Assembly (NCBI GenBank): GCA_018823135.1
Contig: JAHJJF010000064.1
Location: 1 to 60,346 of the forward strand
Length of the DNA: 60,346 nucleotides
Source of the DNA: Pseudomonadota bacterium
GTDB lineage: Bacteria > Desulfobacterota > Desulfobulbia > Desulfobulbales > CALZHT01
Direction of reading: 5' to 3'
Each line of letters opens with the position of its first letter. Positions within the stretch are counted from its first letter, which is position 1. Shown here in pieces: positions 1-60,346 of the stretch. The notes under the pieces are model-generated. The model was not told the DNA's origin, made no database searches, and was given only the letters and a program-made list of their open reading frames with translations. Position numbers and translations under genes: made by a program.

Positions 1-807
1 GAAATTCTCGGGTTTGATTCCGAACCGTGCCTGGATTCTCTTGAGAGACACGAGACGCCCCCTTCTGAGGGAGGGTGTAAGAAAGGATTTGAGCTTCCTT
101 TCAAGGACCCGGGGGTCAACTTCGCTTTCAATGGCAATAACACCCTCGGTAATAATTTTCTGGAGCAGAAGCTCCTGGTCGGTCCTTTCGCGGAGATTCG
201 CCGCAAAGGGAACAAAAAAGAAATTGGAAAAAATAATCCCGTAGAGCGTTGAGGTCAGCGCAATGGGGATAGTTTTTAGAATGATCGAGGTATCTCCGAC
301 GCCTGCAAGCATGCCGATGAGCCCCACCACACTGCCCACCAGACCGAAGGACGGGAACAGATCAGACATGGTCCGTAGTACGCGCTCACAATCCTCCCGC
401 CGCATCTTGAAGAAATACATTTCAGTGTTGAGAATTTCCCGGATCTGATCGCGCTTCAATCCATCCACCAGGCAGCCCAGCGCCCTTCGTAAAAAAAGAA
501 TCGCGGTTTTTTCTTCTTCTTCCAGAGATAGAATCCCTTTGAAGCGTGATTTCACGGAAAGATCCACCAGAATCCCGACTATGTCTTCCGGCTTCTGGAC
601 TTCTGTTCTGTAGGATGACCATAACACCTGAAAGGCGATTTTCAGGCGGTCCATCCGATAACTGATAAGCGTTGCCCCGAAGGTGCCGCCGACGACAATC
701 AGCAACCCGGAAACATTGAAGTACAGCCAGATATTGCTGTGAATTGCAAATCCGCCAAAGAAAATAACGGTGCAACCTATCAAGCCCAGTATGTTTTTAT
801 ACTTCAT
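1..807 (-). CDS. motA: Flagellar motor stator protein MotA (partial, runs off the window start)
   Basis: Inner-membrane subunit of the ion-driven flagellar stator; with MotB it forms the channel that turns the rotor. The frame opens at an ATG at 805-807 behind a good Shine-Dalgarno (AAGGAGC) and stays open to base 1, so 269 residues are visible and the C-terminus is missing. Hydrophobic segments lie near residues 7-22 and 30-48; a charged cytoplasmic loop follows (about 50-145). The family signature is at about 152-205, including GLVGSVVGLIGML and ALTSTLYG. It sits 23 bp downstream of motB in the same direction, so the order is motB-motA, the reverse of the usual one. A TolQ/ExbB-like relative is possible but the MotB partner argues for MotA. 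Confidence 0.87.
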   Translation of the reverse strand, partial: MKYKNILGLIGCTVIFFGGFAIHSNIWLYFNVSGLLIVVGGTFGATLISYRMDRLKIAFQVLWSSYRTEVQKPEDIVGILVDLSVKSRFKGILSLEEEEKTAILFLRRALGCLVDGLKRDQIREILNTEMYFFKMRREDCERVLRTMSDLFPSFGLVGSVVGLIGMLAGVGDTSIILKTIPIALTSTLYGIIFSNFFFVPFAANLRERTDQELLLQKIITEGVIAIESEVDPRVLERKLKSFLTPSLRRGRLVSLKRIQARFGIKPENF

Positions 808-830
808 TGATGCTCCTTACGAGTCCATCA

Positions 831-1904
831 TCATTGTTCATAAATATTACGCAAACCAACCGGCAGCGGCTCGGAAGGTTCACGGGTGATAATAATTTCG
901 ACCCGCCGGTTCAGCGCCCTGTTTTTTGGTGTATCATTGGGACTGATCGGTTGATAATATGAATGCCCGGTGACAAAAAATCGATTCCCGGGCAGCCGCA
1001 TTTCTTCAATCAGAAATCTTGCCACCGAAGAGGCGCGCACCACCGACAATTCCCAGTTTGTGGAAAATTGCGGCGTGTGGATCGGCACACTGTCGGTATG
1101 GCCGACAACATTTATCATATAGGAGGTCCGCCTGATAAGATCGGCAATCTTGACAAGGGATTTCTTCGCCTCGGATTTGAGATCCGCCCTGCCCGGTTCG
1201 AACAGCAGATCGCCGGTGAGGATAATTCGAAGCGTCTTGTCCGCTGCCAGATCGACTGAGGCGAACTCTCTGAGGTCGGCAGCTTCAAGGGTCTGGCGAC
1301 TCACATCGTACATCTTGGAAATAGAACCCTCCAGAGGACCGGACGGGTCGATGGGTCCACCACCGCCGAGCCCGGTTATTGATTTTTCTCCGAGTCCGCC
1401 GAAACGGCCGATGGATGTCTCTTCCTCGGATAAAAAATCACGGTTTGCAAGCTGAAAAATGTACATAACCGCAAACATGATGAACATGGTCATCATCAGG
1501 TCCGACCAGACCACCGACCAGTGAAACGGTTTAGGCATCCTGGAGCGGTAGAAGGTATCATCTTCAGCATAGACATTAAACGACGTCTGAAAACCGTCGC
1601 CGACAAAAGGGGTTGGCAAATGCTCATCAGGATCCTCCTGATCACTTTTTTCATCAGCGCCTTCAGACCCGCTGCCTGCCTGCGACTCTCCAGAAGGGAC
1701 CTTTTCCTGGTCAGCAGGACTCCCAAAAGAAGCTTCTATTGCAGGCTCTTCCGGAGGATTTCCCGAATGCCCGGCTGCCTCAGCCTCAGGCCTGAGCAAA
1801 GCGGCGTCCGGCGTCAATATCTCCTGCGCGGTTTCAGATCCGTTATCAACCCCTTCACCCCATGGTCTGTCGTTGGAACTCATGCTCCAAAAATCCTCAT
1901 TCAT
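831..1904 (-). CDS. motB: Flagellar motor stator protein MotB with long acidic N-terminal extension
   Basis: Peptidoglycan-anchored stator partner of MotA. A single membrane segment (about 131-150) carries the expected channel aspartate at residue 135 (context WSDLMMTMF). The OmpA-like peptidoglycan-binding domain covers about 228-345, with VGHTDSVPI and NRALNRRVEI as family hallmarks. Ordinary MotB has a short cytoplasmic N-terminus; here about 125 residues rich in Glu, Asp, Ser, Gly and Pro precede the membrane helix. The ATG at 1881-1883 (residue 8) is an alternative start with GAGGA upstream. It is followed directly by motA. Confidence 0.88.
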   Translation of the reverse strand: MNEDFWSMSSNDRPWGEGVDNGSETAQEILTPDAALLRPEAEAAGHSGNPPEEPAIEASFGSPADQEKVPSGESQAGSGSEGADEKSDQEDPDEHLPTPFVGDGFQTSFNVYAEDDTFYRSRMPKPFHWSVVWSDLMMTMFIMFAVMYIFQLANRDFLSEEETSIGRFGGLGEKSITGLGGGGPIDPSGPLEGSISKMYDVSRQTLEAADLREFASVDLAADKTLRIILTGDLLFEPGRADLKSEAKKSLVKIADLIRRTSYMINVVGHTDSVPIHTPQFSTNWELSVVRASSVARFLIEEMRLPGNRFFVTGHSYYQPISPNDTPKNRALNRRVEIIITREPSEPLPVGLRNIYEQ

Positions 1905-2079
1905 AGATAAGCACGGTTAAAGAATGGTCACCCTCATATCATATTCTTTCCTACATATCGGATCATTATGATTTTTCTCAAAAATTAAATGAACTCCCCC
2001 GCAGTTCGACTGAGCGTGCAATAACTCGTGCATGCCAAACAGGATACCTCGGTTAATGCTTGCAGGGATACTGGAAACC

Positions 2080-2643
2080 TTATTTCAAGAATGGCAATAG
2101 CGCCCGGAATTCATCAGTGCCTGCCTTCATGAGCAGATCATAAATGATCATTTCGGTGCTGCCGACAATTCCGCCGATCTGCCTGATCCTTTCAAGACCT
2201 GTCTCATAATTATGCGGTACCCTCGATGAAACCGCGTCACTTGCAACCCAGACATTATACCCTTCTTTTAGCGCGCCGAGCACGGTCTGATAAATGCAGA
2301 TATGAGTCTCAACTCCGCAAACGATCAGGGTATTTACTCCGCCCCCCAGAGCTTCCGCGGCTTTCTGAATCGCCTTGTTTCCAAAACAACCGAACTCGAA
2401 TTTATCAAGGGGTGTCACCCCGTTAAGTTCCGCCTGGATTTCAGGGAGCAATGCGCCGATTTTTGCGACATACTGGGTGGTGGCGATAATCGGCACATTC
2501 AACGTATTAGCTGTCTTCATCAGCAACACGGAATTCCTGATCACCCTTTCCCTTTCAAGGATCACCGGCATCATCCTTTCCTGAATATCCACGACCAGCA
2601 ATGCACATTGCGCAGGCTTCAAATGGGTCAGATTTTCACTCAT
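2080..2643 (-). CDS. Isochorismatase-family cysteine hydrolase
   Basis: Cytoplasmic hydrolase of the isochorismatase/nicotinamidase superfamily, 187 aa and full length. The catalytic triad is visible: Asp19 in VVDIQE, Lys81 in LDKFEF, and Cys116 in GVETHIC following the cis-peptide-type Gly-Val. The C-terminal VASDAVSSR stretch is also typical. The sequence is closest in style to YcaC-type members, whose substrates are poorly defined, so no substrate is assigned. It stands alone between motB and the divergent asnS; nothing next to it suggests NAD or siderophore metabolism. Confidence 0.82.
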   Translation of the reverse strand: MSENLTHLKPAQCALLVVDIQERMMPVILERERVIRNSVLLMKTANTLNVPIIATTQYVAKIGALLPEIQAELNGVTPLDKFEFGCFGNKAIQKAAEALGGGVNTLIVCGVETHICIYQTVLGALKEGYNVWVASDAVSSRVPHNYETGLERIRQIGGIVGSTEMIIYDLLMKAGTDEFRALLPFLK

Positions 2644-2799
2644 TTTATTATTCTCCTCTTTCTTTTCTTTCTCAGCAGTATTATTCAGGATTAAAACGTA
2701 ATCGATGGATTAGCGACAAAAATAAATGTTTTGAGTATACTTGCCGCTGATTAAAAAATCGAAAAATATTCTTTCCTTGTTTTTTGCAGGAGTTTTTTT

Positions 2800-4191
2800 A
2801 TGCAGCATCTCCGGATACGAAATATTCTGAGCGCCAATCACATTGGCGAAACCCTTGAAGTCCGGGGATGGGTCCGGACCCGCAGAGATTCCAAGAACGA
2901 CTTTTCCTTTCTTGAAATAAATGACGGATCATGCCTGGCCAATATTCAGGTAATCGCCGACAAATCTCTTGAAAACTTTCTTACCGAGATCAGAAAACTC
3001 ACCGCCGGATGCGCGGTCAAGGTCCGGGGTGAAATCAAGGAATCGCCGGCCAAGGGGCAGGAAGTGGAACTCCTTGCCGCACACATTGAGGTTGTGGGCT
3101 GGGCGCCGGCAGAGACATATCCTTTACAGAAAAAACGCCATTCCTTTGAATTCCTGCGCGAAATCGCTCATCTCCGGCCGCGCACCAACAGCCTGGGCGC
3201 CGTTGCCCGGGTGCGCAACGCCCTTTCTTTTGCAATCCACAAATTCTTCCAGGATCGTGAGTTTTTTCTGGTCCACACGCCGATCATCACCACCAGCAAC
3301 TGCGAAGGCGCGGGCGAGATGTTTACGGTCACCGCCTTTGATCTGGACAATCTGCCCAGGGATTCAGGGAAAACCGATTTCAACAGGGATTTCTTCGGCC
3401 GCCGGGCAGGGCTCACAGTCAGCGGCCAGCTTGAGGCGGAGATTTACGCCATGGCGTTGGGGAATGTCTACACCTTCGGCCCGACATTCCGTGCCGAAAA
3501 CTCCAATACCAGCAGGCACCTGGCTGAATTCTGGATGATCGAGCCGGAAATGGCCTTCTGCGATCTTAAGGAAGATATTGATCTGGCTGAAGCAATGCTC
3601 AAATTTCTGGTGCGGTATATTTTAGAGAATTGCGCGGAGGATCTGGCGCTTTTCAACCAGTTTATCGACAAAGAGCTGATGGCCCGCCTGAGCAATGTGG
3701 TTGCCCATGAATTCGTCCGCATCACCTACACCGAGGCAGTTGAACGCCTGCATAAATCCGGCAGAACCTTTGATTATAAAGTTGAGTGGGGCATTGATCT
3801 GCAGTCGGAACATGAACGGTATCTCACCGAAGAAGTCTTCAAATGCCCGGTGGTGATCATTGATTATCCCAAATCCATCAAACCCTTTTACATGCGGGTA
3901 AACGACGATAACAGAACCGTTGCCGCCATGGACATCCTGTTCCCAGGAATCGGTGAAATAATCGGCGGCAGTCAGCGCGAAGAGCGCCTGGATATTCTTG
4001 AAAAGCGAATGGACGAACTGAATTTAAGCAAAGAGGAATATGACTGGTATCTTGATCTCCGCAGGTATGGAAGCGCCCCGCATGCAGGGTTCGGATTGGG
4101 ATTTGAGCGGATGGTGCAGTTTGTCACCGGCATGAAAAATATCCGCGAAGTAATTCCTTTTCCCAGGACTCCCGGATCAGCCAGGTTCTAG
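2800..4191 (+). CDS. asnS: Asparagine--tRNA ligase
   Basis: Class IIb aminoacyl-tRNA synthetase that charges tRNA-Asn. The N-terminal OB-fold anticodon-binding domain is at about 1-105 ([19 protein letters not shown]). The catalytic core carries motif 2 around 228-245 ([16 protein letters not shown]) and motif 3 around 430-444 ([12 protein letters not shown]). The C-terminus [12 protein letters not shown] is characteristic of AsnS rather than AspS. The 463 aa length is normal. The start has an AGGAG Shine-Dalgarno. It is divergent from the hydrolase at 2080-2643 and convergent with the PilZ-type gene at 4205. Confidence 0.96.
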
Positions 4192-4204
4192 CCCCGATGC
4201 CCCA

Positions 4205-4681
4205 TCAAGGCATCAGAAAGAAACCAAGGGCCTTTTCCTGATCGTGCATGGCGGGTTCCGCAAATTCGCAGCCGACATAGCATTTCTCAATAAGTTTAAC
4301 AACTACCTTTCTGTCGATTATGGTTTTATGGGGGTCATCCAGAGCGAATTTCAATTCAAACTGATCGCCCACCTGAAGACCGATTTTCGCGGGTATCTTG
4401 AGACCGATTCCGCCCTTGGATACATTCAGAATCCTGACGCTTATCCAGCCGCTATTGCCTTTCAGACTCTTGATATTGCCATTGAAGTTTACAGACTTCC
4501 GATAGGTTTTCCTGAAATCGAGTCGGACGTTGAACACGGCTTTACAAGGACATTTCGCCTTGAGAACGTGCGTATTTCCCTTGAATTTACTTACATCGAC
4601 AGTCCTGATATCGCCACACTCGGGGCATTTGATGGTTGTTGTGTTGTTCTTATTGACAAAAACTTTCTGAATATCTTCCAT
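4205..4681 (-). CDS. Zinc-ribbon-like / PilZ domain protein (paralogue 1)
   Basis: 158 aa. An N-terminal cysteine cluster (CPECG at 19-23 and CPC at about 44-46) looks like a small metal-binding ribbon. It is followed by a PilZ-type domain from about residue 55. The PilZ c-di-GMP signatures are both recognisable: RKTYR fits RxxxR and NVSKGGIG fits (D/N)xSxxG. Binding of c-di-GMP is therefore plausible but inferred. A colinear paralogue lies at 30341-30823. The gene is monocistronic as far as can be seen and convergent with asnS, with only 13 bp between the stop codons. Confidence 0.72.
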   Translation of the reverse strand: MEDIQKVFVNKNNTTTIKCPECGDIRTVDVSKFKGNTHVLKAKCPCKAVFNVRLDFRKTYRKSVNFNGNIKSLKGNSGWISVRILNVSKGGIGLKIPAKIGLQVGDQFELKFALDDPHKTIIDRKVVVKLIEKCYVGCEFAEPAMHDQEKALGFFLMP

Positions 4682-4941
4682 TTTTAAAACCGTTTTTCAA
4701 GAATTGGCGTTCCCCGCAACAGATACGCACCCTTCGGGTATACATATAGATTCAGGGCGACAGGGATGCACCCTAAGGGCAAAAAAAACTTGCTGATTCT
4801 GTTCACAAACACAGCCTAACTGTTTATGTTATTTGACCTTAATACTGAGTTGTTTTCGATGCGTCAATGAAAAATTTGTCGAATCATTACTCTCTCTATC
4901 TGTTTATCATACGGATTAAACAAATAAATCAGGAAATCACC

Positions 4942-5487
4942 TCAAAACTTCTTAAACATCCCGGTGAGTTTATTTTCCCTTTCAGCCAGAAACTCCCTAT
5001 CAAGTTTTTCTTTAAGTTTCGGCTTTTTTTCAAGAAGAACTTTAGCTGCGAGAAATGCGCCGGTCCCGGTCAATCCTTGGCAATTCTTTAACTTTGCCTT
5101 TGTATCATCCTTGACATGCTCAAGAAGAACCTTGCAACTGGCCGACCCGGTCTGTTCGATAAAACGATCATGAAACTCCTTGACGGTTTTCCTGAAATCC
5201 TTCCGCTTCATCCCGCCGGGGGAATCAGGGCCCAGAAAAAGCCCAAGGCCGATACTTGCGCCGGATATGGCGCCGCATAAATTTTCCGCTCCCCCGAGAC
5301 CGTGACAGAACCCGGAAGCCAGCCGTATGGACAGTGCAGGGTCAACTTCGCCGCCGAAAGCTTTATTCAATACATAAAAAACCGCTTCGGAGCAGCATAT
5401 CCTGCGGGCGGAAAAACAGTTTTCCGCCCGCAGACGCACCTGCTCCGCTATTTCATCATTTTCACTTATTTCGCTGGAATAATTCAT
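4942..5487 (-). CDS. C_GCAxxG_C_C family redox-type protein
   Basis: 181 aa, soluble. Seven cysteines are spaced as in the C_GCAxxG_C_C family: Cys24, Cys31-Cys32, Cys61 in GFCHGLGG, Cys71 in LCGAISGA, Cys118 and Cys136 in KNCQGLTG. The family is thought to be redox active or metal binding and often occurs in anaerobes; the physiological role is unknown. It lies just downstream of clpB in the same orientation (83 bp gap), so co-transcription with a stress chaperone is possible. The C-terminal 40 residues are Lys/Glu rich. Confidence 0.75.
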   Translation of the reverse strand: MNYSSEISENDEIAEQVRLRAENCFSARRICCSEAVFYVLNKAFGGEVDPALSIRLASGFCHGLGGAENLCGAISGASIGLGLFLGPDSPGGMKRKDFRKTVKEFHDRFIEQTGSASCKVLLEHVKDDTKAKLKNCQGLTGTGAFLAAKVLLEKKPKLKEKLDREFLAERENKLTGMFKKF

Positions 5488-5570
5488 CTGTCTTTATTTT
5501 TCCCCTAAAAAAATTCATGCCGAGCAAAACAGACTATCATAACTCCGTCGGCTTCGAAACTCTCTTTCCC

Positions 5571-8162
5571 TTATTTTTTTGAAAAACGCAGCGCCTCTTC
5601 GCCCGGTTCAGAATCTATGAGGATCGTATCGCCTTCGATGAATGTTCCGTCGAGGATCCGCATGGCCAGGGAATCCAGAATATATCGCTGAATTGCCCGT
5701 TTCAGCGGTCGCGCGCCATAAGCCGGATCATAGCCTGCTTCAATAAGAAAATGTTTTGCAGCTTCGGTCAAGTCCACGGCGAATTTCTGCTCGGCAAGAC
5801 GTTTGGTGAGCAGATCAACCTGAAGATCAATGATCCGGGTAAGATCCTCCCTGGTAAGGCCGTGGAAAATGATAATTTCATCGATTCTGTTCAAAAATTC
5901 CGGCCGGAACTGCTGATGCAGGATCTCATCAATCCTCGTCTTCATCTCTGCAGGATTACCCTGTCCCATTTCCATGATAAATTGGCTGCCGAGATTGGAG
6001 GTCATGATAAGAATGGTATTCTTGAAATCAACCGTGCGGCCTTTGCCGTCGGTCATTCTGCCGTCGTCAAGGATCTGCAGCAGGACATTGAACACATCCG
6101 GGTGCGCCTTTTCAATCTCATCAAAAAGAATAACCGCATACGGCTTCCGGCGTACCGCCTCGGTAAGATAACCGCCCTCCTCGTAGCCGACATAGCCCGG
6201 AGGCGCGCCGATCAGCCGGGCAACGGAATGCTTTTCCATGTACTCCGACATATCAAGACGCACCATGGCCCGTTCGCTGTCAAAGAGAAACTCCGCAAGA
6301 CTCCGGGCAAGCTCGGTCTTTCCCACACCGGTTGGCCCGAGAAAAATAAATGAGCCAAGCGGTCGGTTCGGATCCTGAAGCCCGGCCCGTGATCGCCGTA
6401 CTGCATTGGCAACCGCCGCAATGGCTTCACTCTGCCCCACCACCCTTTTTGCAAGATTTTCATCGGCGTGGACCAGTTTTTCCTTCTCCCCGGTGAGCAG
6501 CCGGTCAACCGGGATTCCGGTCCACTTGGCAATAACGCTTGCAATGTCTTCTTCGTCTACCTCTTCCTTGAGCATCTTCCGGTCTTTCTGAATCTCGGCA
6601 AGATGCGCCTTTTCCTGTTCAAGTTGTTTCTCAAGGTCAGCGATCTTTCCGTAGCGGATCTCGGCTACCTTGCTCAGATCTCCCAGGCGCTGGGCCTGTT
6701 GCTCGGCAACCCCCGCCTCTTCGATTCTTGCCTTGATATCCCTGATTTTCTGGATAATGTCCCGCTCCAGATTCCAATGCCCCTTCATACTGCGCAGCGA
6801 TTCGTTAATGTCCGCAAGTTCGGCTTCGATTTTGTTCAGGCGCTCCTTGGAGGCCTTGTCCCTTTCCTTTTTCAGCGCCTCCTTTTCAATCTCAAGTTTG
6901 ATCCGCTTTCTGTCCACTTCATCAATTTCGGTGGGCATGCTGTCAATTTCAATCCGCAATTTCGAGGCAGCTTCGTCAATCAGATCAATGGCCTTATCCG
7001 GCAGGAAACGATCGGTAATGTAACGATTGGAAAGGGTAGCCGCCGCAACGGTAGCCGAATCGGTAATCCGCACCCCGTGATGCACTTCATATTTTTCCTT
7101 GATGCCCCGGAGAATGGCAATGGTGTCTTCAACCGAGGGTTCCCGCACCAGGACCTGCTGGAAACGACGTTCAAGGGCCGCGTCCTTTTCAATGGTGCGA
7201 TACTCGTTTAAGGTGGTTGCGCCGACACAATGCAGTTCGCCGCGGGCCAGCGCGGGTTTGAGCATGTTCGACGCATCCATGGCGCCTTCGGCGGCGCCCG
7301 CACCCACCAGGGTGTGAATCTCGTCGATGAACAGAATGATCTCGCCTTCGCGTTTCTGCACTTCTTTAAGCACCGCCTTCAGACGGTCTTCAAATTCGCC
7401 GCGATATTTGGCGCCGGCAATAAGCGCGCCCATATCAAGGGCAACAACCTGTTTATTCTTCAGGGTCTCAGGGATATCACCATTGACGATGCGCTGCGCA
7501 AGTCCTTCGACAATCGCGGTTTTACCGACGCCGGGCTCGCCGATCAGCACCGGGTTGTTCTTGGTTCGCCGCGAAAGGACCTGCACCACCCGTCTCACCT
7601 CGTCATCCCTGCCGATCACCGGATCGATCTTTCCCTGGCGGGCAAGGTCGGTTAGGTTTCGGGCGTATTTCTCAAGGGCCTGATATTTTTCTTCAGGATT
7701 CGGGTCAGTGACCCGTTGATTGCCGCGCACCGAAACAAGTGCTTTCAGAAAACCGTCGCGGCTAACGCCGCTCTTGCTGAACAGCGCCGAAATCCCCGGA
7801 TCCTTCTCTCCGAGGAGAGCCAGAAAGAAATGCTCCTGACTGACATAATCATCCTGCATTTCCTTGGCGACTTTAAACGCATCATCCAGGATTTTCTTCA
7901 GACGCGGCGAGGCATACACCTGGCCAAAACCCGAGCCGCTCACCTGCGGTTTTCGCTGAATGATCGCCTCGACGCCGGCAGCAAGCTGCGCCGGATCAAT
8001 GCCCATTTTCTGCAGCACCGGAACAATCACCCCTTCCGTCTGCTGCAACAGGACCAGCAGAAGATGCTCCGGATAAATTTCCTGATGCCCTTTGCTTTCA
8101 GCAAGATTCTGGGCTGCCTGGATAGCTTCCTGGGATTTCAAGGTAAACTTGTCAAACTGCAT
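5571..8162 (-). CDS. clpB: ATP-dependent disaggregase ClpB
   Basis: Hexameric cytoplasmic AAA+ chaperone that extracts polypeptides from aggregates with DnaK/DnaJ/GrpE. Domains in order: Clp-N repeats (1-145), first AAA+ module with Walker [10 protein letters not shown] near 205, coiled-coil middle domain (about 400-530) with Glu/Lys/Arg heptads, second AAA+ module with Walker [10 protein letters not shown] near 610, and a C-terminal ClpB domain containing [10 protein letters not shown]. The 863 aa length matches ClpB, and the middle domain separates it from ClpA/ClpC. The start has a strong GGAGGA. grpE-dnaK is far away at 45-47.7 kb. Confidence 0.97.
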
Positions 8163-8317
8163 ATGTTCCTCCGTTTCACGGTAATTTTATCGATTTACAA
8201 CCATTCAATAATGTAAGCTTTTTTATCTACCAGCCTTGTCGTTTACAAACGGTAAGAGCGCGTCCGGAATCTGTCAAGCGAGGCGGAAATTATCAAAAAA
8301 TACTTTGCGTTTTTTTC

Positions 8318-8347
8318 TTGACATCAAAATGGAACTCAACGAATAAT
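8318..8347 (+). promoter_or_regulatory. Sigma-70-like promoter
   Basis: TTGACA at 8318-8323 (perfect -35), 18-bp spacer, then AATAAT at 8342-8347 (5 of 6 to TATAAT). Transcription would start near 8354, which is inside the longest version of the next ORF and therefore argues for that gene starting downstream, at 8406 or 8412. Confidence 0.5.
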
Positions 8348-8405
8348 CATGATAGTGTCCCTGGGGAGGTCACTTTTTCATTCTCTTCTGAAAACCATCC
8401 GAAAC

Positions 8406-8651
8406 ATGAATATGGATTTATACGAATACGACATTACCAAGCATTCTTTGGAATCTTCAAAAGAGCTTGTGTATTATTGTACGGAATCAGGAGAATGCAG
8501 CCTGGGCCAGGTCCCTGAAAGCCAGACCCGGCTTGTAAATGAAATCCTGAATGAAAAAGGCACGGCAGGCTGGGAACTGGTACAGCTTATTTTCGGATCC
8601 GAAGGTTTTCTTGCCATCTGGAAGAGAATAATCAAACACATAGACAATTAG
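8406..8651 (+). CDS. Small DUF4177-like protein
   Basis: About 81 aa from this start. The pattern MDLYEYDI at the N-terminus, then LNEKGTAGWELVQL and GFLAIWKR, matches the short DUF4177-type fold, whose function is unknown. The reading frame extends up to an ATG at 8349, but the predicted promoter would begin transcription after that codon and the extra 19 residues do not look like part of the domain. No convincing Shine-Dalgarno precedes 8406 or 8412; a GGGGAGG at 8363-8369 is too far away. It is followed 45 bp later by a second small gene. Confidence 0.6.
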   Translation: MNMDLYEYDITKHSLESSKELVYYCTESGECSLGQVPESQTRLVNEILNEKGTAGWELVQLIFGSEGFLAIWKRIIKHIDN

Positions 8652-8696
8652 GCACACCATTTCTTTTATTCTCCAATTAAGGAGAGGAGGCACCAC

Positions 8697-8879
8697 ATGA
8701 CGATGAACGAAATAAAACAAAAAGCTCAACAAATGGGAATCAAGGTCGGCAAGATGAAGAAAGGCGATCTCATCCGGTCCATCCAGGTTGAGGAAGGGAA
8801 TTTCCCCTGTTTCGGGACACCCAGCAACCACTGCGATCAGCTGGAATGCTCCTGGAGAAATGACTGCCTGGCAACCTGA
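8697..8879 (+). CDS. 60-aa SAP-like helix peptide with cysteine-rich tail
   Basis: A very short gene with an excellent AAGGAGAGGAGG ribosome site. The N-terminal half (about 1-30) resembles a SAP/Rho-N type helix-extended-helix, with MGIKVGKMKKGDLIRSIQ. The C-terminal half carries four cysteines (CFGT, HCDQLEC, NDCL) and could bind a metal. SAP-like folds usually touch nucleic acid, so a small nucleic-acid or regulatory role is conceivable but not shown. It probably shares a transcript with the DUF4177-like gene upstream; a terminator follows at 8904. Confidence 0.68.
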   Translation: MTMNEIKQKAQQMGIKVGKMKKGDLIRSIQVEEGNFPCFGTPSNHCDQLECSWRNDCLAT

Positions 8880-8903
8880 TACAAAACCCACATATCATCA
8901 CAA

Positions 8904-8949
8904 CTCTGTCATGTCCGGTAATTTGATCCGGGCATGACAGAGAATTTTC
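8904..8949 (+). terminator. Rho-independent-type terminator
   Basis: Stem CTCTGTCATGTCCGG (8904-8918) pairs with CCGGGCATGACAGAG (8928-8942) over 15 positions with one G-T wobble and a 9-nt loop, followed by AATTTT. It separates the small genes at 8.4-8.9 kb from mtnP. The U-tract is short. Confidence 0.7.
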
Positions 8950-9021
8950 ACGGTGGTTCCCTCGGCCTGAAACCCTGCCCCATTCCCGGACTTTCCTCCC
9001 CCTGTATAGCGGTATTTCCCC

Positions 9022-9049
9022 TTGACAGATTATTCATTCCTGTTGTAAC
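9022..9049 (+). promoter_or_regulatory. Possible promoter for mtnP-apt
   Basis: TTGACA at 9022-9027, 16-bp spacer, TGTAAC at 9044-9049 (4 of 6). It lies between the terminator at 8904-8949 and the mtnP start. Confidence 0.35.
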
Positions 9050-9110
9050 CATCTTTTGCTGATAATCAGTTTTTTCTATTCTAGAATACTTGACCTAATC
9101 CAAGAAGCGG

Positions 9111-9887
9111 ATGGCAACAATCATGATCAAAATCGGCATCATCGGCGGTTCCGGACTCGACAATCCTGATATACTGGATAACCCTCAGGAACGAGAAATA
9201 AACACTCCCTACGGCAGACCCTCATCAGCCCTTACCTGCGGCTCAATTGCAGGCGTTGATATCGCCATAATCGCCCGGCACGGAAATTCACACTCCATCA
9301 TGCCCGGCAAGGTGAATTTCAGGGCAAATATTCACGCCCTGAAAAAATACGGCTGTACCCATATCCTCGCTGCCACCGCGGTTGGTTCACTTCGCGAAGA
9401 AATCGCCCCCGGGCATCTGGTATTCCCGGACCAGTTCATCGATTTCACCAGAAAAAGAGAAACAACTTTTTTCGACCAGGACACCGTAGTGCATACCCCC
9501 ATGGCCGAACCTTTCTGCCCGAACCTAAGACAACTGCTTGCCGAATCCGCGACCGGGCTCGGACTTTCCTTTCATCAAAATAAAACAGTGATTACCATTG
9601 AAGGCCCGCGGTTTTCCACCAGGGCCGAAAGCCACATGTTCAGGGGATTTAACGCTGATGTGATCAATATGAGCACGGTTCCTGAAGTGAACCTTGCCAG
9701 AGAAAAAAAGATGCATTATGCCGCGGTTGCCATGTCAACGGATTACGACTGCTGGCACGAAGACGAAGAACCAGTGACCTGGGAAATGATTGTGGCCACC
9801 ATGAAAAAAAATGCCGGTAATGTTATCAGTCTTTTCCTGAAAACCATTCCGCTGATTAAAGAATATAACGATATCTGTGTTGATTAA
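9111..9887 (+). CDS. mtnP: S-methyl-5'-thioadenosine phosphorylase
   Basis: Purine phosphorylase family 2 enzyme that splits 5'-methylthioadenosine with phosphate into adenine and methylthioribose-1-phosphate. Diagnostic stretches are IGIIGGSGL, IARHGNSHSIMP, ILAATAVGSL, FSTRAESHMFR and MSTDYDCWHEDEE. The 258 aa length is close to normal MTAP. The ATG at 9123 is an alternative start; neither start has a strong ribosome site. It lies 14 bp before apt, which consumes the adenine released, so the pair forms a coherent salvage operon. Some members act on inosine instead; the WHEDEE loop is usual for MTAP. Confidence 0.88.
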   Translation: MATIMIKIGIIGGSGLDNPDILDNPQEREINTPYGRPSSALTCGSIAGVDIAIIARHGNSHSIMPGKVNFRANIHALKKYGCTHILAATAVGSLREEIAPGHLVFPDQFIDFTRKRETTFFDQDTVVHTPMAEPFCPNLRQLLAESATGLGLSFHQNKTVITIEGPRFSTRAESHMFRGFNADVINMSTVPEVNLAREKKMHYAAVAMSTDYDCWHEDEEPVTWEMIVATMKKNAGNVISLFLKTIPLIKEYNDICVD

Positions 9888-9901
9888 AATAAGGAGAAAA
9901 C

Positions 9902-10435
9902 ATGTCGATCAAATCAAAAATCCGCTCCATCCCCGATTACCCCAAAAAGGGAATAATGTTCCGCGACATCACCACGCTTATCAAGGATCCGGTGGGATTC
10001 AGGCTGGTGATCGATAATCTCACCCAGCGATACCTCTCCGGTGATGTTGGTTTTGACCTCATTGTTGGTATTGAAGCCCGCGGTTTCATTCTCGGCGGGG
10101 CGCTGGCCTATACCCTGGGAAAGGGTTTTGTGCCGATCCGCAAGAAAGGCAAACTGCCGGCCGAGGTGATCAGCCAGGAATACGCCCTGGAGTACGGCAC
10201 CGATCAGGTTGAGATTCACAAGGACGCCTTTGGAAAAGGCACAAAAATTCTTGTAATCGACGACCTTCTTGCAACCGGCGGCACCGCTCTTGCCGCAGCA
10301 GCGCTTATTGAAAAACTGGGCGGGGTGATTACCGAGATGGCGTTTATCGTCAATCTGCCGGATGTCGGCGGTCAGAAAAAGCTTGAGGACAAAGGGTATA
10401 AAACCTATTCACTTACCGAATTCGAGGGTGAGTAA
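9902..10435 (+). CDS. apt: Adenine phosphoribosyltransferase
   Basis: Makes AMP from adenine and PRPP. The PRPP loop is ILVIDDLLATGG (about 116-127), and GIEARGFILGGALA together with RKKGKLP are APT hallmarks. The 177 aa length is typical. AAGGAGA precedes the ATG. It is the second gene of the mtnP-apt operon and converges with the diadenylate cyclase gene. Confidence 0.95.
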   Translation: MSIKSKIRSIPDYPKKGIMFRDITTLIKDPVGFRLVIDNLTQRYLSGDVGFDLIVGIEARGFILGGALAYTLGKGFVPIRKKGKLPAEVISQEYALEYGTDQVEIHKDAFGKGTKILVIDDLLATGGTALAAAALIEKLGGVITEMAFIVNLPDVGGQKKLEDKGYKTYSLTEFEGE

Positions 10436-10447
10436 TCTATTTTTCGA

Positions 10448-10478
10448 GGGGGACAGAATTCAATTCTGCCCTGTTCCC
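10448..10478. repeat. REP-like palindrome between convergent genes
   Basis: GGGGACAG (10449-10456) and CTGTTCCC (10471-10478) form outer arms, and CAGAATT / AATTCTG (10454-10468) form an alternative inner hairpin around one C. There is no U-tract on either side, so it looks more like a REP-type hairpin than a terminator. Confidence 0.45.
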
Positions 10479-10511
10479 GAGCTAAAAGCGGCTTATTGCT
10501 GCATCAACCTG

Positions 10512-11921
10512 TCATTTTTTCATCTTTGAAATAACCAGCAGAACTTCAACATCCGGCAAGGTTCGACCGCTCTCCTGGAGTTTTGCAGGCACAATGATCT
10601 TGCACTGGACTGAAGTTGTCTCACGCAACTCATGGATGAAGATAGGAGTCGTCGCAACTCCTTTGATCTCGGGAATATCAGCAGTAATCGTGACTACGGA
10701 TGGCTTGACTTCGAATCTGTCGAGGCGGTATCCTTCAGGAAGTTTGCCGATAAGTTGCGGCTTGACAGGGATATCCCGTGAAAGGATTTTCCTGATTTTC
10801 AGGTCAAAAGAATCCGGTTGGATTTCCTTTACCCGCAGTTTACCGGGAACACTGATATTGGCCTCCGAAAGATTGATCCGGTGTCTTCCCGGTGCCAGGG
10901 AAGACAGATCAACCTGAACACGAAGCATGGAAGAATCTATGCCCCGCAGATTGGCCAGCGAACCCTCGATAAGCAAGCGGACATCCGACTGCTTGTCAGC
11001 AATATGGATATTTTTATCGGTTTTGCTGTATTCGATGGGAACAGTGAAAAACATTTCTCTGATTTCGGTCCGTGATTGAATCACGGTAACCCACAGGATC
11101 ATAGCGAGAAAGAGACTGCCGACAATCTGGCCGAAATTGAGGAAGAAATCCTGCTTGATCCGTCCCGGTGTCGTGGTAAGAGATCTGTTGCGGCCCAGAT
11201 GATCCCGGATAATGCCAGCCGCTTTTCCCCGCGCCTCAAGCTTTTGGTAATCTCCGTCATGAAAGGCGGTAACGATTCCTCTTTCCTCGCTCACCGCCAG
11301 AATAAGGGAATCGGTTTTTTCCGCCAGGCCAAGGGCTGCATGATGCCGGGTGCCGTACTCATTGGAGAGCCGATTACTCCCTGACAACGGCAGATGAACA
11401 CCGAAACGGTTAATGCGGTTGCCTTCAAACAGAATTGCGCCGTCGTGCCCCGGTGAGTTCGGGTCAAAGAGACTCAACAGGGCAGGAACGCTGGGAAGCG
11501 CATCGATCCGGGTACCTTCGGTGATCCATTGCTGCAAGGGTACTTCTCCATGGAATACGACAAGTCCGCCCCATTTTTTTTCAGCAAGATCAAACAGGGC
11601 CTGGTCGACGATTTCCGGAATCTGTTCCGCTTCTGCGCCGCGGGAAATCCCCATGGAAAAAGACCGCTCAAGAATCCGCCGGATTTCCGGTTGAAAAATA
11701 ATGAGCAGGGCAAGCAGGGCAATCTGGCTGAAATTGGAAAAAAACCATTCAAGTCCCTGTAGATCAAGAAGACGCGCCACGACAGCCACACAGGCGGTGA
11801 ATGTCAGCCCGACAGCGATTTTCCAGGTGCCCGTGGCCCGCAGGGTCCGAAAGATGGAATAAATAAGCAGGGTGATGAGGAGGATGTCGAGAACCATTCT
11901 CCAGTCAAGAAGATAGTGCAT
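10512..11921 (-). CDS. Fused diadenylate cyclase CdaA - YbbR-domain CdaR protein
   Basis: Membrane enzyme predicted to make c-di-AMP from ATP. Three N-terminal membrane segments (about 10-80) and a DisA-N diadenylate cyclase domain (about 95-240) carry DGA at 160-162 and GTRHH at 190-194. The usual second motif is RHR; here its last residue is His194. A fourth membrane segment (about 264-282) leads into a YbbR-type region (288-469), which in most bacteria is the separate regulator CdaR encoded next to cdaA. At 469 aa it is nearly the sum of the two proteins. There is no potassium or osmolyte gene beside it. Activity depends on whether His194 is tolerated. Confidence 0.85.
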   Translation of the reverse strand: MHYLLDWRMVLDILLITLLIYSIFRTLRATGTWKIAVGLTFTACVAVVARLLDLQGLEWFFSNFSQIALLALLIIFQPEIRRILERSFSMGISRGAEAEQIPEIVDQALFDLAEKKWGGLVVFHGEVPLQQWITEGTRIDALPSVPALLSLFDPNSPGHDGAILFEGNRINRFGVHLPLSGSNRLSNEYGTRHHAALGLAEKTDSLILAVSEERGIVTAFHDGDYQKLEARGKAAGIIRDHLGRNRSLTTTPGRIKQDFFLNFGQIVGSLFLAMILWVTVIQSRTEIREMFFTVPIEYSKTDKNIHIADKQSDVRLLIEGSLANLRGIDSSMLRVQVDLSSLAPGRHRINLSEANISVPGKLRVKEIQPDSFDLKIRKILSRDIPVKPQLIGKLPEGYRLDRFEVKPSVVTITADIPEIKGVATTPIFIHELRETTSVQCKIIVPAKLQESGRTLPDVEVLLVISKMKK

Positions 11922-12189
11922 GGGAAACCGATGGACGAGTTATGGAAGAGATAAGTGAAAAGAAATCGCTTTTCAGCGGTTCATAAAAAAAATTCAGTGG
12001 AAGTGAAATACCTAAAACAAGTTATCACCGCCCTGGCCCGATGTCAACTCCTGTTAATCCGGTAAAGAACATCCTGAAACCGGCTTCAGAACATGATCAT
12101 TCAAGCTCCCCGCGAAAGATAAGCGCAAAACTTCGGGCTAACCCGCTTTTCTCACAAACCTCGAGGGTAGCAGATTCAGGAAACCGGCA

Positions 12190-13020
12190 TCAAATCTCTT
12201 TTAACACTTCAACGACTAATTGCAGAAAATCCCTTTCCGCTTTTTTTGCCTGGGCAATAACCTCTTCAAAAAGGATGGGTTTGAAATCGTCAGGATCATT
12301 GACGTTGGCGATCAGTGAAATCCCCAGGATTTTCAGTCCTGCATGTCTGGCAACGATTACCTCCGGCACGGTTGACATGCCCACTGCATCAGCGCCGCAA
12401 TTTTTGAGCCACCTTGTTTCGGCAGGGGTTTCAAGGCTGGGCCCGGGAATTGCCACATAAATACCGGTCATCACATGTTTAAGACCAATCTTCTCCGCAC
12501 ACCGCAAAGCAGCGTCAATCAACCCCTGGTCATACACTTCCGACATATCAGGGAAACGCGGGCCCCAGGCCTCAACATTGGGCCCCCGCAATGGATTATC
12601 CGGGATAAAATTGAGATGGTCCCTGATAATCATCATTGATCCGGGCTTTAAGGTCAGATCCAGGCCGCCTGCGACATTGGTGGCAATAAAAATCCTGGCG
12701 CCCAGCAATGCCAATACCCGTACCGGCAGAGTCAACCGCCGGGTGCTGTATCCTTCGTAAAAATGAAATCTCCCCTGCAGAACTGCGATATTTTTGCCGC
12801 AAAGAGTCCCGCAGACGAGATTGCCTGCATGGGTGGCAACGGTGGACCGGGGAAAATGCGGAATATCTTCATAGGGAATAACCTGCTTGGCTTCAATTAC
12901 TTCTCCGAAACTTCCAAGGCCGGTTCCCAGAACAAGAATAATTTCAGGCAGGCCCGTTAATCTCTCCTTGAGAAAGACCAGGGCTTGATCAACCTGTGTT
13001 ATGAATTGATCATTTTCCAT
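12190..13020 (-). CDS. punA: Purine-nucleoside phosphorylase (trimeric, family 2)
   Basis: Phosphorolysis of inosine and guanosine to free base and ribose-1-phosphate. Family stretches include VLGTGLGSFGE, PHFPRSTVATHAG, LQGRFHFYEGY, ATNVAGGL, IRDHLNFIPDNPLRGPN, GPSLETPAE and DAVGMSTVPEV. The start is uncertain: ATG at 13018-13020, or a GTG seven codons upstream (13039-13041); neither has a good ribosome site. It follows the cNMP-binding kinase by 36 bp or more in the same direction. It is functionally linked to the nucleoside transporter at 17.9 kb and the mtnP-apt pair. Confidence 0.93.
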   Translation of the reverse strand: MENDQFITQVDQALVFLKERLTGLPEIILVLGTGLGSFGEVIEAKQVIPYEDIPHFPRSTVATHAGNLVCGTLCGKNIAVLQGRFHFYEGYSTRRLTLPVRVLALLGARIFIATNVAGGLDLTLKPGSMMIIRDHLNFIPDNPLRGPNVEAWGPRFPDMSEVYDQGLIDAALRCAEKIGLKHVMTGIYVAIPGPSLETPAETRWLKNCGADAVGMSTVPEVIVARHAGLKILGISLIANVNDPDDFKPILFEEVIAQAKKAERDFLQLVVEVLKEI

Positions 13021-13077
13021 AGGCTGTTCACAGGGTTCCACAGGTTATCAGGAGCGAAAAAACAAAAATCAAACTTT

Positions 13078-14148
13078 TTATTCAGGAGATAAGGGCAGCG
13101 TAAGGGTAAAGATTGTGCCTTTGCCCGGTGTGGAAGTATAGGAAATTGTGCCGCCATGCTTTTTTTCGATGATCTGCTTACAGGATGCAAGACCGAATCC
13201 GGCGCCGGATGATTTTGTTGAAAAATGCGACTCAAAAATCCGTTTCCCAAGCCCTGCAGGAATGCCTGTGCCGTGATCTTGAACACGGACAATAGCGCTT
13301 TTCCCGTCCGAATCCAGGATTATTTCGATCTGGTCTCCAGGCTTGCTGGCCTGGGCGGCATTCAAGACAATATTGGTTATGACCCGTTGAATTTCCAGCT
13401 TGCAAAAGGCTAGCAACGGCAATATATCTTTAACAGTGACCACAACCGTTTTATCACGGATTTCAGGATGAATCGAAAAATATGATGCCTGAAGTTCTTC
13501 AATAAGGGTATGGAGGGCGCCGGTGGTAACCGGTGATGGTTTATGAAGCCGTTTGGCGTTGGCCAACGCTTCTTCCATCATGAACAGAAGATTTCTTCTG
13601 GCATCCTGCAAATGACCAAGATAGGTCTGCACCGTTGTGTCAGTAACTTTTTTCCTGATGGAATCAAGGACCACAAAAGGCGAAAGGATGTTTTTCATAT
13701 CATGGATCATGATATTCGCCTTTTCAAACTCACCGGCGATAATTTCCGTATCCCGCCTGATCCTCTGACTCAGAGCCTTCATCATCGTCAGCATGGAACT
13801 GTGCTGGCGCACCACGTACTGAAACTGTTCGGAGGCAATTTTCAACAAAAGGCAGGGCTCGTCAGCCTGTACGGTTGCGGAGCGGGGTTTATCCTCGATA
13901 AGCGACATCTCCCCGACATAATCCATGGGCGAGATAATCGTAATCTCCCTGCTTTCCTTGAAGACTTTAAGCTCTCCCTCCAAGAGGATGTACATCTCAT
14001 TTCCAGGGTCGCCTTCCTGAAAGAGTATATCGCCGGGCGCGCACTGCACCTCTGAAATGTTCTTCGCAAAACCCTTTAATTCGGCATCGGTAAATGACGA
14101 AAACAAATCGATGTTTTTAAGACATTGTACCCGTTCTTCAGTATTCAT
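13078..14148 (-). CDS. Cyclic-nucleotide-binding domain sensor histidine kinase
   Basis: A soluble 356-aa kinase with no membrane segment. An N-terminal cNMP-binding (CRP-like) domain (about 10-125) has the phosphate-binding cassette GEMSLIEDKPRSATV at 79-93. It is followed by a HisKA-like helix pair with His149 (MIHDMKN) as the likely phosphorylation site. The HATPase_c domain has its N-box near 259-268, DHGTGIP at 291-297 and GAGFGLA at 315-321. No response regulator is adjacent. It lies between thrC and punA in one direction (33 and about 36 bp gaps) and may be co-transcribed with them. The ligand cannot be told from sequence. Confidence 0.85.
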   Translation of the reverse strand: MNTEERVQCLKNIDLFSSFTDAELKGFAKNISEVQCAPGDILFQEGDPGNEMYILLEGELKVFKESREITIISPMDYVGEMSLIEDKPRSATVQADEPCLLLKIASEQFQYVVRQHSSMLTMMKALSQRIRRDTEIIAGEFEKANIMIHDMKNILSPFVVLDSIRKKVTDTTVQTYLGHLQDARRNLLFMMEEALANAKRLHKPSPVTTGALHTLIEELQASYFSIHPEIRDKTVVVTVKDILPLLAFCKLEIQRVITNIVLNAAQASKPGDQIEIILDSDGKSAIVRVQDHGTGIPAGLGKRIFESHFSTKSSGAGFGLASCKQIIEKKHGGTISYTSTPGKGTIFTLTLPLSPE

Positions 14149-14181
14149 GGTTTTGGTTCAAGTTAGGATTAAAACCACCAA

Positions 14182-15573
14182 CTATAAAGCATTTTCTTGA
14201 ACAAACGCCTTTATAACCTCAACATCCGCCTCAAGCACCTCGCAGCGGCTCTTCCGGTCGGCAAGGCCCGCAAGACTTGCCGGCATAACCGGATCCCGAC
14301 CGATTGCCCGGTGCACGGCCTCGCCGAATTTTGCCGGATGGGCGGTTGAAAGACAGACCATCGGGACATCCGCCTCAACGTACATATGGCCGGCATTGAC
14401 GCCCACTGCGGTGTGCGGATCAAGAACATAGCCGTGGGCGGCGTAAAACTCATTGATCGTTGCAATAGTCTGGTTTTCGTCAACCCGCTTTGATAGAAAA
14501 TCCTTTTGCACCTGTTGCTTGAGTTCGGAGGAAAAGGCAAGCTTGCCGGTTTTGGCAAAATTTTCCATATCCTCACGGGTTTTGTCGGCATCCTCGCTGT
14601 TCAGATAATAGAGGTAGCGCTCAAAATTACTTGCCACCTGAATATCCATGGACGGACTGGAGGTCTGAACAACCTTACCCAGTGAATATTCGCCTTGATC
14701 TATGAAGCGGGAGAGCAGGTCATTTTCATTGGTGGCAAGAATCAGCCGTCGAACTTTGCCCGGCATGAGGCGCCCGGCCACAAAGCCTGCAAAGATGTCA
14801 CCGAAATTTCCGGTGGGCACTGAAAAATCAACAGCCTTTGCGCCGGTTTCTTTAGAAACCCGCAGATAGGCAAAGACATAATAGACGACCTGGGCGACAA
14901 TCCGCGCCCAGTTGATGGAATTCACCGCCCCCAGTTGGTAGGCGTCTTTAAAGGCGATATCATTAAAAATGCTCTTTACAATGGATTGTCCGTCATCAAA
15001 GGTACCGCGGATCGCAATGTTGTAAACATTGGGGTCGGTAACCGTGGTCATCTGCAGTTCCTGGATGGCGCTGACTCGTTTATGGGGGTGGAGGATGAAA
15101 ATATTTATCCGGTCCTTGCCGCGCACTCCATAGATTGCCGCACTGCCGGTGTCCCCGGACGTTGCACCCAGGATATTCATCCTGCCGCCACTTTTTTTGA
15201 GCAGATACTCGAAAACATTTCCCAGGAACTGCAAAGCCACGTCCTTGAAAGCCAGGGTGGGGCCGTGGAACAGTTCAAGGATGTATACTTCGCCCTTTTT
15301 CACCACCGGGCAGATTTCAGGATGGGTGAAGGTACTGTATGAACGATTGATCAGCTCCCGCAGATCATTAGCCGGAATATCCTTGATAAACAGGGATAAG
15401 ACCTCAAAAGCCAGTTCCTGATACGAAAGCCTGCCCCAGCTTTCAAGAGTTGCATGGTCAACCGCTGGAATGGATTCGGGAAGCAACAGGCCACCGTCGG
15501 TAGCCAGGCCCATCATCACCGCTTCGGTAAACGACACCGGCGCAATTTTTCCTCTGGTACTGATGTATTTCAT
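14182..15573 (-). CDS. thrC: Threonine synthase
   Basis: PLP enzyme converting O-phosphohomoserine to threonine. The PLP lysine is Lys110 in TLAFKDVALQF. GATSGDTGSAAI is the phosphate-binding glycine loop and VPTGNFGDIFAG is a family hallmark. At 463 aa with an N-terminal YISTRGK start it is the long, class-2 type found in E. coli-like lineages. It is upstream of the cNMP kinase gene. No homoserine kinase or dehydrogenase is nearby. Confidence 0.95.
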   Translation of the reverse strand: MKYISTRGKIAPVSFTEAVMMGLATDGGLLLPESIPAVDHATLESWGRLSYQELAFEVLSLFIKDIPANDLRELINRSYSTFTHPEICPVVKKGEVYILELFHGPTLAFKDVALQFLGNVFEYLLKKSGGRMNILGATSGDTGSAAIYGVRGKDRINIFILHPHKRVSAIQELQMTTVTDPNVYNIAIRGTFDDGQSIVKSIFNDIAFKDAYQLGAVNSINWARIVAQVVYYVFAYLRVSKETGAKAVDFSVPTGNFGDIFAGFVAGRLMPGKVRRLILATNENDLLSRFIDQGEYSLGKVVQTSSPSMDIQVASNFERYLYYLNSEDADKTREDMENFAKTGKLAFSSELKQQVQKDFLSKRVDENQTIATINEFYAAHGYVLDPHTAVGVNAGHMYVEADVPMVCLSTAHPAKFGEAVHRAIGRDPVMPASLAGLADRKSRCEVLEADVEVIKAFVQENAL

Positions 15574-15660
15574 GCTTGGAGTCTATTCCCTCAAGTTCGT
15601 TTTTAAATTATCTATCAAGTAAATAGTGACGAGTTTTTAACACCTACCTCCTCACCCCTC

Positions 15661-15706
15661 TCTCCTCACTCAGCACTCAGCACTATCAGTTCAGCACTAT
15701 CACCTC
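15661..15706. repeat. Short tandem TCAGCACT repeats between gpmI and thrC
   Basis: Four copies of TCAGCACT, some back to back and others separated by ATCAGT or ATCACC, run up to the gpmI stop codon. The basic period is near seven bases (CTCAGCA). It resembles short tandem repeat families seen in intergenic DNA and contains no ORF. Confidence 0.55.
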
Positions 15707-17255
15707 AGCACTCAATGAGATTTCTGCCTCCCATCTCATCCGGCACCGGAATTTCTAGAATATTAAGGATAGTCGGAGCAATATCAACCAGGGTGCCATC
15801 ATTCCGCAGGGTACAATCCCGCAAACGTTCGCCGACAACCAGAAAGGGTACCGGATTCAGGGTATGCGCCGTAAAAGGTTCGCCGGTTTCAGGGTCTTCC
15901 ATGAGTTCGGCATTACCGTGGTCGGAAGTGATCAGCATGGTGCCGCCTTGCTGGATTATCTCGGTATAGAGTTTCCCCAGACATTGATCAACCGCTTCAC
16001 AGGCCTTCACCGCCGCGGCGATTTTCCCGGAGTGGCCCACCATGTCACCGTTGGCAAAATTCAGGATGATCAGGCTGTAATCCTCGTTTTTCAGCCGCTT
16101 CAGCAATTCTTCAGTCACCAGATAGGCGCTCATTTCAGGCTTCAGATCGTAGGTGGCAACCTCCTTGGGTGACGGGATGAGCACCCGGTCTTCGCCGGGA
16201 AACGGCTCTTCGATGCCGCCGTTGAAAAAATAGGTGACGTGGGCGTATTTCTCGGTTTCGGCAATCCGCAGCTGCCTGAGCCCCTGCCGGCTCACCTCCT
16301 CGCCAAGAATTCGCCTGAGTTCCTGCGGCGGGAATGCCACCGGCAGATCAAAATCCTTTTCATATTGCGTAAAGGTGACACAATCGGCCAGTTTCGGGCG
16401 GTGCGCACAGCTAAACTCATCAAAAACCTTGTCGGTGAGGGCATGGGTGAGTTGTCTGACCCGATCAGCCCGGAAATTAAAAAAGATCACTGCATCGTTA
16501 TCAGTGATTCTCGCCACGGGTGTGCCGGATGTATCCGTGATAACCATCGGTTTAATAAATTCATCAGTCTCGCCGCGCTCATATGCATCCCGCACCGCCT
16601 GCACCGGATCATCCGCCTGAACACCGTGGCCGTCCACCAGACATTGCCAGGCCATCTGTAGACGATCCCAGCGCTTGTCGCGGTCCATTGCATAATATCT
16701 GCCGGTTACCGTTGCCACTCTGCCTGCGCCGATTTCAGCCAGAGCCTGCTGGAGCTGCTCCATATAAGCCGCGCCGCCTTCAGGAGGCGTATCCCGGCCG
16801 TCCATGAACGCATGGATGAAGATTTTTTCAATACCCTTATCCTTTGCCATCCTCACCAGCGCGACAAGATGCCTGATATGACTGTGAACGCCGCCGTCTG
16901 ACAGCAGACCGAGAAGATGCAAGGCCTCATTGCAGCTGGAGATATGATCCATAACCTTGGTCAGGACTTCATTGGCAAAAAACTCGCCGGTATCGATGGC
17001 CTTGTTTATCCGGGTAAAATCCTGGTAGACAATGCGGCCGGCGCCGATATTGAGGTGTCCGACCTCGGAATTCCCCATCTGCCCTTCAGGCAGCCCCACC
17101 GCGCCGTTATGGGCAACAAGGGTGGTCATCGGAAATTCCTCCGACCACTTGTCCATGTTCGGGGTGTCGGCGACATAAACGGCATTGGTTGCAATTTCAG
17201 CGCCTGATCCCCAGCCGTCAAGAATCGCCAGCAGCAAAGGTGCTTTTTTGTTCAT
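15705..17255 (-). CDS. gpmI: 2,3-bisphosphoglycerate-independent phosphoglycerate mutase
   Basis: Di-manganese glycolytic/gluconeogenic enzyme interconverting 3- and 2-phosphoglycerate. Asp13 (LDGWG) and the phosphorylated Ser63 (GNSEVGHLNIGAGR) are visible. HAFMDGRDTPPEG, GRYYAMDRDKRWDR and the C-terminal ITSDHGNAE metal-site motif complete the alkaline-phosphatase-type core. The 516 aa length is standard. Its ATG overlaps the rsfS stop by four bases (ATGA), indicating translational coupling. Confidence 0.97.
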   Translation of the reverse strand: MNKKAPLLLAILDGWGSGAEIATNAVYVADTPNMDKWSEEFPMTTLVAHNGAVGLPEGQMGNSEVGHLNIGAGRIVYQDFTRINKAIDTGEFFANEVLTKVMDHISSCNEALHLLGLLSDGGVHSHIRHLVALVRMAKDKGIEKIFIHAFMDGRDTPPEGGAAYMEQLQQALAEIGAGRVATVTGRYYAMDRDKRWDRLQMAWQCLVDGHGVQADDPVQAVRDAYERGETDEFIKPMVITDTSGTPVARITDNDAVIFFNFRADRVRQLTHALTDKVFDEFSCAHRPKLADCVTFTQYEKDFDLPVAFPPQELRRILGEEVSRQGLRQLRIAETEKYAHVTYFFNGGIEEPFPGEDRVLIPSPKEVATYDLKPEMSAYLVTEELLKRLKNEDYSLIILNFANGDMVGHSGKIAAAVKACEAVDQCLGKLYTEIIQQGGTMLITSDHGNAELMEDPETGEPFTAHTLNPVPFLVVGERLRDCTLRNDGTLVDIAPTILNILEIPVPDEMGGRNLIEC

Positions 17256-17659
17256 TTCTTTCTCTTTTTCTTCTCAGCTGGTGCATCAGACTCCAGCTCG
17301 ACCCTGGGCGCATCGTGCCAGAGCCCTTCAAGGTCATAGAACTCCCTGGCCTCGCTATAAAAAATATGGACAATGACATCATTGTAATCCAACAGCACCC
17401 AATACCCTTCAGACAGGCCCTCGGTGTTTGCACTTTTTATCCGCTTGTCTCTTGCCGCACCGTCCACGGCATCAGCGAGCCCCTGCACATGGCGGGTAGA
17501 CCGTCCGGTCATGATCACAAAATAATCGGCAAAGGATGAAATCCCCCGGACATCAAGGATTACGAGTTGTTCCGCCTTGTTATCAAGGGCGGCACTGCTG
17601 ATGACTTCTGCCAGCTCAAGGCTGGTTTTGTCTCTAAGTACTTTCTTTATTTTTTTCAT
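17252..17659 (-). CDS. rsfS: Ribosomal silencing factor RsfS
   Basis: DUF143/Iojap family protein that binds ribosomal protein L14 and blocks subunit joining when nutrients are short. Family stretches are DVRGISSFADYFVIMTG, STRHVQGLAD and GYWVLLDYNDVIVHIF. It has 135 aa with a lysine-rich C-terminus. GGAG is placed correctly before the ATG. It overlaps gpmI by four bases, an arrangement common in this kind of bacterium. Confidence 0.95.
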   Translation of the reverse strand: MKKIKKVLRDKTSLELAEVISSAALDNKAEQLVILDVRGISSFADYFVIMTGRSTRHVQGLADAVDGAARDKRIKSANTEGLSEGYWVLLDYNDVIVHIFYSEAREFYDLEGLWHDAPRVELESDAPAEKKKRKK

Positions 17660-17887
17660 GAAAACTCCGTGGTTATTTATTCCTATGACGCGATCTTCGC
17701 GTAATGTCGACCATCATATATCCAAGCGCCGGATATGACAACCGGAGAATGGACTGTTTCAAAAAAACACCTGACCGCTCCATGCGCTTCAAGGAGGCTG
17801 ATGATCGAATTCTCAAGTGAGATTTTTTAGGTTGTTTCCACTCCAATGCTTGGGTATGCTACCTTTCAGATTTATCTATCCAACCAT

Positions 17888-17891
17888 GGAG
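17888..17891 (+). promoter_or_regulatory. Ribosome binding site deciding the nupC-type start
   Basis: GGAG lies six bases before the ATG at 17898. The longer reading frame from the GTG at 17817 has no comparable site, and its extra residues are not part of the transporter fold. Confidence 0.5.
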
Positions 17892-17897
17892 ACCTGG

Positions 17898-19145
17898 ATG
17901 AACATTCTACACAGCATTCTTGGCCTGCTGGCCCTCACCGCCCTTGCATGGCTGATCAGCGAAAACCGCAAGGCCGTGCCGCTCAAGACCGTATGTGCAG
18001 GGCTTGCCGTGCAGCTGCTTCTTGCCCTGCTGCTGCTTAAACTCCCCTGGTGCAAGGATTTTTTTCTGTTGCTCAATCAAGGCGTTTCCGCCTTGCAGAC
18101 CGCAACGGATGCCGGCACCTCCTTTGTCTTCGGCTATCTTGGCGGCGGAGATCTGCCTTTTGCTGAAAATTTTCCCGGCGCAAGTTTCATCCTCGCCTTC
18201 CGCGCCCTGCCTTTAATCCTTGTGGTCAGCGCCCTGTCTTCCCTGCTTTTCTACTGGCGAATCATGCCGATGATCGTCAAAGGCTTTTCCTGGACGCTGC
18301 AGAAAACCCTCTCGATAGGCGGCGCTTTGGGCGTTGGGGCTGCCGCCAACATCTTTGTGGGGATGATCGAAGCCCCCCTTTTCATCCGTCCCTATCTCAG
18401 TAAACTGACCAGAAGCGAACTCTTTGCGGTGATGACCTGCGGCATGGCGACCATCGCCGGCACCGTCATGGTGCTTTACGCAAGCATTCTGGATAAGGTG
18501 ATCCCCGGCGCCATGGGGCATATCCTGGTGGCGTCGATTATCAGCGCGCCTGCAGCGCTTACCGTTGCACGAATCATGATCCCCGAAACAAATACCCTGA
18601 CCGCGGGAGATGTGGTGCCGGCGCAGAATGCCACCAGCTCCATGGATGCAGTTACCAAGGGGACTGCCGACGGCCTTCATTTCCTGATCAATATAACCGC
18701 CATGCTCATCGTTCTGGTGGCCCTGGTGCACCTGGCAAATATAATTCTCGGCCTGGCGCCGGATCTGGCAGGGAAACCCATCACCCTGCAGCGCATGGTC
18801 GGGCTGATCATGGCGCCGGTGGTCTGGCTCATGGGAATCCCCTGGGCCGAGGCAAAAATCGCAGGAGTCCTCATGGGCACCAAGACCGTCATGAACGAAC
18901 TTCTCGCTTATCTGGAGCTCGCCAGACTCCCGGAAAACACCTTAAGCCCGCGAAGCATGATGATCATGACCTACGCCATGTGCGGGTTTGCCAATCTGGG
19001 AAGCCTGGGGATTATGATCGGCGGCCTGGGCTCAATGGCGCCGGAACGTAAAAACGAAGTAGTCTCCCTGGGAATCAGGTCGATCATCTCCGGCACCCTG
19101 GCAACGATGATGACCGGTGCGATTGCGGGTATTTTTTATTTCTGA
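17898..19145 (+). CDS. Concentrative nucleoside transporter (NupC/CNT family)
   Basis: Inner-membrane cation-coupled importer of nucleosides, 415 aa from the chosen start, with about ten hydrophobic segments. The family core is clear: the gate/pore stretches ALGVGAAANIFVGMIEAPLFI and TCGMATIAGTVMVLYASIL, GTADGLHFLINITAMLI, GTKTVMNELLAYLEL, and TYAMCGFANLGSLGIMIGG. Substrate range (purine or pyrimidine) cannot be read from this. It is divergent from rsfS and is one of several nucleoside salvage genes in the window. Confidence 0.92.
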   Translation: MNILHSILGLLALTALAWLISENRKAVPLKTVCAGLAVQLLLALLLLKLPWCKDFFLLLNQGVSALQTATDAGTSFVFGYLGGGDLPFAENFPGASFILAFRALPLILVVSALSSLLFYWRIMPMIVKGFSWTLQKTLSIGGALGVGAAANIFVGMIEAPLFIRPYLSKLTRSELFAVMTCGMATIAGTVMVLYASILDKVIPGAMGHILVASIISAPAALTVARIMIPETNTLTAGDVVPAQNATSSMDAVTKGTADGLHFLINITAMLIVLVALVHLANIILGLAPDLAGKPITLQRMVGLIMAPVVWLMGIPWAEAKIAGVLMGTKTVMNELLAYLELARLPENTLSPRSMMIMTYAMCGFANLGSLGIMIGGLGSMAPERKNEVVSLGIRSIISGTLATMMTGAIAGIFYF

Positions 19146-19245
19146 ACAGGGAGCGGAATACGCTTCCGACGTGTGCTTTCTAAAGTCTGGCAGAGCTCGC
19201 TTACCTCGAAGTCTCGACACTCTCACATCTGCGAGTCCGACACAA

Positions 19246-19788
19246 CTACTGGCCGTCACCAGGCGTTTCCTCGGTTTTCCGTTTAATAGATTTTCCGAAA
19301 AAACGCATGGAATAAGCAATTCCAAAGGCAAGTGGCAAGGCGATTAAGATGTTACTGGGTTGAAACAATTTTGAATAAACCGGTATCACCTGCTTATCCG
19401 TTGCCCGGTATTTCATCACCGCACTGAAATCGTCGCCAAAATAATTCAGGGTGATCATCTGCTCTTCAGGAGATATATTTTCTGCAGAAAATTCCACCCT
19501 CAACAAATCGGAATACACTAATTCTCCCTCCGGTTCAGCAAGCAAAAAGCTGTAATGCTCCTTCATTTCCTTAAACGTCTCCATATCAGCAAAAGTCACC
19601 CTCAAGGGCAATTTTTCATAAGGAGATTGGGCGAGCACCGTAAAAAAATCCGGGGGGGCATCTCCTGCAGCGATATCGCATTCATCCATGCTGGTTAGAA
19701 TATTTACCCCCACCACGAAACTTGCCGTACAGCTGGCAAAAAAGAAAACCGACGAACAAAGCGTCACAGCTAAAAATCGTAAAAACAT
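19246..19788 (-). CDS. Hypothetical membrane-anchored protein
   Basis: 180 aa, not recognised. An N-terminal hydrophobic segment (about 4-30, including FFASCTASFVVGVNIL) could be a signal or anchor. An extracytoplasmic mixed region of about 105 residues follows, then a second hydrophobic segment (about 145-163) and a short basic tail. The Cys in FASC is only loosely like a lipobox. It is convergent with the nucleoside transporter and about 60 bp downstream of the pirin gene on the same strand. Confidence 0.55.
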   Translation of the reverse strand: MFLRFLAVTLCSSVFFFASCTASFVVGVNILTSMDECDIAAGDAPPDFFTVLAQSPYEKLPLRVTFADMETFKEMKEHYSFLLAEPEGELVYSDLLRVEFSAENISPEEQMITLNYFGDDFSAVMKYRATDKQVIPVYSKLFQPSNILIALPLAFGIAYSMRFFGKSIKRKTEETPGDGQ

Positions 19789-19849
19789 TGTTATGCCCCG
19801 GGTTAGTAATTATTCACAACTTAATCAAAATAAAGGATATCTTTTGATG

Positions 19850-20764
19850 CTAAGAGCCTTCCTGTTTAATGAATGTACCCTTCTGGTATTCGTCAAAAGC
19901 AATTTCAAGCTCTTCCCGGGTGTTCATCACAATAGGACCGCGCCAGGCAACCGGCTCGCCTATGGGTTTCCCGGATATAAGCAGGAAACGCACTTCCTGA
20001 TCTCCGGTTGAGACAATCACCGCATCACCATCATCAAACAGGACAAGGGACTCATTTTCCACAAAAGGCTTACTTTGCATATCAAAACCTTTCCCACCTT
20101 GTATTGCATAGGTGAACGACTCCTTATCCTGACAGAAAACCCCATTCCCACCGATCACGTAGGCAAAAACCGTGTGGCCCTTCTTGGTGGGATGTTCATA
20201 AACCGCACGAGGTGGAACGGTAATATCAAGATACTCAGGATCAATAACAATGTCCTGTACAGGACCCACCGTATCACCGACTCTGCCGCTGATCACCCTT
20301 ATCTTTGTGCCGTTAGCGAGTGTGACCTCGGGAATCGTTGCCGCCTTCACATCCCGGTAGCGCGGCCCCATCATCTTTTGCTTGCGCGGCAGATTGGCCC
20401 AGAGCTGGAACCCATACATACGCCCCTCGGGATCTCCTTTGGGCATTTCCTGATGGATGATACCGCTTCCTGCAGTCATCCACTGAACATCCCCTGAAGA
20501 AATTATCCCCTCATTTCCCATACTGTCGCCGTGTTCCACATCCCCTTTAAGCACATAGGTTATGGTCTCGATGCCCCGATGCGGGTGCCACGGGAAACCC
20601 TTGACAAAATGGGCTGGATTATCCGACCGGAAATCGTCCAACAAAAGGAAAGGATCAAACAAGGCCTCCTGGTTGAATCCGAACACCCTTTTCAGGTGCA
20701 CCCCGGCCCCTTCCAGGGTCGGCTTGCTTTTGATTATCTTCTTGATTCTTCGCGGATTGATCAT
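19850..20764 (-). CDS. Pirin family protein
   Basis: Two-cupin iron-binding protein; bacterial relatives act as quercetinases or redox regulators, and the role here is unknown. The metal site is in FPWHPHRGIETITYVL with a later Glu-His pair (VEHGDSMG). MTAGSGIIHQEMP and GFQLWANLP are standard for pirins. The ATG at 20762-20764 was chosen because GAGGGA precedes it; an upstream in-frame ATG at 20846-20848 would add 28 residues without family similarity. Confidence 0.88.
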   Translation of the reverse strand: MINPRRIKKIIKSKPTLEGAGVHLKRVFGFNQEALFDPFLLLDDFRSDNPAHFVKGFPWHPHRGIETITYVLKGDVEHGDSMGNEGIISSGDVQWMTAGSGIIHQEMPKGDPEGRMYGFQLWANLPRKQKMMGPRYRDVKAATIPEVTLANGTKIRVISGRVGDTVGPVQDIVIDPEYLDITVPPRAVYEHPTKKGHTVFAYVIGGNGVFCQDKESFTYAIQGGKGFDMQSKPFVENESLVLFDDGDAVIVSTGDQEVRFLLISGKPIGEPVAWRGPIVMNTREELEIAFDEYQKGTFIKQEGS

Positions 20765-20984
20765 CCCGTCCCTCACGGTTTCATGATGAAATATATAAAC
20801 CGCTGCATCCCTTTCTCTCAGACTAGATAATTCCCGAACCCCTGTCAAATACGCATTATGCGATTTTGAAAAAAAACAGTCGGCTCATCTTTTCTGAACT
20901 ATCTGGTAGACAGGCCTTGTAAAATCCTCTATACAACACTTATAGTATTTTCCTATTTATCCTTCCCAACACAGAGATTTCACC

Positions 20985-21668
20985 ATGGACAAACGACCCG
21001 CCAAAACCGCATGCATCCACAGATCTGCAGCTCTGGCCATGAATGATACATACTTCCGCGCAATCACCGAAACCACCAGCGACATGATCCATCTCAACGA
21101 TTCCCAGGGGCGAATCGTTTATGCTAACCCGGCAACCGAAAGAATTCTCGGGTACTCTCCTGAGGAAATCAAAAACATACCTGCCCTGGACCTCATCCAC
21201 CCGGATGACCAGGAAATAATCAAAGAAGATATGGGCCAGGCATTATCAGGAAAAGATGTGGCTCCCAGGGATATCCGCCTGCTTCACAAAAACGCCCACT
21301 TTATTGCCATAGAAGCCCGAGGCTTTATTGTGCCTTTAAAGGCTGAAGAGTTCTATATCGGGGCTATTCTTCGCGATATCCGCGCCCGCAAACAAACGGA
21401 AAGACAGCTTGAATCCTATCGCCTGGACCTTGAAGAATTAGTCAAAGAGCGGACCAGCGAATTGCATTCGGCCCTTGATGAAGTACACACCTTACGGGAA
21501 ATCCTGCCCATCTGCTCTTACTGTAAAAAAATCAGGGATGATCAAGGATTCTGGAAGCAGGTTGAGGTCTATTTGAGAGAACATTCGCAGATGGATTTTT
21601 CCCACGGGATCTGTCCGGAATGCGTTACTGAACATTATCCGGATATTGACATAATTGACGAAGATTAA
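20985..21668 (+). CDS. PAS-domain protein with C-terminal CxxC...CxxC module
   Basis: 227-aa soluble sensor without kinase or GGDEF output. A PAS domain covers about 20-132 (FRAITETTSDMIHL, ERILGYSPEEI, HPDDQEII). A coiled-coil linker (about 135-172, with ELVKERTSELHSALDE) leads into a compact tail with Cys177, Cys180, Cys210 and Cys213 (LPICSYCKKIRDD, GICPEC). The same tail ends the sensor at 31888-33033. The tail may bind zinc or sense redox state; this is inference. It is divergent from the pirin gene and apparently monocistronic. Confidence 0.82.
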   Translation: MDKRPAKTACIHRSAALAMNDTYFRAITETTSDMIHLNDSQGRIVYANPATERILGYSPEEIKNIPALDLIHPDDQEIIKEDMGQALSGKDVAPRDIRLLHKNAHFIAIEARGFIVPLKAEEFYIGAILRDIRARKQTERQLESYRLDLEELVKERTSELHSALDEVHTLREILPICSYCKKIRDDQGFWKQVEVYLREHSQMDFSHGICPECVTEHYPDIDIIDED

Positions 21669-21705
21669 AGGATTCTAAGTTTAATCAAGCGACCAGGTTT
21701 AACGA

Positions 21706-22020
21706 TTATTTCTTTTTTTTTCGGAGTTTATTCATCAACGAAAGGGTTACTTCAAAACTATCGAAATTTTCCTTGATAACCAGTTTATAAAAATCACATT
21801 CCTTGCAGGTGTCATATTTCCTGGCAAATAAACCCTGAACCTTGCCACCGCAAAAGGTACCTGCAACAACCCAGCATGCCCGCCCGGCGTTGATGCCGCC
21901 GTGAACGCCATCAAGTCTCTTTTCAGTCGCAGCGGCGCAGACGCCCAGCTCGGAGGCTTTTGCTCCTCCCGATTCACGACCGCATTTTTTAAACTCCCAG
22001 CAATTACTTTTCTTGTCCAT
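21706..22020 (-). CDS. Two-CW-domain small cysteine-rich protein
   Basis: 104 aa. Two Cys-Trp centres, NCWEFKKCG and ACWVVAGTFCGG, plus GVCAAA and a final CKECDFY, give the pattern of the two-CW family found in anaerobic Desulfobacterota. The domain often occurs as a tail on sensors; here it stands alone with a lysine-rich C-terminus. Function unknown, probably metal or redox related. The frame extends three bases to a TTG, but the ATG at 22018-22020 is preferred. It lies downstream of the bacteriohemerythrin gene on the same strand. Confidence 0.72.
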   Translation of the reverse strand: MDKKSNCWEFKKCGRESGGAKASELGVCAAATEKRLDGVHGGINAGRACWVVAGTFCGGKVQGLFARKYDTCKECDFYKLVIKENFDSFEVTLSLMNKLRKKKK

Positions 22021-22128
22021 CAAATAGCCTCAAAAATATTATTATTCAAAAAGTAATCTTTACTATTAGCCCAGTATTACACAAAATAAAAGCACAATTA
22101 AGCCGCAGCGTTCCTCAAAAAAAATACA

Positions 22129-22590
22129 TTACTTCTTCCGGGCCATTTTTTTTGACATATGGTCGGCATATTGCTTGTCAGCCTGCATGATATGCTTGAC
22201 ATACCAGTTGACGATATACTCATTGATCCCCCTGGCTTTATCGGCCAGTATTTTCGGATCAAGGTAATTAATGTTAATTTCGTGATAGGTCTTGAATATG
22301 TCCTCCTCCATATCCAGAATCTTTCGCACATATTCATTATGCTGGTTGATGTGATCAAAAAATCCCGGATAACTGTTGGCAAGCATCAGCTTTTCTTCCG
22401 TATGGAAATGGTAGAGGGCGTAGGCACGAAATTCCAGGATGACCTTTATAATTTTTGGCAGGTTTACCTTTCCTTGTTCCGACTTTTCAAGAAGTTGCGA
22501 AAGGCTGTCGTTTAATTCGAAAAAACCTTTATGCTGGTCATCAATGATCTTGAGATTCAGCCGATATTCGTCTCGCCAGAGATTTGCCAT
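22129..22590 (-). CDS. Bacteriohemerythrin
   Basis: Four-helix di-iron oxygen-binding protein, 153 aa, likely an oxygen carrier or sensor in the cytoplasm. All seven iron ligands can be placed: His20, His61, Glu65, His80, His84, His133 and Asp138. Spacing matches known hemerythrins except for a longer stretch between His84 and His133, about 13 residues more than in the Methylococcus-type protein. A strong GGAGG site precedes the ATG. An oxygen-handling protein fits an anaerobe exposed to air. Confidence 0.92.
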   Translation of the reverse strand: MANLWRDEYRLNLKIIDDQHKGFFELNDSLSQLLEKSEQGKVNLPKIIKVILEFRAYALYHFHTEEKLMLANSYPGFFDHINQHNEYVRKILDMEEDIFKTYHEININYLDPKILADKARGINEYIVNWYVKHIMQADKQYADHMSKKMARKK

Positions 22591-22652
22591 TACCTCCTCC
22601 CTTGGTCATCTTCCATAGAAAAGCTCAAATTACGAGGAAGCCCTCTACAATT

Positions 22653-22772
22653 TCATTCCGCGCAGTGGTCATGCCCCATTTCCTGGCGTTCATCAATGGA
22701 GGTACACCCGATAAAATTAAGCGCCGAAAAAAACAAAACCATACTCATCAAGACAATCACTGTTTTTTTCAT
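22653..22772 (-). CDS. Tiny 39-aa putative lipoprotein
   Basis: A gene too short for routine ORF finding. CAGGAGG sits six bases before the ATG at 22770-22772. The product has Lys2-Lys3, a hydrophobic stretch VIVLMSMVLFFSALNF, and FIGC just before the mature part, which resembles a lipobox with Cys23 as the lipidation site. Only 16 residues follow (acidic, with His-Asp-His-Cys near the end), then TGA at 22653-22655. This entericidin-like layout suggests a small membrane-attached lipoprotein. It is 62 bp upstream of the bacteriohemerythrin gene on the same strand. Confidence 0.6.
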   Translation of the reverse strand: MKKTVIVLMSMVLFFSALNFIGCTSIDERQEMGHDHCAE

Positions 22773-22896
22773 GACACCTCCTGAGGGTTGACGATAGTTT
22801 GATGTATTTGTCGCTGATTACGCCAGAGATCCGGCATGTTTTGAAAAGATAAGCATGACGCAGCCAGAAATCCGGAATCTCCAAATTAAAGCGCAA

Positions 22897-24045
22897 TCAG
22901 TTGAAATCCATTGACGGTACATCCTGCAGATATTTATGCAGCCTGGCTTCATCCGCTGGATTAATATCCATGAATTCCATGCCGGTCTTATATACATCTT
23001 CCACTGAATCATGTATCCGAACCACGCTGCCCTTGAGATTTATTATCTGCTCATTCAACCCAACTGCGACAATCAGGGATTGCCCAAGGGCAAAAGGCAT
23101 GAAGGTCTCCATCAGGACCCCTTTTTCACTGATATTGAGCGTCCGGCCCATGCCTCTGGTGACCGGATAATCCTGATCATCCAGCACAACAAACTCAAGC
23201 AGATTCAGGGTATCAAGCCGATCATAGCGCCGCAGTTTCGATTCAAAGGTGTTCTGATATGTCCTGTTGAAATCCTTGTCTGAAATACCGCAACTTTTAT
23301 AGAGAGCCAGCTGAATGAGCCAGTGGGAATAATCAGCTGCGGACAAGATATTGAGCAATTGCTGATGCTCGCTCACCGATGCCTGTTTAAGGAGCATGAT
23401 GACCCGCTGTATATACCACCTGATGGCCTCACTCCCTTCAAACAGGTGGCGATTCTGGATGGCGATAAATAGGTTCAGATAATTTCTGCCGTCCGTCCGC
23501 TGCTCTTTGCCCGGGGAAAAAGCACCGGCGATAAAGGAATGCGTAAGCTTGTCGCGCATATTTTTAAGCTTGACGATCTTCTGCCAGCCGGCATGGATCT
23601 TATTAATTTGAAAGCTGATGCCAAAAGTTTTGGCGAGAAGCACAGGTATGGTGCCCAACCGGTCAATAGCCGGCACCAGAGGCATTGTCGCGGTCATCAG
23701 GGTAGCGGTTTTACTATCGAGAAAACTTCTCTTTTCCGCAAGGAACTCGATTTCGATCTGCGAAAGCGGCTCCTTGATTCCAGGGGCGCCCGCGGTCTTT
23801 CTGTTGGCTTCAAGGGCTATAACCGCCAAAGCATTGGCCAGGGCTTCAAGAAAATTGAACTGCATGCTGATAATCGCGGTTCTCAAGGATTTATCAGGCA
23901 GGGACGGCAAATCCTTCTTACCGTTCTCTGTCTCCTTCTGCAAAAAAACCACCAGGTCTTTTATCTGGTTCGACAGATCGGCGAGCAATGATGATATGCA
24001 GCCGATAATATTCTTATAAGGAGTACGTGATTCATTTGCTGTCAT
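22897..24045 (-). CDS. Large PilZ-domain protein
   Basis: 382 aa. The last 110 residues form a PilZ domain with LRRYDRLD (fits RxxxR) and GRTLNISEKGVLMET (fits NxSxxG), so c-di-GMP binding is likely. The N-terminal 270 residues are helical, have no membrane segment and are not recognised; they contain a Lys-rich stretch around WQKIVKLKNMRDKLTHSFI. It may be an effector whose helical part binds a partner. No strong ribosome site was found before the ATG at 24043-24045. A non-coding stretch of about 500 bp lies upstream. Confidence 0.75.
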   Translation of the reverse strand: MTANESRTPYKNIIGCISSLLADLSNQIKDLVVFLQKETENGKKDLPSLPDKSLRTAIISMQFNFLEALANALAVIALEANRKTAGAPGIKEPLSQIEIEFLAEKRSFLDSKTATLMTATMPLVPAIDRLGTIPVLLAKTFGISFQINKIHAGWQKIVKLKNMRDKLTHSFIAGAFSPGKEQRTDGRNYLNLFIAIQNRHLFEGSEAIRWYIQRVIMLLKQASVSEHQQLLNILSAADYSHWLIQLALYKSCGISDKDFNRTYQNTFESKLRRYDRLDTLNLLEFVVLDDQDYPVTRGMGRTLNISEKGVLMETFMPFALGQSLIVAVGLNEQIINLKGSVVRIHDSVEDVYKTGMEFMDINPADEARLHKYLQDVPSMDFN

Positions 24046-24557
24046 GTCGGTCGGTCTTTTTCACCAGAAGCTTTGTTTTTCTTCTGTCCTCGAGGTTATT
24101 GACCAGGTATCAAGCCGGTTGAAACTCCCATGGCTCCAACGCTTGGGGCTGGGGAACCTCTCCGGATAAACGAAGTCCTTCAGATCTGCTCGTTTATTCC
24201 CTTTAGGTGAACTTCCTGTTCCATGTAATCATTAATTACCGGCTATTTCAATTTTTTTCACCTGCATTGCAGGGGGCGCTTGCCATAAAGGACCATTTCC
24301 GGTAATCTCCCGTGCTTCAAGCCGGCGCCGTTCGTTTCTTCTCCCATGAGCCCGACATGCCCCTGGCCGGAACCAAAAAACCGCATTATTTTCCTGATAA
24401 AACAAAGTTTTGCGGTTTTATTTCTGCCTCATGTCGGTTATACTTGCGCGGCACAAAGACATGCTGTTTCCCTGACAGAAACAGCGATAACATCAGCAAT
24501 CTGCTCATGCATGTGAAAAAAAACGAGCAATACATAAAAACTCTAAGGAGTCTCTAG
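24046..24557. other. 512-bp intergenic region upstream of secDF
   Basis: No convincing gene. It contains a loose inverted repeat of AAAACCGCA (24377-24385) and TGCGGTTTT (24411-24419), and a perfect 8-bp hairpin GCTGTTTC / GAAACAGC (24463-24470 and 24478-24485, 7-nt loop) about 70 bp before the secDF start. TATACT at 24439-24444 could be a -10 element but has no good -35 at the right distance. Confidence 0.5.
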
Positions 24558-27146
24558 ATGAACAGAAGCCTTAAATGGAAATTAATTTTTCTTATTTCGG
24601 TTATCCTTTTCTGCGGTGCCGTCGTCATGCCGTCTTTTAATAAAAACCTTCCGGACTGGTGGCAAAAGTACCTGGCGCCTGAAGGGCTACGGCTTGGCCT
24701 GGACCTCCAGGGCGGCATGCATCTCGTAATGCGGGTCGACCTGGACAAGGCAGCGGCAAACACCCTGAATTTCGCGGCCCAGGATTTAAAAGAGGCATTG
24801 CTTGACAAACAGATTTCCGTGGTCCGCACCGATTCCGGGGACCCCCATAAGGTTGTTTTCACCCTGCCGAACACCGGCGCCTTGAGCACCGTTGAAGAAA
24901 CAGTCAAGGGCGATTTTTCCGACGATCTTGACATTGAAGTCATGTCAGAGGAAGGATCCTTCCCGCGCATAATTTTGACCCTTAATAAAGAAAAAATAAG
25001 TTTCATTAATAAAAACGCCGTCAACCAATCCCTTGAAATCATCAGAAACCGCATTGACCAGTTCGGTGTTGCCGAACCGGTGATTGTCAAGCAGGGACAT
25101 AACGAAATCATCATCCAGCTTCCCGGCGTCAAGGACCCAGAACGGGCCCTTGCCCTGATCGGCCAGACCGCCCAGCTCGAATTCAAACTGGTGGACGAAA
25201 CCGGCGGCGTGGACATTTTCAACCTTATCGGTCAGGCCGAGGCTTCCGGCCAATGGTCCTGGAACCCCAAACAATCATGGAATGAAAACACCCGTAAACT
25301 CAACCAGATCCTGCAATCTCAATTACCTGCAGGCACCGCGGTATATTTTGAGAAGGATATCGAACGCCAGACCCTCATCGAAAGACGCATCCCGATGCTG
25401 ATCAAGACCCAGACCCTGATGACCGGTGAAATGGTCAAGGATGCGCAGGTACGAGTTGGCGGCACCTTTAATGAACCCTATGTCAGCCTTGACCTCACCG
25501 GCCGCGGCGGCAAAGTATTCGGCCAGATTACCGAAAAAAACGTCAAAAAACGCCTGGCGATTGTACTTGATAATGTCGTGCGGTCAGCGCCGCGTATTCA
25601 GGAGAAAATTCTCGGCGGCAGTGCCCAGATCACCGGCAGTTTCACCTTTGAAGACGCCACCGATCTGGCCATTGTCCTGCGCGTCGGCGCCCTTCCGGCA
25701 CCGGTGGAAATTGTCCAGAATCTCACGGTGGGCGCCTCCCTTGGCCATGACTCCATAAAAAAAGGATTGATGTCCGGTCTGCTGGGTACCCTCCTGGTAA
25801 TGCTTTTCATGGTTTTTTATTACCGGCTTTCCGGGGTAATTGCCAATGCGGCGCTGGTCTTTAATATCCTGCTGCTTTTTGCAGGCCTTGCCACGATGAA
25901 TGCCACCCTGACCCTGCCCGGCATTGCCGGTATCATCCTCGCCATAGGCATGGCGGTTGATTCCAACGTTCTGATCTTTGAACGAATGCGGGAGGAATTC
26001 GCCCTGGGAAAATCCGTCAAATCCGGGGTTGAAGGCGGTTACGACAATGCCCTGTCGACAATCATCGACTCCCAGGTGACCACCCTGATCACCTCTTTAG
26101 CGCTGTTTCTCTTCGGCACCGGGCCGATCAAGGGTTTTGCAGTAACCTTGAGCCTGGGCGTCATTTTCAACCTGTTCACCACATTATTCGCCACCAGGAT
26201 TGTGTACGACACCCTGCACAGCATGAAAAAACTCAAACCCCTCAATTTCTACCAATTCATCAAAAGGCCCAACCTTGACTACATGAGCATCCGGAAAATA
26301 ACCTTCTGCATCTCGGGAGTATTGGTACTTGTCGGCCTCCTCGCTTTTGTACAGATCCTGCGGGGGCAGGCGAATCTCGGTGTTGATTTCGCCGGCGGCA
26401 CCTTGCTGCAGTATAAGGCAGCTCAACCATTCTCATTAAAAGAGGTGCGCACCGCCTTTACCCAAAACAATCTGGACGCAGATCTGCAGCTGGTTGAAAA
26501 CGAGAACCAGCTCATTGTAAAAATCAAAAAATCAGAAGATGTTGTCGGCCAGCTCACCGATCAGACCAATACAATCCTGAATGAAAATCTTGCCGACAAA
26601 AAATTCGAACTTGAAAGCCAGTCGGAAATCGGCTCATCGGTGAGTGATACACTCAGGAATAAGGCGCTCCAGGCCATCGCCATTTCCCTGTTCGGCGTTA
26701 TCTGCTATCTTGCGCTGCGCTTCGACCTGCGTTTCGGATTTGCCGCGGCAGTGGCAACCTTCCACGATGTCCTTGTGGTCCTGGGAATCTGCTGGATTCT
26801 GGATATCGAGATAACCCTGTTGATGGTCACCGCTCTTTTGACCCTTGCCGGTTACTCCCTGAACGACACGGTGGTTGTTTTCGACAGAATCAGAGAAAAT
26901 CTCAAAAAATCCGGCGGCCTTGATCTTGTGCGGATCATCAACGGCAGCGTCAACGATGTTCTCGGGCGGACGATTATAGCTTCGTTGACTACGTCGCTGG
27001 CTTTGATCGCCCTCTATTTCTTCGGCGGCAAGGTCATCCACGATTTCTCCTTCGCCCTGCTGATCGGCATCCTGGTGGGCACCTATTCCTCGATATTTAT
27101 TGCCAGCCCGCTGCTTTATCTCTGGCGTAAGGACAAGGAGGCGTAA
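24558..27146 (+). CDS. secDF: Fused protein translocase subunit SecDF
   Basis: 862-aa inner-membrane RND-type protein that uses the proton gradient to pull proteins through SecYEG. The SecD half (about 1-560) has GLRLGLDLQGGMHLVMRVD, the periplasmic P1 domain, RIQEKILGGSAQITGSF and six membrane segments including GMAVDSNVLIFERMREE. The SecF half (about 575-862) has NLGVDFAGGT, FHDVLVVLG and GYSLNDTVVVFDRIREN. The total of about 12 membrane segments matches Bacillus-type SecDF, whereas many proteobacteria have two genes. AAGGAG precedes the ATG. YajC is not next to it. It leads a run of same-strand genes. Confidence 0.95.
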   Translation: MNRSLKWKLIFLISVILFCGAVVMPSFNKNLPDWWQKYLAPEGLRLGLDLQGGMHLVMRVDLDKAAANTLNFAAQDLKEALLDKQISVVRTDSGDPHKVVFTLPNTGALSTVEETVKGDFSDDLDIEVMSEEGSFPRIILTLNKEKISFINKNAVNQSLEIIRNRIDQFGVAEPVIVKQGHNEIIIQLPGVKDPERALALIGQTAQLEFKLVDETGGVDIFNLIGQAEASGQWSWNPKQSWNENTRKLNQILQSQLPAGTAVYFEKDIERQTLIERRIPMLIKTQTLMTGEMVKDAQVRVGGTFNEPYVSLDLTGRGGKVFGQITEKNVKKRLAIVLDNVVRSAPRIQEKILGGSAQITGSFTFEDATDLAIVLRVGALPAPVEIVQNLTVGASLGHDSIKKGLMSGLLGTLLVMLFMVFYYRLSGVIANAALVFNILLLFAGLATMNATLTLPGIAGIILAIGMAVDSNVLIFERMREEFALGKSVKSGVEGGYDNALSTIIDSQVTTLITSLALFLFGTGPIKGFAVTLSLGVIFNLFTTLFATRIVYDTLHSMKKLKPLNFYQFIKRPNLDYMSIRKITFCISGVLVLVGLLAFVQILRGQANLGVDFAGGTLLQYKAAQPFSLKEVRTAFTQNNLDADLQLVENENQLIVKIKKSEDVVGQLTDQTNTILNENLADKKFELESQSEIGSSVSDTLRNKALQAIAISLFGVICYLALRFDLRFGFAAAVATFHDVLVVLGICWILDIEITLLMVTALLTLAGYSLNDTVVVFDRIRENLKKSGGLDLVRIINGSVNDVLGRTIIASLTTSLALIALYFFGGKVIHDFSFALLIGILVGTYSSIFIASPLLYLWRKDKEA

Positions 27147-27154
27147 GTCCTGCC

Positions 27155-27877
27155 ATGCTTCAAGATATCATTCCCGAACATGTCCACAGTCTGGAGGAGG
27201 GCACGGCGTTCAAATTCCGCTGCCATGCAGGGGTCCCTTGTTTTACCGAGTGCTGCAGGGAGCTTGAGCTGGCGCTTACCCCGTATGACGTTTTACGGCT
27301 CAAAAATAATCTCGGGCTCACATCCGAGCAATTCCTTGACCGGTATTGCCTGGTCGAGCAAAACCCGGAATCGCCGTTTCCACAGATTTACCTTGGCATG
27401 GTTGACGACGGCCGTGGCAGCTGTCCCTTTGTCGGACCGGACGGCTGCAGCGTTTACCAGGATCGCCCCGGCGCCTGCCGCACCTATCCTCTGGGCCGTG
27501 CCGCCTTTCAAACCCCGGACCGGGTGAGTCATAGTTTTCATGTGTTGCTCACCGAGCCGCATTGCAAAGGCTTTACCCAGCCGGAGCAACAGACCGTGGA
27601 CCAATGGAACGAAGAACAGGGATTGATCTCCTACAATGCTTTTAATGATCTCGTGCTCACTATCCTTCTTGATAAAAAAGCCAAAACCATCACCCTCGAC
27701 AAAAAGCAGATTGATTCTTTCATGCTTGCTTTATACAATCTCGAAGGATTCAGGATTTGGGCAGGACATCCTGAAACCGGCGTCAAGCTTGGTCCAGTGA
27801 CATTCGACAGAGATGACGATGCAGAATTGCTCAAAGCAGGAATACACTGGTTGTACAATGAACTCCTTGGAGAATGA
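27155..27877 (+). CDS. YkgJ-family cysteine-cluster protein
   Basis: 240 aa. The N-terminal cluster Cys23, Cys29, Cys33-Cys34 (CHAGVPCFTECC) and later Cys90, Cys98 and Cys108 (SCPFVGPDGCSVYQDRPGACRTYPL) define the YkgJ/FliB-like Zn- or Fe-binding family. Function is poorly known; some relatives affect flagellin modification or metal handling. It starts 8 bp after the secDF stop and overlaps the next gene by 20 bp, so translation is probably coupled along the operon. Confidence 0.85.
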   Translation: MLQDIIPEHVHSLEEGTAFKFRCHAGVPCFTECCRELELALTPYDVLRLKNNLGLTSEQFLDRYCLVEQNPESPFPQIYLGMVDDGRGSCPFVGPDGCSVYQDRPGACRTYPLGRAAFQTPDRVSHSFHVLLTEPHCKGFTQPEQQTVDQWNEEQGLISYNAFNDLVLTILLDKKAKTITLDKKQIDSFMLALYNLEGFRIWAGHPETGVKLGPVTFDRDDDAELLKAGIHWLYNELLGE

Positions 27878-28610
27878 TAAACCGGGTTTCATTGCGTCTA
27901 TCCCTGATCCGCAGCAAAAAAGCACAACGGCAGAGGCCTATCCTCTGGGCCCGGAAATGACCGAAAGGCTCATGAAAATCTCAGAGGAATATTGCGATGG
28001 CAAGGGTGGATGCCACGGTCCGGATCATACCGAACGTGTCCACCGGGTCGCCCTGTTTATCGGCCGGAAAATGGGCGCCAGGATGGACGTCTTAAGCGCC
28101 GCAGCGCTTCTTCACGATATCGGCAGAATCCATGAAACAGCAAACCGCGGCAAAACGTGCCATGCTGAAAAGGGCGCTGAAATGGCAACGAAAATACTTG
28201 AGGATTTCAATTTTCCAGAAGAGACAATCGACGCCATCCTCCACTGTATCACTACACACCGGTACCGGGGGGAAAATATTCCTGAATCCCTTGAGGCGAA
28301 AATTATTTTTGACGCCGACAAACTGGATTCCATCGGCGCAATCGGCATTGGCAGGGCGTTTCTTTTTGCAGGTCAGGTAGGCGCGCGATTGCACAACCAT
28401 AACAGCAGTATCGAGGGCACCCGGGCGTATTCGGTTGAGGATACGGCATACAGGGAGTTCAAGGTCAAGATGTGTAAAATCAAAGATCGCATGCTGACTC
28501 CCATCGGCAGAAAACTGGCGACAGAACGGCATGAATTCATGGATATCTTTTTCAACCGCCTGGAGCGTGAAATTTACGGCCATGACAAAAAGACATTATC
28601 CAATAAATGA
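27858..28610 (+). CDS. HD-domain metal-dependent phosphohydrolase
   Basis: About 250 aa from the ATG at 27858. HD-superfamily residues are His57 (HGPDHTERV), His86-Asp87 (LLHDIGRIH) and Asp152/Asp154 (FDADKLDS). The fold is of the small YedJ/uncharacterised HD type that hydrolyses phosphomonoesters or nucleotides; the substrate is unknown. The first 30 residues are not part of the domain and an ATG at 27957 could be used instead. Its 5' end overlaps the ykgJ-type gene by 20 bp. purQ follows 24 bp downstream. Confidence 0.82.
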   Translation: MNSLENDKPGFIASIPDPQQKSTTAEAYPLGPEMTERLMKISEEYCDGKGGCHGPDHTERVHRVALFIGRKMGARMDVLSAAALLHDIGRIHETANRGKTCHAEKGAEMATKILEDFNFPEETIDAILHCITTHRYRGENIPESLEAKIIFDADKLDSIGAIGIGRAFLFAGQVGARLHNHNSSIEGTRAYSVEDTAYREFKVKMCKIKDRMLTPIGRKLATERHEFMDIFFNRLEREIYGHDKKTLSNK

Positions 28611-28634
28611 AATTGTTGATGGAGAAATCCGGTT

Positions 28635-29462
28635 ATGAGTAACAAAGTAAAGGCCATCGTTATTACCGGCTACGGCACCAACTGCGAGGTCGAAATGGCT
28701 CATGCCTGCAAACTCGGAGGCGCCGACCAGGTCGATATCGTTCACATGAGCGAACTTATCCACGGGGAATATTCCCTTGATGACTACCATTTCCTTAATC
28801 TGCCGGGCGGTTTTCTGGATGGCGACGATCTCGGCGCAGGAAAAGCCGGCGCCCATCGCTTAAAGTACGCAAAGGTCCTGAAAACCGGAGAAAAACTCCA
28901 GGACCAACTCGTCCGCTTTATCAAAGACGGCAAGCTGATCATCGGGGTCTGCAACGGTTTCCAGCTCATGGTCAAAACCGGCCTGCTGCCCGGCTTTGAC
29001 AACAACTATGATAATCAGGAGCTGAGTCTTACATATAACGATTCCGGTCGCTTTGAAGACCGCTGGGTGACCTTGCAGGTGAATGAAAATTCTCCCTGTA
29101 TTTTCACTAAAGGGCTGAAAAAACTTTATTACCCAATCCGGCACGGCGAAGGAAAATTCGTCACCAGGGATGCCGACACCCTGAAAAGAATCCAGGATAA
29201 AGGGCTTATTGCACTGCGTTATGCCGACCCTGAAACTAACCAGCCGACCATGAGCTATCCCTTGAATCCTAACGGTTCTCCGGATTCAATTGCCGGCATC
29301 TGTGACCCCAGCGGCAGACTTTTCGGACTCATGCCGCACCCGGAAGCCTTTCTGCACCGGACCAATCATCCGCGCTGGACACGGGAGGACCTCCCCGAGG
29401 AAGGCCAGGGAGTGGTACTTTTCAGAAACGCCGTTGATTTTATCAGGGAAAATCTTCTGTAA
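28635..29462 (+). CDS. purQ: Phosphoribosylformylglycinamidine synthase, glutaminase subunit PurQ
   Basis: Class I glutamine amidotransferase that supplies ammonia to PurL in purine synthesis. The nucleophile Cys is in IGVCNGFQLMV, and the catalytic His/Glu pair is in LMPHPEAF. At 275 aa it is longer than the roughly 225-aa PurQ of Bacillus, with an insert around LSLTYNDSGRFEDRWV. GGAG precedes the ATG. purL and purS are not nearby. It is the last gene of the secDF-ykgJ-HD-purQ run. Confidence 0.9.
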   Translation: MSNKVKAIVITGYGTNCEVEMAHACKLGGADQVDIVHMSELIHGEYSLDDYHFLNLPGGFLDGDDLGAGKAGAHRLKYAKVLKTGEKLQDQLVRFIKDGKLIIGVCNGFQLMVKTGLLPGFDNNYDNQELSLTYNDSGRFEDRWVTLQVNENSPCIFTKGLKKLYYPIRHGEGKFVTRDADTLKRIQDKGLIALRYADPETNQPTMSYPLNPNGSPDSIAGICDPSGRLFGLMPHPEAFLHRTNHPRWTREDLPEEGQGVVLFRNAVDFIRENLL

Positions 29463-29469
29463 CTGATCG

Positions 29470-29524
29470 CCGTGCCCTTCTTGGGCAGGATCAATGAAGC
29501 AAAAAAATGGTCAGAAGGGCACGG
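29470..29524. repeat. Perfect 12-bp inverted repeat between purQ and tatC
   Basis: CCGTGCCCTTCT (29470-29481) and AGAAGGGCACGG (29513-29524) match perfectly around a 31-nt spacer that contains a run of seven A. There is no T-tract after the right arm, so it is not a standard terminator for purQ; it could still fold in the leader of tatC. Confidence 0.65.
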
Positions 29525-29561
29525 CCAGATAAATCCATCATAGCGCCATCAGGTTAAGAAC

Positions 29562-30257
29562 TTGGAAGCCCACCAACGGATACTGAGTTTTGTTAATGAA
29601 TTACGAAAGTCCATCCTCGCCCTGGGTATCCTGATACTCTGCGGCAGCATCGGCTTCTACCTTATCTCCCCGGTTCTCCTTCATAATCTGCAGGGCCACC
29701 TCAATCAGCAACTTGCCTTTTTCTCGGTGGCAGAACCTTTTCTGTCCCAGGCGAAACTTGCATTTTTCGTGACCCTTTTTGTTGTAATGCCATTTACCCT
29801 TTACTGCTTCTGGAAAGCCCTGGCAAAACCCTTCGGGCTCAGTAACGGCACCCGGAACTGGTTTATAATTTTCACCTGCCTGTTGTTTTACAGCGGCGCA
29901 AGCTTCTGCTATTTCATCACCTTGCCCTTTGGGGTGAAATTCCTCCTCGGTTTCCAGTCAACCCAGCTGAAACCAATTATCTCGGTGGAAAAATTCGTAA
30001 CCTTTGTGACGATGTTCATCCTTGCCTTCGGGATCATTTTCCAACTGCCGGTTTTCATGATATTCAGCGCCAAAACCGGCCTGTGTCCGCGCCAGGTCTT
30101 TGAAAAAAACAGACGGTATGCGGTGCTGGCAATCTGTATCGTTGCCGCGCTTCTCACACCGACTCCTGATGTGGTGAACATGCTGCTCATGGGCGGCCCG
30201 TTATATTTACTCTATGAGATAGGGATTCTTGTCCTCAAGGTGCTCCGGATAAAATGA
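29562..30257 (+). CDS. tatC: Divergent twin-arginine translocase subunit TatC
   Basis: Six-span inner-membrane protein that recognises twin-arginine signal peptides, 231 aa. Family marks are FVNELRKSIL (Glu13 matches E. coli Glu15), SVAEPFLSQAKLAFFV, a conserved loop proline and LTPTPDVVNMLL. The only start in frame after the upstream TAG is TTG at 29562. Two glutamates important in E. coli are missing: the position of Glu103 reads FGLSNGTRNW, and that of Glu170 is Gln161 (FQLPVF). No tatA or tatB is adjacent. It may be a functional divergent TatC or a specialised copy. Confidence 0.85.
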   Translation: MEAHQRILSFVNELRKSILALGILILCGSIGFYLISPVLLHNLQGHLNQQLAFFSVAEPFLSQAKLAFFVTLFVVMPFTLYCFWKALAKPFGLSNGTRNWFIIFTCLLFYSGASFCYFITLPFGVKFLLGFQSTQLKPIISVEKFVTFVTMFILAFGIIFQLPVFMIFSAKTGLCPRQVFEKNRRYAVLAICIVAALLTPTPDVVNMLLMGGPLYLLYEIGILVLKVLRIK

Positions 30258-30340
30258 CTCCGGTTTCTTTCTTTTTAAAACCAACTGCTCAATTGACAAT
30301 GGTTGGCAGGACCAGACAATCCATTCTCCGGTAAAGGTCC

Positions 30341-30823
30341 GTGGAAGAAGATAAAAAAATAATCAGAATTTTTGTCGAAAGCCCGGCTTCAACGGTGATT
30401 ACCTGCCCTTTCTGCGATAAATTCAGGACTACTTCCGTCACCCGGTTCAAAAATATTCAGGGGACAATCAAGGTAAAATGCAGCTGCAAGAAAGAATTTT
30501 TCATAAAACTTGATTTTGTCAGGCTCAGACAGCAGCTTACCAGTCTTAACGGTGAGTTTGTTAATTTAACCAGGAATTATGCCAGAGGGAAAATACAGAA
30601 TATTCATGTGACCAAGAAAAGCATCACCTTCAACACTACGTCGTTTACCACCGTTCAACGAGGGGATAAACTCAAGATCGATTTCACCCTTGAAAAACCA
30701 ACCCATAATAAAGTCCAGAAAAATGCCATTGTCAGGCTTGTCCGCGGCAACCATGTGGAATGCTATTTTGTCGATAATAGTGGATTCGGCAGAGAAATAG
30801 ATTCTTTCATACCCCGCTCCTGA
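30341..30823 (+). CDS. Zinc-ribbon-like / degenerate PilZ protein (paralogue 2)
   Basis: 160 aa, GTG start. It aligns end to end with the protein at 4205-4681: CPFC and CSCK replace CPECG and CPCK, and both share FV at the start, an RT pair after the first Cys pair, and KLDF/RLDF before the PilZ part. Here the c-di-GMP motifs are lost: the RxxxR position reads VRLRQQ and the NxSxxG position reads HVTKKSIT. It is therefore likely to be a non-binding partner or to sense something else. Its stop codon abuts the stop of the opposing DUF523 gene. Confidence 0.7.
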   Translation: MEEDKKIIRIFVESPASTVITCPFCDKFRTTSVTRFKNIQGTIKVKCSCKKEFFIKLDFVRLRQQLTSLNGEFVNLTRNYARGKIQNIHVTKKSITFNTTSFTTVQRGDKLKIDFTLEKPTHNKVQKNAIVRLVRGNHVECYFVDNSGFGREIDSFIPRS

Positions 30824-31246
30824 TCAGAACTCTCTGACTGAAAAACCGTTTTTCTCCAGCAATGCGGCAGTCACTCCGATATTTGTTGAAACACCACAGG
30901 AAGGACTTCGGGCTTTAAAAAAAACCCCTGAAACGGCGAGCATCTGAGCAATTTTCAGAACCTGCTGGGCACCCGTCACAAAAGCTTTTGTGACATCATC
31001 TCCCTGCCGGGTAACAACTCTTGCCTTGCCCGCCAGCACATCATGCCCATTGCCGCCGGCAAGGTCAGCCGCAACCCGGGGCGTGGAGAGCCCGCCCAGC
31101 TGTTCCGGGCAAACCGGCACCCAGTAACTTCCGGACAACGCCGCAAGGCAGGCGGCATTATCATTTGCGCAGCCATCGTGGCGGGTTCTTAAGCCCACCA
31201 GGCAGGCACTGACAAGATATATTGTTTTGGGATATACTATTGCCAT
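30824..31246 (-). CDS. DUF523 family protein
   Basis: 140 aa, soluble. The family pattern is complete: VSACLVGLRTRHDGC near the N-terminus, PVCPEQLGGLSTPR, and FKARSPSCGV near the C-terminus, with conserved cysteines that could bind a metal or a cluster. Function is unknown; it is common in Desulfobacterota and Clostridia. The two opposing stop codons form TGATCA at 30821-30826, so the genes meet with no spacer. Confidence 0.85.
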   Translation of the reverse strand: MAIVYPKTIYLVSACLVGLRTRHDGCANDNAACLAALSGSYWVPVCPEQLGGLSTPRVAADLAGGNGHDVLAGKARVVTRQGDDVTKAFVTGAQQVLKIAQMLAVSGVFFKARSPSCGVSTNIGVTAALLEKNGFSVREF

Positions 31247-31380
31247 CGGAGTAGTTATAATCCGTTTCCACTTGTTGAGCTACGGAATATGACCTCTTTG
31301 TTCACATAACAGATTGCGACGAATAAACATCCATGCTATGAAATGCTTCTGTACAAAAAAGATTGATCGAAAAACAGGCC

Positions 31381-31692
31381 ATGGCACAAAACCTAACAAA
31401 AACAGAAAAAAAACGGCTGCTGCTTTTAAGCACTGTTGCCCTCATCATTGTGGCTCTTTTCGTGATTTTTTCCCCCTTTGGGATCCTCAGATATACCCGC
31501 CTGCAAAACGATCTCCAGAATATCACAGTCGACAACTCGCGATTGCAGAATGAAATTAAAGGGCTGCAGGAAGAAATCAACAGGCTCACCAACGATCCGT
31601 CATACATAGAAAAAGTTGCCCGCGAACAATACGGGCTTATAAAGGAAAATGAAATCCTATTTGATTTCAAAAAACAGAAGATAAAACAATAA
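31381..31692 (+). CDS. FtsB/DivIC-like septum protein
   Basis: 103 aa from the ATG at 31381. A basic N-terminus, one membrane segment (about 13-32) and then a coiled coil (about 38-70, LQNDLQNITVDNSRLQNEI) lead to the family end motif DPSYIEKVAREQYGLIKENE. FtsB bridges FtsQ and FtsL in the divisome. In many relatives this gene sits beside eno; here it stands alone. A TTG six codons upstream is possible but less likely. Confidence 0.8.
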   Translation: MAQNLTKTEKKRLLLLSTVALIIVALFVIFSPFGILRYTRLQNDLQNITVDNSRLQNEIKGLQEEINRLTNDPSYIEKVAREQYGLIKENEILFDFKKQKIKQ

Positions 31693-31887
31693 CCCGCCAT
31701 CTCTTTCGATCCGGATAAAGGCCTGACTGCTTTTTCATGAAACCACGGTAAAAAAGTTGACAGTTATTATTGTAATCAGGCCTACCCTGTGAGACAATTC
31801 CCTTTAAACACGAAATCAATATTGCCCATAATAAAGGGATTTTTCTAAACATCGCAGCCCAAAATTAACTGCCAATATAGTAATCTC

Positions 31888-33033
31888 ATGTCAATAAGCA
31901 CACGATTTTCCATCACCATAAGCAGCCTTTTTTTTGCCGCGGGAATTATTATTATTCTCCTGGTGAATTATCATATGCGCCACCAGGCCCTGATCGAGGC
32001 CGAATCAAAGGCAATGATAATTCTCAACCACAATCTTGCAATCCACTCCTTTTATTCCCATGAATTAAAGCCAAAGCTTTTTGAGTTTTCCGATCCTTTC
32101 AGGCCTGCTGAATATTTTGAACCTGCATGGATGTCCTCCACCTATGCAATCAGACAGATAACCAAATTATTCGAACCGATCTCCACCGAAGAATATTACT
32201 ATAAGGAATGCGCCATCAACGCTCGAAGCCCCTTAAATGAGGCGGACGCATTTGAAAAAGCCTTTATCTCCGAACTTAACAGCAAGCCCGAGCTTACAAA
32301 CCAGACAAGCATCCGGATAATCGATGAGGTCCCCTTCTTTGTAGTGTTACGCCGCGGCGAATCCATGGAGCAATCCTGCCTCAGATGTCACACCACTCCT
32401 GATCAGGCCCCGGCCGACCTGGTCAAATATTACGGTCCGGAAAGAAGTTTCAACCGGGAACTTGACGAAGTGGTTTCCGCGGTATCAATCAGGATACCCC
32501 TGGATCGTGCCTACGCAAATGCCAATAAGATTACTATCCAACTCGGCGCAATACTTCTCGGGGTTCTTTTCCTGCTGTATTTCCTGATCATTCAGATAAA
32601 TAAAAAACAGATCATCAAACCGATTCTGCGCATAAAAGATAAGGCTCTCAAAATCGCCAATAAAGAAACCCCGCTTGGCGAAGAAATCCCCCTTCCAGAC
32701 GGCAAAGAGCTTCAGGAGATGACAACCGCCTTCAATACCATGTCCAAAGAGTTGCGCCGCAACATGGACCAGCTTGAAGGAAAGGTGGCAGAACGCACCA
32801 AAGCTCTTCGGCAAGCCCTTGACAAGGTGAAAACCTTAAGCGGCTTCCTGCCCATCTGCGCATCATGTAAGAAAATCCGCGACGATAAAGGGTATTGGAA
32901 CCAGATTGAAACGTATGTCCGCGACCATTCGGAAGCGGAATTCAGTCACAGCATCTGCCCGGACTGTGCGCAGGAATTATATCCGGAATTTTACGATACG
33001 ATGTATCCCAAAAAAACCGATTCTGATACCTGA
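31888..33033 (+). CDS. Tll0287-like (DUF3365) haem sensor with HAMP and CxxC module
   Basis: 381-aa membrane sensor. The first membrane helix spans about 8-27. The extracytoplasmic DUF3365 domain (about 30-210) contains Cys164, Cys167 and His168 (SCLRCH), a c-type haem site. The second helix (about 216-236) is followed by a HAMP domain (about 237-290), a coiled coil (290-318) and the tail with Cys324, Cys327, Cys357 and Cys360 (LPICASCKKIRDD, SICPDC). There is no kinase, GGDEF or methyl-accepting domain. Haem-linked redox or gas sensing is inferred. The CxxC tail is the same as in the PAS protein at 20985-21668. Confidence 0.85.
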   Translation: MSISTRFSITISSLFFAAGIIIILLVNYHMRHQALIEAESKAMIILNHNLAIHSFYSHELKPKLFEFSDPFRPAEYFEPAWMSSTYAIRQITKLFEPISTEEYYYKECAINARSPLNEADAFEKAFISELNSKPELTNQTSIRIIDEVPFFVVLRRGESMEQSCLRCHTTPDQAPADLVKYYGPERSFNRELDEVVSAVSIRIPLDRAYANANKITIQLGAILLGVLFLLYFLIIQINKKQIIKPILRIKDKALKIANKETPLGEEIPLPDGKELQEMTTAFNTMSKELRRNMDQLEGKVAERTKALRQALDKVKTLSGFLPICASCKKIRDDKGYWNQIETYVRDHSEAEFSHSICPDCAQELYPEFYDTMYPKKTDSDT

Positions 33034-33044
33034 AACCGCTGGTA

Positions 33045-34232
33045 TCAGCTTTTCCTGTAGACAATTGTCCGGGTGCGGATGACATCCGGATTGGCATCAA
33101 TGGCCGCCAGCTGATCTTTTGAAATAGCCTGCTCCAGATCAATGATATTATAGCCGATTGCCCCATTGCTCGAGTTGAGATAACTGTTGATATTGATCCC
33201 GTGTGAGCCGATGGTGTGTGATGCAAAACCGATCATTCCCGGTATATCCCGATTAATCATGATCAACCGCGTATGAACATTCCCGGAGGGGATGGATTCG
33301 ACTGTCGGAAAATTGACACTGTGGATCACGGTGCCGTATTCGAAGTATGATTTTATTTCACTTACCGCCATGCAGGCGCATTGCTCTTCGGATTCTTCCG
33401 TACTTGCTCCCAGGTGAGGCGAGACCAGAACCTTCGGATGATTAAGACTTTTGCTGGTTGGAAAATCCGTCAGATAGCCGCTCAATTTCCCTGAATCAAG
33501 GGCCGCAAGCACCGCATCTTCATCGACAATGGGTGCCCGGGCATAGTTAACGATGGTCGCGTCGTCCGGCAAACGACTGATAAGTTCCCCATTTACCAAT
33601 CGGGACGTTTTGTCCGAAAGCGGCACATGGATGCTCAGAATGTTTGCGTTGCTGATCACTTCATCAATGGAGCGTGAAATCACCACTTCCGGAGATAATT
33701 GATGAATGTTTTCGATTGCCGGAGAGGGGTCGAAGCCGATAACCTTCATGCCCCGCAGAGCGCCGCCGTTTGCCACCCTGACGCCGATCTTACCGAGCCC
33801 GAGGACGCCGAGAGTTTTCCCGGCAAGTTCAAAACCGCGGAAGGCGGCTTTTTTCTTTTCAACTTCCTTTGTTATTTTTTCATCGGACAAATCTGAGAGA
33901 CTGCGGCAGAAATCAACCCCCTGCCGAATGTTTCTTGCTTCAATCCCCAGCATGATAAAAACAAGTTCGGCAACTGCATTGGCATTGGCCCCCGGAGTAT
34001 TAAAAACACAAATCCCCTTGGCCGTTGCCTTATCAACGGTAATATTGTTTACCCCGGCGCCGGCCCTGGCAACCGCCAGCAGGTTCGGATAGACATCAGT
34101 ATCCAGTTGCGAACTGCGGACAATTATGCCCTGCGGGTCTTCCTGATCCGGACCCACGCTGTAGGCATCGCCAAAAAGGACCAGGCCTTCCTGGGCTATT
34201 TTATTTATGGTCTTGATCCTGATTGGTTCCAT
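33045..34232 (-). CDS. serA: D-3-phosphoglycerate dehydrogenase
   Basis: NAD-dependent first enzyme of serine synthesis, about 395 aa from the ATG at 34230-34232. The nucleotide-binding stretch VLGLGKIGVRVA, the substrate-side RAGAGVNNI and the catalytic His in VSPHLGASTEES are typical. A C-terminal ACT-type domain (about 320-395, RLIMINRDIPGMIGFASHTI) suggests allosteric control by serine. It is the shorter form without the extra intervening domain. An upstream start at 34256 would add eight residues. It converges with the haem sensor gene 11 bp away. Confidence 0.92.
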   Translation of the reverse strand: MEPIRIKTINKIAQEGLVLFGDAYSVGPDQEDPQGIIVRSSQLDTDVYPNLLAVARAGAGVNNITVDKATAKGICVFNTPGANANAVAELVFIMLGIEARNIRQGVDFCRSLSDLSDEKITKEVEKKKAAFRGFELAGKTLGVLGLGKIGVRVANGGALRGMKVIGFDPSPAIENIHQLSPEVVISRSIDEVISNANILSIHVPLSDKTSRLVNGELISRLPDDATIVNYARAPIVDEDAVLAALDSGKLSGYLTDFPTSKSLNHPKVLVSPHLGASTEESEEQCACMAVSEIKSYFEYGTVIHSVNFPTVESIPSGNVHTRLIMINRDIPGMIGFASHTIGSHGININSYLNSSNGAIGYNIIDLEQAISKDQLAAIDANPDVIRTRTIVYRKS

Positions 34233-34432
34233 CTTTCCCGGTCTCCTCTGTTTCAAATGAGCCAGAATTATTCAAAACTGTTCATGAAAAATTCGGGGTT
34301 GAGGACTCGCCTCAGTAATTAACCATAGAGCGAAAGATGTCTTTTGTAAATGAACCCTGAATCTCGGGAACGGGAGAGGATCACTGCCGCAAAAAATCAA
34401 ATCATGCATCAACATCAGTGATATAGTAATGA

Positions 34433-34499
34433 AAATAAAAAAATCCGCAACCAGAGTGTTGCAGAAGCAGCGGGGGCCCTTCGAAACAACACCCTGGTT
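34433..34499 (-). terminator. Terminator downstream of the diguanylate cyclase gene
   Basis: Arms AACCAGGGTGTTG and CAACACTCTGGTT (minus strand; plus positions 34487-34499 and 34449-34461) pair over 13 positions with one mismatch around a 25-nt loop. GCGGATTTTTTTATTTT follows in the minus direction. It lies between the GGDEF gene and serA. Confidence 0.65.
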
Positions 34500-34550
34500 G
34501 AGGAGGAGAAGCACAGCAAAACAACTACCGCATTGTATGATTAATACGGC

Positions 34551-35576
34551 TTATCCGAGGCAGACTCTTGACCGGCCGGCAGCCTTGGCCTGATATAACG
34601 CTTCATCCGTGCGCTGCAGCCATTCTTCGCTGCTGAAATCCTTGTTCCACTGGACAAGCCCGATGCTTATACCGAGTTTGCCTCCCCCGGGAACCTGAAT
34701 ATTCAGGTTTTCCACCGTTTCACAGAGACGATTGGCAAGCAATTGGGCTGCCTGTATTTCGGTATCCGGCAATGCCAGCATGAATTCATCGCCTCCCATG
34801 CGAACCAGGAGGTCGCTGCTCCTCACCTTCTTGGATAAGGCTCGGGCTACGGCTTTTAAGGCTTCGTCGCCTTTAGCATGTCCAAGAGCATCATTAACCT
34901 GTTTGAAATTATCAAGATCCATACTTGCAAGGCTCAAAGGATGCCCGTGACGGCTGGCATTATCAAGCATCGGGACAAGGCGTTCTTCAAAAACCCGGCG
35001 GTTGGCAAGACCGGTCAGCGCATCATGTCTGGCCTGGATGAAAAGGTCCTCATAGCCGATGGCCCGAAACAGAGAATCACTCAAGATATCCAGGGAATCG
35101 TCCACCATTTTTGCTTCTTCCGGGGCAAACTCCTTATCCGGTCTCATAAGCAGGAGAAATCCATCACTGTTATTCATTTCCACCTGCCAGGTGCGGACAA
35201 AAAATCCATTGTTTGTAAAGCAGGCGGAGTCTTCAATTTCCGAAAAACAGCTCAAAGCCTTTTGCGCTTCATGCATGCGCAGACGACGATCAGGTCCGTG
35301 GCTGGAGCAGAACATATGCACATGCCCTTTTTCCCTGTCGTTATAAGCGATAAGTTCATGATTTAAAGCCGGTGTAAGCCAGACGGAATAGGCTTCGATC
35401 ATCGCCGTTAAGTCTACAGCTCCAGCAAGACGACTGTGTAATTCATTAATCCGCATCAACCGTTCTGATTGCTGCCGGTATCGATGAAGTTCCCCCATCA
35501 GGGAGTCGACATTAAGATCGGTCATTCCTTCACCACCATGTTTTACATTATAAGCCAGGCTAACCGCTGTATTCAT
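34551..35576 (-). CDS. Diguanylate cyclase (GGDEF)
   Basis: 341 aa and no membrane segment. A GAF-like N-terminal region (about 40-175, with FCSSHGPDRRL) is followed by a GGDEF domain. The active-site GGDEF is at 261-265 and an intact inhibitory RxxD site (RSSD, 252-255) lies five residues before it. HDALTGLANRRVFEERL begins the catalytic domain. c-di-GMP synthesis with product feedback is therefore likely. The ATG at 35574-35576 has GGAG ten bases upstream; a second ATG 17 codons later is possible. Confidence 0.92.
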   Translation of the reverse strand: MNTAVSLAYNVKHGGEGMTDLNVDSLMGELHRYRQQSERLMRINELHSRLAGAVDLTAMIEAYSVWLTPALNHELIAYNDREKGHVHMFCSSHGPDRRLRMHEAQKALSCFSEIEDSACFTNNGFFVRTWQVEMNNSDGFLLLMRPDKEFAPEEAKMVDDSLDILSDSLFRAIGYEDLFIQARHDALTGLANRRVFEERLVPMLDNASRHGHPLSLASMDLDNFKQVNDALGHAKGDEALKAVARALSKKVRSSDLLVRMGGDEFMLALPDTEIQAAQLLANRLCETVENLNIQVPGGGKLGISIGLVQWNKDFSSEEWLQRTDEALYQAKAAGRSRVCLG

Positions 35577-36004
35577 ATTTTGTTTTCTCCGGTGCAGATT
35601 TCTTTGCGAAAAATGTACTGCTCCGTCATTATGCTATTTTTGTGCCAGACCAAAATGCCCTCAGGAATAAATATATACCGCTGTAAAAAAATACTGCCGA
35701 AAACAACCTAACACGCTGAAATAAAATACAAAATTATCTCGCCTGGAGATTGACCAGGATACCTTGTCGGTACAAAGTTCATGCGTTCGCAAAACGATAA
35801 TTTCAAAAACCGTCAAATATATAACACTTTTTTCCGGGAATTTATTTCTTATGGGAATTAATGTATACACCTAAAGATGACAAAACCTTTTCCGACTGAC
35901 CTGTATAAAAACTAATTCATTTTTTTTGAACATCAACAGCGAGTGCATTTTTCGCAGTTTGGGATCATAGCTTTCCTGGAGCAGGGAGCTTCAATACTTT
36001 TTCT
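35577..36004. other. 428-bp AT-rich intergenic region before dinB
   Basis: This is the divergent space between the diguanylate cyclase gene and dinB. It is AT rich, with no believable ORF and no strong hairpin. CTGTATAAAAACTA at 35901-35914 is only half of an E. coli-type LexA site. Confidence 0.4.
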
Positions 36005-37183
36005 ATGCAAAATCAGCGCACAATCATTCACATAGACATGGATGCGTTTTACGCCTCCATTGAAGTTCATGATAATCCAGAATTCAAGGGAAAGCCGGTA
36101 ATCGTCGGCGGCTCGGGCAATCGAGGCGTTGTTTCGGCAGCTTCTTATGAGGCCAGAACTTACGGTGTCCACTCGGCCCTGCCCATCCTCACGGCAAGAA
36201 AACTCTGTCCGGGCGGTGTTTTTCTGCCGGTGCGCATGCATCGATACAAGGAGGTTTCAGATATCATTCAGGACTTATTTACGAGATTTACGCCGTTGGT
36301 CGAGCCCATCTCCCTTGATGAGGCCTTTCTCGATGTCACTGCATCAAAACATTTCGGATCAGGTCATGAGATTGCCGAGGCAATCAGAAAATTAATAAAA
36401 CAGGAAACCGGGCTCACAGCCTCAGCCGGTGTGGCATCTTCAAAACTCATTGCCAAAATCGCCTCTGATATAAAAAAACCTGACGGGCTCACCATGGTCC
36501 CTGCGGGGAATGAACAAACATTTCTTGCCGGTCTTCCCATTGAAAAACTCTGGGGTGTGGGGAAAACCACCAGAAGCAAACTAATTCTCCTTGGGGTGCA
36601 TACCATCGGCGATCTTTCCCGGCTTCCCGAAGAATTGCTGATCAATAAGTTCGGCAAGATGGGGGGCATGATGCTTCAGTCATCCCTCGGTATTGACACC
36701 AGACCGGTGGATACCGAACGGCTGATTAAATCAATCGGCCATGAAGAAACATTTGAAACCGATCTCATCAATCAGGAAATCATCTATCGGCAACTTCTGG
36801 AATTATCAATTCGCGTCGGAAAGCGTCTCAGAGGAAACCATCTCCTGGGAAAAACCATATCCCTCAAAGTGAAATATAATGATTTCCAACAGGTGAGCCG
36901 CGCGGCAACATTAAAGATTGCAACCGACGACAATATGACGATTTACAGAGAAATCTGCAGCTTGCTCGCCAAAACAAGGGCCTGCGAAAAGCCGGTGCGT
37001 CTGCTTGGGGTTTCTCTCTCAAATCTGGAGTCGAACCAGGAAGCGTATCAGATGAATCTTTTTGGCACGGATGAAAGGACCGGCAAAAGAAAACGGCTTC
37101 ACCAGGCGATTGACAATATCGAAGAAAAATTCGGCACCTCGACAATCATTCCAGGCGCCCTGATGAAAAAAGAAAAACAATAG
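36005..37183 (+). CDS. dinB: DNA polymerase IV
   Basis: Y-family translesion polymerase, 392 aa. Metal-binding residues Asp11 (IDMDAFYASIE) and Asp105-Glu106 (SLDEAFLD) are present, with Phe15 as the likely steric gate. The helix-hairpin region (about 175-210) and the little-finger domain follow. QMNLF near the C-terminus (in YQMNLFGTDE) fits the beta-clamp binding motif. There is no strong ribosome site right before the ATG. It converges with the hybrid kinase gene. Confidence 0.95.
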   Translation: MQNQRTIIHIDMDAFYASIEVHDNPEFKGKPVIVGGSGNRGVVSAASYEARTYGVHSALPILTARKLCPGGVFLPVRMHRYKEVSDIIQDLFTRFTPLVEPISLDEAFLDVTASKHFGSGHEIAEAIRKLIKQETGLTASAGVASSKLIAKIASDIKKPDGLTMVPAGNEQTFLAGLPIEKLWGVGKTTRSKLILLGVHTIGDLSRLPEELLINKFGKMGGMMLQSSLGIDTRPVDTERLIKSIGHEETFETDLINQEIIYRQLLELSIRVGKRLRGNHLLGKTISLKVKYNDFQQVSRAATLKIATDDNMTIYREICSLLAKTRACEKPVRLLGVSLSNLESNQEAYQMNLFGTDERTGKRKRLHQAIDNIEEKFGTSTIIPGALMKKEKQ

Positions 37184-37217
37184 CTATTGGTTGCAGGCGG
37201 TTAGACCGGCAATTGCA

Positions 37218-39257
37218 TCAAATTGTCTCTAATCTCGTAGCGTTCAGCTTTGCAGCAATATCATTTTCACTACTGTCCAGAGTTTTCCTTACTAACTGAC
37301 TCAATTGCTTCATGTTAAACGGCTTCATGAAAAAATCGCGGACGCCAAGCGCTTTTGCTTTTTCCTCTGAAATTTTGGAGCTGTATCCGGTGCAGAGGAT
37401 GATGGGGATATCAGCCCGGACCTTAAGAAGTGCCGTGGCCAGTTGAGCCCCTGTCATATTGGGCATTGTCTGGTCGGTGATCACCAGATCTACAGCGTGA
37501 GGGGCAGCCTTGAAAGCCTCAAGGGCCTCGATACTGCTGGTCATGGCTGAAACCCGGTATCCCTGCAGCTCAAGCATTTGGGTGCCGATGGCCACAAGGG
37601 CCTCTTCATCATCGACAAACATGATGTGCTCGACGCCTGAAGACACTTTTTCAGACTCATCTTTCGGCACACCGGTTTTTTCTGCGATAACCGGGAAATA
37701 CACATGAAATGTTGCGCCCGCACCCGGTTCACTTTCAACAATGATCATGCCGCCGTGATTGGTAACAATACCATGCACCACCGACAACCCCATTCCCGTG
37801 CCTTTCCCCGCCTCCTTTGTAGTAAAGAAGGGGTCAAAAATCCGCTCCTGATTCTCCGGATTGATTCCCGGACCGTTATCCCTCACCGAAAGCCTGATGA
37901 ATTTCCCGGGCTTCATGCCAAGCCGTCGGCCGAGGTCTTTGGCTTTCAGGTTGACTTCCTTCAAGCTCAATTCGAGGCAACCATTTTCATCCATGGCGGA
38001 TACCGCATTGCTGCACAGGTTGATCAATACCTGATTAAGCTGGGTTGAATCCGCATTAATGGTTTTGCAGTTTGCATCAATCTGCTGGTTGATTTCAATG
38101 GTTGCGGGGATGGTAGAACGAAGCAGCTGCATGGCTTCATTAAAAATCAGCGCCGGATTTACCGGAATAAAATTCTGTTTCGCCTGGCTGCTGAAGGTAA
38201 GTATTTGACGGACAATTTCCCTGGCGCGACTGGATGCTCCGATAATATTTTCAATATTTATCCTGGCCGGATCATTTTCACCGATTGTGTATCTGGCAAG
38301 ATCCGCATTGCCGACAATGATCGTCAGGATATTATTGAAATCATGGGCAATACCCCCGGCCATGGTGCCAATCGCCTCCATTTTATAAACCTGCCGGAGC
38401 TGTGTTTCAAGCGCTGCTTTTTCTTCGTCTGCCTTCACATGGGCGGAGATATCGCGGATTATCGAAAACATGACATCCCGGCCCTTCCAGACAAATGATC
38501 CGGCTGAAAGAGTCACAATAATCTCAGTGCCGTCTTTTGTTCGGTGGCGTCTTCTCAGGATCAGCGTATCTTCCCCGACAACCGCAGCCTGGTGAATGGC
38601 CTGCCTGGTTTTTTCAGATTCGGCGCTTATATCATCGGCAGTAAGACTTAATGCCTCCTTACGGCCATAACCGTAGAGTTTCAAAAAAGCGCAGTTTACA
38701 TCTAGAATCTTCCTGGTCTCTATATCGAAGATGGCAATAGCATCAATCTCATTGGTGAAGAGTTTACGATATTTTTCTTCGCTCTCCTTCAAATCCTCCT
38801 TGATCTGATTGATTTCAGTAATATCGGTGCAAACACCGCCCACCGCGCAGATTTGATCATTATCATCATACAGGGGAAACTTGGAGGTAATAAAGGTGTG
38901 TATGCCATCTGCAAGGGGGATGGTTTCACGAAACTCGACGTTTTTTTTGCTTTTTTTGACCAGGATATCCTGAGAACGAAACAGCTCGGCGACGGACTCG
39001 GGAAAGATCTCAAAATCCGTTTTGCCGATTATCTCTTCATTGGTAATATGCGCCAATCGCTCATATTCTCTATTAATGAGCATGTACTTATAATCAGCTG
39101 TTTTCAGATAAATCGGCAGGTTGGTATTGTCGAGAAATGCCTGGAGATACTTCCCTTTTTTTTCAAGAGATGCATTCTTTTGTTTACATGAAAGAACTTC
39201 AGCCTCGAGTTCTTTGATCTTTTGTTCCAGATCTTCGCAGGTATTTTTTGCAGCCAA
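37218..39257 (-). CDS. PAS-PAS hybrid sensor histidine kinase
   Basis: 679 aa, soluble. After a short coiled coil (5-40) come two PAS domains (about 38-150 and 160-275). HisKA follows with His305 in GGIAHDFNNIL, then HATPase_c with VRDNGPGINPE and GTGMGLSVVHGIV. The C-terminal receiver domain has the acidic pair in FVDDEE and phospho-acceptor Asp595 (VITDQTMPNMTG). It should autophosphorylate and pass the phosphate to its own receiver; no output gene is adjacent. The signal is unknown. Confidence 0.93.
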   Translation of the reverse strand: MAAKNTCEDLEQKIKELEAEVLSCKQKNASLEKKGKYLQAFLDNTNLPIYLKTADYKYMLINREYERLAHITNEEIIGKTDFEIFPESVAELFRSQDILVKKSKKNVEFRETIPLADGIHTFITSKFPLYDDNDQICAVGGVCTDITEINQIKEDLKESEEKYRKLFTNEIDAIAIFDIETRKILDVNCAFLKLYGYGRKEALSLTADDISAESEKTRQAIHQAAVVGEDTLILRRRHRTKDGTEIIVTLSAGSFVWKGRDVMFSIIRDISAHVKADEEKAALETQLRQVYKMEAIGTMAGGIAHDFNNILTIIVGNADLARYTIGENDPARINIENIIGASSRAREIVRQILTFSSQAKQNFIPVNPALIFNEAMQLLRSTIPATIEINQQIDANCKTINADSTQLNQVLINLCSNAVSAMDENGCLELSLKEVNLKAKDLGRRLGMKPGKFIRLSVRDNGPGINPENQERIFDPFFTTKEAGKGTGMGLSVVHGIVTNHGGMIIVESEPGAGATFHVYFPVIAEKTGVPKDESEKVSSGVEHIMFVDDEEALVAIGTQMLELQGYRVSAMTSSIEALEAFKAAPHAVDLVITDQTMPNMTGAQLATALLKVRADIPIILCTGYSSKISEEKAKALGVRDFFMKPFNMKQLSQLVRKTLDSSENDIAAKLNATRLETI

Positions 39258-39759
39258 TTAACACACCTCAAACTCTTATTAAGAGATAGGTAAAAGTTTA
39301 ATAAAATCAAGATGATATTTTAATTAATTTTCTTTTCAAAGTCCAGCTATTGGTTGTGCACAAAAATTTATCTTGCATGACACGGAAGATTTCAGTGAGG
39401 CATCCGGACAAAGGTAAATCATTTGCATTAGTCATAAATGCTATGATAGAAGAAATTATTCTATCGATACCCAGTAACGAATAACTACGGCGATGAGGAT
39501 CTTGCCGCTGCCGGTCATTCAACTGCAATCCTTTCTCTCGCTTTTTTGTTCGCCAATCAGACCCAGAACTTTTTATAGATTGCATGAAGTTATTGAAAAA
39601 CCCTCCGAAGGGAAAACAACGGCTTCTGGCCGCGGGGTATGGATTTCAGCTTGCTCGTCAAACCTTTACTTGCTTTCAAGAATGATTACTATTAATAGAA
39701 ATACCTACTGATTCAGAAAAGAACCAATCACGACTGCATTATGCAGGGGAGGAAATATT
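39258..39759. other. 502-bp intergenic region before msrAB
   Basis: Divergent space between the hybrid kinase and msrAB. No supported gene. CCCTCCGAAGGG at 39601-39612 is a small hairpin flanked by A-runs. The msrAB ribosome site GGGGAGG lies at the right edge. Confidence 0.4.
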
Positions 39760-40809
39760 ATGAAAGATAATTTATCAGTACTGCTGCCATTGCTTGTCGG
39801 TGTTTTTTTTGCGGTCATGCTGTTGGGCCAGTTTGCCCAGGCAGGAACTGTTAAATCCCAAAAAGCAACTTTCGCCGGCGGTTGCTTCTGGTGTATGGAA
39901 AAACCCTTTGAACAGTTGCCCGGCGTAAATTCAGTGATATCGGGTTATATGGGAGGCACCACGCAAAACCCAACCTATGAGAATTATTCCAATGGAGGGC
40001 ACATTGAAGTAATTGAAATTGACTACGACCCGGCAATTGTCAATTATCAGAAACTTCTTGATGTGTTCTGGCGTCAGATCGACCCCACCGATGGTGGCGG
40101 CCAGTTTGCCGACCGGGGCAATGCCTACACTACCGGAATCTTCTATCACGATGAAGAGCAGAAACAACTTGCCGAACAATCCAAGGCCGATCTCGCCGGG
40201 AAAAAGATTTTCGAAAAGTCCATTGTAACGCCGATCAAACCTGCAACAACTTTCTACAAGGCAGAGGACTATCATCAGGATTACTACAAAACCAACCCGC
40301 TACGATACAAGGTCTACCGATACGGCTCTGGACGCGATAAATTTTTAGCCGGAGTATGGGATAAAGAAAAAACAAATACGACGAGCAAGGAAGAACTGAA
40401 GAAGAAACTCACCCCGTTGCAGTATCGGGTCACTCAGGAAGAGGGCACCGAACCCGCCTTTGACAACGAATACTGGGATAATAAAAAACCGGGGATCTAT
40501 GTGGATATCGTTTCAGGAGAAGCTCTTTTCAGCTCAACCGACAAATACAAATCCGGTACAGGATGGCCGAGCTTCAGCAAACCGCTGGTCCCTGAAAATA
40601 TCACCGACCATGTTGACCGTAAATTTTTCCAAACCAGAACCGAAGTCCGAAGCACCGGCGCTGACTCGCATCTCGGGCATGTCTTTGACGACGGCCCGGC
40701 GCCAACCAATCTGCGGTATTGTATCAATTCCGCTGCACTGCGCTTTATCCCGGCAGAGAATCTTGAAAAGGAAGGCTACGGCGAATTTAAAAAACTCTTT
40801 GAAAAATAA
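39760..40809 (+). CDS. msrAB: Exported bifunctional methionine sulfoxide reductase MsrA/MsrB
   Basis: 349 aa. A Sec-type signal peptide (about 1-28, ending AQA) sends the enzyme to the periplasm. The MsrA domain has nucleophile Cys42 in GGCFWC and reduces the S-epimer of methionine sulfoxide. The MsrB domain (about 220-345) has SGTGWPSF and nucleophile Cys321 ([11 protein letters not shown]) for the R-epimer. The first pair of zinc cysteines found in many MsrB is replaced ([10 protein letters not shown]). It resembles the central parts of neisserial PilB without its thioredoxin-like domain, so the electron donor is unknown. A strong ribosome site and a strong terminator frame it. Confidence 0.94.
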
Positions 40810-40831
40810 TAAATAACAAGAAGACCACTGA

Positions 40832-40868
40832 AAAGGGGCTGTCCCAATAAGGGCAGCCCCTTTCTTTT
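40832..40868 (+). terminator. Rho-independent terminator of msrAB
   Basis: AAAGGGGCTG (40832-40841) pairs with CAGCCCCTTT (40854-40863), extended inside by CCC/GGG with one bulged T and an AATAA loop, then CTTTT. It could also stop the opposing PEBP transcript. Confidence 0.88.
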
Positions 40869-40882
40869 GACCCATGAAAATG

Positions 40883-41437
40883 CTATCGCGAATAATGTAC
40901 GGTAAGCCGTGCCTTATCAATAGCATGGCTGTTCAGATAAAACCCCACCAAAGCAGCGGAAGAATCGACATTCAAGGGAAGACTGACAACATCCAGGGCA
41001 TACACCGTAAAATGATAACGATGGGGTTTGTCTCCCGCCGGCGGACAGGCGCCTCCATAACCGGGCTGCCCATAATCCGTCCGGCTCTGGATACTTCCGG
41101 CTGGCGCCAGCCCTTTCGCTACATTGCCGGCATCTTCCTTGAGCTGATTGACATCACCAGGAACATTGAAGACCACCCAGTGCCACCAGCCGCTTCCGGT
41201 GGGTGCATCCGGGTCATAGACGTTCACCGCAAAACTTTTTGTATTTGCAGGCGCATTTTTCCAGTTCAGTTCCGGTGAGATATTTTTCCCGTCACAACCA
41301 AAACCTGAATACACCTGATCATGGCTCATCCTCCCATCAGGGATCAGCTGGGGGCTTGAAAGTGTAAAATCGCCCGCAAAAGAGTTTTGCACAAAAAAGA
41401 AAACACAGCAAATTATCATTCCATACATTTTCTTCAT
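40883..41437 (-). CDS. Exported YbhB/YbcL-type PEBP family protein
   Basis: 184 aa. A signal peptide (about 1-21, ending SFA) is followed by a phosphatidylethanolamine-binding-protein fold with NVYDPDAPTGSGWWHWVVFNVP, the ligand pocket DPDAPTG and the late GDKPHRYHFTVYAL. Bacterial members bind small anions or lipids; their role is not known. AAGGAGG precedes the ATG. It is 35 bp downstream of leuB on the same strand. Confidence 0.87.
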   Translation of the reverse strand: MKKMYGMIICCVFFFVQNSFAGDFTLSSPQLIPDGRMSHDQVYSGFGCDGKNISPELNWKNAPANTKSFAVNVYDPDAPTGSGWWHWVVFNVPGDVNQLKEDAGNVAKGLAPAGSIQSRTDYGQPGYGGACPPAGDKPHRYHFTVYALDVVSLPLNVDSSAALVGFYLNSHAIDKARLTVHYSR

Positions 41438-41472
41438 AATACCCTCCTTGTTTATCTGTTAGCAGTAAACCA

Positions 41473-42588
41473 TCAACTGTTGCCGGCCTGTAAATATTCC
41501 GTCGACTGATTTCGCAGGGCAACGACCACCGCGTCACCCATTTCACCAGTGCTGACCTTTTTGCATCCTGCTGAATAGATGTCCCCGGTGCGATAGCCTT
41601 CCGTAAGGGTCCTGGTGACCGCCTGCTCAATCAGACCGGCCATGAACTCCTGATTAAAAGAATATCGCAACATCATGGCCGCCGATAAAATTGTCGCCAG
41701 GGGATTGGCAATCTGTTTGCCTGCAATATCCGGCGCCGACCCGTGAATAGGTTCATACATCCCCTTATTGTTGGCGTCAAGCGAAGCAGACGGCAGCATG
41801 CCAATGGATCCTGAGGCGACAGAGGCGCAATCTGAGAGTATGTCCCCGAACAGATTTGTCGTGACCATTACATCAAACTGTTTCGGCGCGCAGACAATCT
41901 GCATTGCGGCATTGTCCACATACATGTTCTTCAACACAACCTCGGGATAGTCCTGTGCCACTTCGGCCATAACCTCACGCCATAATTCAGTACATTCCAA
42001 AACATTTGCCTTGTCCACAGAAACAACACGCTTATCGCGTTTCATGGCGATTTCAAAGGCCGTGCGCCCGATCCGTCTGATCTCCGACTCGGAATACACC
42101 AGCGTATTGTAGCCCTGACGTTCGCCATTTTCAAGGATCCGCACGCCGCGGGGCTGCCCGAAATAAATACCACCGGTGAGTTCCCGGACAATCATCATAT
42201 CAAGGCCACTGACAAGCTCTGTGTTCAGCGGAGATTTCGCCTCAAGGGCAGGATAACATTTCACCGGGCGAAGATTGGCAAAAAGTTCAAGCTCGGAACG
42301 CAATCCCAGCAAGGCTTTTTCCGGACGTACAGAAATATGTAAGGGCTCCCATTTCGGTCCACCCACCGCTCCCAGAAGCACGGCATCGGCTTCCCGGGCA
42401 AGGCGCAATGTTTCCTCCGGCAGCGGCTTGCCGCAATCATCATAGGCGCAGCCGCCCACCAATGCTTCCTCAAGGACAATTTTCAAGCCTTGATCTTCTT
42501 CCAGCACCTTTAAAACCTTCAACGCTTCGGCAACAACTTCCCCACCGATTCCATCTCCGGGAAGAACGAGAACTTTATGTGACATCAT
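41473..42588 (-). CDS. leuB: 3-isopropylmalate dehydrogenase
   Basis: NAD- and Mg-dependent third enzyme of leucine synthesis, 371 aa. [20 protein letters not shown], the substrate-loop arginines, [20 protein letters not shown] and the C-terminal [15 protein letters not shown] match LeuB rather than isocitrate dehydrogenase. AAGGAG precedes two adjacent ATG codons, either of which may be used. leuA, leuC and leuD are not nearby. A LysR gene is divergent with a 177-bp shared control region. Confidence 0.94.
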
Positions 42589-42706
42589 GTGACTCCTTAA
42601 AATGTGCGCAATAATTGCTGTGTAGCTCCATAGCCTGAAGGCATTTATTCCTCAAAAAAACCATTGGTCATGGATACTCAAAATTTATGATCTGTTTATA
42701 ACATCC

Positions 42707-42741
42707 TTGACACGCATAACACAAATTCATTATATTTATAA
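42707..42741 (+). promoter_or_regulatory. Promoter with overlapping palindrome between leuB and the LysR gene
   Basis: TTGACA (42707-42712), 18-bp spacer, TATATT (42731-42736, 5 of 6). Overlapping the -10 is the AT-rich inverted repeat TTATA-TT-TATAA (42730-42741), placed as a LysR operator for self-control might be. Assignment as an operator is inferred. Confidence 0.5.
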
Positions 42742-42765
42742 TAATCATAACTAAAAGGAATACTA

Positions 42766-43656
42766 ATGGATACTTTGTCAATTCATACCTTTGTGGCTGT
42801 AACCGAATCCAGGAGTTTCTCAAAAGCTGCCGACGTCCTTTATCTGACTCAACCGGCAGTGAGCAAACGCATCGCCGCTCTCGAGGAAATTCTTGGATTC
42901 AGGCTTTTTGACAGGATCGGCAAAAAAATTATTCTCACCGAGGCGGGGAAAGAACTCTATCCCCGTGCAAAACGGATTCTGCTTGAGCTGGAAGACAGCC
43001 GCCGGGCAATCAATAATTTATCAGGAAATGTCACGGGGAGACTTTCATTCGGCACCAGTCATCACATCGGCCTGCATCGGCTGCCGCCGATTTTGAGCGC
43101 CTACAGCAAAGTCTATCCTCAAGTGGAGCTCGATATTCAATTCCTGGGTTCGGAAACCGCCTGCGACGCGGTGGAGCATGGAAACCTTGAAATGGCCCTG
43201 ATCACCATGCCGAATATTCAAAAAAGCAATCTGCTTCAGACCCATATCTGGGATGACCCCCTGCAGGTTGTCATCGGCAAGGGTCACCCCTTGGCAGCCG
43301 AAACAAAACACAGCAAAGCACCACTCACCCCCCTGACACTTGCAGGACATCCAGCGATCCTGCCCGGCTCCGGCACATTTACCAGGGATATCATTGATTC
43401 GGATTTTCTGAAACAGGGTGTTTCGCTTACAGTAAAGATATCCACCAACTACCTTGAAACCATCAAGATGCTGGTGACCGTAGGACTGGGATGGAGCATC
43501 CTGCCTGAATCGATGATCAATGCGGAAGAGTTAATATCACTTGATGTGGAAGGGATCCGACCGCGCCGGTCCCTGGGGGTCATACGCCATTCGGCCCGGA
43601 CGCTTTCCAATGCAGGGCGGGCGATGATTGATATGCTTGGGGAAGAAGGGGTTTAG
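42766..43656 (+). CDS. LysR-family transcriptional regulator
   Basis: 296 aa. An N-terminal winged helix-turn-helix (about 1-65, with SFSKAADVLYLTQPAVSKRI) is followed by a periplasmic-binding-protein-like effector domain (about 90-290). AAGGA lies seven bases before the ATG. The divergent arrangement with leuB suggests it controls leuB, by analogy with other LysR pairs, but the effector cannot be read from sequence. A CysB/CbbR-like family assignment is not possible. Confidence 0.9.
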   Translation: MDTLSIHTFVAVTESRSFSKAADVLYLTQPAVSKRIAALEEILGFRLFDRIGKKIILTEAGKELYPRAKRILLELEDSRRAINNLSGNVTGRLSFGTSHHIGLHRLPPILSAYSKVYPQVELDIQFLGSETACDAVEHGNLEMALITMPNIQKSNLLQTHIWDDPLQVVIGKGHPLAAETKHSKAPLTPLTLAGHPAILPGSGTFTRDIIDSDFLKQGVSLTVKISTNYLETIKMLVTVGLGWSILPESMINAEELISLDVEGIRPRRSLGVIRHSARTLSNAGRAMIDMLGEEGV

Positions 43657-43786
43657 GGAATTAGGCTATAGCTATTTAGGCTGAAGGTGTTTAGGAAGAA
43701 AAGAAACAACAAGAATCTTGGCATCATATGCCGAAACACCAAAACTAACAGCCTTCAGCCTATAGCCTAAAAAGCTGAGAGGTTAA
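43657..43786. repeat. Heptad-type intergenic repeat with inverted arms
   Basis: The left arm near 43666-43694 contains TTAGGCTATAG and TTAGGCTGAAGG. The right arm near 43749-43776 reads CTAACAG, CCTTCAG, CCTATAG, CCTAAAA, that is, consecutive seven-base units of the form CCTnnAG. The arms are partly complementary. A related copy lies at 54471-54585. Confidence 0.6.
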
Positions 43787-44752
43787 TTAGTATTTAAGGC
43801 CGACTTTTTCCCGAACAAGATCAAGGGTAACCGAGGCTTTTGCCCTGGCCTTTTCTGCGCCTTGTTTGAGAATGTCTCTGATCTGTCCGGGGTCCTTCAT
43901 CAGCTGCTCTCTTTTTTCGCGGGCCTCACGGAAATATTCCCAGAGAATGTCCACCAGCTCCAGCTTGATTTTACCGTACATCGCACCGCCGTTGACATAG
44001 AGGCCGTGTACCTCTTCACATCTGTCCGCCGGGGCAAAGAGTTTATAAATATTATAGAGATTGCACTTTTCCGGGTCTTTGGACGCTTCAACCGAGGCAG
44101 CATCCGTCACAATACTCATGACACTTTTTTTCAGCGCCTTGGCATCGAGAAAAATACCAATGGTATTGCCGTAGGATTTTGACATCTTCTGGCCGTCAAG
44201 ACCGGGAACCGTGGCCAGGTTGTCATTGATCACCGGCTCCGGAATCACAAATGTCTCGCCGAAGCTGTTATTGAATTTCTGCGCAATGTCCCGCGCCACC
44301 TCAATATGCTGTTTCTGGTCTTTGCCCACCGGAACCTGCTCCGCCTGATAGAGCAGGATGTCTGCGGCCATGAGAACCGGATAGGAAAACAGGCCGTGAC
44401 TGGGAGCAGCTCCCTTGGCTATTTTATCTTTATACGAATGGCAGCGTTCGAGAAGACCCATGGGGGTGAAGGTCGTAAGCACCCAGGTCAGCTCAGTGAC
44501 TTCCGGCACATCGGACTGTACCCAGAATATACAGCGGTCCGGATCAAGTCCCAGGGCGAGAAAATCAGCAGCAGCGCCAATGGTGTCCCTGACCAGGTTT
44601 TCTTTATTATGAACTGATGTCAGGGCGTGAAAATTGACGATAAACGCATACAGTTCAGCTGTATCCATATTATCAATCATCGGGCGCATCATACCGAAAT
44701 AATTACCAATATGAAGCTGCCCGGAAGGCTGTATGCCGGAAAGAATCCTCAT
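43787..44752 (-). CDS. trpS: Tryptophan--tRNA ligase
   Basis: Class Ic aminoacyl-tRNA synthetase, 321 aa. The HIGH-type motif is HIGN at 14-17 (SGQLHIGNYFG) and KMSKS is at 189-193. GIQPSG near the N-terminus and PVGKDQKQHIE are standard for bacterial TrpS. The gene is flanked by repeats on both sides (43.66-43.79 and 44.83-44.96 kb). Confidence 0.96.
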   Translation of the reverse strand: MRILSGIQPSGQLHIGNYFGMMRPMIDNMDTAELYAFIVNFHALTSVHNKENLVRDTIGAAADFLALGLDPDRCIFWVQSDVPEVTELTWVLTTFTPMGLLERCHSYKDKIAKGAAPSHGLFSYPVLMAADILLYQAEQVPVGKDQKQHIEVARDIAQKFNNSFGETFVIPEPVINDNLATVPGLDGQKMSKSYGNTIGIFLDAKALKKSVMSIVTDAASVEASKDPEKCNLYNIYKLFAPADRCEEVHGLYVNGGAMYGKIKLELVDILWEYFREAREKREQLMKDPGQIRDILKQGAEKARAKASVTLDLVREKVGLKY

Positions 44753-44830
44753 TCGTACACCTGTTCTTTATAACCTTTAAATTTACAGAACCTAACTGTT
44801 CTCACAGAAGTCACAAAAAATCTGCTGATT

Positions 44831-44956
44831 TAATACCCTTCACATTCAAAGAGGTTACGAGGCGGCAAGAAGGAGGCCCCGGAAACGTACAAGTAGTACG
44901 TTGAGGAAGCCGACGACGCAGGCAACGAAGTTAGAATTTGAATGTGAACGGTATTA
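44831..44956. mobile_element. 126-bp MITE-like element with 20-bp terminal inverted repeats
   Basis: The ends are inverted copies of 20 bases with one mismatch: 44831-44850 begins TAATACCCTTCAC and 44937-44956 ends GTGAACGGTATTA. In the middle is the palindrome AACGTAC-AAGTA-GTACGTT. There is no ORF inside. It lies in the 353-bp space between trpS and dnaK, together with the dnaK terminator. No clear target-site duplication was seen. Confidence 0.65.
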
Positions 44957-44970
44957 CGGATGTGATGTTA

Positions 44971-45012
44971 AAAAAATAGGGGGATACAGGCAACCTTTTT
45001 CTGCATCCCCCT
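44971..45012 (-). terminator. Terminator of grpE-dnaK
   Basis: In the minus direction AGGGGGAT-G-CAG (45012 down to 45001) pairs with CTG-T-ATCCCCCT (44989 down to 44978), with one internal mismatch and an 11-nt loop; ATTTTTT follows. Confidence 0.8.
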
Positions 45013-45105
45013 AAATTTATATATAAGTAACAAGCGTGGAGTAAACCGTGACGCGTTGTATCCGCTGTATCCTTAGATCCCGCCACCTGTAAAATGGTTG
45101 AATCT

Positions 45106-47019
45106 TTATTTCACTTCCTCAAAATCGGCATCAACCACGTCATCGTCGGCTTTCGCCCCTGATCCGGCTCCGCCGTCTGCTGAGGCGCCGGCGCCTCCGG
45201 CTGTCTGCTCTTTGGTTGATTGGGTATACATGATTTCAGCAAGCTTATGGGAGGCCTGAGTCAAATCCTCGGTTCCCTTCTTGATTGCTTCAATATCATC
45301 GCCTTCAAGGGCTTTTTTTAATTTATCAATTTCTTTCTGCACATTACCCTTGGTCTCGGCATCAACCTTGTCGCCCAGATCCTTGAGGCTTTTTTCCGTT
45401 GCGTACATCATCGAATCCGCATGGTTTCTCGCTTCAACCGTCTCTTTGCGCTTCTTATCCTCATCAGCATGGGCTTCGGCATCCTGCTTCATCTTTTCGA
45501 TCTCTGCCTCGGAAAGACCGCTTGATGCGGTTATCTTGATAGACTGCTGCTTGCCGGTTCCAAGATCCTTGGCAGATACATGAAGAATGCCGTTGGCATC
45601 AAGATCAAAGGTTACTTCAACCTGCGGGACACCCCGGGGTGCCGGCGGAATAGAGGTCAACTCGAATCGGCCGATGCTCTTATTACCGGCAGCCATCTCC
45701 CTTTCACCCTGAAGGACATGAATGGATACCGCCGGCTGGTTATCAGCAGCAGTTGAAAAAACCTGGCTCTTCTTGGTGGGGATCGTTGTATTCTTTTCGA
45801 TGAGTTTCGTTGAGACGCCGCCCAGGGTTTCGATCCCAAGAGACAACGGCGTAACATCAAGGAGCAGAACATCCTTGACGTCTCCCTGCAGAACACCGCC
45901 CTGAATCGCTGCACCAATGGCCACAACCTCGTCAGGGTTAACCCCCTTATGAGGGTCTTTGCCGAAAATCTCCTTGACCTTCTGCTGCACTTTCGGCATA
46001 CGGGTCATGCCGCCGACCAGAATGACTTCATCAATCTCCGATGGGGAAATTCCCGCATCTTTCATGGCCATTTTGCATGGTCCAATGGTGCGTTCGATAA
46101 GATCTCCCACCAGACTTTCAAGCTTGGCGCGACTTAATTTTATATTCAGATGTTTCGGCCCTGATGCATCGGCGGTTATAAAGGGAAGATTGATGTCGGT
46201 TTCCATGGTGGTGGATAATTCCATCTTGGCCTTTTCAGCTTCCTCTTTAAGGCGCTGCAGCGCCATTTTATCCTGCCGCAGATCGATTCCCTGATCACGC
46301 TTGAATTCGTCGGCAAGCCAGGAAACAATCCGCATATCGAAATCTTCCCCACCGAGGAACGTGTCGCCGTTGGTGGACTTTACTTCAAAAACGCCATCGC
46401 CGATTTCAAGGATCGAGATATCAAAGGTTCCGCCACCAAGATCAAATACGGCAATCTTCTCCTCTTTTTTCTTATCCAATCCATAAGCGAGTGCGGCTGC
46501 GGTGGGCTCATTGATTATCCGCTGAACATTCAATCCGGCAATCTTGCCGGCATCCTTTGTCGCCTGTCGCTGGCTGTCGTTAAAATAGGCAGGCACGGTG
46601 ATTACCGCCTCGGTAACGGTCTCTCCGAGATATTCTTCAGCGGTCTGTTTCATTTTGGTCAGAATCATTGCTGAAATTTCAGCTGAGGTATAAGTTTTCC
46701 CCTCAATTTCAACCACCGCATCGCCATCATTGCCTTTGACGATCTTAAACGGGCTGATATCAATGCTCTTAGACACTTCTGGATCGGTGAATTTCCGGCC
46801 GATCAATCTTTTAATCGCATAAAGGGTTTTTGTAGGGTTGGTCACAGCCTGACGCTTTGCAACCTGGCCCACAGGACGTTCGCCGTTATCGGAAAACGCC
46901 ACAACCGACGGCGTGGTCCGGTTCCCCTCGACGTTGGTAATGACCTTGGGATCGCCGCCTTCCATCACCGCAACGCATGAATTTGTCGTACCGAGATCAA
47001 TGCCTATAATCTTTCCCAT
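45106..47019 (-). CDS. dnaK: Chaperone protein DnaK
   Basis: Hsp70, 637 aa. The ATPase domain starts [19 protein letters not shown] and has [15 protein letters not shown]. The substrate-binding domain starts around 390 ([14 protein letters not shown]), and the lid ends with a Gly/Ala-rich tail and [15 protein letters not shown] precedes the ATG. It is the second gene after grpE (127-bp gap). dnaJ and hrcA are not adjacent. Confidence 0.98.
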
Positions 47020-47084
47020 CTTGTTATCTCCTTAAATAGTGTAAGCTTCATATTTTAAGTCTGCCTACTCGTTATAATTGAAGC

Positions 47085-47121
47085 TCCCCGCCGCAGTAAG
47101 CCATTGCCTTTGAGGCGGGGA
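47085..47121. repeat. GC-rich hairpin between grpE and dnaK
   Basis: TCCCCGCC (47085-47092) and GGCGGGGA (47114-47121) form a perfect 8-bp stem with a 21-nt loop in the intercistronic spacer. It has no U-tract. It may mark an mRNA processing or stability site. Confidence 0.5.
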
Positions 47122-47147
47122 ATACGCTTGCTGTTCCTGTTTCCGGG

Positions 47148-47747
47148 TTAATCAGTCTTATCACCTTTTGAAACGACAACTTTGGTTGCTCGCAGCAGTC
47201 GGTCCTTAAACATATATCCTTTTTCATATTCCTGAAGAATTACATTCTCCGGAACCTCACTGCTCGCCTCCATGGCAAGGGCCTCATGAAAATTAGGATC
47301 AAACAGCTCTCCCTTTCCCACAATCGGCTTTAAACCAAACCTTTCAAGGGTGGCAATCATTCCTTTGAAGGTCATTTCGACACCCTCAAGCAAGGCCGAG
47401 GCTTCATTGGTTTTCTGACCCTGCTCCATAGCCCTTTGCAGGTTATCGATAGTGGGCAGAAGCTCCTTTAAAATATATTCTTCAGCATATTTCACCGCAG
47501 CCTCACGCTCGCGGATCAATCTTTTCTTGGAGTTTTCAAATTCTGCAGCCATCCGCAGCATCTTATCATGATTTTCGCGGGCCTGTTCCTGAGCAGCCTC
47601 AAGGGGGCTCAAACGTTCGTCATCCCCTGCCTGCTCCGCTTCCGAAAATCCGTCACCTTCCTGTTTTACCTCATCGGAAGAATCGATTGCTTCATCGTCC
47701 ATGACTTCCTTCGGGGCAACCTCTTCGACTTTCTTTTTGCTGGACAA
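47148..47747 (-). CDS. grpE: Nucleotide exchange factor GrpE
   Basis: 199-aa partner that releases ADP from DnaK. An acidic N-terminus is followed by a long coiled coil (about 50-115, RMAAEFENSKKRLIREREA) and the beta-sheet domain (VEMTFKGMIATLERFGLKPI, FDPNFHEAL, GYMFKDRLLRATKVVVSKG). The start is a TTG at 47745-47747 with GGGGGG upstream. No CIRCE element was found ahead of it. Confidence 0.95.
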   Translation of the reverse strand: MSSKKKVEEVAPKEVMDDEAIDSSDEVKQEGDGFSEAEQAGDDERLSPLEAAQEQARENHDKMLRMAAEFENSKKRLIREREAAVKYAEEYILKELLPTIDNLQRAMEQGQKTNEASALLEGVEMTFKGMIATLERFGLKPIVGKGELFDPNFHEALAMEASSEVPENVILQEYEKGYMFKDRLLRATKVVVSKGDKTD

Positions 47748-48013
47748 TGTCCCCCCTTCTTACTCTTTCCCTTCCGAAAACAACCCGAAAAAACTATTTC
47801 AGAATTTCAGAGAAATCGTTTTATTTATTTAATATTAAAGGTTTTATTAAATTAAACCGTAATTTCAGATGAACATTAAGTATGCTCCCCGGCATTGTCA
47901 AGGCGACATTCCGGATTTGATGCCAGATCATCCAGAAAGCATCCATCCCAATGAATCCAGCCACAACTTGCCGGAATTTAACCTAAAACTTGCTTTTACA
48001 CCTGGGGTCCATC

Positions 48014-48844
48014 ATGAGGAAAAACATCCTTTGTTTTCTGCCATTGATCATTGTCACCGTTCTTTGGAACTTCCAGGTTCATGCTGAAATGCGCCCGGTT
48101 AAAAAAATCCGCGCCGGCATCCCGCCATTCAGTGTTATTGGAAAGATCATACAATCCAATCAAAAGGCCGTACACCAAGAATCGAAACGATCAAAAAAGA
48201 GAAACAACGCACCATTTTTTACATGGCTCACCGACACGGACGCGAGCATCCAGCCGCATTTTCTTCTTTCTTCCAACGATGGAAAAATATATACGGTGCG
48301 CAATATCGGCAACCAGCTTGAGTTGTCTTCCGGAGCGGTTGATTACGGCATTCTCAGCATGCATACCCCGGTATTGATGATAACCAGTAATACCGACAAT
48401 CAATCTGTGAGTCAGTTCATGACCGGCTACCAGCAGCTTTCCCCGGAGGCCCAGACGCAGTTCGAAGGCCTGAAAAATGCGCTTGGTGAACCGGGAAAAT
48501 TCAAAGAGGGGAAAACTGCAGATTTTGACGAGCAACTTTTGACAAATATTGAAAAAAATATTGATTTTCAAGTCGCCCAGGCGATTAGCCGTTATGAAAA
48601 GAGAATAGTTACCGGAAGATTAGTCGTGGTGGGAAGCATACTTGATCTGGATAATCAATACGGCAGAGGGGAAGGCAGGCTGATCCTCATAAATGTCAAT
48701 GGAGAAACAAACGCCGAGGGTTTGCATAAAATGCAGATAATGACCCAGATCCCTCCGGAGCTGGTTAATTCGTATGTTGGCCGCGAACGCCAACAAAAAC
48801 GGCACCGGAACCCGGCAAGGGAACCTGCTCGAATCAATCATTAG
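48014..48844 (+). CDS. Hypothetical secreted protein
   Basis: 276 aa, not recognised. A signal peptide (about 1-24, FLPLIIVTVLWNFQVHA) is followed by a basic linker (RSKKRNN) and a mixed alpha/beta region without cysteines. The C-terminus is very basic (RERQQKRHRNPAREPARINH). The chosen ATG at 48014 has GGGG at a fair distance; a longer frame opens at 47990. It is divergent from grpE and convergent with the aminotransferase gene. Confidence 0.6.
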   Translation: MRKNILCFLPLIIVTVLWNFQVHAEMRPVKKIRAGIPPFSVIGKIIQSNQKAVHQESKRSKKRNNAPFFTWLTDTDASIQPHFLLSSNDGKIYTVRNIGNQLELSSGAVDYGILSMHTPVLMITSNTDNQSVSQFMTGYQQLSPEAQTQFEGLKNALGEPGKFKEGKTADFDEQLLTNIEKNIDFQVAQAISRYEKRIVTGRLVVVGSILDLDNQYGRGEGRLILINVNGETNAEGLHKMQIMTQIPPELVNSYVGRERQQKRHRNPAREPARINH

Positions 48845-48937
48845 ACCTCTTGCCTCAATACTTCTTGCGGCAAGAGATGGCTTTGAGGACTCTCCTGAAA
48901 ATAACGATCAAGAAATCTCTGGATCGAATTTTTCGGG

Positions 48938-50242
48938 TCAGGACTTGATATACTGCTCGATCGAATCGGCGATTATCTTGAAAATCTTCCTGAACCGGTC
49001 TTCGTCCCTTTCAAGCAGCGTGACGCGAAACCCCTGCATCTCCGTTGCAAAAGAAGACAGAGGGACGACACATACACCGGTTGCGCCGAGCATATAGTAG
49101 ACAAACCGTTTATCCGGCTGAACATTCTCGCCGCTGACCAGCGCCTCCACCTGCTTTTGCACCGATGCGTTTGCAATGGGCAAGGTCTGCTTGTGATTCA
49201 AGACGCCGTCCTCAAAGGCAACGCTCATATAAAAAGCGCCGTTGGTGCAGTTGGCCAGCACCCCTTTAATATTCTTGAGGCAATCATAGGCAATATTTGA
49301 AAATTTCTCATAGCGCCGAACCCGCTCTTCGAGATACGCATCATATTTCGGATGGCTGAGTAACGCCGGGATGCATTTCTGCGGAAGGGTTGTGGAACAG
49401 ACCTCAAGCATTTTGGCATTAAGAACCGACTGGACGAATTGCTCGAACATCGGGTCTTTGTGACCGTTGTATACTTCAATCCACCCACATCGGGACCCGG
49501 GCCAGGGCATTTCCTTGGAAATCCCCCGCATGGCAATTGCCGGCACCTCACCAATAATATCGGAAATCGGCACCGTATGTTTGCCGTTATAAATAATATT
49601 CAGGTAGACCTCGTCGCAGATAATGAAGAGATCATATTTCTTAACAAGTGCAATCATACCCCTGAGGATCTCTTCAGGATATACCGCACCAGTGGGATTA
49701 TCCGGATTGATTATCAGAATGCCGGCAACCTGCGGATTATATTTTATGCGTTTTTCAAGATCATCCAGATCGGGATACCAGTGATTATGAGGATCCAGCC
49801 GGTAACAGACCGGCCGGTCGCCGGCATGGGCCGCTTCTGCCGACGAATGCGTCGTGTAACTGGGAGAAGGCACAACCACCCGGGCTGTTTCCTTGAGCAT
49901 CTTGAAAACTTTACTGATCGCATCCCCAAGTCCGTTAAAGAAAATGATATCTTCGGCGGTTATCTGGGCGCCACCCCGCTTATTGGTCCTTTCGGCAAGA
50001 AATTTGCGGGTTTCGAGGATGCCTTTTGTAGGGCAATAGGCATAGGAGGAATCTTCCAAGGCAAAGTCCGCAACAATCTTTTTCATCCATTCCGGTATCT
50101 TCTCGCCCTTGGCAATCGGATCACCGATATTTTCCCAATAGGTTTTAATGCCGAACTCCTGCAGGCGTTCCCCGACACTGACTATATTCCTGATTTCATA
50201 AGTAAGTTCACCAGCCCCAGGATGGACAATATTCGTGCGCAT
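48938..50242 (-). CDS. PLP-dependent aminotransferase, class I/II
   Basis: Fold-type I aminotransferase, 434 aa from the ATG at 50240-50242, behind GAGGAG. The PLP lysine is in GISKEMPWPGSRCGW. NPDNPTGAVY, IICDEVYLN and the C-terminal Arg (FRVTLLERD) match the AspC/AlaT-type superfamily. The insertion near the C-terminus (VEALVSGENVQPDKRFVYY) is unusual for ordinary AspC. An aromatic, alanine or aspartate substrate cannot be chosen from sequence. The frame extends 15 codons upstream, but that part has no family match. Confidence 0.85.
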   Translation of the reverse strand: MRTNIVHPGAGELTYEIRNIVSVGERLQEFGIKTYWENIGDPIAKGEKIPEWMKKIVADFALEDSSYAYCPTKGILETRKFLAERTNKRGGAQITAEDIIFFNGLGDAISKVFKMLKETARVVVPSPSYTTHSSAEAAHAGDRPVCYRLDPHNHWYPDLDDLEKRIKYNPQVAGILIINPDNPTGAVYPEEILRGMIALVKKYDLFIICDEVYLNIIYNGKHTVPISDIIGEVPAIAMRGISKEMPWPGSRCGWIEVYNGHKDPMFEQFVQSVLNAKMLEVCSTTLPQKCIPALLSHPKYDAYLEERVRRYEKFSNIAYDCLKNIKGVLANCTNGAFYMSVAFEDGVLNHKQTLPIANASVQKQVEALVSGENVQPDKRFVYYMLGATGVCVVPLSSFATEMQGFRVTLLERDEDRFRKIFKIIADSIEQYIKS

Positions 50243-50374
50243 ATATCTCAAACTCCTCAAAGGTATTGAAACATTCCAGTTAAGCAAATAACACGTGCTT
50301 CACGGGAGAATCCGTTCATCAGCAAAATGACAAATGAAGCGACCGCCTCACTGATAACCAATAGAATCTTATAG

Positions 50375-50549
50375 ATTAGTGTCTGTCCAGAAATGAGGCT
50401 TTTGGATGGAGATCCAGGACTGCGAAAAAAATAAGCGCCGGCATATGCATGATATCGGAGTCTCGTAGACTCGCTTACCTCCGAGCATTATTTTTTTGAG
50501 CAAGACGCAGAGATACTTCCATAAAGACCTTTTATGGACAGGGACTAAT
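50375..50549. mobile_element. 175-bp MITE-like element
   Basis: Terminal arms ATTAGTGTCTGTCCA (50375-50389) and TGGACAGGGACTAAT (50535-50549) are inverted repeats with 13 of 15 matches. An inner pair of A/T-runs, GAAAAAAATAA and TTATTTTTTTGAG, is also inverted. There is no ORF and no recognisable transposase. No target duplication is obvious. Confidence 0.6.
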
Positions 50550-50659
50550 TAACACAGGTCCGGATTATAGTCAATATCTCTTCATTTTGTAACTCTTTCT
50601 GCCGATAAGAATTTCATAACCGGCGAAACAACCTCGGAAAAAACAGCTGCATTTCCCAA

Positions 50660-50809
50660 GGGTGTTGAAAAATGCCGCCAGCGCAGACAGTAACAGGTCG
50701 AATAAGGCGGGCAAACAGATCCTGCCCAAGACTACCCGATCTCTCGGAGTCGCGCATTCCCGAGCCGACTCGAATACCCCGATCTCTGCGCAGTAGCTTT
50801 TCGACACCC
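50660..50809. mobile_element. 150-bp MITE-like element with GGGTGTTGAAAA ends
   Basis: GGGTGTTGAAAA (50660-50671) and TTTTCGACACCC (50798-50809) pair at 11 of 12 positions; further inside, GCGCAGA (50681-50687) and TCTGCGC (50785-50791) extend the fold. It ends eight bases before the ribosome site of the next small gene. Confidence 0.6.
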
Positions 50810-50817
50810 ATTAAGAT

Positions 50818-50823
50818 GGAGGG
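50818..50823 (+). promoter_or_regulatory. Ribosome binding site of the cysteine-rich micro-ORF
   Basis: GGAGGG ends five bases before the ATG at 50829. It supports translation of the small ORF, which otherwise has no family match. Confidence 0.5.
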
Positions 50824-50828
50824 TCCGG

Positions 50829-51032
50829 ATGGCTATATGGCGTTTTTCAATAGAGGAAGACACGGTAAGGCACGGCAACCATGAAAGAAGCAGAATCACT
50901 GCCCAGGGTTGCAATGAACCCTTCAAAGACAGATACTGGTGCCCCAAAATGCATTGGTTCAAAATATCTCCCTGCCCTTTTGTCAACAGGCAGGAATGTG
51001 AGAATTATGAAACCATGTGCGGTTGTCTGTAA
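50829..51032 (+). CDS. Small cysteine-rich hypothetical protein
   Basis: 67 aa, unrecognised. A near-ideal ribosome site precedes the ATG. The first 25 residues are plain, and the rest carries six cysteines (GCNEPFKDRYWC, SPCPF, QECENYETMCGCL), a pattern suggesting a compact metal site. It is convergent with the SprA-related gene and next to a MITE-like repeat that may have brought its promoter or leader. It may be a true small gene or chance; the cysteine spacing favours a real product. Confidence 0.5.
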   Translation: MAIWRFSIEEDTVRHGNHERSRITAQGCNEPFKDRYWCPKMHWFKISPCPFVNRQECENYETMCGCL

Positions 51033-51066
51033 TTTTGACGCTGGATATTGAAGGCCGACTCGGCCA

Positions 51067-52017
51067 TTAGACTCTGATATTGATCTCAAACCCGGAGGAG
51101 TTGTAAGGCTTGAGATAAACAACTGATCGCGATGAATGGAGAGGGGTTGTATTCAACGATTCGCTGGATTCAAGAGTAACACCCACCAGATCCAGCATCT
51201 GCTGCGCCTCGGTCATTTCCTGGCCGCTTTCACTCTGTATCGGAGTTACATCCTCGGAATCATCATTTTCCTTTTCCCGGGTTTGAGCACGGGCCTGAAC
51301 TTGCTTCATTCTGAGAACCCGCAACTCATCACTTGCCTGCAATATTTTTGAGGAGGCCTCTGACGCAACACTTCTATCCTGAGGAGAAGGATCAACCGGA
51401 GCAAGAGCTGCGGCCCGGACAACATTCATTTTGGTTATTGTGGCCTTTGGACTAGCCTCAGCAGAGGTGTCAATCCTCACCTCGCCTGCAACCGCATAAG
51501 TGCCGCCGTCAGGACCTTTTTCGTATTGAAAATTGGCCTTTCCCCGTGCATAGGGGCCGGCGGCGGAGAGATGAGCCCTTTCATGGGCACGGACCGCTTT
51601 ATCAATTTGTTTCAATTCGCTAATCATCAGCTGTTCAGACCGCGAAAGCGGTTGCCCGTCGCTCCCCTTTGGAGCCAGGGGAGAAGCCTCTGACTGATTT
51701 TCCTGAACAGGCACCTTTTCACCGGTGATGTCGTCACCAGTAGACAGGGGTACACCTTGTGCTGCGCCCTGGCCGGTGGTGCCCGCCTGCGCGGCATAGG
51801 CGCGGGCAGCGCATGCCCCACAATTTCCGCAGGAGCAGCTTTTTGTGCCCTTCTCCAATGGAACCGCACTATTCAAGCGGCTCGGCCCCAGGTTAAAGGC
51901 CTCCGGAGATACAGTTCCCGGGCTATTATTGATGGGGGTTCCGGCAGAGGACATACCGGTATCTGGACTGCGGAGTTTTCCGGTGTGAGAAGAACTTATG
52001 AACTGAATTTCCTTCAT
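51067..52017 (-). CDS. SprA-related putative metalloprotease
   Basis: 316 aa. The central region (about 130-215) matches the SprA-related (CJM1_0395-type) family: ELKQIDKAVRAHERAHLSAA with the HExxH-type HERAH at 145-149, then YARGKANFQYEKGPDG and YAVAGEVRIDTS. The N-terminal half is disordered and Ser/Gly/Pro rich, with a cysteine cluster CSCGNCGAC at 61-69. No signal peptide is seen. Proteolysis has not been shown for the family. GGAGG lies before the ATG. Confidence 0.78.
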   Translation of the reverse strand: MKEIQFISSSHTGKLRSPDTGMSSAGTPINNSPGTVSPEAFNLGPSRLNSAVPLEKGTKSCSCGNCGACAARAYAAQAGTTGQGAAQGVPLSTGDDITGEKVPVQENQSEASPLAPKGSDGQPLSRSEQLMISELKQIDKAVRAHERAHLSAAGPYARGKANFQYEKGPDGGTYAVAGEVRIDTSAEASPKATITKMNVVRAAALAPVDPSPQDRSVASEASSKILQASDELRVLRMKQVQARAQTREKENDDSEDVTPIQSESGQEMTEAQQMLDLVGVTLESSESLNTTPLHSSRSVVYLKPYNSSGFEINIRV

Positions 52018-52264
52018 GCCGGTCTCACCTCCGGGGTGAAAGTTGAGCTGAACGAAGGAGAAAGGAACAACTGATATTTAAACAATATTACAATACAATA
52101 ATAAAAGTCAAGGCAGCAATTTTGATGGCTCAACAAAAAGTTCAAGCCTGAGTTATCGCCTTTCATAATATCAACAAGTTAATTACGGCATACGCCTCCT
52201 GCTGTTAACGCTGTAGACAATTTTGACTTTCCGCACAAGGGTAAAATAATCATACTCCCGGAAG

Positions 52265-53581
52265 TCATGAGGCTCCCGCAATCCTCTGATCAATGGGCAC
52301 AAAGCTACGCCTCTTCGGGCCGACATAAATCTGCCTTGGCCGGCCTATCCTCCAGTTCGGATCATCCCACATCTCCTTCCAATGAGCAATCCAGCCCGGC
52401 AGGCGACCCAGGGCGAACATTACGGTAAACATATCAGTGGGTATACCGATGGCCCGATATATGATCCCGCTGTAAAAATCCACATTCGGGTAGAGATGTC
52501 TTTCCACAAAATAATCGTCCTTCAGGACGACTCCCTCTATCTCCTTGGCGATGTCAAGCAGCGGGTCGCTGAGATTGAGTTCGCCGAGCATCTTATCGCA
52601 GACATTTTTGACTATCCGCGATCTGGGGTCAAAGGTTTTATAGACTCTATGCCCGAAACCGGAAAGCCGCAACGGGTCGTTGGGATCCTTGGCCCTTGCA
52701 ATAAATTTCTTATAATCCCCACCGGATCGGTAAACCTCTTCAAGCATTTCAACAACCGCCTGGTTGGCGCCGCCGTGCAGAGGCCCCCACAGGGCGCTGA
52801 TCCCCGCAGAAATAGAAGCATATAAATTCACCCTGGCGCTGCCGACCAGTCTCACCGTGGAGGTGGAACAATTCTGTTCATGATCTCCATGCAGAATAAG
52901 AAGCTTGTTTAAAGCATCAACAACCGTGTTATTTATATCGTAGGGCTGCACCGGTGAATCAAACATCATATGCAGAAAATTGGCGCAATAAGAAAGATCA
53001 TGCCGCGGGTAAACCAGTGGATGGCCCTTTGATTTCTTATAGGAAAACGCCGCAACCGTCCGTACCTTGGAAATCAGCCTGGCAGCCATCTTATCAATAT
53101 TTTCAAATGGATTATCGGTCATTTCCGGATAAAAGCTGCACAGCGAATTGACCATGGTTGAAAGAATAGCCATGGGCGGGGCGCCAGGAGGAAAACTATC
53201 AAAAAAATGAATCATGTCTTCATGAATGAGAGCGAATCTGCCAAGCATCTGGCTGAATTTCGACAATTCCTCGCGGGTGGGCAGGTTTCCATGAACCAGA
53301 AGATAGGCAACTTCCACAAAGGTACAGTTTTCAGCAAGCTCCTCAATACCATAACCCCGGTAACTGAGAATCCCTTTTTCTCCATCGAGAAAAGTGATAT
53401 CACTGCTGCAGGAACCCGTATTCATAAAACCGCTGTCAAAAGTAATGTAGCCCGTCTGGGACCTTAATGATCTGATATCAATTGCCTTTTCTCCTTCAGT
53501 GCCTTCAATGATCGGTAATTGAAACTTTTTCCCCTCAATCATTACCTCGGCATATTCATTATTAAATTTATGGTCCGGCAT
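52265..53581 (-). CDS. gltA: Citrate synthase
   Basis: Condenses oxaloacetate and acetyl-CoA; 438 aa from the ATG at 53579-53581, behind AAGGA. Catalytic His in GPLHGGANQAV, CoA-site stretches GFGHRVYKTFDPR, and Asp in YPNVDFYSGI are in place. The N-terminal extension seen in the hexameric, NADH-inhibited type II enzymes is present (SLRSQTGYITFDSGF). The frame continues 47 codons upstream without family similarity. No other TCA-cycle gene is near. Confidence 0.95.
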   Translation of the reverse strand: MPDHKFNNEYAEVMIEGKKFQLPIIEGTEGEKAIDIRSLRSQTGYITFDSGFMNTGSCSSDITFLDGEKGILSYRGYGIEELAENCTFVEVAYLLVHGNLPTREELSKFSQMLGRFALIHEDMIHFFDSFPPGAPPMAILSTMVNSLCSFYPEMTDNPFENIDKMAARLISKVRTVAAFSYKKSKGHPLVYPRHDLSYCANFLHMMFDSPVQPYDINNTVVDALNKLLILHGDHEQNCSTSTVRLVGSARVNLYASISAGISALWGPLHGGANQAVVEMLEEVYRSGGDYKKFIARAKDPNDPLRLSGFGHRVYKTFDPRSRIVKNVCDKMLGELNLSDPLLDIAKEIEGVVLKDDYFVERHLYPNVDFYSGIIYRAIGIPTDMFTVMFALGRLPGWIAHWKEMWDDPNWRIGRPRQIYVGPKRRSFVPIDQRIAGAS

Positions 53582-53590
53582 AGTTATGAA

Positions 53591-53595
53591 TCCTT
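53591..53595 (-). promoter_or_regulatory. Ribosome binding site deciding the citrate synthase start
   Basis: AAGGA on the minus strand, nine bases before the ATG at 53579-53581. It favours this ATG over the codons further upstream. Confidence 0.5.
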
Positions 53596-53780
53596 GTATA
53601 TTATTTAATCGTGCCTTACTGTAAACAGAATCTCTATGTATAATCAAGACCTGCCCCGGCACAAGGGGAAATAACTCTTCCTGTAAAAATCCAGCCTGTC
53701 GGTCATGGAGAAGAAACATCAAAACGGGCTATTATAGAAAAAAGCCCGGGAATATTCAAGAGATTAAGGTTTACGAACTT

Positions 53781-54464
53781 ATGAGTCAAGACTGGGAAAC
53801 AAGCCCTTCCTACCAGAAACGCCTGTCGATATTTATCAACGAAGTAACAATATACCCGGTTTCCTGTGAAAAATTATCCAACGGCAGGACCGATCGCCAG
53901 TGGATTGACAAGGTGCTTGCCGGTGGCGCGCGGATCGTGCAGCTGCGGGACAAGTTATCCGACGATAGAACCCTGCTTGAAAAAGCGCATTATTTCCGCC
54001 GGAAATCCCGTGAAGCAGGGGCGTTATTCATTGTCAACAACCGGCTGGATATCGCCTTGTTGTCGGACGCCGACGGCATCCATCTTGGAAACTCCGACAT
54101 CCCGACCCAGGAAGCAAGAAGACTGGCCCCTGAATTGATTATCGGGGTTTCCTGCAACACCAGAGAACAGGCTGCCAGCGCTAAAGCCAGGGGCGCCTCG
54201 TACTTTAATATAGGCCCTCTTTTTCACACCGGCACCAAACAGGGGCTTTCTACCTTCCTTGGGTCCGAGGCGATTGCTGACTTTTCATCGGTCTGCGACC
54301 TGCCCTATTCGGTCATGGGCGGCATCAAACTCGACCACGTCGAGGAACTTGCGGCAAAAGGCGCCAGAAGAATCGCCGTGGTAACCGCCCTCACCCAGGC
54401 GGAAGATGTTGAAAATGAAACCAGGAAATGGATAAATCGGATCAAATCCGCACAACAAAAATAA
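53781..54464 (+). CDS. thiE: Thiamine-phosphate synthase
   Basis: Joins the pyrimidine and thiazole halves of thiamine; TIM barrel, 227 aa. GGARIVQLRDK, VNNRLDIALLSDADGIHLGNSDIP, IGVSCNTREQA, YFNIGPLF and VMGGIKLDH cover the substrate and phosphate sites. The first 20 residues extend beyond the usual start. No TPP riboswitch is visible in the 199-bp space from the citrate synthase start, and no other thiamine gene is nearby. Confidence 0.93.
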   Translation: MSQDWETSPSYQKRLSIFINEVTIYPVSCEKLSNGRTDRQWIDKVLAGGARIVQLRDKLSDDRTLLEKAHYFRRKSREAGALFIVNNRLDIALLSDADGIHLGNSDIPTQEARRLAPELIIGVSCNTREQAASAKARGASYFNIGPLFHTGTKQGLSTFLGSEAIADFSSVCDLPYSVMGGIKLDHVEELAAKGARRIAVVTALTQAEDVENETRKWINRIKSAQQK

Positions 54465-54470
54465 CCGGAT

Positions 54471-54585
54471 TGTTTAGTGCCTTAGCGCTGGGATTCTGCA
54501 ACAAAAAAACAACACCAGGAGTCTTCGGCGATCAATACCCAAGCCTAACAGCCTTTAACCTAAACACCTACAGCCTTTCTTATTA
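54471..54585. repeat. Heptad-type intergenic repeat, related copy
   Basis: It ends with units CCTAACAG, CCTTTAA, CCTAAACA, CCTACAG, CCTTTCT, mostly seven bases long. The preceding stretch (ACAACACCAGGAGTCTTCGG) resembles that of the copy at 43657-43786. It lies between thiE and the hypothetical gene at 54586. Confidence 0.5.
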
Positions 54586-55278
54586 ATGAAAACTATGACG
54601 ACCAAATCATTAACAGAACAACTGAAGCACATCAAGCTGCTCATGAAATATGCAGTTCCCGAGGAATATTCTGAAGAAGCGATGGAGTTTGTCCAGCGCT
54701 TCGAAACAGACATTATTGCACTCAACATTTTTCATGCTTTTTACAGCTACCTGCCCGATGCAAAAGATGACGCCATCAGACGCTTCAGAATTATGGCCCG
54801 CAAACAAGGCACATTTCTGATCTGCGCCGAAACAATTCATGCGCAATATTTTTATGTAACCACCAGTGAACAAGCGGAATACCTGGGTTCCCTTTCAGAA
54901 GGAATCTGGGACCAGGAGGTGCTCGACTTTTTCGGTTATGAGAGCAGGCAGACCTTTTTAGATAAACACCATGATACAGGCAAATTTCCGGAATATACCC
55001 CCGCATACATGAATCAGGCGCTCTGTCCGGTATGCCACACGGCTGAAGGTGAATTACATTTTTTCGGCTGCCCGGTGGAGGTCTGTCCCTGGTGCGGCAG
55101 CCAGCTCACCATATGTAATTGCCGTTTTGAAACGCTGGGAACGAATCTACTGACCGGAGACCAGCAACTTGAGCGGTTGCTGGAAAAACTCAAAGAAAAA
55201 GGCCGGGTGGTTTTTGATCCAAAAAACCAGAACCCGACCTATATCAAAGATCCGGGACAGCTTCCGGAAATAGAATGA
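54586..55278 (+). CDS. Hypothetical protein with C-terminal zinc-ribbon-like motif
   Basis: 230 aa, not recognised. The N-terminal 140 residues are helical, with no membrane segment. The C-terminal part has CPVC (about 147-150), then FGCPVEVCPWCGSQLTICNC (162-181), giving several Cys pairs able to hold one or two zinc ions. A charged tail follows. No Shine-Dalgarno was found before the ATG at 54586 or 54595. It follows thiE and a repeat; a role in thiamine metabolism is not implied. Confidence 0.65.
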   Translation: MKTMTTKSLTEQLKHIKLLMKYAVPEEYSEEAMEFVQRFETDIIALNIFHAFYSYLPDAKDDAIRRFRIMARKQGTFLICAETIHAQYFYVTTSEQAEYLGSLSEGIWDQEVLDFFGYESRQTFLDKHHDTGKFPEYTPAYMNQALCPVCHTAEGELHFFGCPVEVCPWCGSQLTICNCRFETLGTNLLTGDQQLERLLEKLKEKGRVVFDPKNQNPTYIKDPGQLPEIE

Positions 55279-55375
55279 CAGCTTTTTCACCTTACTAAAG
55301 TGTATCAGGATGGAGGCGCCTGTTGCGTGCAAATTCTTCCGTTGAGGCACTTTGGACGCAACAGACAATACCCGC

Positions 55376-56311
55376 TTATTTCATCGACTTGAAATATTTG
55401 TAGAACTCTGAATCCGATGTAAGTATGACCTTGGTATTCGGACCTAGCGCAGTTTTATAGCTCTCCATGGATTTATAAAACGCGTAGAATTCCGGATCTT
55501 TATTATACGCGTCGGCATAAATGCGGGCCGCCCCGGCATCCGCCTTGCCCTTGATTTCCAAGGCCTCACGACTGGCAGTGGAGGTAATGTCCTTGAGCTC
55601 GCGGTCAACCTTGCCGAGAATCTCCGCCTTCTGCCCCTCGCCCAACGACCTTTTCTCGGCAGCGATTCTTTTGCGCTCGGAAATCATTCTTTCATAAACC
55701 TTAAGCCGGACGCTATCAATGTAATTCACCCGCTTGAACATGACATCGACAAGCTCGATGCCGTAATTCGGCGTCACCTTTGATGCATCTTCATGGATCA
55801 TTTTGGCAATTTTATCGCGTCCCAGAGTGATTGTTTCAATTTCTTCCTCGCGCACTACCCTGTTCTGGGCCGCTTCACCCTGTTCCCAATCCGAACTCCT
55901 GATTATTTCAACAAGGTTGTTCTTGTTCACCAGACCCCGCACCGTAGAGTCGATAACATCATCAAGAATGGTCTGCGCACGGGTCTCATTGTTAACCGCC
56001 TGGAGAAACTTCAGGGGGTCGGCAATCCGCCATCTTGCGGTGACATCAAGATAGACAAAGGTCTTATCGTTTGTCGGTATCTGGTTTGGATCACCATCCC
56101 AGATAAGTATTTTCTTTTCATAATAGGTAACTTTCTGAATAAGCGGTGTCTTGAATTTCAAGCCGGCCTCGGTGGCTGGCTCCCCGACAGGTTTGCCGAA
56201 TTCCGTGACCACGGCCTGCATGCCTTCGGGTAAAATGTAAAACCCGTCCAAGACCGTCATTCCCACACCAATCACCAGAGCAATAATTATATATCGAAAA
56301 ATGTTATTCAC
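55376..56311 (-). CDS. hflC: HflC, modulator of FtsH protease
   Basis: SPFH/prohibitin-family inner-membrane protein forming a cage with HflK around FtsH. 311 aa; one N-terminal membrane segment (about 5-25), then the SPFH domain (VVTEFGKPVGEP, LDVTARWRIADP, VVREEEIETI) and a coiled coil rich in Glu/Lys/Arg with KGKADAGAARIYADAYNKDPEFYAFYKSMESYK. The start is GTG with GAGGA upstream. It follows hflK by 143 bp. Confidence 0.93.
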   Translation of the reverse strand: MNNIFRYIIIALVIGVGMTVLDGFYILPEGMQAVVTEFGKPVGEPATEAGLKFKTPLIQKVTYYEKKILIWDGDPNQIPTNDKTFVYLDVTARWRIADPLKFLQAVNNETRAQTILDDVIDSTVRGLVNKNNLVEIIRSSDWEQGEAAQNRVVREEEIETITLGRDKIAKMIHEDASKVTPNYGIELVDVMFKRVNYIDSVRLKVYERMISERKRIAAEKRSLGEGQKAEILGKVDRELKDITSTASREALEIKGKADAGAARIYADAYNKDPEFYAFYKSMESYKTALGPNTKVILTSDSEFYKYFKSMK

Positions 56312-56424
56312 AGGCTAATCCTCTTTTTTGACTAAATCTTGTTAACAGCTTATTTAATGGACTCGTAAAAAGTCGCTGCAGCAAAAGGTCCACCAGACAA
56401 AATCAACAGGTTACAAGGCAAGTC

Positions 56425-56453
56425 GATGAAATCTGTCTTATTACGATTTCATC
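56425..56453. repeat. Hairpin between hflK and hflC
   Basis: GATGAAATC (56425-56433) and GATTTCATC (56445-56453) form a perfect 9-bp stem with an 11-nt loop right after the hflK stop codon. There is no U-tract. Upstream in the same gap is ACTCGTAAAAAGTC (56360-56373). Confidence 0.5.
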
Positions 56454-56454
56454 A

Positions 56455-57561
56455 CTATTTAGCTTTTTTGCCGGTCAGATCCATAAGCGGCAAAAGAGAT
56501 TTCTGGTCTTCATCAATGACATATACTTCCGATAGCGTCGGCATCACTTCAACCATGGTTTCAAGATACATCCTTTTCCGGGTCACGTCCTTGGCAGCGG
56601 TGTACTCCTTGAGTATATCCAGAAACCTGGCAGTCTCGCCCTTGGCGCGATTCACCCGCTCCACCGAGTATCCGTAGGATTCCTCAATTGTCTGTTTTGC
56701 ACTGCCCCGCGCCTTGGGAATCACCCGGTTATAGGTCTCCTCGGCTTCATTGACCAGGCGCTTCATGTCCTGATCCGCTTCATTCACCTCGTTGAAAGCG
56801 GGTTTGACCGTCTCAGGGGGATTAACGTCCTGCAATTTCACTTCCATGATATACACACCGCTTTCATAACGATCCAGCACTCCCTGGAGTTCTTTGGCGG
56901 TGGCCGCCTCAAGTATGACTCGGTTACTGAGCACATAATCAAAATCCTGATTGCCGACAATCCGGCGGATCGCCTGCTCAGATGCATCGCGGACCGCCTG
57001 CCGGACATCGCGAACCTTGAATATAAAGTTGACCGGATCCATCACCTTGTATTGAACAATCCATTCCACATCGATGACGTTTTTATCCCCGGTAAGCATC
57101 AGGGATTCCATGTCATAGCCTTTTTTCTCATACACGGTCTTCTGGCCCGGTGTCCTGGTACGGAATCCGAATTCCTCCTTGCGGACATTGTCGACATTCA
57201 CCTTGATCAGCGTATCAATCATCGGCAGCTTGAAATTCAACCCCGGAGAGGCGGTGCGGTTGTACTTGCCGAAACGCAGGACCACACCCTCCCAGCCCGT
57301 CTCAATTTTATAAAAACAGGCATACACCCCATAGAGCAATAAGACAGCCACCACTACAGCAATAACTTTTTTGATGTCGCCCATGAAACCTGCAGGAGAG
57401 CCTCCTCCGGAGTTGTCCGAACCACCGCCCACACCGCCGTCGCCGCCTTGTCCGCCGCCGTCAAAGGCGTCTTTAACCTTCTTGATCAGGGCCGCGATCA
57501 AGTCTTCGGGAGAAGAGGGCCTCTTCTTATCCCATGGTGTTTTCTGGTCATCCCAAGCCAT
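56455..57561 (-). CDS. hflK: HflK, modulator of FtsH protease
   Basis: 368 aa. The cytoplasmic N-terminus is Gly-rich with repeated GGG/GGS (about 34-56), as in E. coli HflK. One membrane segment (about 63-85), the SPFH domain (VVLRFGKYNRTASPGLNFKLP) and a long C-terminal coiled coil follow. AGAGGA precedes the ATG. It is the first gene of the hflK-hflC pair. Confidence 0.94.
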   Translation of the reverse strand: MAWDDQKTPWDKKRPSSPEDLIAALIKKVKDAFDGGGQGGDGGVGGGSDNSGGGSPAGFMGDIKKVIAVVVAVLLLYGVYACFYKIETGWEGVVLRFGKYNRTASPGLNFKLPMIDTLIKVNVDNVRKEEFGFRTRTPGQKTVYEKKGYDMESLMLTGDKNVIDVEWIVQYKVMDPVNFIFKVRDVRQAVRDASEQAIRRIVGNQDFDYVLSNRVILEAATAKELQGVLDRYESGVYIMEVKLQDVNPPETVKPAFNEVNEADQDMKRLVNEAEETYNRVIPKARGSAKQTIEESYGYSVERVNRAKGETARFLDILKEYTAAKDVTRKRMYLETMVEVMPTLSEVYVIDEDQKSLLPLMDLTGKKAK

Positions 57562-57792
57562 TTCTTTTTCCTCTTTTATTAAATTTCATGTAAATTTCTC
57601 TGTATCGAACCTGTCCTGCAAATTATTAATGTATACTTCGCAAACGGTCCGCTTAGGTTAGACGGAAAATACATTGCATTGTATGTCCCTCCATCAGTTG
57701 CAGGATTTGGACAAGCATCTCAGGTTTGTTATCCCTTTACAAGAGTTTTCCTCAATCATCGATAAAAAAAACTATCCCTGAAACCCATTTCA

Positions 57793-58710
57793 TTACTGCC
57801 CGAGCGCCAGACGCCAGCAATACACGAAAAATACAACACAACCGGAAAAAAGCCCGGCCTGTACCAGATTTTTCTCCGATAAAGTCAGCAAGCGCGGAAA
57901 AAATCCAAAGATAAAACCGATCAGGACGCCCGCGACCAACCCCCAGAGATGGGCACCCACGTCAGTATGTTCACCTTCGGTTCCCAGCATCGCAAGAAGA
58001 CTCAATCCTGCGCCCAACGGCAACAAGACCCCTTTTATGCTCCTGTTGCTGAACATCTGAAATCCGGCAAGAATGCCGATGGCGCCGAATACCGCAGTGG
58101 AAAAGCCAACTGAATTATGTTTACCGCCCTGGAGTAGAATATTGATAAAATTCCCAATAATCCCGGACATCATAATCAGGGATATGCCTAAGCCCGCCCC
58201 GAACATCTTCAGGAGGAAATGGACCATAATGCCGCCGATAACCGTGTTACCGAGTATATGCACGGGATCGGCATGCAGAGTCAATGCGGTTGCCAACCGC
58301 CACCACTGGCCGTTTTCAAGAATCTGGTATCCGGAAACCGATCCTTTGGAAAACCAGGCGCTGCCGCTAGCCCATGGTCCGGTTATGCCATAGAATATGA
58401 TCAGGGCACCGATAATCAGAATCGTCGGCGATTGATGCGTTGCGGCAGGAAGGTCTGCCCTGCTCGGATGTTTGGGCGGAGGCCAGTGAGCATTTTCCTT
58501 TTCAAAGCCGATAATTTCTTGATTTGCCCGGCGGACAAATTCGTCTTCAACCTTGATGGCCCACCCGTTGGGGCTGCGGACAAGAATATGAGGGATATCG
58601 GCCGCACTCAACACCAGCGACCAGAGATACGCCTGCCCCTCTTCCTGCCCGGCATCATCTAGAGGAAAAGACAGGATATCGGTTCTCTTCTCGTCCGAAT
58701 TAGCTGTCAT
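57793..58710 (-). CDS. Rhomboid-family intramembrane serine protease
   Basis: 305 aa from the ATG at 58708-58710. A soluble N-terminal region of about 90 residues precedes six or seven membrane segments. Active-site residues (numbered from a TTG six codons upstream) are Ser210 in VGFSTAVFGAIG, His260 in DVGAHLWGLVAG, and the oxyanion-side His157/Asn161 in HILGNTV. The usual GxSG is GFST here, a conservative departure. It is downstream of the tRNA-Leu gene on the same strand. Substrate unknown. Confidence 0.85.
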   Translation of the reverse strand: MTANSDEKRTDILSFPLDDAGQEEGQAYLWSLVLSAADIPHILVRSPNGWAIKVEDEFVRRANQEIIGFEKENAHWPPPKHPSRADLPAATHQSPTILIIGALIIFYGITGPWASGSAWFSKGSVSGYQILENGQWWRLATALTLHADPVHILGNTVIGGIMVHFLLKMFGAGLGISLIMMSGIIGNFINILLQGGKHNSVGFSTAVFGAIGILAGFQMFSNRSIKGVLLPLGAGLSLLAMLGTEGEHTDVGAHLWGLVAGVLIGFIFGFFPRLLTLSEKNLVQAGLFSGCVVFFVYCWRLALGQ

Positions 58711-58905
58711 TGGGGCCGCCGCAAACAATATGTGAGTAAAGCGATTATAACCCTCACGGGGACATAAATAGCTTGGGGTGTATTCACCATTGATTGAAAT
58801 CGAAGTTTCTGCCCATTACGGGGAGTTTCCTGTGGAGGGAAACTTCACTTAAAGGAGCAGGGGAGTTTCCTTGACATATGAGGAAAAGACCATTAAATGT
58901 CTTTG

Positions 58906-58924
58906 TTCTTGAAGGTTTCAAGAA
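58906..58924. repeat. Perfect palindromic hairpin downstream of tRNA-Leu
   Basis: TTCTTGAA-GGT-TTCAAGAA, 8-bp arms with a 3-nt loop, 24 bases past the tRNA 3' end. The U-tract is poor, so it may be a processing or weak termination site. Confidence 0.4.
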
Positions 58925-58947
58925 AGATATTACTTTTAAGGAGCACA

Positions 58948-59034
58948 TGGTGCCGAAGGGGAGATTTGAACTCCCACAAGGAAACCCTCACTAGACCCTG
59001 AACCTAGCGCGTCTACCAATTCCGCCACTTCGGC
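58948..59034 (-). tRNA. tRNA-Leu (anticodon CAG)
   Basis: 87 nt including an encoded CCA. The 7-bp acceptor stem is GCCGAAG/CTTCGGC. The D-arm (GCGGAATTGGTAGACGC), the anticodon arm CTAGG-TTCAGGG-TCTAG with CAG, a long class II variable arm, and a T-arm with GTTCAAATC are all present, as expected for leucine. It is divergent from ribF. Confidence 0.97.
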
Positions 59035-59164
59035 ACATGTGGAATGCGATAATAAATTTTCACAGGGCCTTTTGTCAAGTGATTTATCCTCCAGGACGAT
59101 GTTCCTTTGAGGTAAGTCCACAGAGACGCCGCTCGCGCGGTCTTTTATATTTAGGAATACAGCA

Positions 59165-60139
59165 ATGAAAATATACGAAAATCTTGCCGAGATACAAAAA
59201 CCGATCAATAACGCCTATGTCACCATCGGCAACTTTGACGGCGTCCATCTCGGGCACCAGATGCTTTTTGCCGAGGTTGTCAGCAAGGCCTACAATAATA
59301 AAGGAACAAGCGTGGTGATTACCTTCGAACCCCACCCGCTGAAGGTGGTGCGTCCGGAATTCGGCATCAAACTCATTTCGACCTATGAACAGAAACTCGA
59401 ACTCATCGGACTGGCTAACATTGACGTACTCATCGTCATCCCCTTTACCCGGGAGTTTGCCAACACTGCCGCTGAAACCTTTGTGAATGAAACCCTGATC
59501 AGAACCATCGGCGTCAAAGAACTGGTGGTGGGGTATGATTACGCCTTCGGCAAAGGCAGGCAGGGCGATATCCCCTTTCTTAAAGAACAGGGCCGACAGA
59601 AGGGTTTCGAGGTTTCGGTGGTTGAGCAGTACTATGTCAATGACATGCTTTCAAGCAGCACCAAAGTGCGCCAGCTTGTTGCCGAAGGCCGTATGCGGGA
59701 CGTCAAGAAACTTCTCGGCCGCAACTACCAGATCCGCGGCGAGGTAAAGCTGGGCAAGCAGCGTGGCGGACCAATCGTTGGTTTCCCAACTGCCAACCTG
59801 CATATCTCAGAAGAGGACCTGTGTCCGAAACACGGCGTCTATGTGACCCAGGTCGTGTATGAAGGAAAATGTTACGGTGGCGTGCTCAATATTGGCTACA
59901 ACCCGACTTTCGGGGAAGACAAGCTCTCCGCCGAAACCCATATCTTTGATTTTAATCAGGATATTTACGGAAAGCCGATTAAAATCAATCTGCTGAAATT
60001 TCTGCGCGGCGAGCAGAAATTTTCAGGCCCTGAAGCCCTCAGCCAACAGATTGCCAAGGACATTGAAGAAGCCAAAAGGGTGCTTAGCGCAGCGGAAAAA
60101 GAAATACGGCTCTCCTGCGAAGAAAAATACAACCGCTGA
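59165..60139 (+). CDS. ribF: Bifunctional riboflavin kinase / FAD synthetase
   Basis: Makes FMN and then FAD. The N-terminal nucleotidyltransferase domain has GNFDGVHLGHQ (22-32) and VVGYDYAFGKGRQGD. The C-terminal flavokinase domain has GFPTANL (206-212) and NIGYNPTFG. 324 aa, slightly longer than usual, with a charged tail. AGGA precedes the ATG. It is divergent from the tRNA-Leu gene. Confidence 0.96.
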   Translation: MKIYENLAEIQKPINNAYVTIGNFDGVHLGHQMLFAEVVSKAYNNKGTSVVITFEPHPLKVVRPEFGIKLISTYEQKLELIGLANIDVLIVIPFTREFANTAAETFVNETLIRTIGVKELVVGYDYAFGKGRQGDIPFLKEQGRQKGFEVSVVEQYYVNDMLSSSTKVRQLVAEGRMRDVKKLLGRNYQIRGEVKLGKQRGGPIVGFPTANLHISEEDLCPKHGVYVTQVVYEGKCYGGVLNIGYNPTFGEDKLSAETHIFDFNQDIYGKPIKINLLKFLRGEQKFSGPEALSQQIAKDIEEAKRVLSAAEKEIRLSCEEKYNR

Positions 60140-60346
60140 ACGCAAATACCCCCGCGAAACTCCCGCTTCCATAATGTTGCTCTCCGAGAATGGAGGCCTG
60201 CAGGATATGCCACTTCACACCTGACGCATATCCTGTACAAGTATTACTCCTGCAGCCAGTTAAAAAAATCTTTATTAATTTTTTATTTTGTGCTGATAAT
60301 CAATCGAGATTAACTATTTTCCCATCTCCTCACAGACTAACCGTCA
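60140..60346. other. Right-end non-coding stretch
   Basis: No gene. CAGGATATG (60201-60209) and CATATCCTG (60227-60235) form a perfect 9-bp inverted repeat with a 17-nt spacer; no T-tract follows. Confidence 0.4.

Follow-up and report, generated by a model that had tools for sequence, protein, structure and literature searches.

The window, that is, the whole stretch of DNA that was analysed (60,346 nucleotides), contains two sensor genes whose products end in the same cysteine-bearing tail (Table 1). Both open reading frames (ORFs) are present where a sequence-only reading of this DNA had placed them, and its proposal of a common C-terminal CxxC...CxxC tail is borne out by BLASTP, in which the haem and PAS proteins align at their C-termini only, with 42 of 73 residues identical (58%, E 3e-29). 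The shared motifs are LPICASCKKIRDD and LPICSYCKKIRDD, with a helix ahead of each; the helix before the haem-protein motif is supported by an AlphaFold model. Both tails read LPIC-x2-CKKIRDD and, after the inner-cysteine spacer, CPxC. The spacer, earlier given as 30 residues, counts 29 (C327/C357 in the haem protein, C183/C213 in the PAS protein), as it does in 115 of 117 tails. Neither protein has a kinase, cyclase or MCP domain, as had been remarked; Pfam recognizes a Tll0287-like domain plus HAMP in the one and PAS in the other.

Table 1. The two module-bearing genes of the window and the features of their products
Feature	Position	Strand	Basis
Haem-Cache/HAMP sensor protein with module at its end, 381 aa	31888..33033	+	ORF; Pfam PF11845 + HAMP
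Tll0287-like (sCache_heme) sensor domain, residues 32-204	31981..32499	+	Pfam PF11845, 1.6e-34
CXXCH haem-c motif, C164-H168, haem protein	32377..32391	+	read in translation
HAMP domain, residues 240-290, haem protein	32605..32757	+	Pfam PF00672, 1.7e-6
Helical (coiled-coil) linker, haem protein	32758..32832	+	AlphaFold helix 2-24 of 92-aa model; axxdexx over 270 linkers
Four-Cys module core C324, C327, W337, H354, C357, C360, haem protein	32833..32991	+	alignments; model pLDDT 91
PAS protein with module at its end, 227 aa	20985..21668	+	ORF; TIGR00229
PAS domain, residues 21-142, PAS protein	21045..21410	+	NCBIfam TIGR00229, 1.5e-22
Helical linker, PAS protein; PAS D to Cys1 = 46 residues (4 mod 7, minority phase)	21411..21497	+	
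Second window copy of module core	21498..21656	+	alignment

The haem protein is a member of the Tll0287-like (sCache_heme, DUF3365/Tll0287) family by its PF11845 score (119.8 bits vs a cut-off of 24.1) and its CXXCH motif, the latter being described as the defining feature of the family (PMC12889525, preprint). The same preprint reports NO-sensor properties for members fused to outputs, and that nearly half of the family stands alone. In the passages of it drawn upon here the outputs named are HK, MCP, GGDEF/EAL and cyclase, besides proteins that stand alone, and the tail described above is not among them. The window haem protein has the input of this family, CXXCH included, but ends in a tail that differs from the outputs so named, and some of the sCache_heme proteins counted as stand-alone may carry the same tail.

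The PAS gene is adjoined by one for a stand-alone two-CW domain protein (21706-22023, minus strand; NF045718, 5e-33), a domain which also precedes the tail in locus L003 and GGDEF in L041. Nearby are genes for a hemerythrin-domain protein (22129-22590, minus strand; TIGR02481, 1.4e-22) and for a protein whose C-terminal part has a sub-threshold TIGR02266 match (22897-24045, minus strand; 1.5e-5) and is PilZ-like by eye.

The tail, hereafter the module, occurs ten times in the genome from which the window derives (E up to 0.01). Its contexts there, some of them labelled by eye, are a Tll0287-HAMP protein, a Tll0287-like CXXCH protein with two PAS-like regions, two PAS proteins, two two-CW proteins, a receiver, a membrane protein, a contig-end fragment and a coil-only protein. 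With every match taken, these ten tails have a mean identity of 52.2%. The module is also present in 16 of 18 related genomes and this, together with the ten copies, argues that the resemblance of the two window tails is not due to chance. It was found in 67 of 148 genomes sampled from the phylum (E up to 1e-6), with 22 copies in Desulfosarcina widdelii (complete chromosome, L084 = G172). A scan of a genome collection gave at least 576 confirmed module stretches out of 584. The best 80 of these at least 576 were kept, and their record titles name Desulfobacterota groups, Nitrospirae, Nitrospinae, KSB1, Acidobacteria, Spirochaetes, Chloroflexi, WOR-3, Verrucomicrobia, Zixibacteria, Hydrogenedentota, an anammox bacterium, Bacteroidetes, Ignavibacteria and Victivallales; single phylum labels may be wrong, because most of the records are metagenome bins.

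All four cysteines are present in 271 of 272 tails, the exception (L104) having arginine in place of the third. Because of this retention the head of the module likely holds a metal, zinc being the candidate. Among 193 tails the other near-invariant residues are W (192), H (190), R16 (189), K13 (184), D19 (181) and E33 (177), and the charged residues K13, R16, D18, D19 and E33 are each kept in 169-189. Across 47 receiver proteins the mean pairwise identity is 59.7% for the module vs 27.6% for the receiver, a gap that is inflated because the loci were picked by tail score. AlphaFold2 returned a model of the 92-residue tail (pLDDT 88, pTM 0.52) and of the 56-residue core alone (pLDDT 91, pTM 0.60), in the order helix, knuckle, short hairpin, helix and then a helix beginning at the second CxxC. 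The modelled order agrees with that expected of a treble-clef zinc finger (knuckle, hairpin and a helix from the second CxxC), a fold that is a candidate for the module, but significant fold matches were lacking: Foldseek with either model gave nothing below E 2 (best 2.0), and a VIA fold search gave at best Z 2.0 (a RING domain) and nothing for the core alone, missing matches that exclude nothing.

No Pfam or NCBIfam model covers the tail above its cut-off, the best sub-threshold matches of single tails being DUF3039 (0.015) and zf-C4pol (0.027). The PDB holds no sequence relatives by phmmer, and the best profile match there (E 0.077) lies among partial matches to unrelated proteins. The N-terminal zinc domain of ClpX (zf-C4_ClpX) shares the CxxC...CxxC pattern and its profile aligns weakly in register, but the profile-profile probability was just 13-16% (hhalign, 12.6-15.9%) and in Pfam, where two of the 10 tails matched with E 0.062 at best, the match stayed far under the gathering cut-off; homology to it is not supported. 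Nor is homology to the DksA finger (zf-dskA_traR), for which hhalign gave 11-36% out of register, with column-shuffled controls reaching 22%. Both zinc-domain profiles were built from relatives, that of DksA from 5 rows only. A description of the module was not found in open-access PMC text, a scope that leaves subscription papers outside, and neither the string LPICASCKKIRDD nor CKKIRDD occurs in the open-access PMC text searched.

The domains upstream of the tail, whose listing had been suggested from the window alone, proved to be diverse inputs: PAS, receiver, GAF, Cache, HAMP, MASE3 and propellers. Loci L001-L188, mostly picked for the best tail score or for the length of the ORF, supplied a first set of 193 unique ORFs with the tail; 192 are complete, the other extending past the edge of its locus. 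In-house profiles assigned 47 of the 193 to receiver proteins and 75 to PAS proteins lacking a receiver, and found neither domain in 71. Membrane helices are predicted, by a simple hydropathy rule, for 85 of the 193 proteins, and these 85 include no receiver protein. Of the 47 receivers, 46 keep the phospho-acceptor Asp and 44 the Lys. Pfam analysis of 88 full proteins gave PAS_9 (33), Response_reg (18), HAMP (8), GAF (5), Tll0287-like (4), Reg_prop (3), dCache (3), MASE3 (2), 7TMR-DISM (2) and VUPS (2). HisKA, HATPase_c, GGDEF and MCPsignal are absent from the 25 families listed of the 83 found in these 88 proteins, and single members with such domains exist, for example L033 (GGDEF).

In these sequences the module is nearly always C-terminal. 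The core is followed by at most 35 residues in 188 of 192 complete tails and in 77 of the 79 new tails of a second set, the remaining two having 36 and 50. It had been pointed out that a known output domain always following or adjoining the tail would speak against an output role; this is not what was seen, since more than 35 residues follow in only 4 of the 192. These are L033 (MASE3, module and, by eye, a GGDEF-family region without the GG[DE]EF motif), L103 (receiver, module and a 63-aa stretch read by eye as winged-helix-like, Pfam finding the receiver only), L149 (receiver, module, receiver, HATPase_c) and L154 (PAS, module, three GAF).

Sensors that carry the module have relatives with known outputs in its place. 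When only the haem sensor domain was used for the search, matches came from 19 of 28 relatives (E up to 1e-10); 30 Tll0287 loci were read, 7 of them, L191 included, with Pfam scans. The module ends the sensor in 2 of the 30, the window and L191 (sensor 57% identical). Other Tll0287 sensors end in HisKA/HATPase_c (L193 and L209, the latter with a further receiver), in HisKA cut at the locus edge (L190), in a Ser/Thr protein kinase (L196), in PAS only (L208) or in nothing (L211). A two-CW sensor is followed by the module in L003 and in L007 (below the family cut-off in L007) but by GGDEF in L041; the L003 and L041 proteins share 50% identity along 157 aa, reaching roughly to the junction. Since the same sensors have a kinase or GGDEF in that slot, the module stands where outputs stand. 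Tail-less Tll0287 sensors of ~295-330 aa, which stop shortly past the HAMP region (L201-L207, L211, L212, L214-L216; in L211 Pfam finds Tll0287-like, with HAMP below cut-off), occur alongside sensors that do have the tail, L191 for example.

The spacing of module and sensor was measured from a landmark at the sensor end to the first module cysteine (Cys1). An exploratory count showed steps of seven. This was written as a rule, before new data were taken, and applied to a held-out set of 80 further places yielding the 79 new unique tails; it held at 18 of 18 landmarks of the PAS type (D[IV][TS]) and at 11 of 12 of the receiver type (KP). In a later count, with landmarks placed by profile on all 272 tails, the distance from the PAS Asp to Cys1 was divisible by 7 in 91 of 101 cases (70/79 in the first set, 21/22 in the second). 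The exceptions lie at 24, 31, 32, 40 and 53 (one each), 46 (two, the window PAS protein among them) and 74 (three). Linkers of 32, 46, 53 and 74 (L108, L004, L034, L018, L269, L024, L045) share the minority phase of 4 mod 7 and perhaps represent a coiled-coil stutter; an ERT segment occurs in several of them. Receivers were counted at distances of up to 80 residues, 17 farther away being left out. From the receiver Lys to Cys1 there are 27, 34, 41, 48, 55 or 69 residues (6 mod 7) in 36 of 50. Another 13 are at 0 mod 7 (42 in L127, L149, L306 and L323; 49 in L020, L027, L052, L078, L116, L151, L153, L165 and L266), and all of these have a KG/KQ/KE/KA/KN loop replacing KP, so that in this subgroup the linker phase is offset by one residue with the steps of 7 retained. 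The two phases account for 49 of the 50, the single misfit being at 58.

Because shared ancestry could explain such a pattern, a tree was built from receiver domains only. On this tree of 48 domains at least 17 length changes are needed in one parsimonious reconstruction, and 15 of the 17 are multiples of 7 (binomial chance 2e-11 at 1/7). The effect is lost when landmarks deeper within the sensor domains are taken: there the largest mod-7 class holds 0.19-0.39 of the cases, compared with 0.77 for receivers and 0.91 for PAS when measured from the domain end. The linker itself carries an axxdexx repeat, with L-17 in 234, A-14 in 211, L-13 in 207, V/I-10 in 243 and L-7 in 259 of 270. The distance counts cover PAS and receiver linkers; the window haem protein is HAMP-coupled. 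For Rec-GGDEF enzymes, too, linkers are reported to vary in length by whole multiples of 7, and an axxdexx repeat is described as switching register (PMC8041772). Rec-GGDEF and PAS-GGDEF diguanylate cyclases resemble the module proteins in sensor types, 7-residue linker steps and axxdexx last heptads. By this likeness of linkers the module is coupled to its sensors in the manner of catalytic outputs, although unlike the GGDEF enzymes it comprises only ~45 residues with four cysteines and no recognised catalytic domain.

The sequence-only reading had offered the tail as either an uncharacterised output or a metal/redox relay into which sensors plug. The former part is well supported by the diverse inputs, the C-terminal position, the exchange with kinase and GGDEF and the heptad coupling; of the latter, the metal is likely, and the redox relay has the cysteines to speak for it. 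We think it fairly probable that the tail is a free-standing, coiled-coil-driven, four-cysteine output head which binds a common partner. A sensor, presumably dimeric (PAS, receiver, GAF, Cache/HAMP, MASE3 or others), would run on into a parallel coiled coil bearing the ~45-residue head, held by a metal, probably zinc, through the two CxxC knuckles. A stimulus, or phosphorylation of the receiver, might then alter the geometry of the coil, whether its register or its rotation, in the way that Rec-GGDEF enzymes do, and the re-posing of both heads could expose or hide a conserved surface. That surface would bind one common cellular partner encoded away from the sensor genes. No conserved operon partner was seen among 60 operon-like neighbours (HATPase_c 8, Response_reg 8, the rest mixed), which were scanned out of 71, the other 11 being short or doubtful ORFs; the search for co-occurring partners that had been suggested along with the tail gave no recurring gene in the 60. 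Set against the output reading are this absence of a recurring neighbour, the lack of a significant fold match and the 10 of 101 PAS linkers that are out of step, that of the window PAS protein included. GGDEF occurs in 145 of 148 genomes and is therefore uninformative on a c-di-GMP partner. Whether receptors and response regulators of many phyla converge through this head on a single conserved hub, as a further general class of bacterial output, is a more tentative matter, the balance lying somewhat against it.

Heptad stepping speaks for coupling rather than for activity, because a purely structural dimer cap also needs heptad phase. A passive cap or clamp, symmetric on the dimer, would predict the same steps, and it would sit well with the four proteins that have further domains beyond the module (L033, L103, L149, L154). 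Yet most of the proteins would then be without any output, 188 of 192 ending at the module while 46 of 47 receivers keep their phosphorylation residues, and the retention of the charged residues exceeds the needs of a clamp; we regard such a cap as improbable. That the four thiolates form an additional input, a C-terminal redox or zinc sensor which is oxidised or demetallated under stress and acts on the far end of the coil, seems to us rather unlikely. The near invariance of the four cysteines, and of a histidine just ahead of the second knuckle, would suit it, as would the frequency of the module in anaerobe-rich groups (by the record titles of the best 80 of at least 576 stretches), but no other output is there for it to modulate, and coupling to receivers and PAS in heptads better fits a reader of helices.

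Zinc fingers often bind nucleic acids, and such binding has been proposed for the archaeal HalOD2 domain (PMC5847659), so that the module proteins might be regulators of transcription or RNA. Against this speak the net charge of the core, which averages -1.1 and is neutral or negative in 152 of 193, and the predicted membrane helix of 85 proteins; a nucleic-acid role appears distinctly doubtful. The chemotaxis array is a hardly credible destination for the tail as a receptor tip. MCPsignal was matched in 63 of 67 tail-positive vs 56 of 81 tail-negative genomes (raw counts compared by eye, with genome size uncontrolled), but four tail-positive genomes that are 93-100% complete (G018, G035, G068, G150) have no MCPsignal match, and a chemoreceptor array is therefore not required.

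Returning to the output head, its nearest counterparts in kind are perhaps HalOD2 and TackOD1, outputs of archaeal receivers which are described as cysteine-rich, predicted to bind zinc, C-terminal to receivers and obscure in function (PMC5847659). By that description HalOD2 is set apart by a CXXC spacing of 20-25 and its occurrence in only a few halobacteria, as against 29 and many bacterial phyla and sensor types for the module, and TackOD1 by 11 cysteines as against four. To domain catalogues the module-tailed proteins, of which one genome may hold up to 22, look as though they had no output. The module looks like a coiled-coil-driven output domain and so a still uncatalogued way of passing signals on. 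Were it an output, current maps would lack an entire signalling layer of sulfate reducers and further environmental bacteria, and this layer would include haem-Cache proteins, whose family is reported to sense NO (PMC12889525, preprint).

Phage records gave no match to the module, and plasmid records a single partial one (L219, 3001-3138) on Dongshaea marina plasmid NZ_CP028898.1, where it lies in unannotated DNA flanked by transposase genes of IS21 and IS91. An Ignavibacteriae bin (L152, G165:C85:5000-21108) has consecutive module genes for products of 736, 548, 1197 and 1068 aa, a tandem expansion, and the run also includes tail ORFs of 53 and 137 aa.
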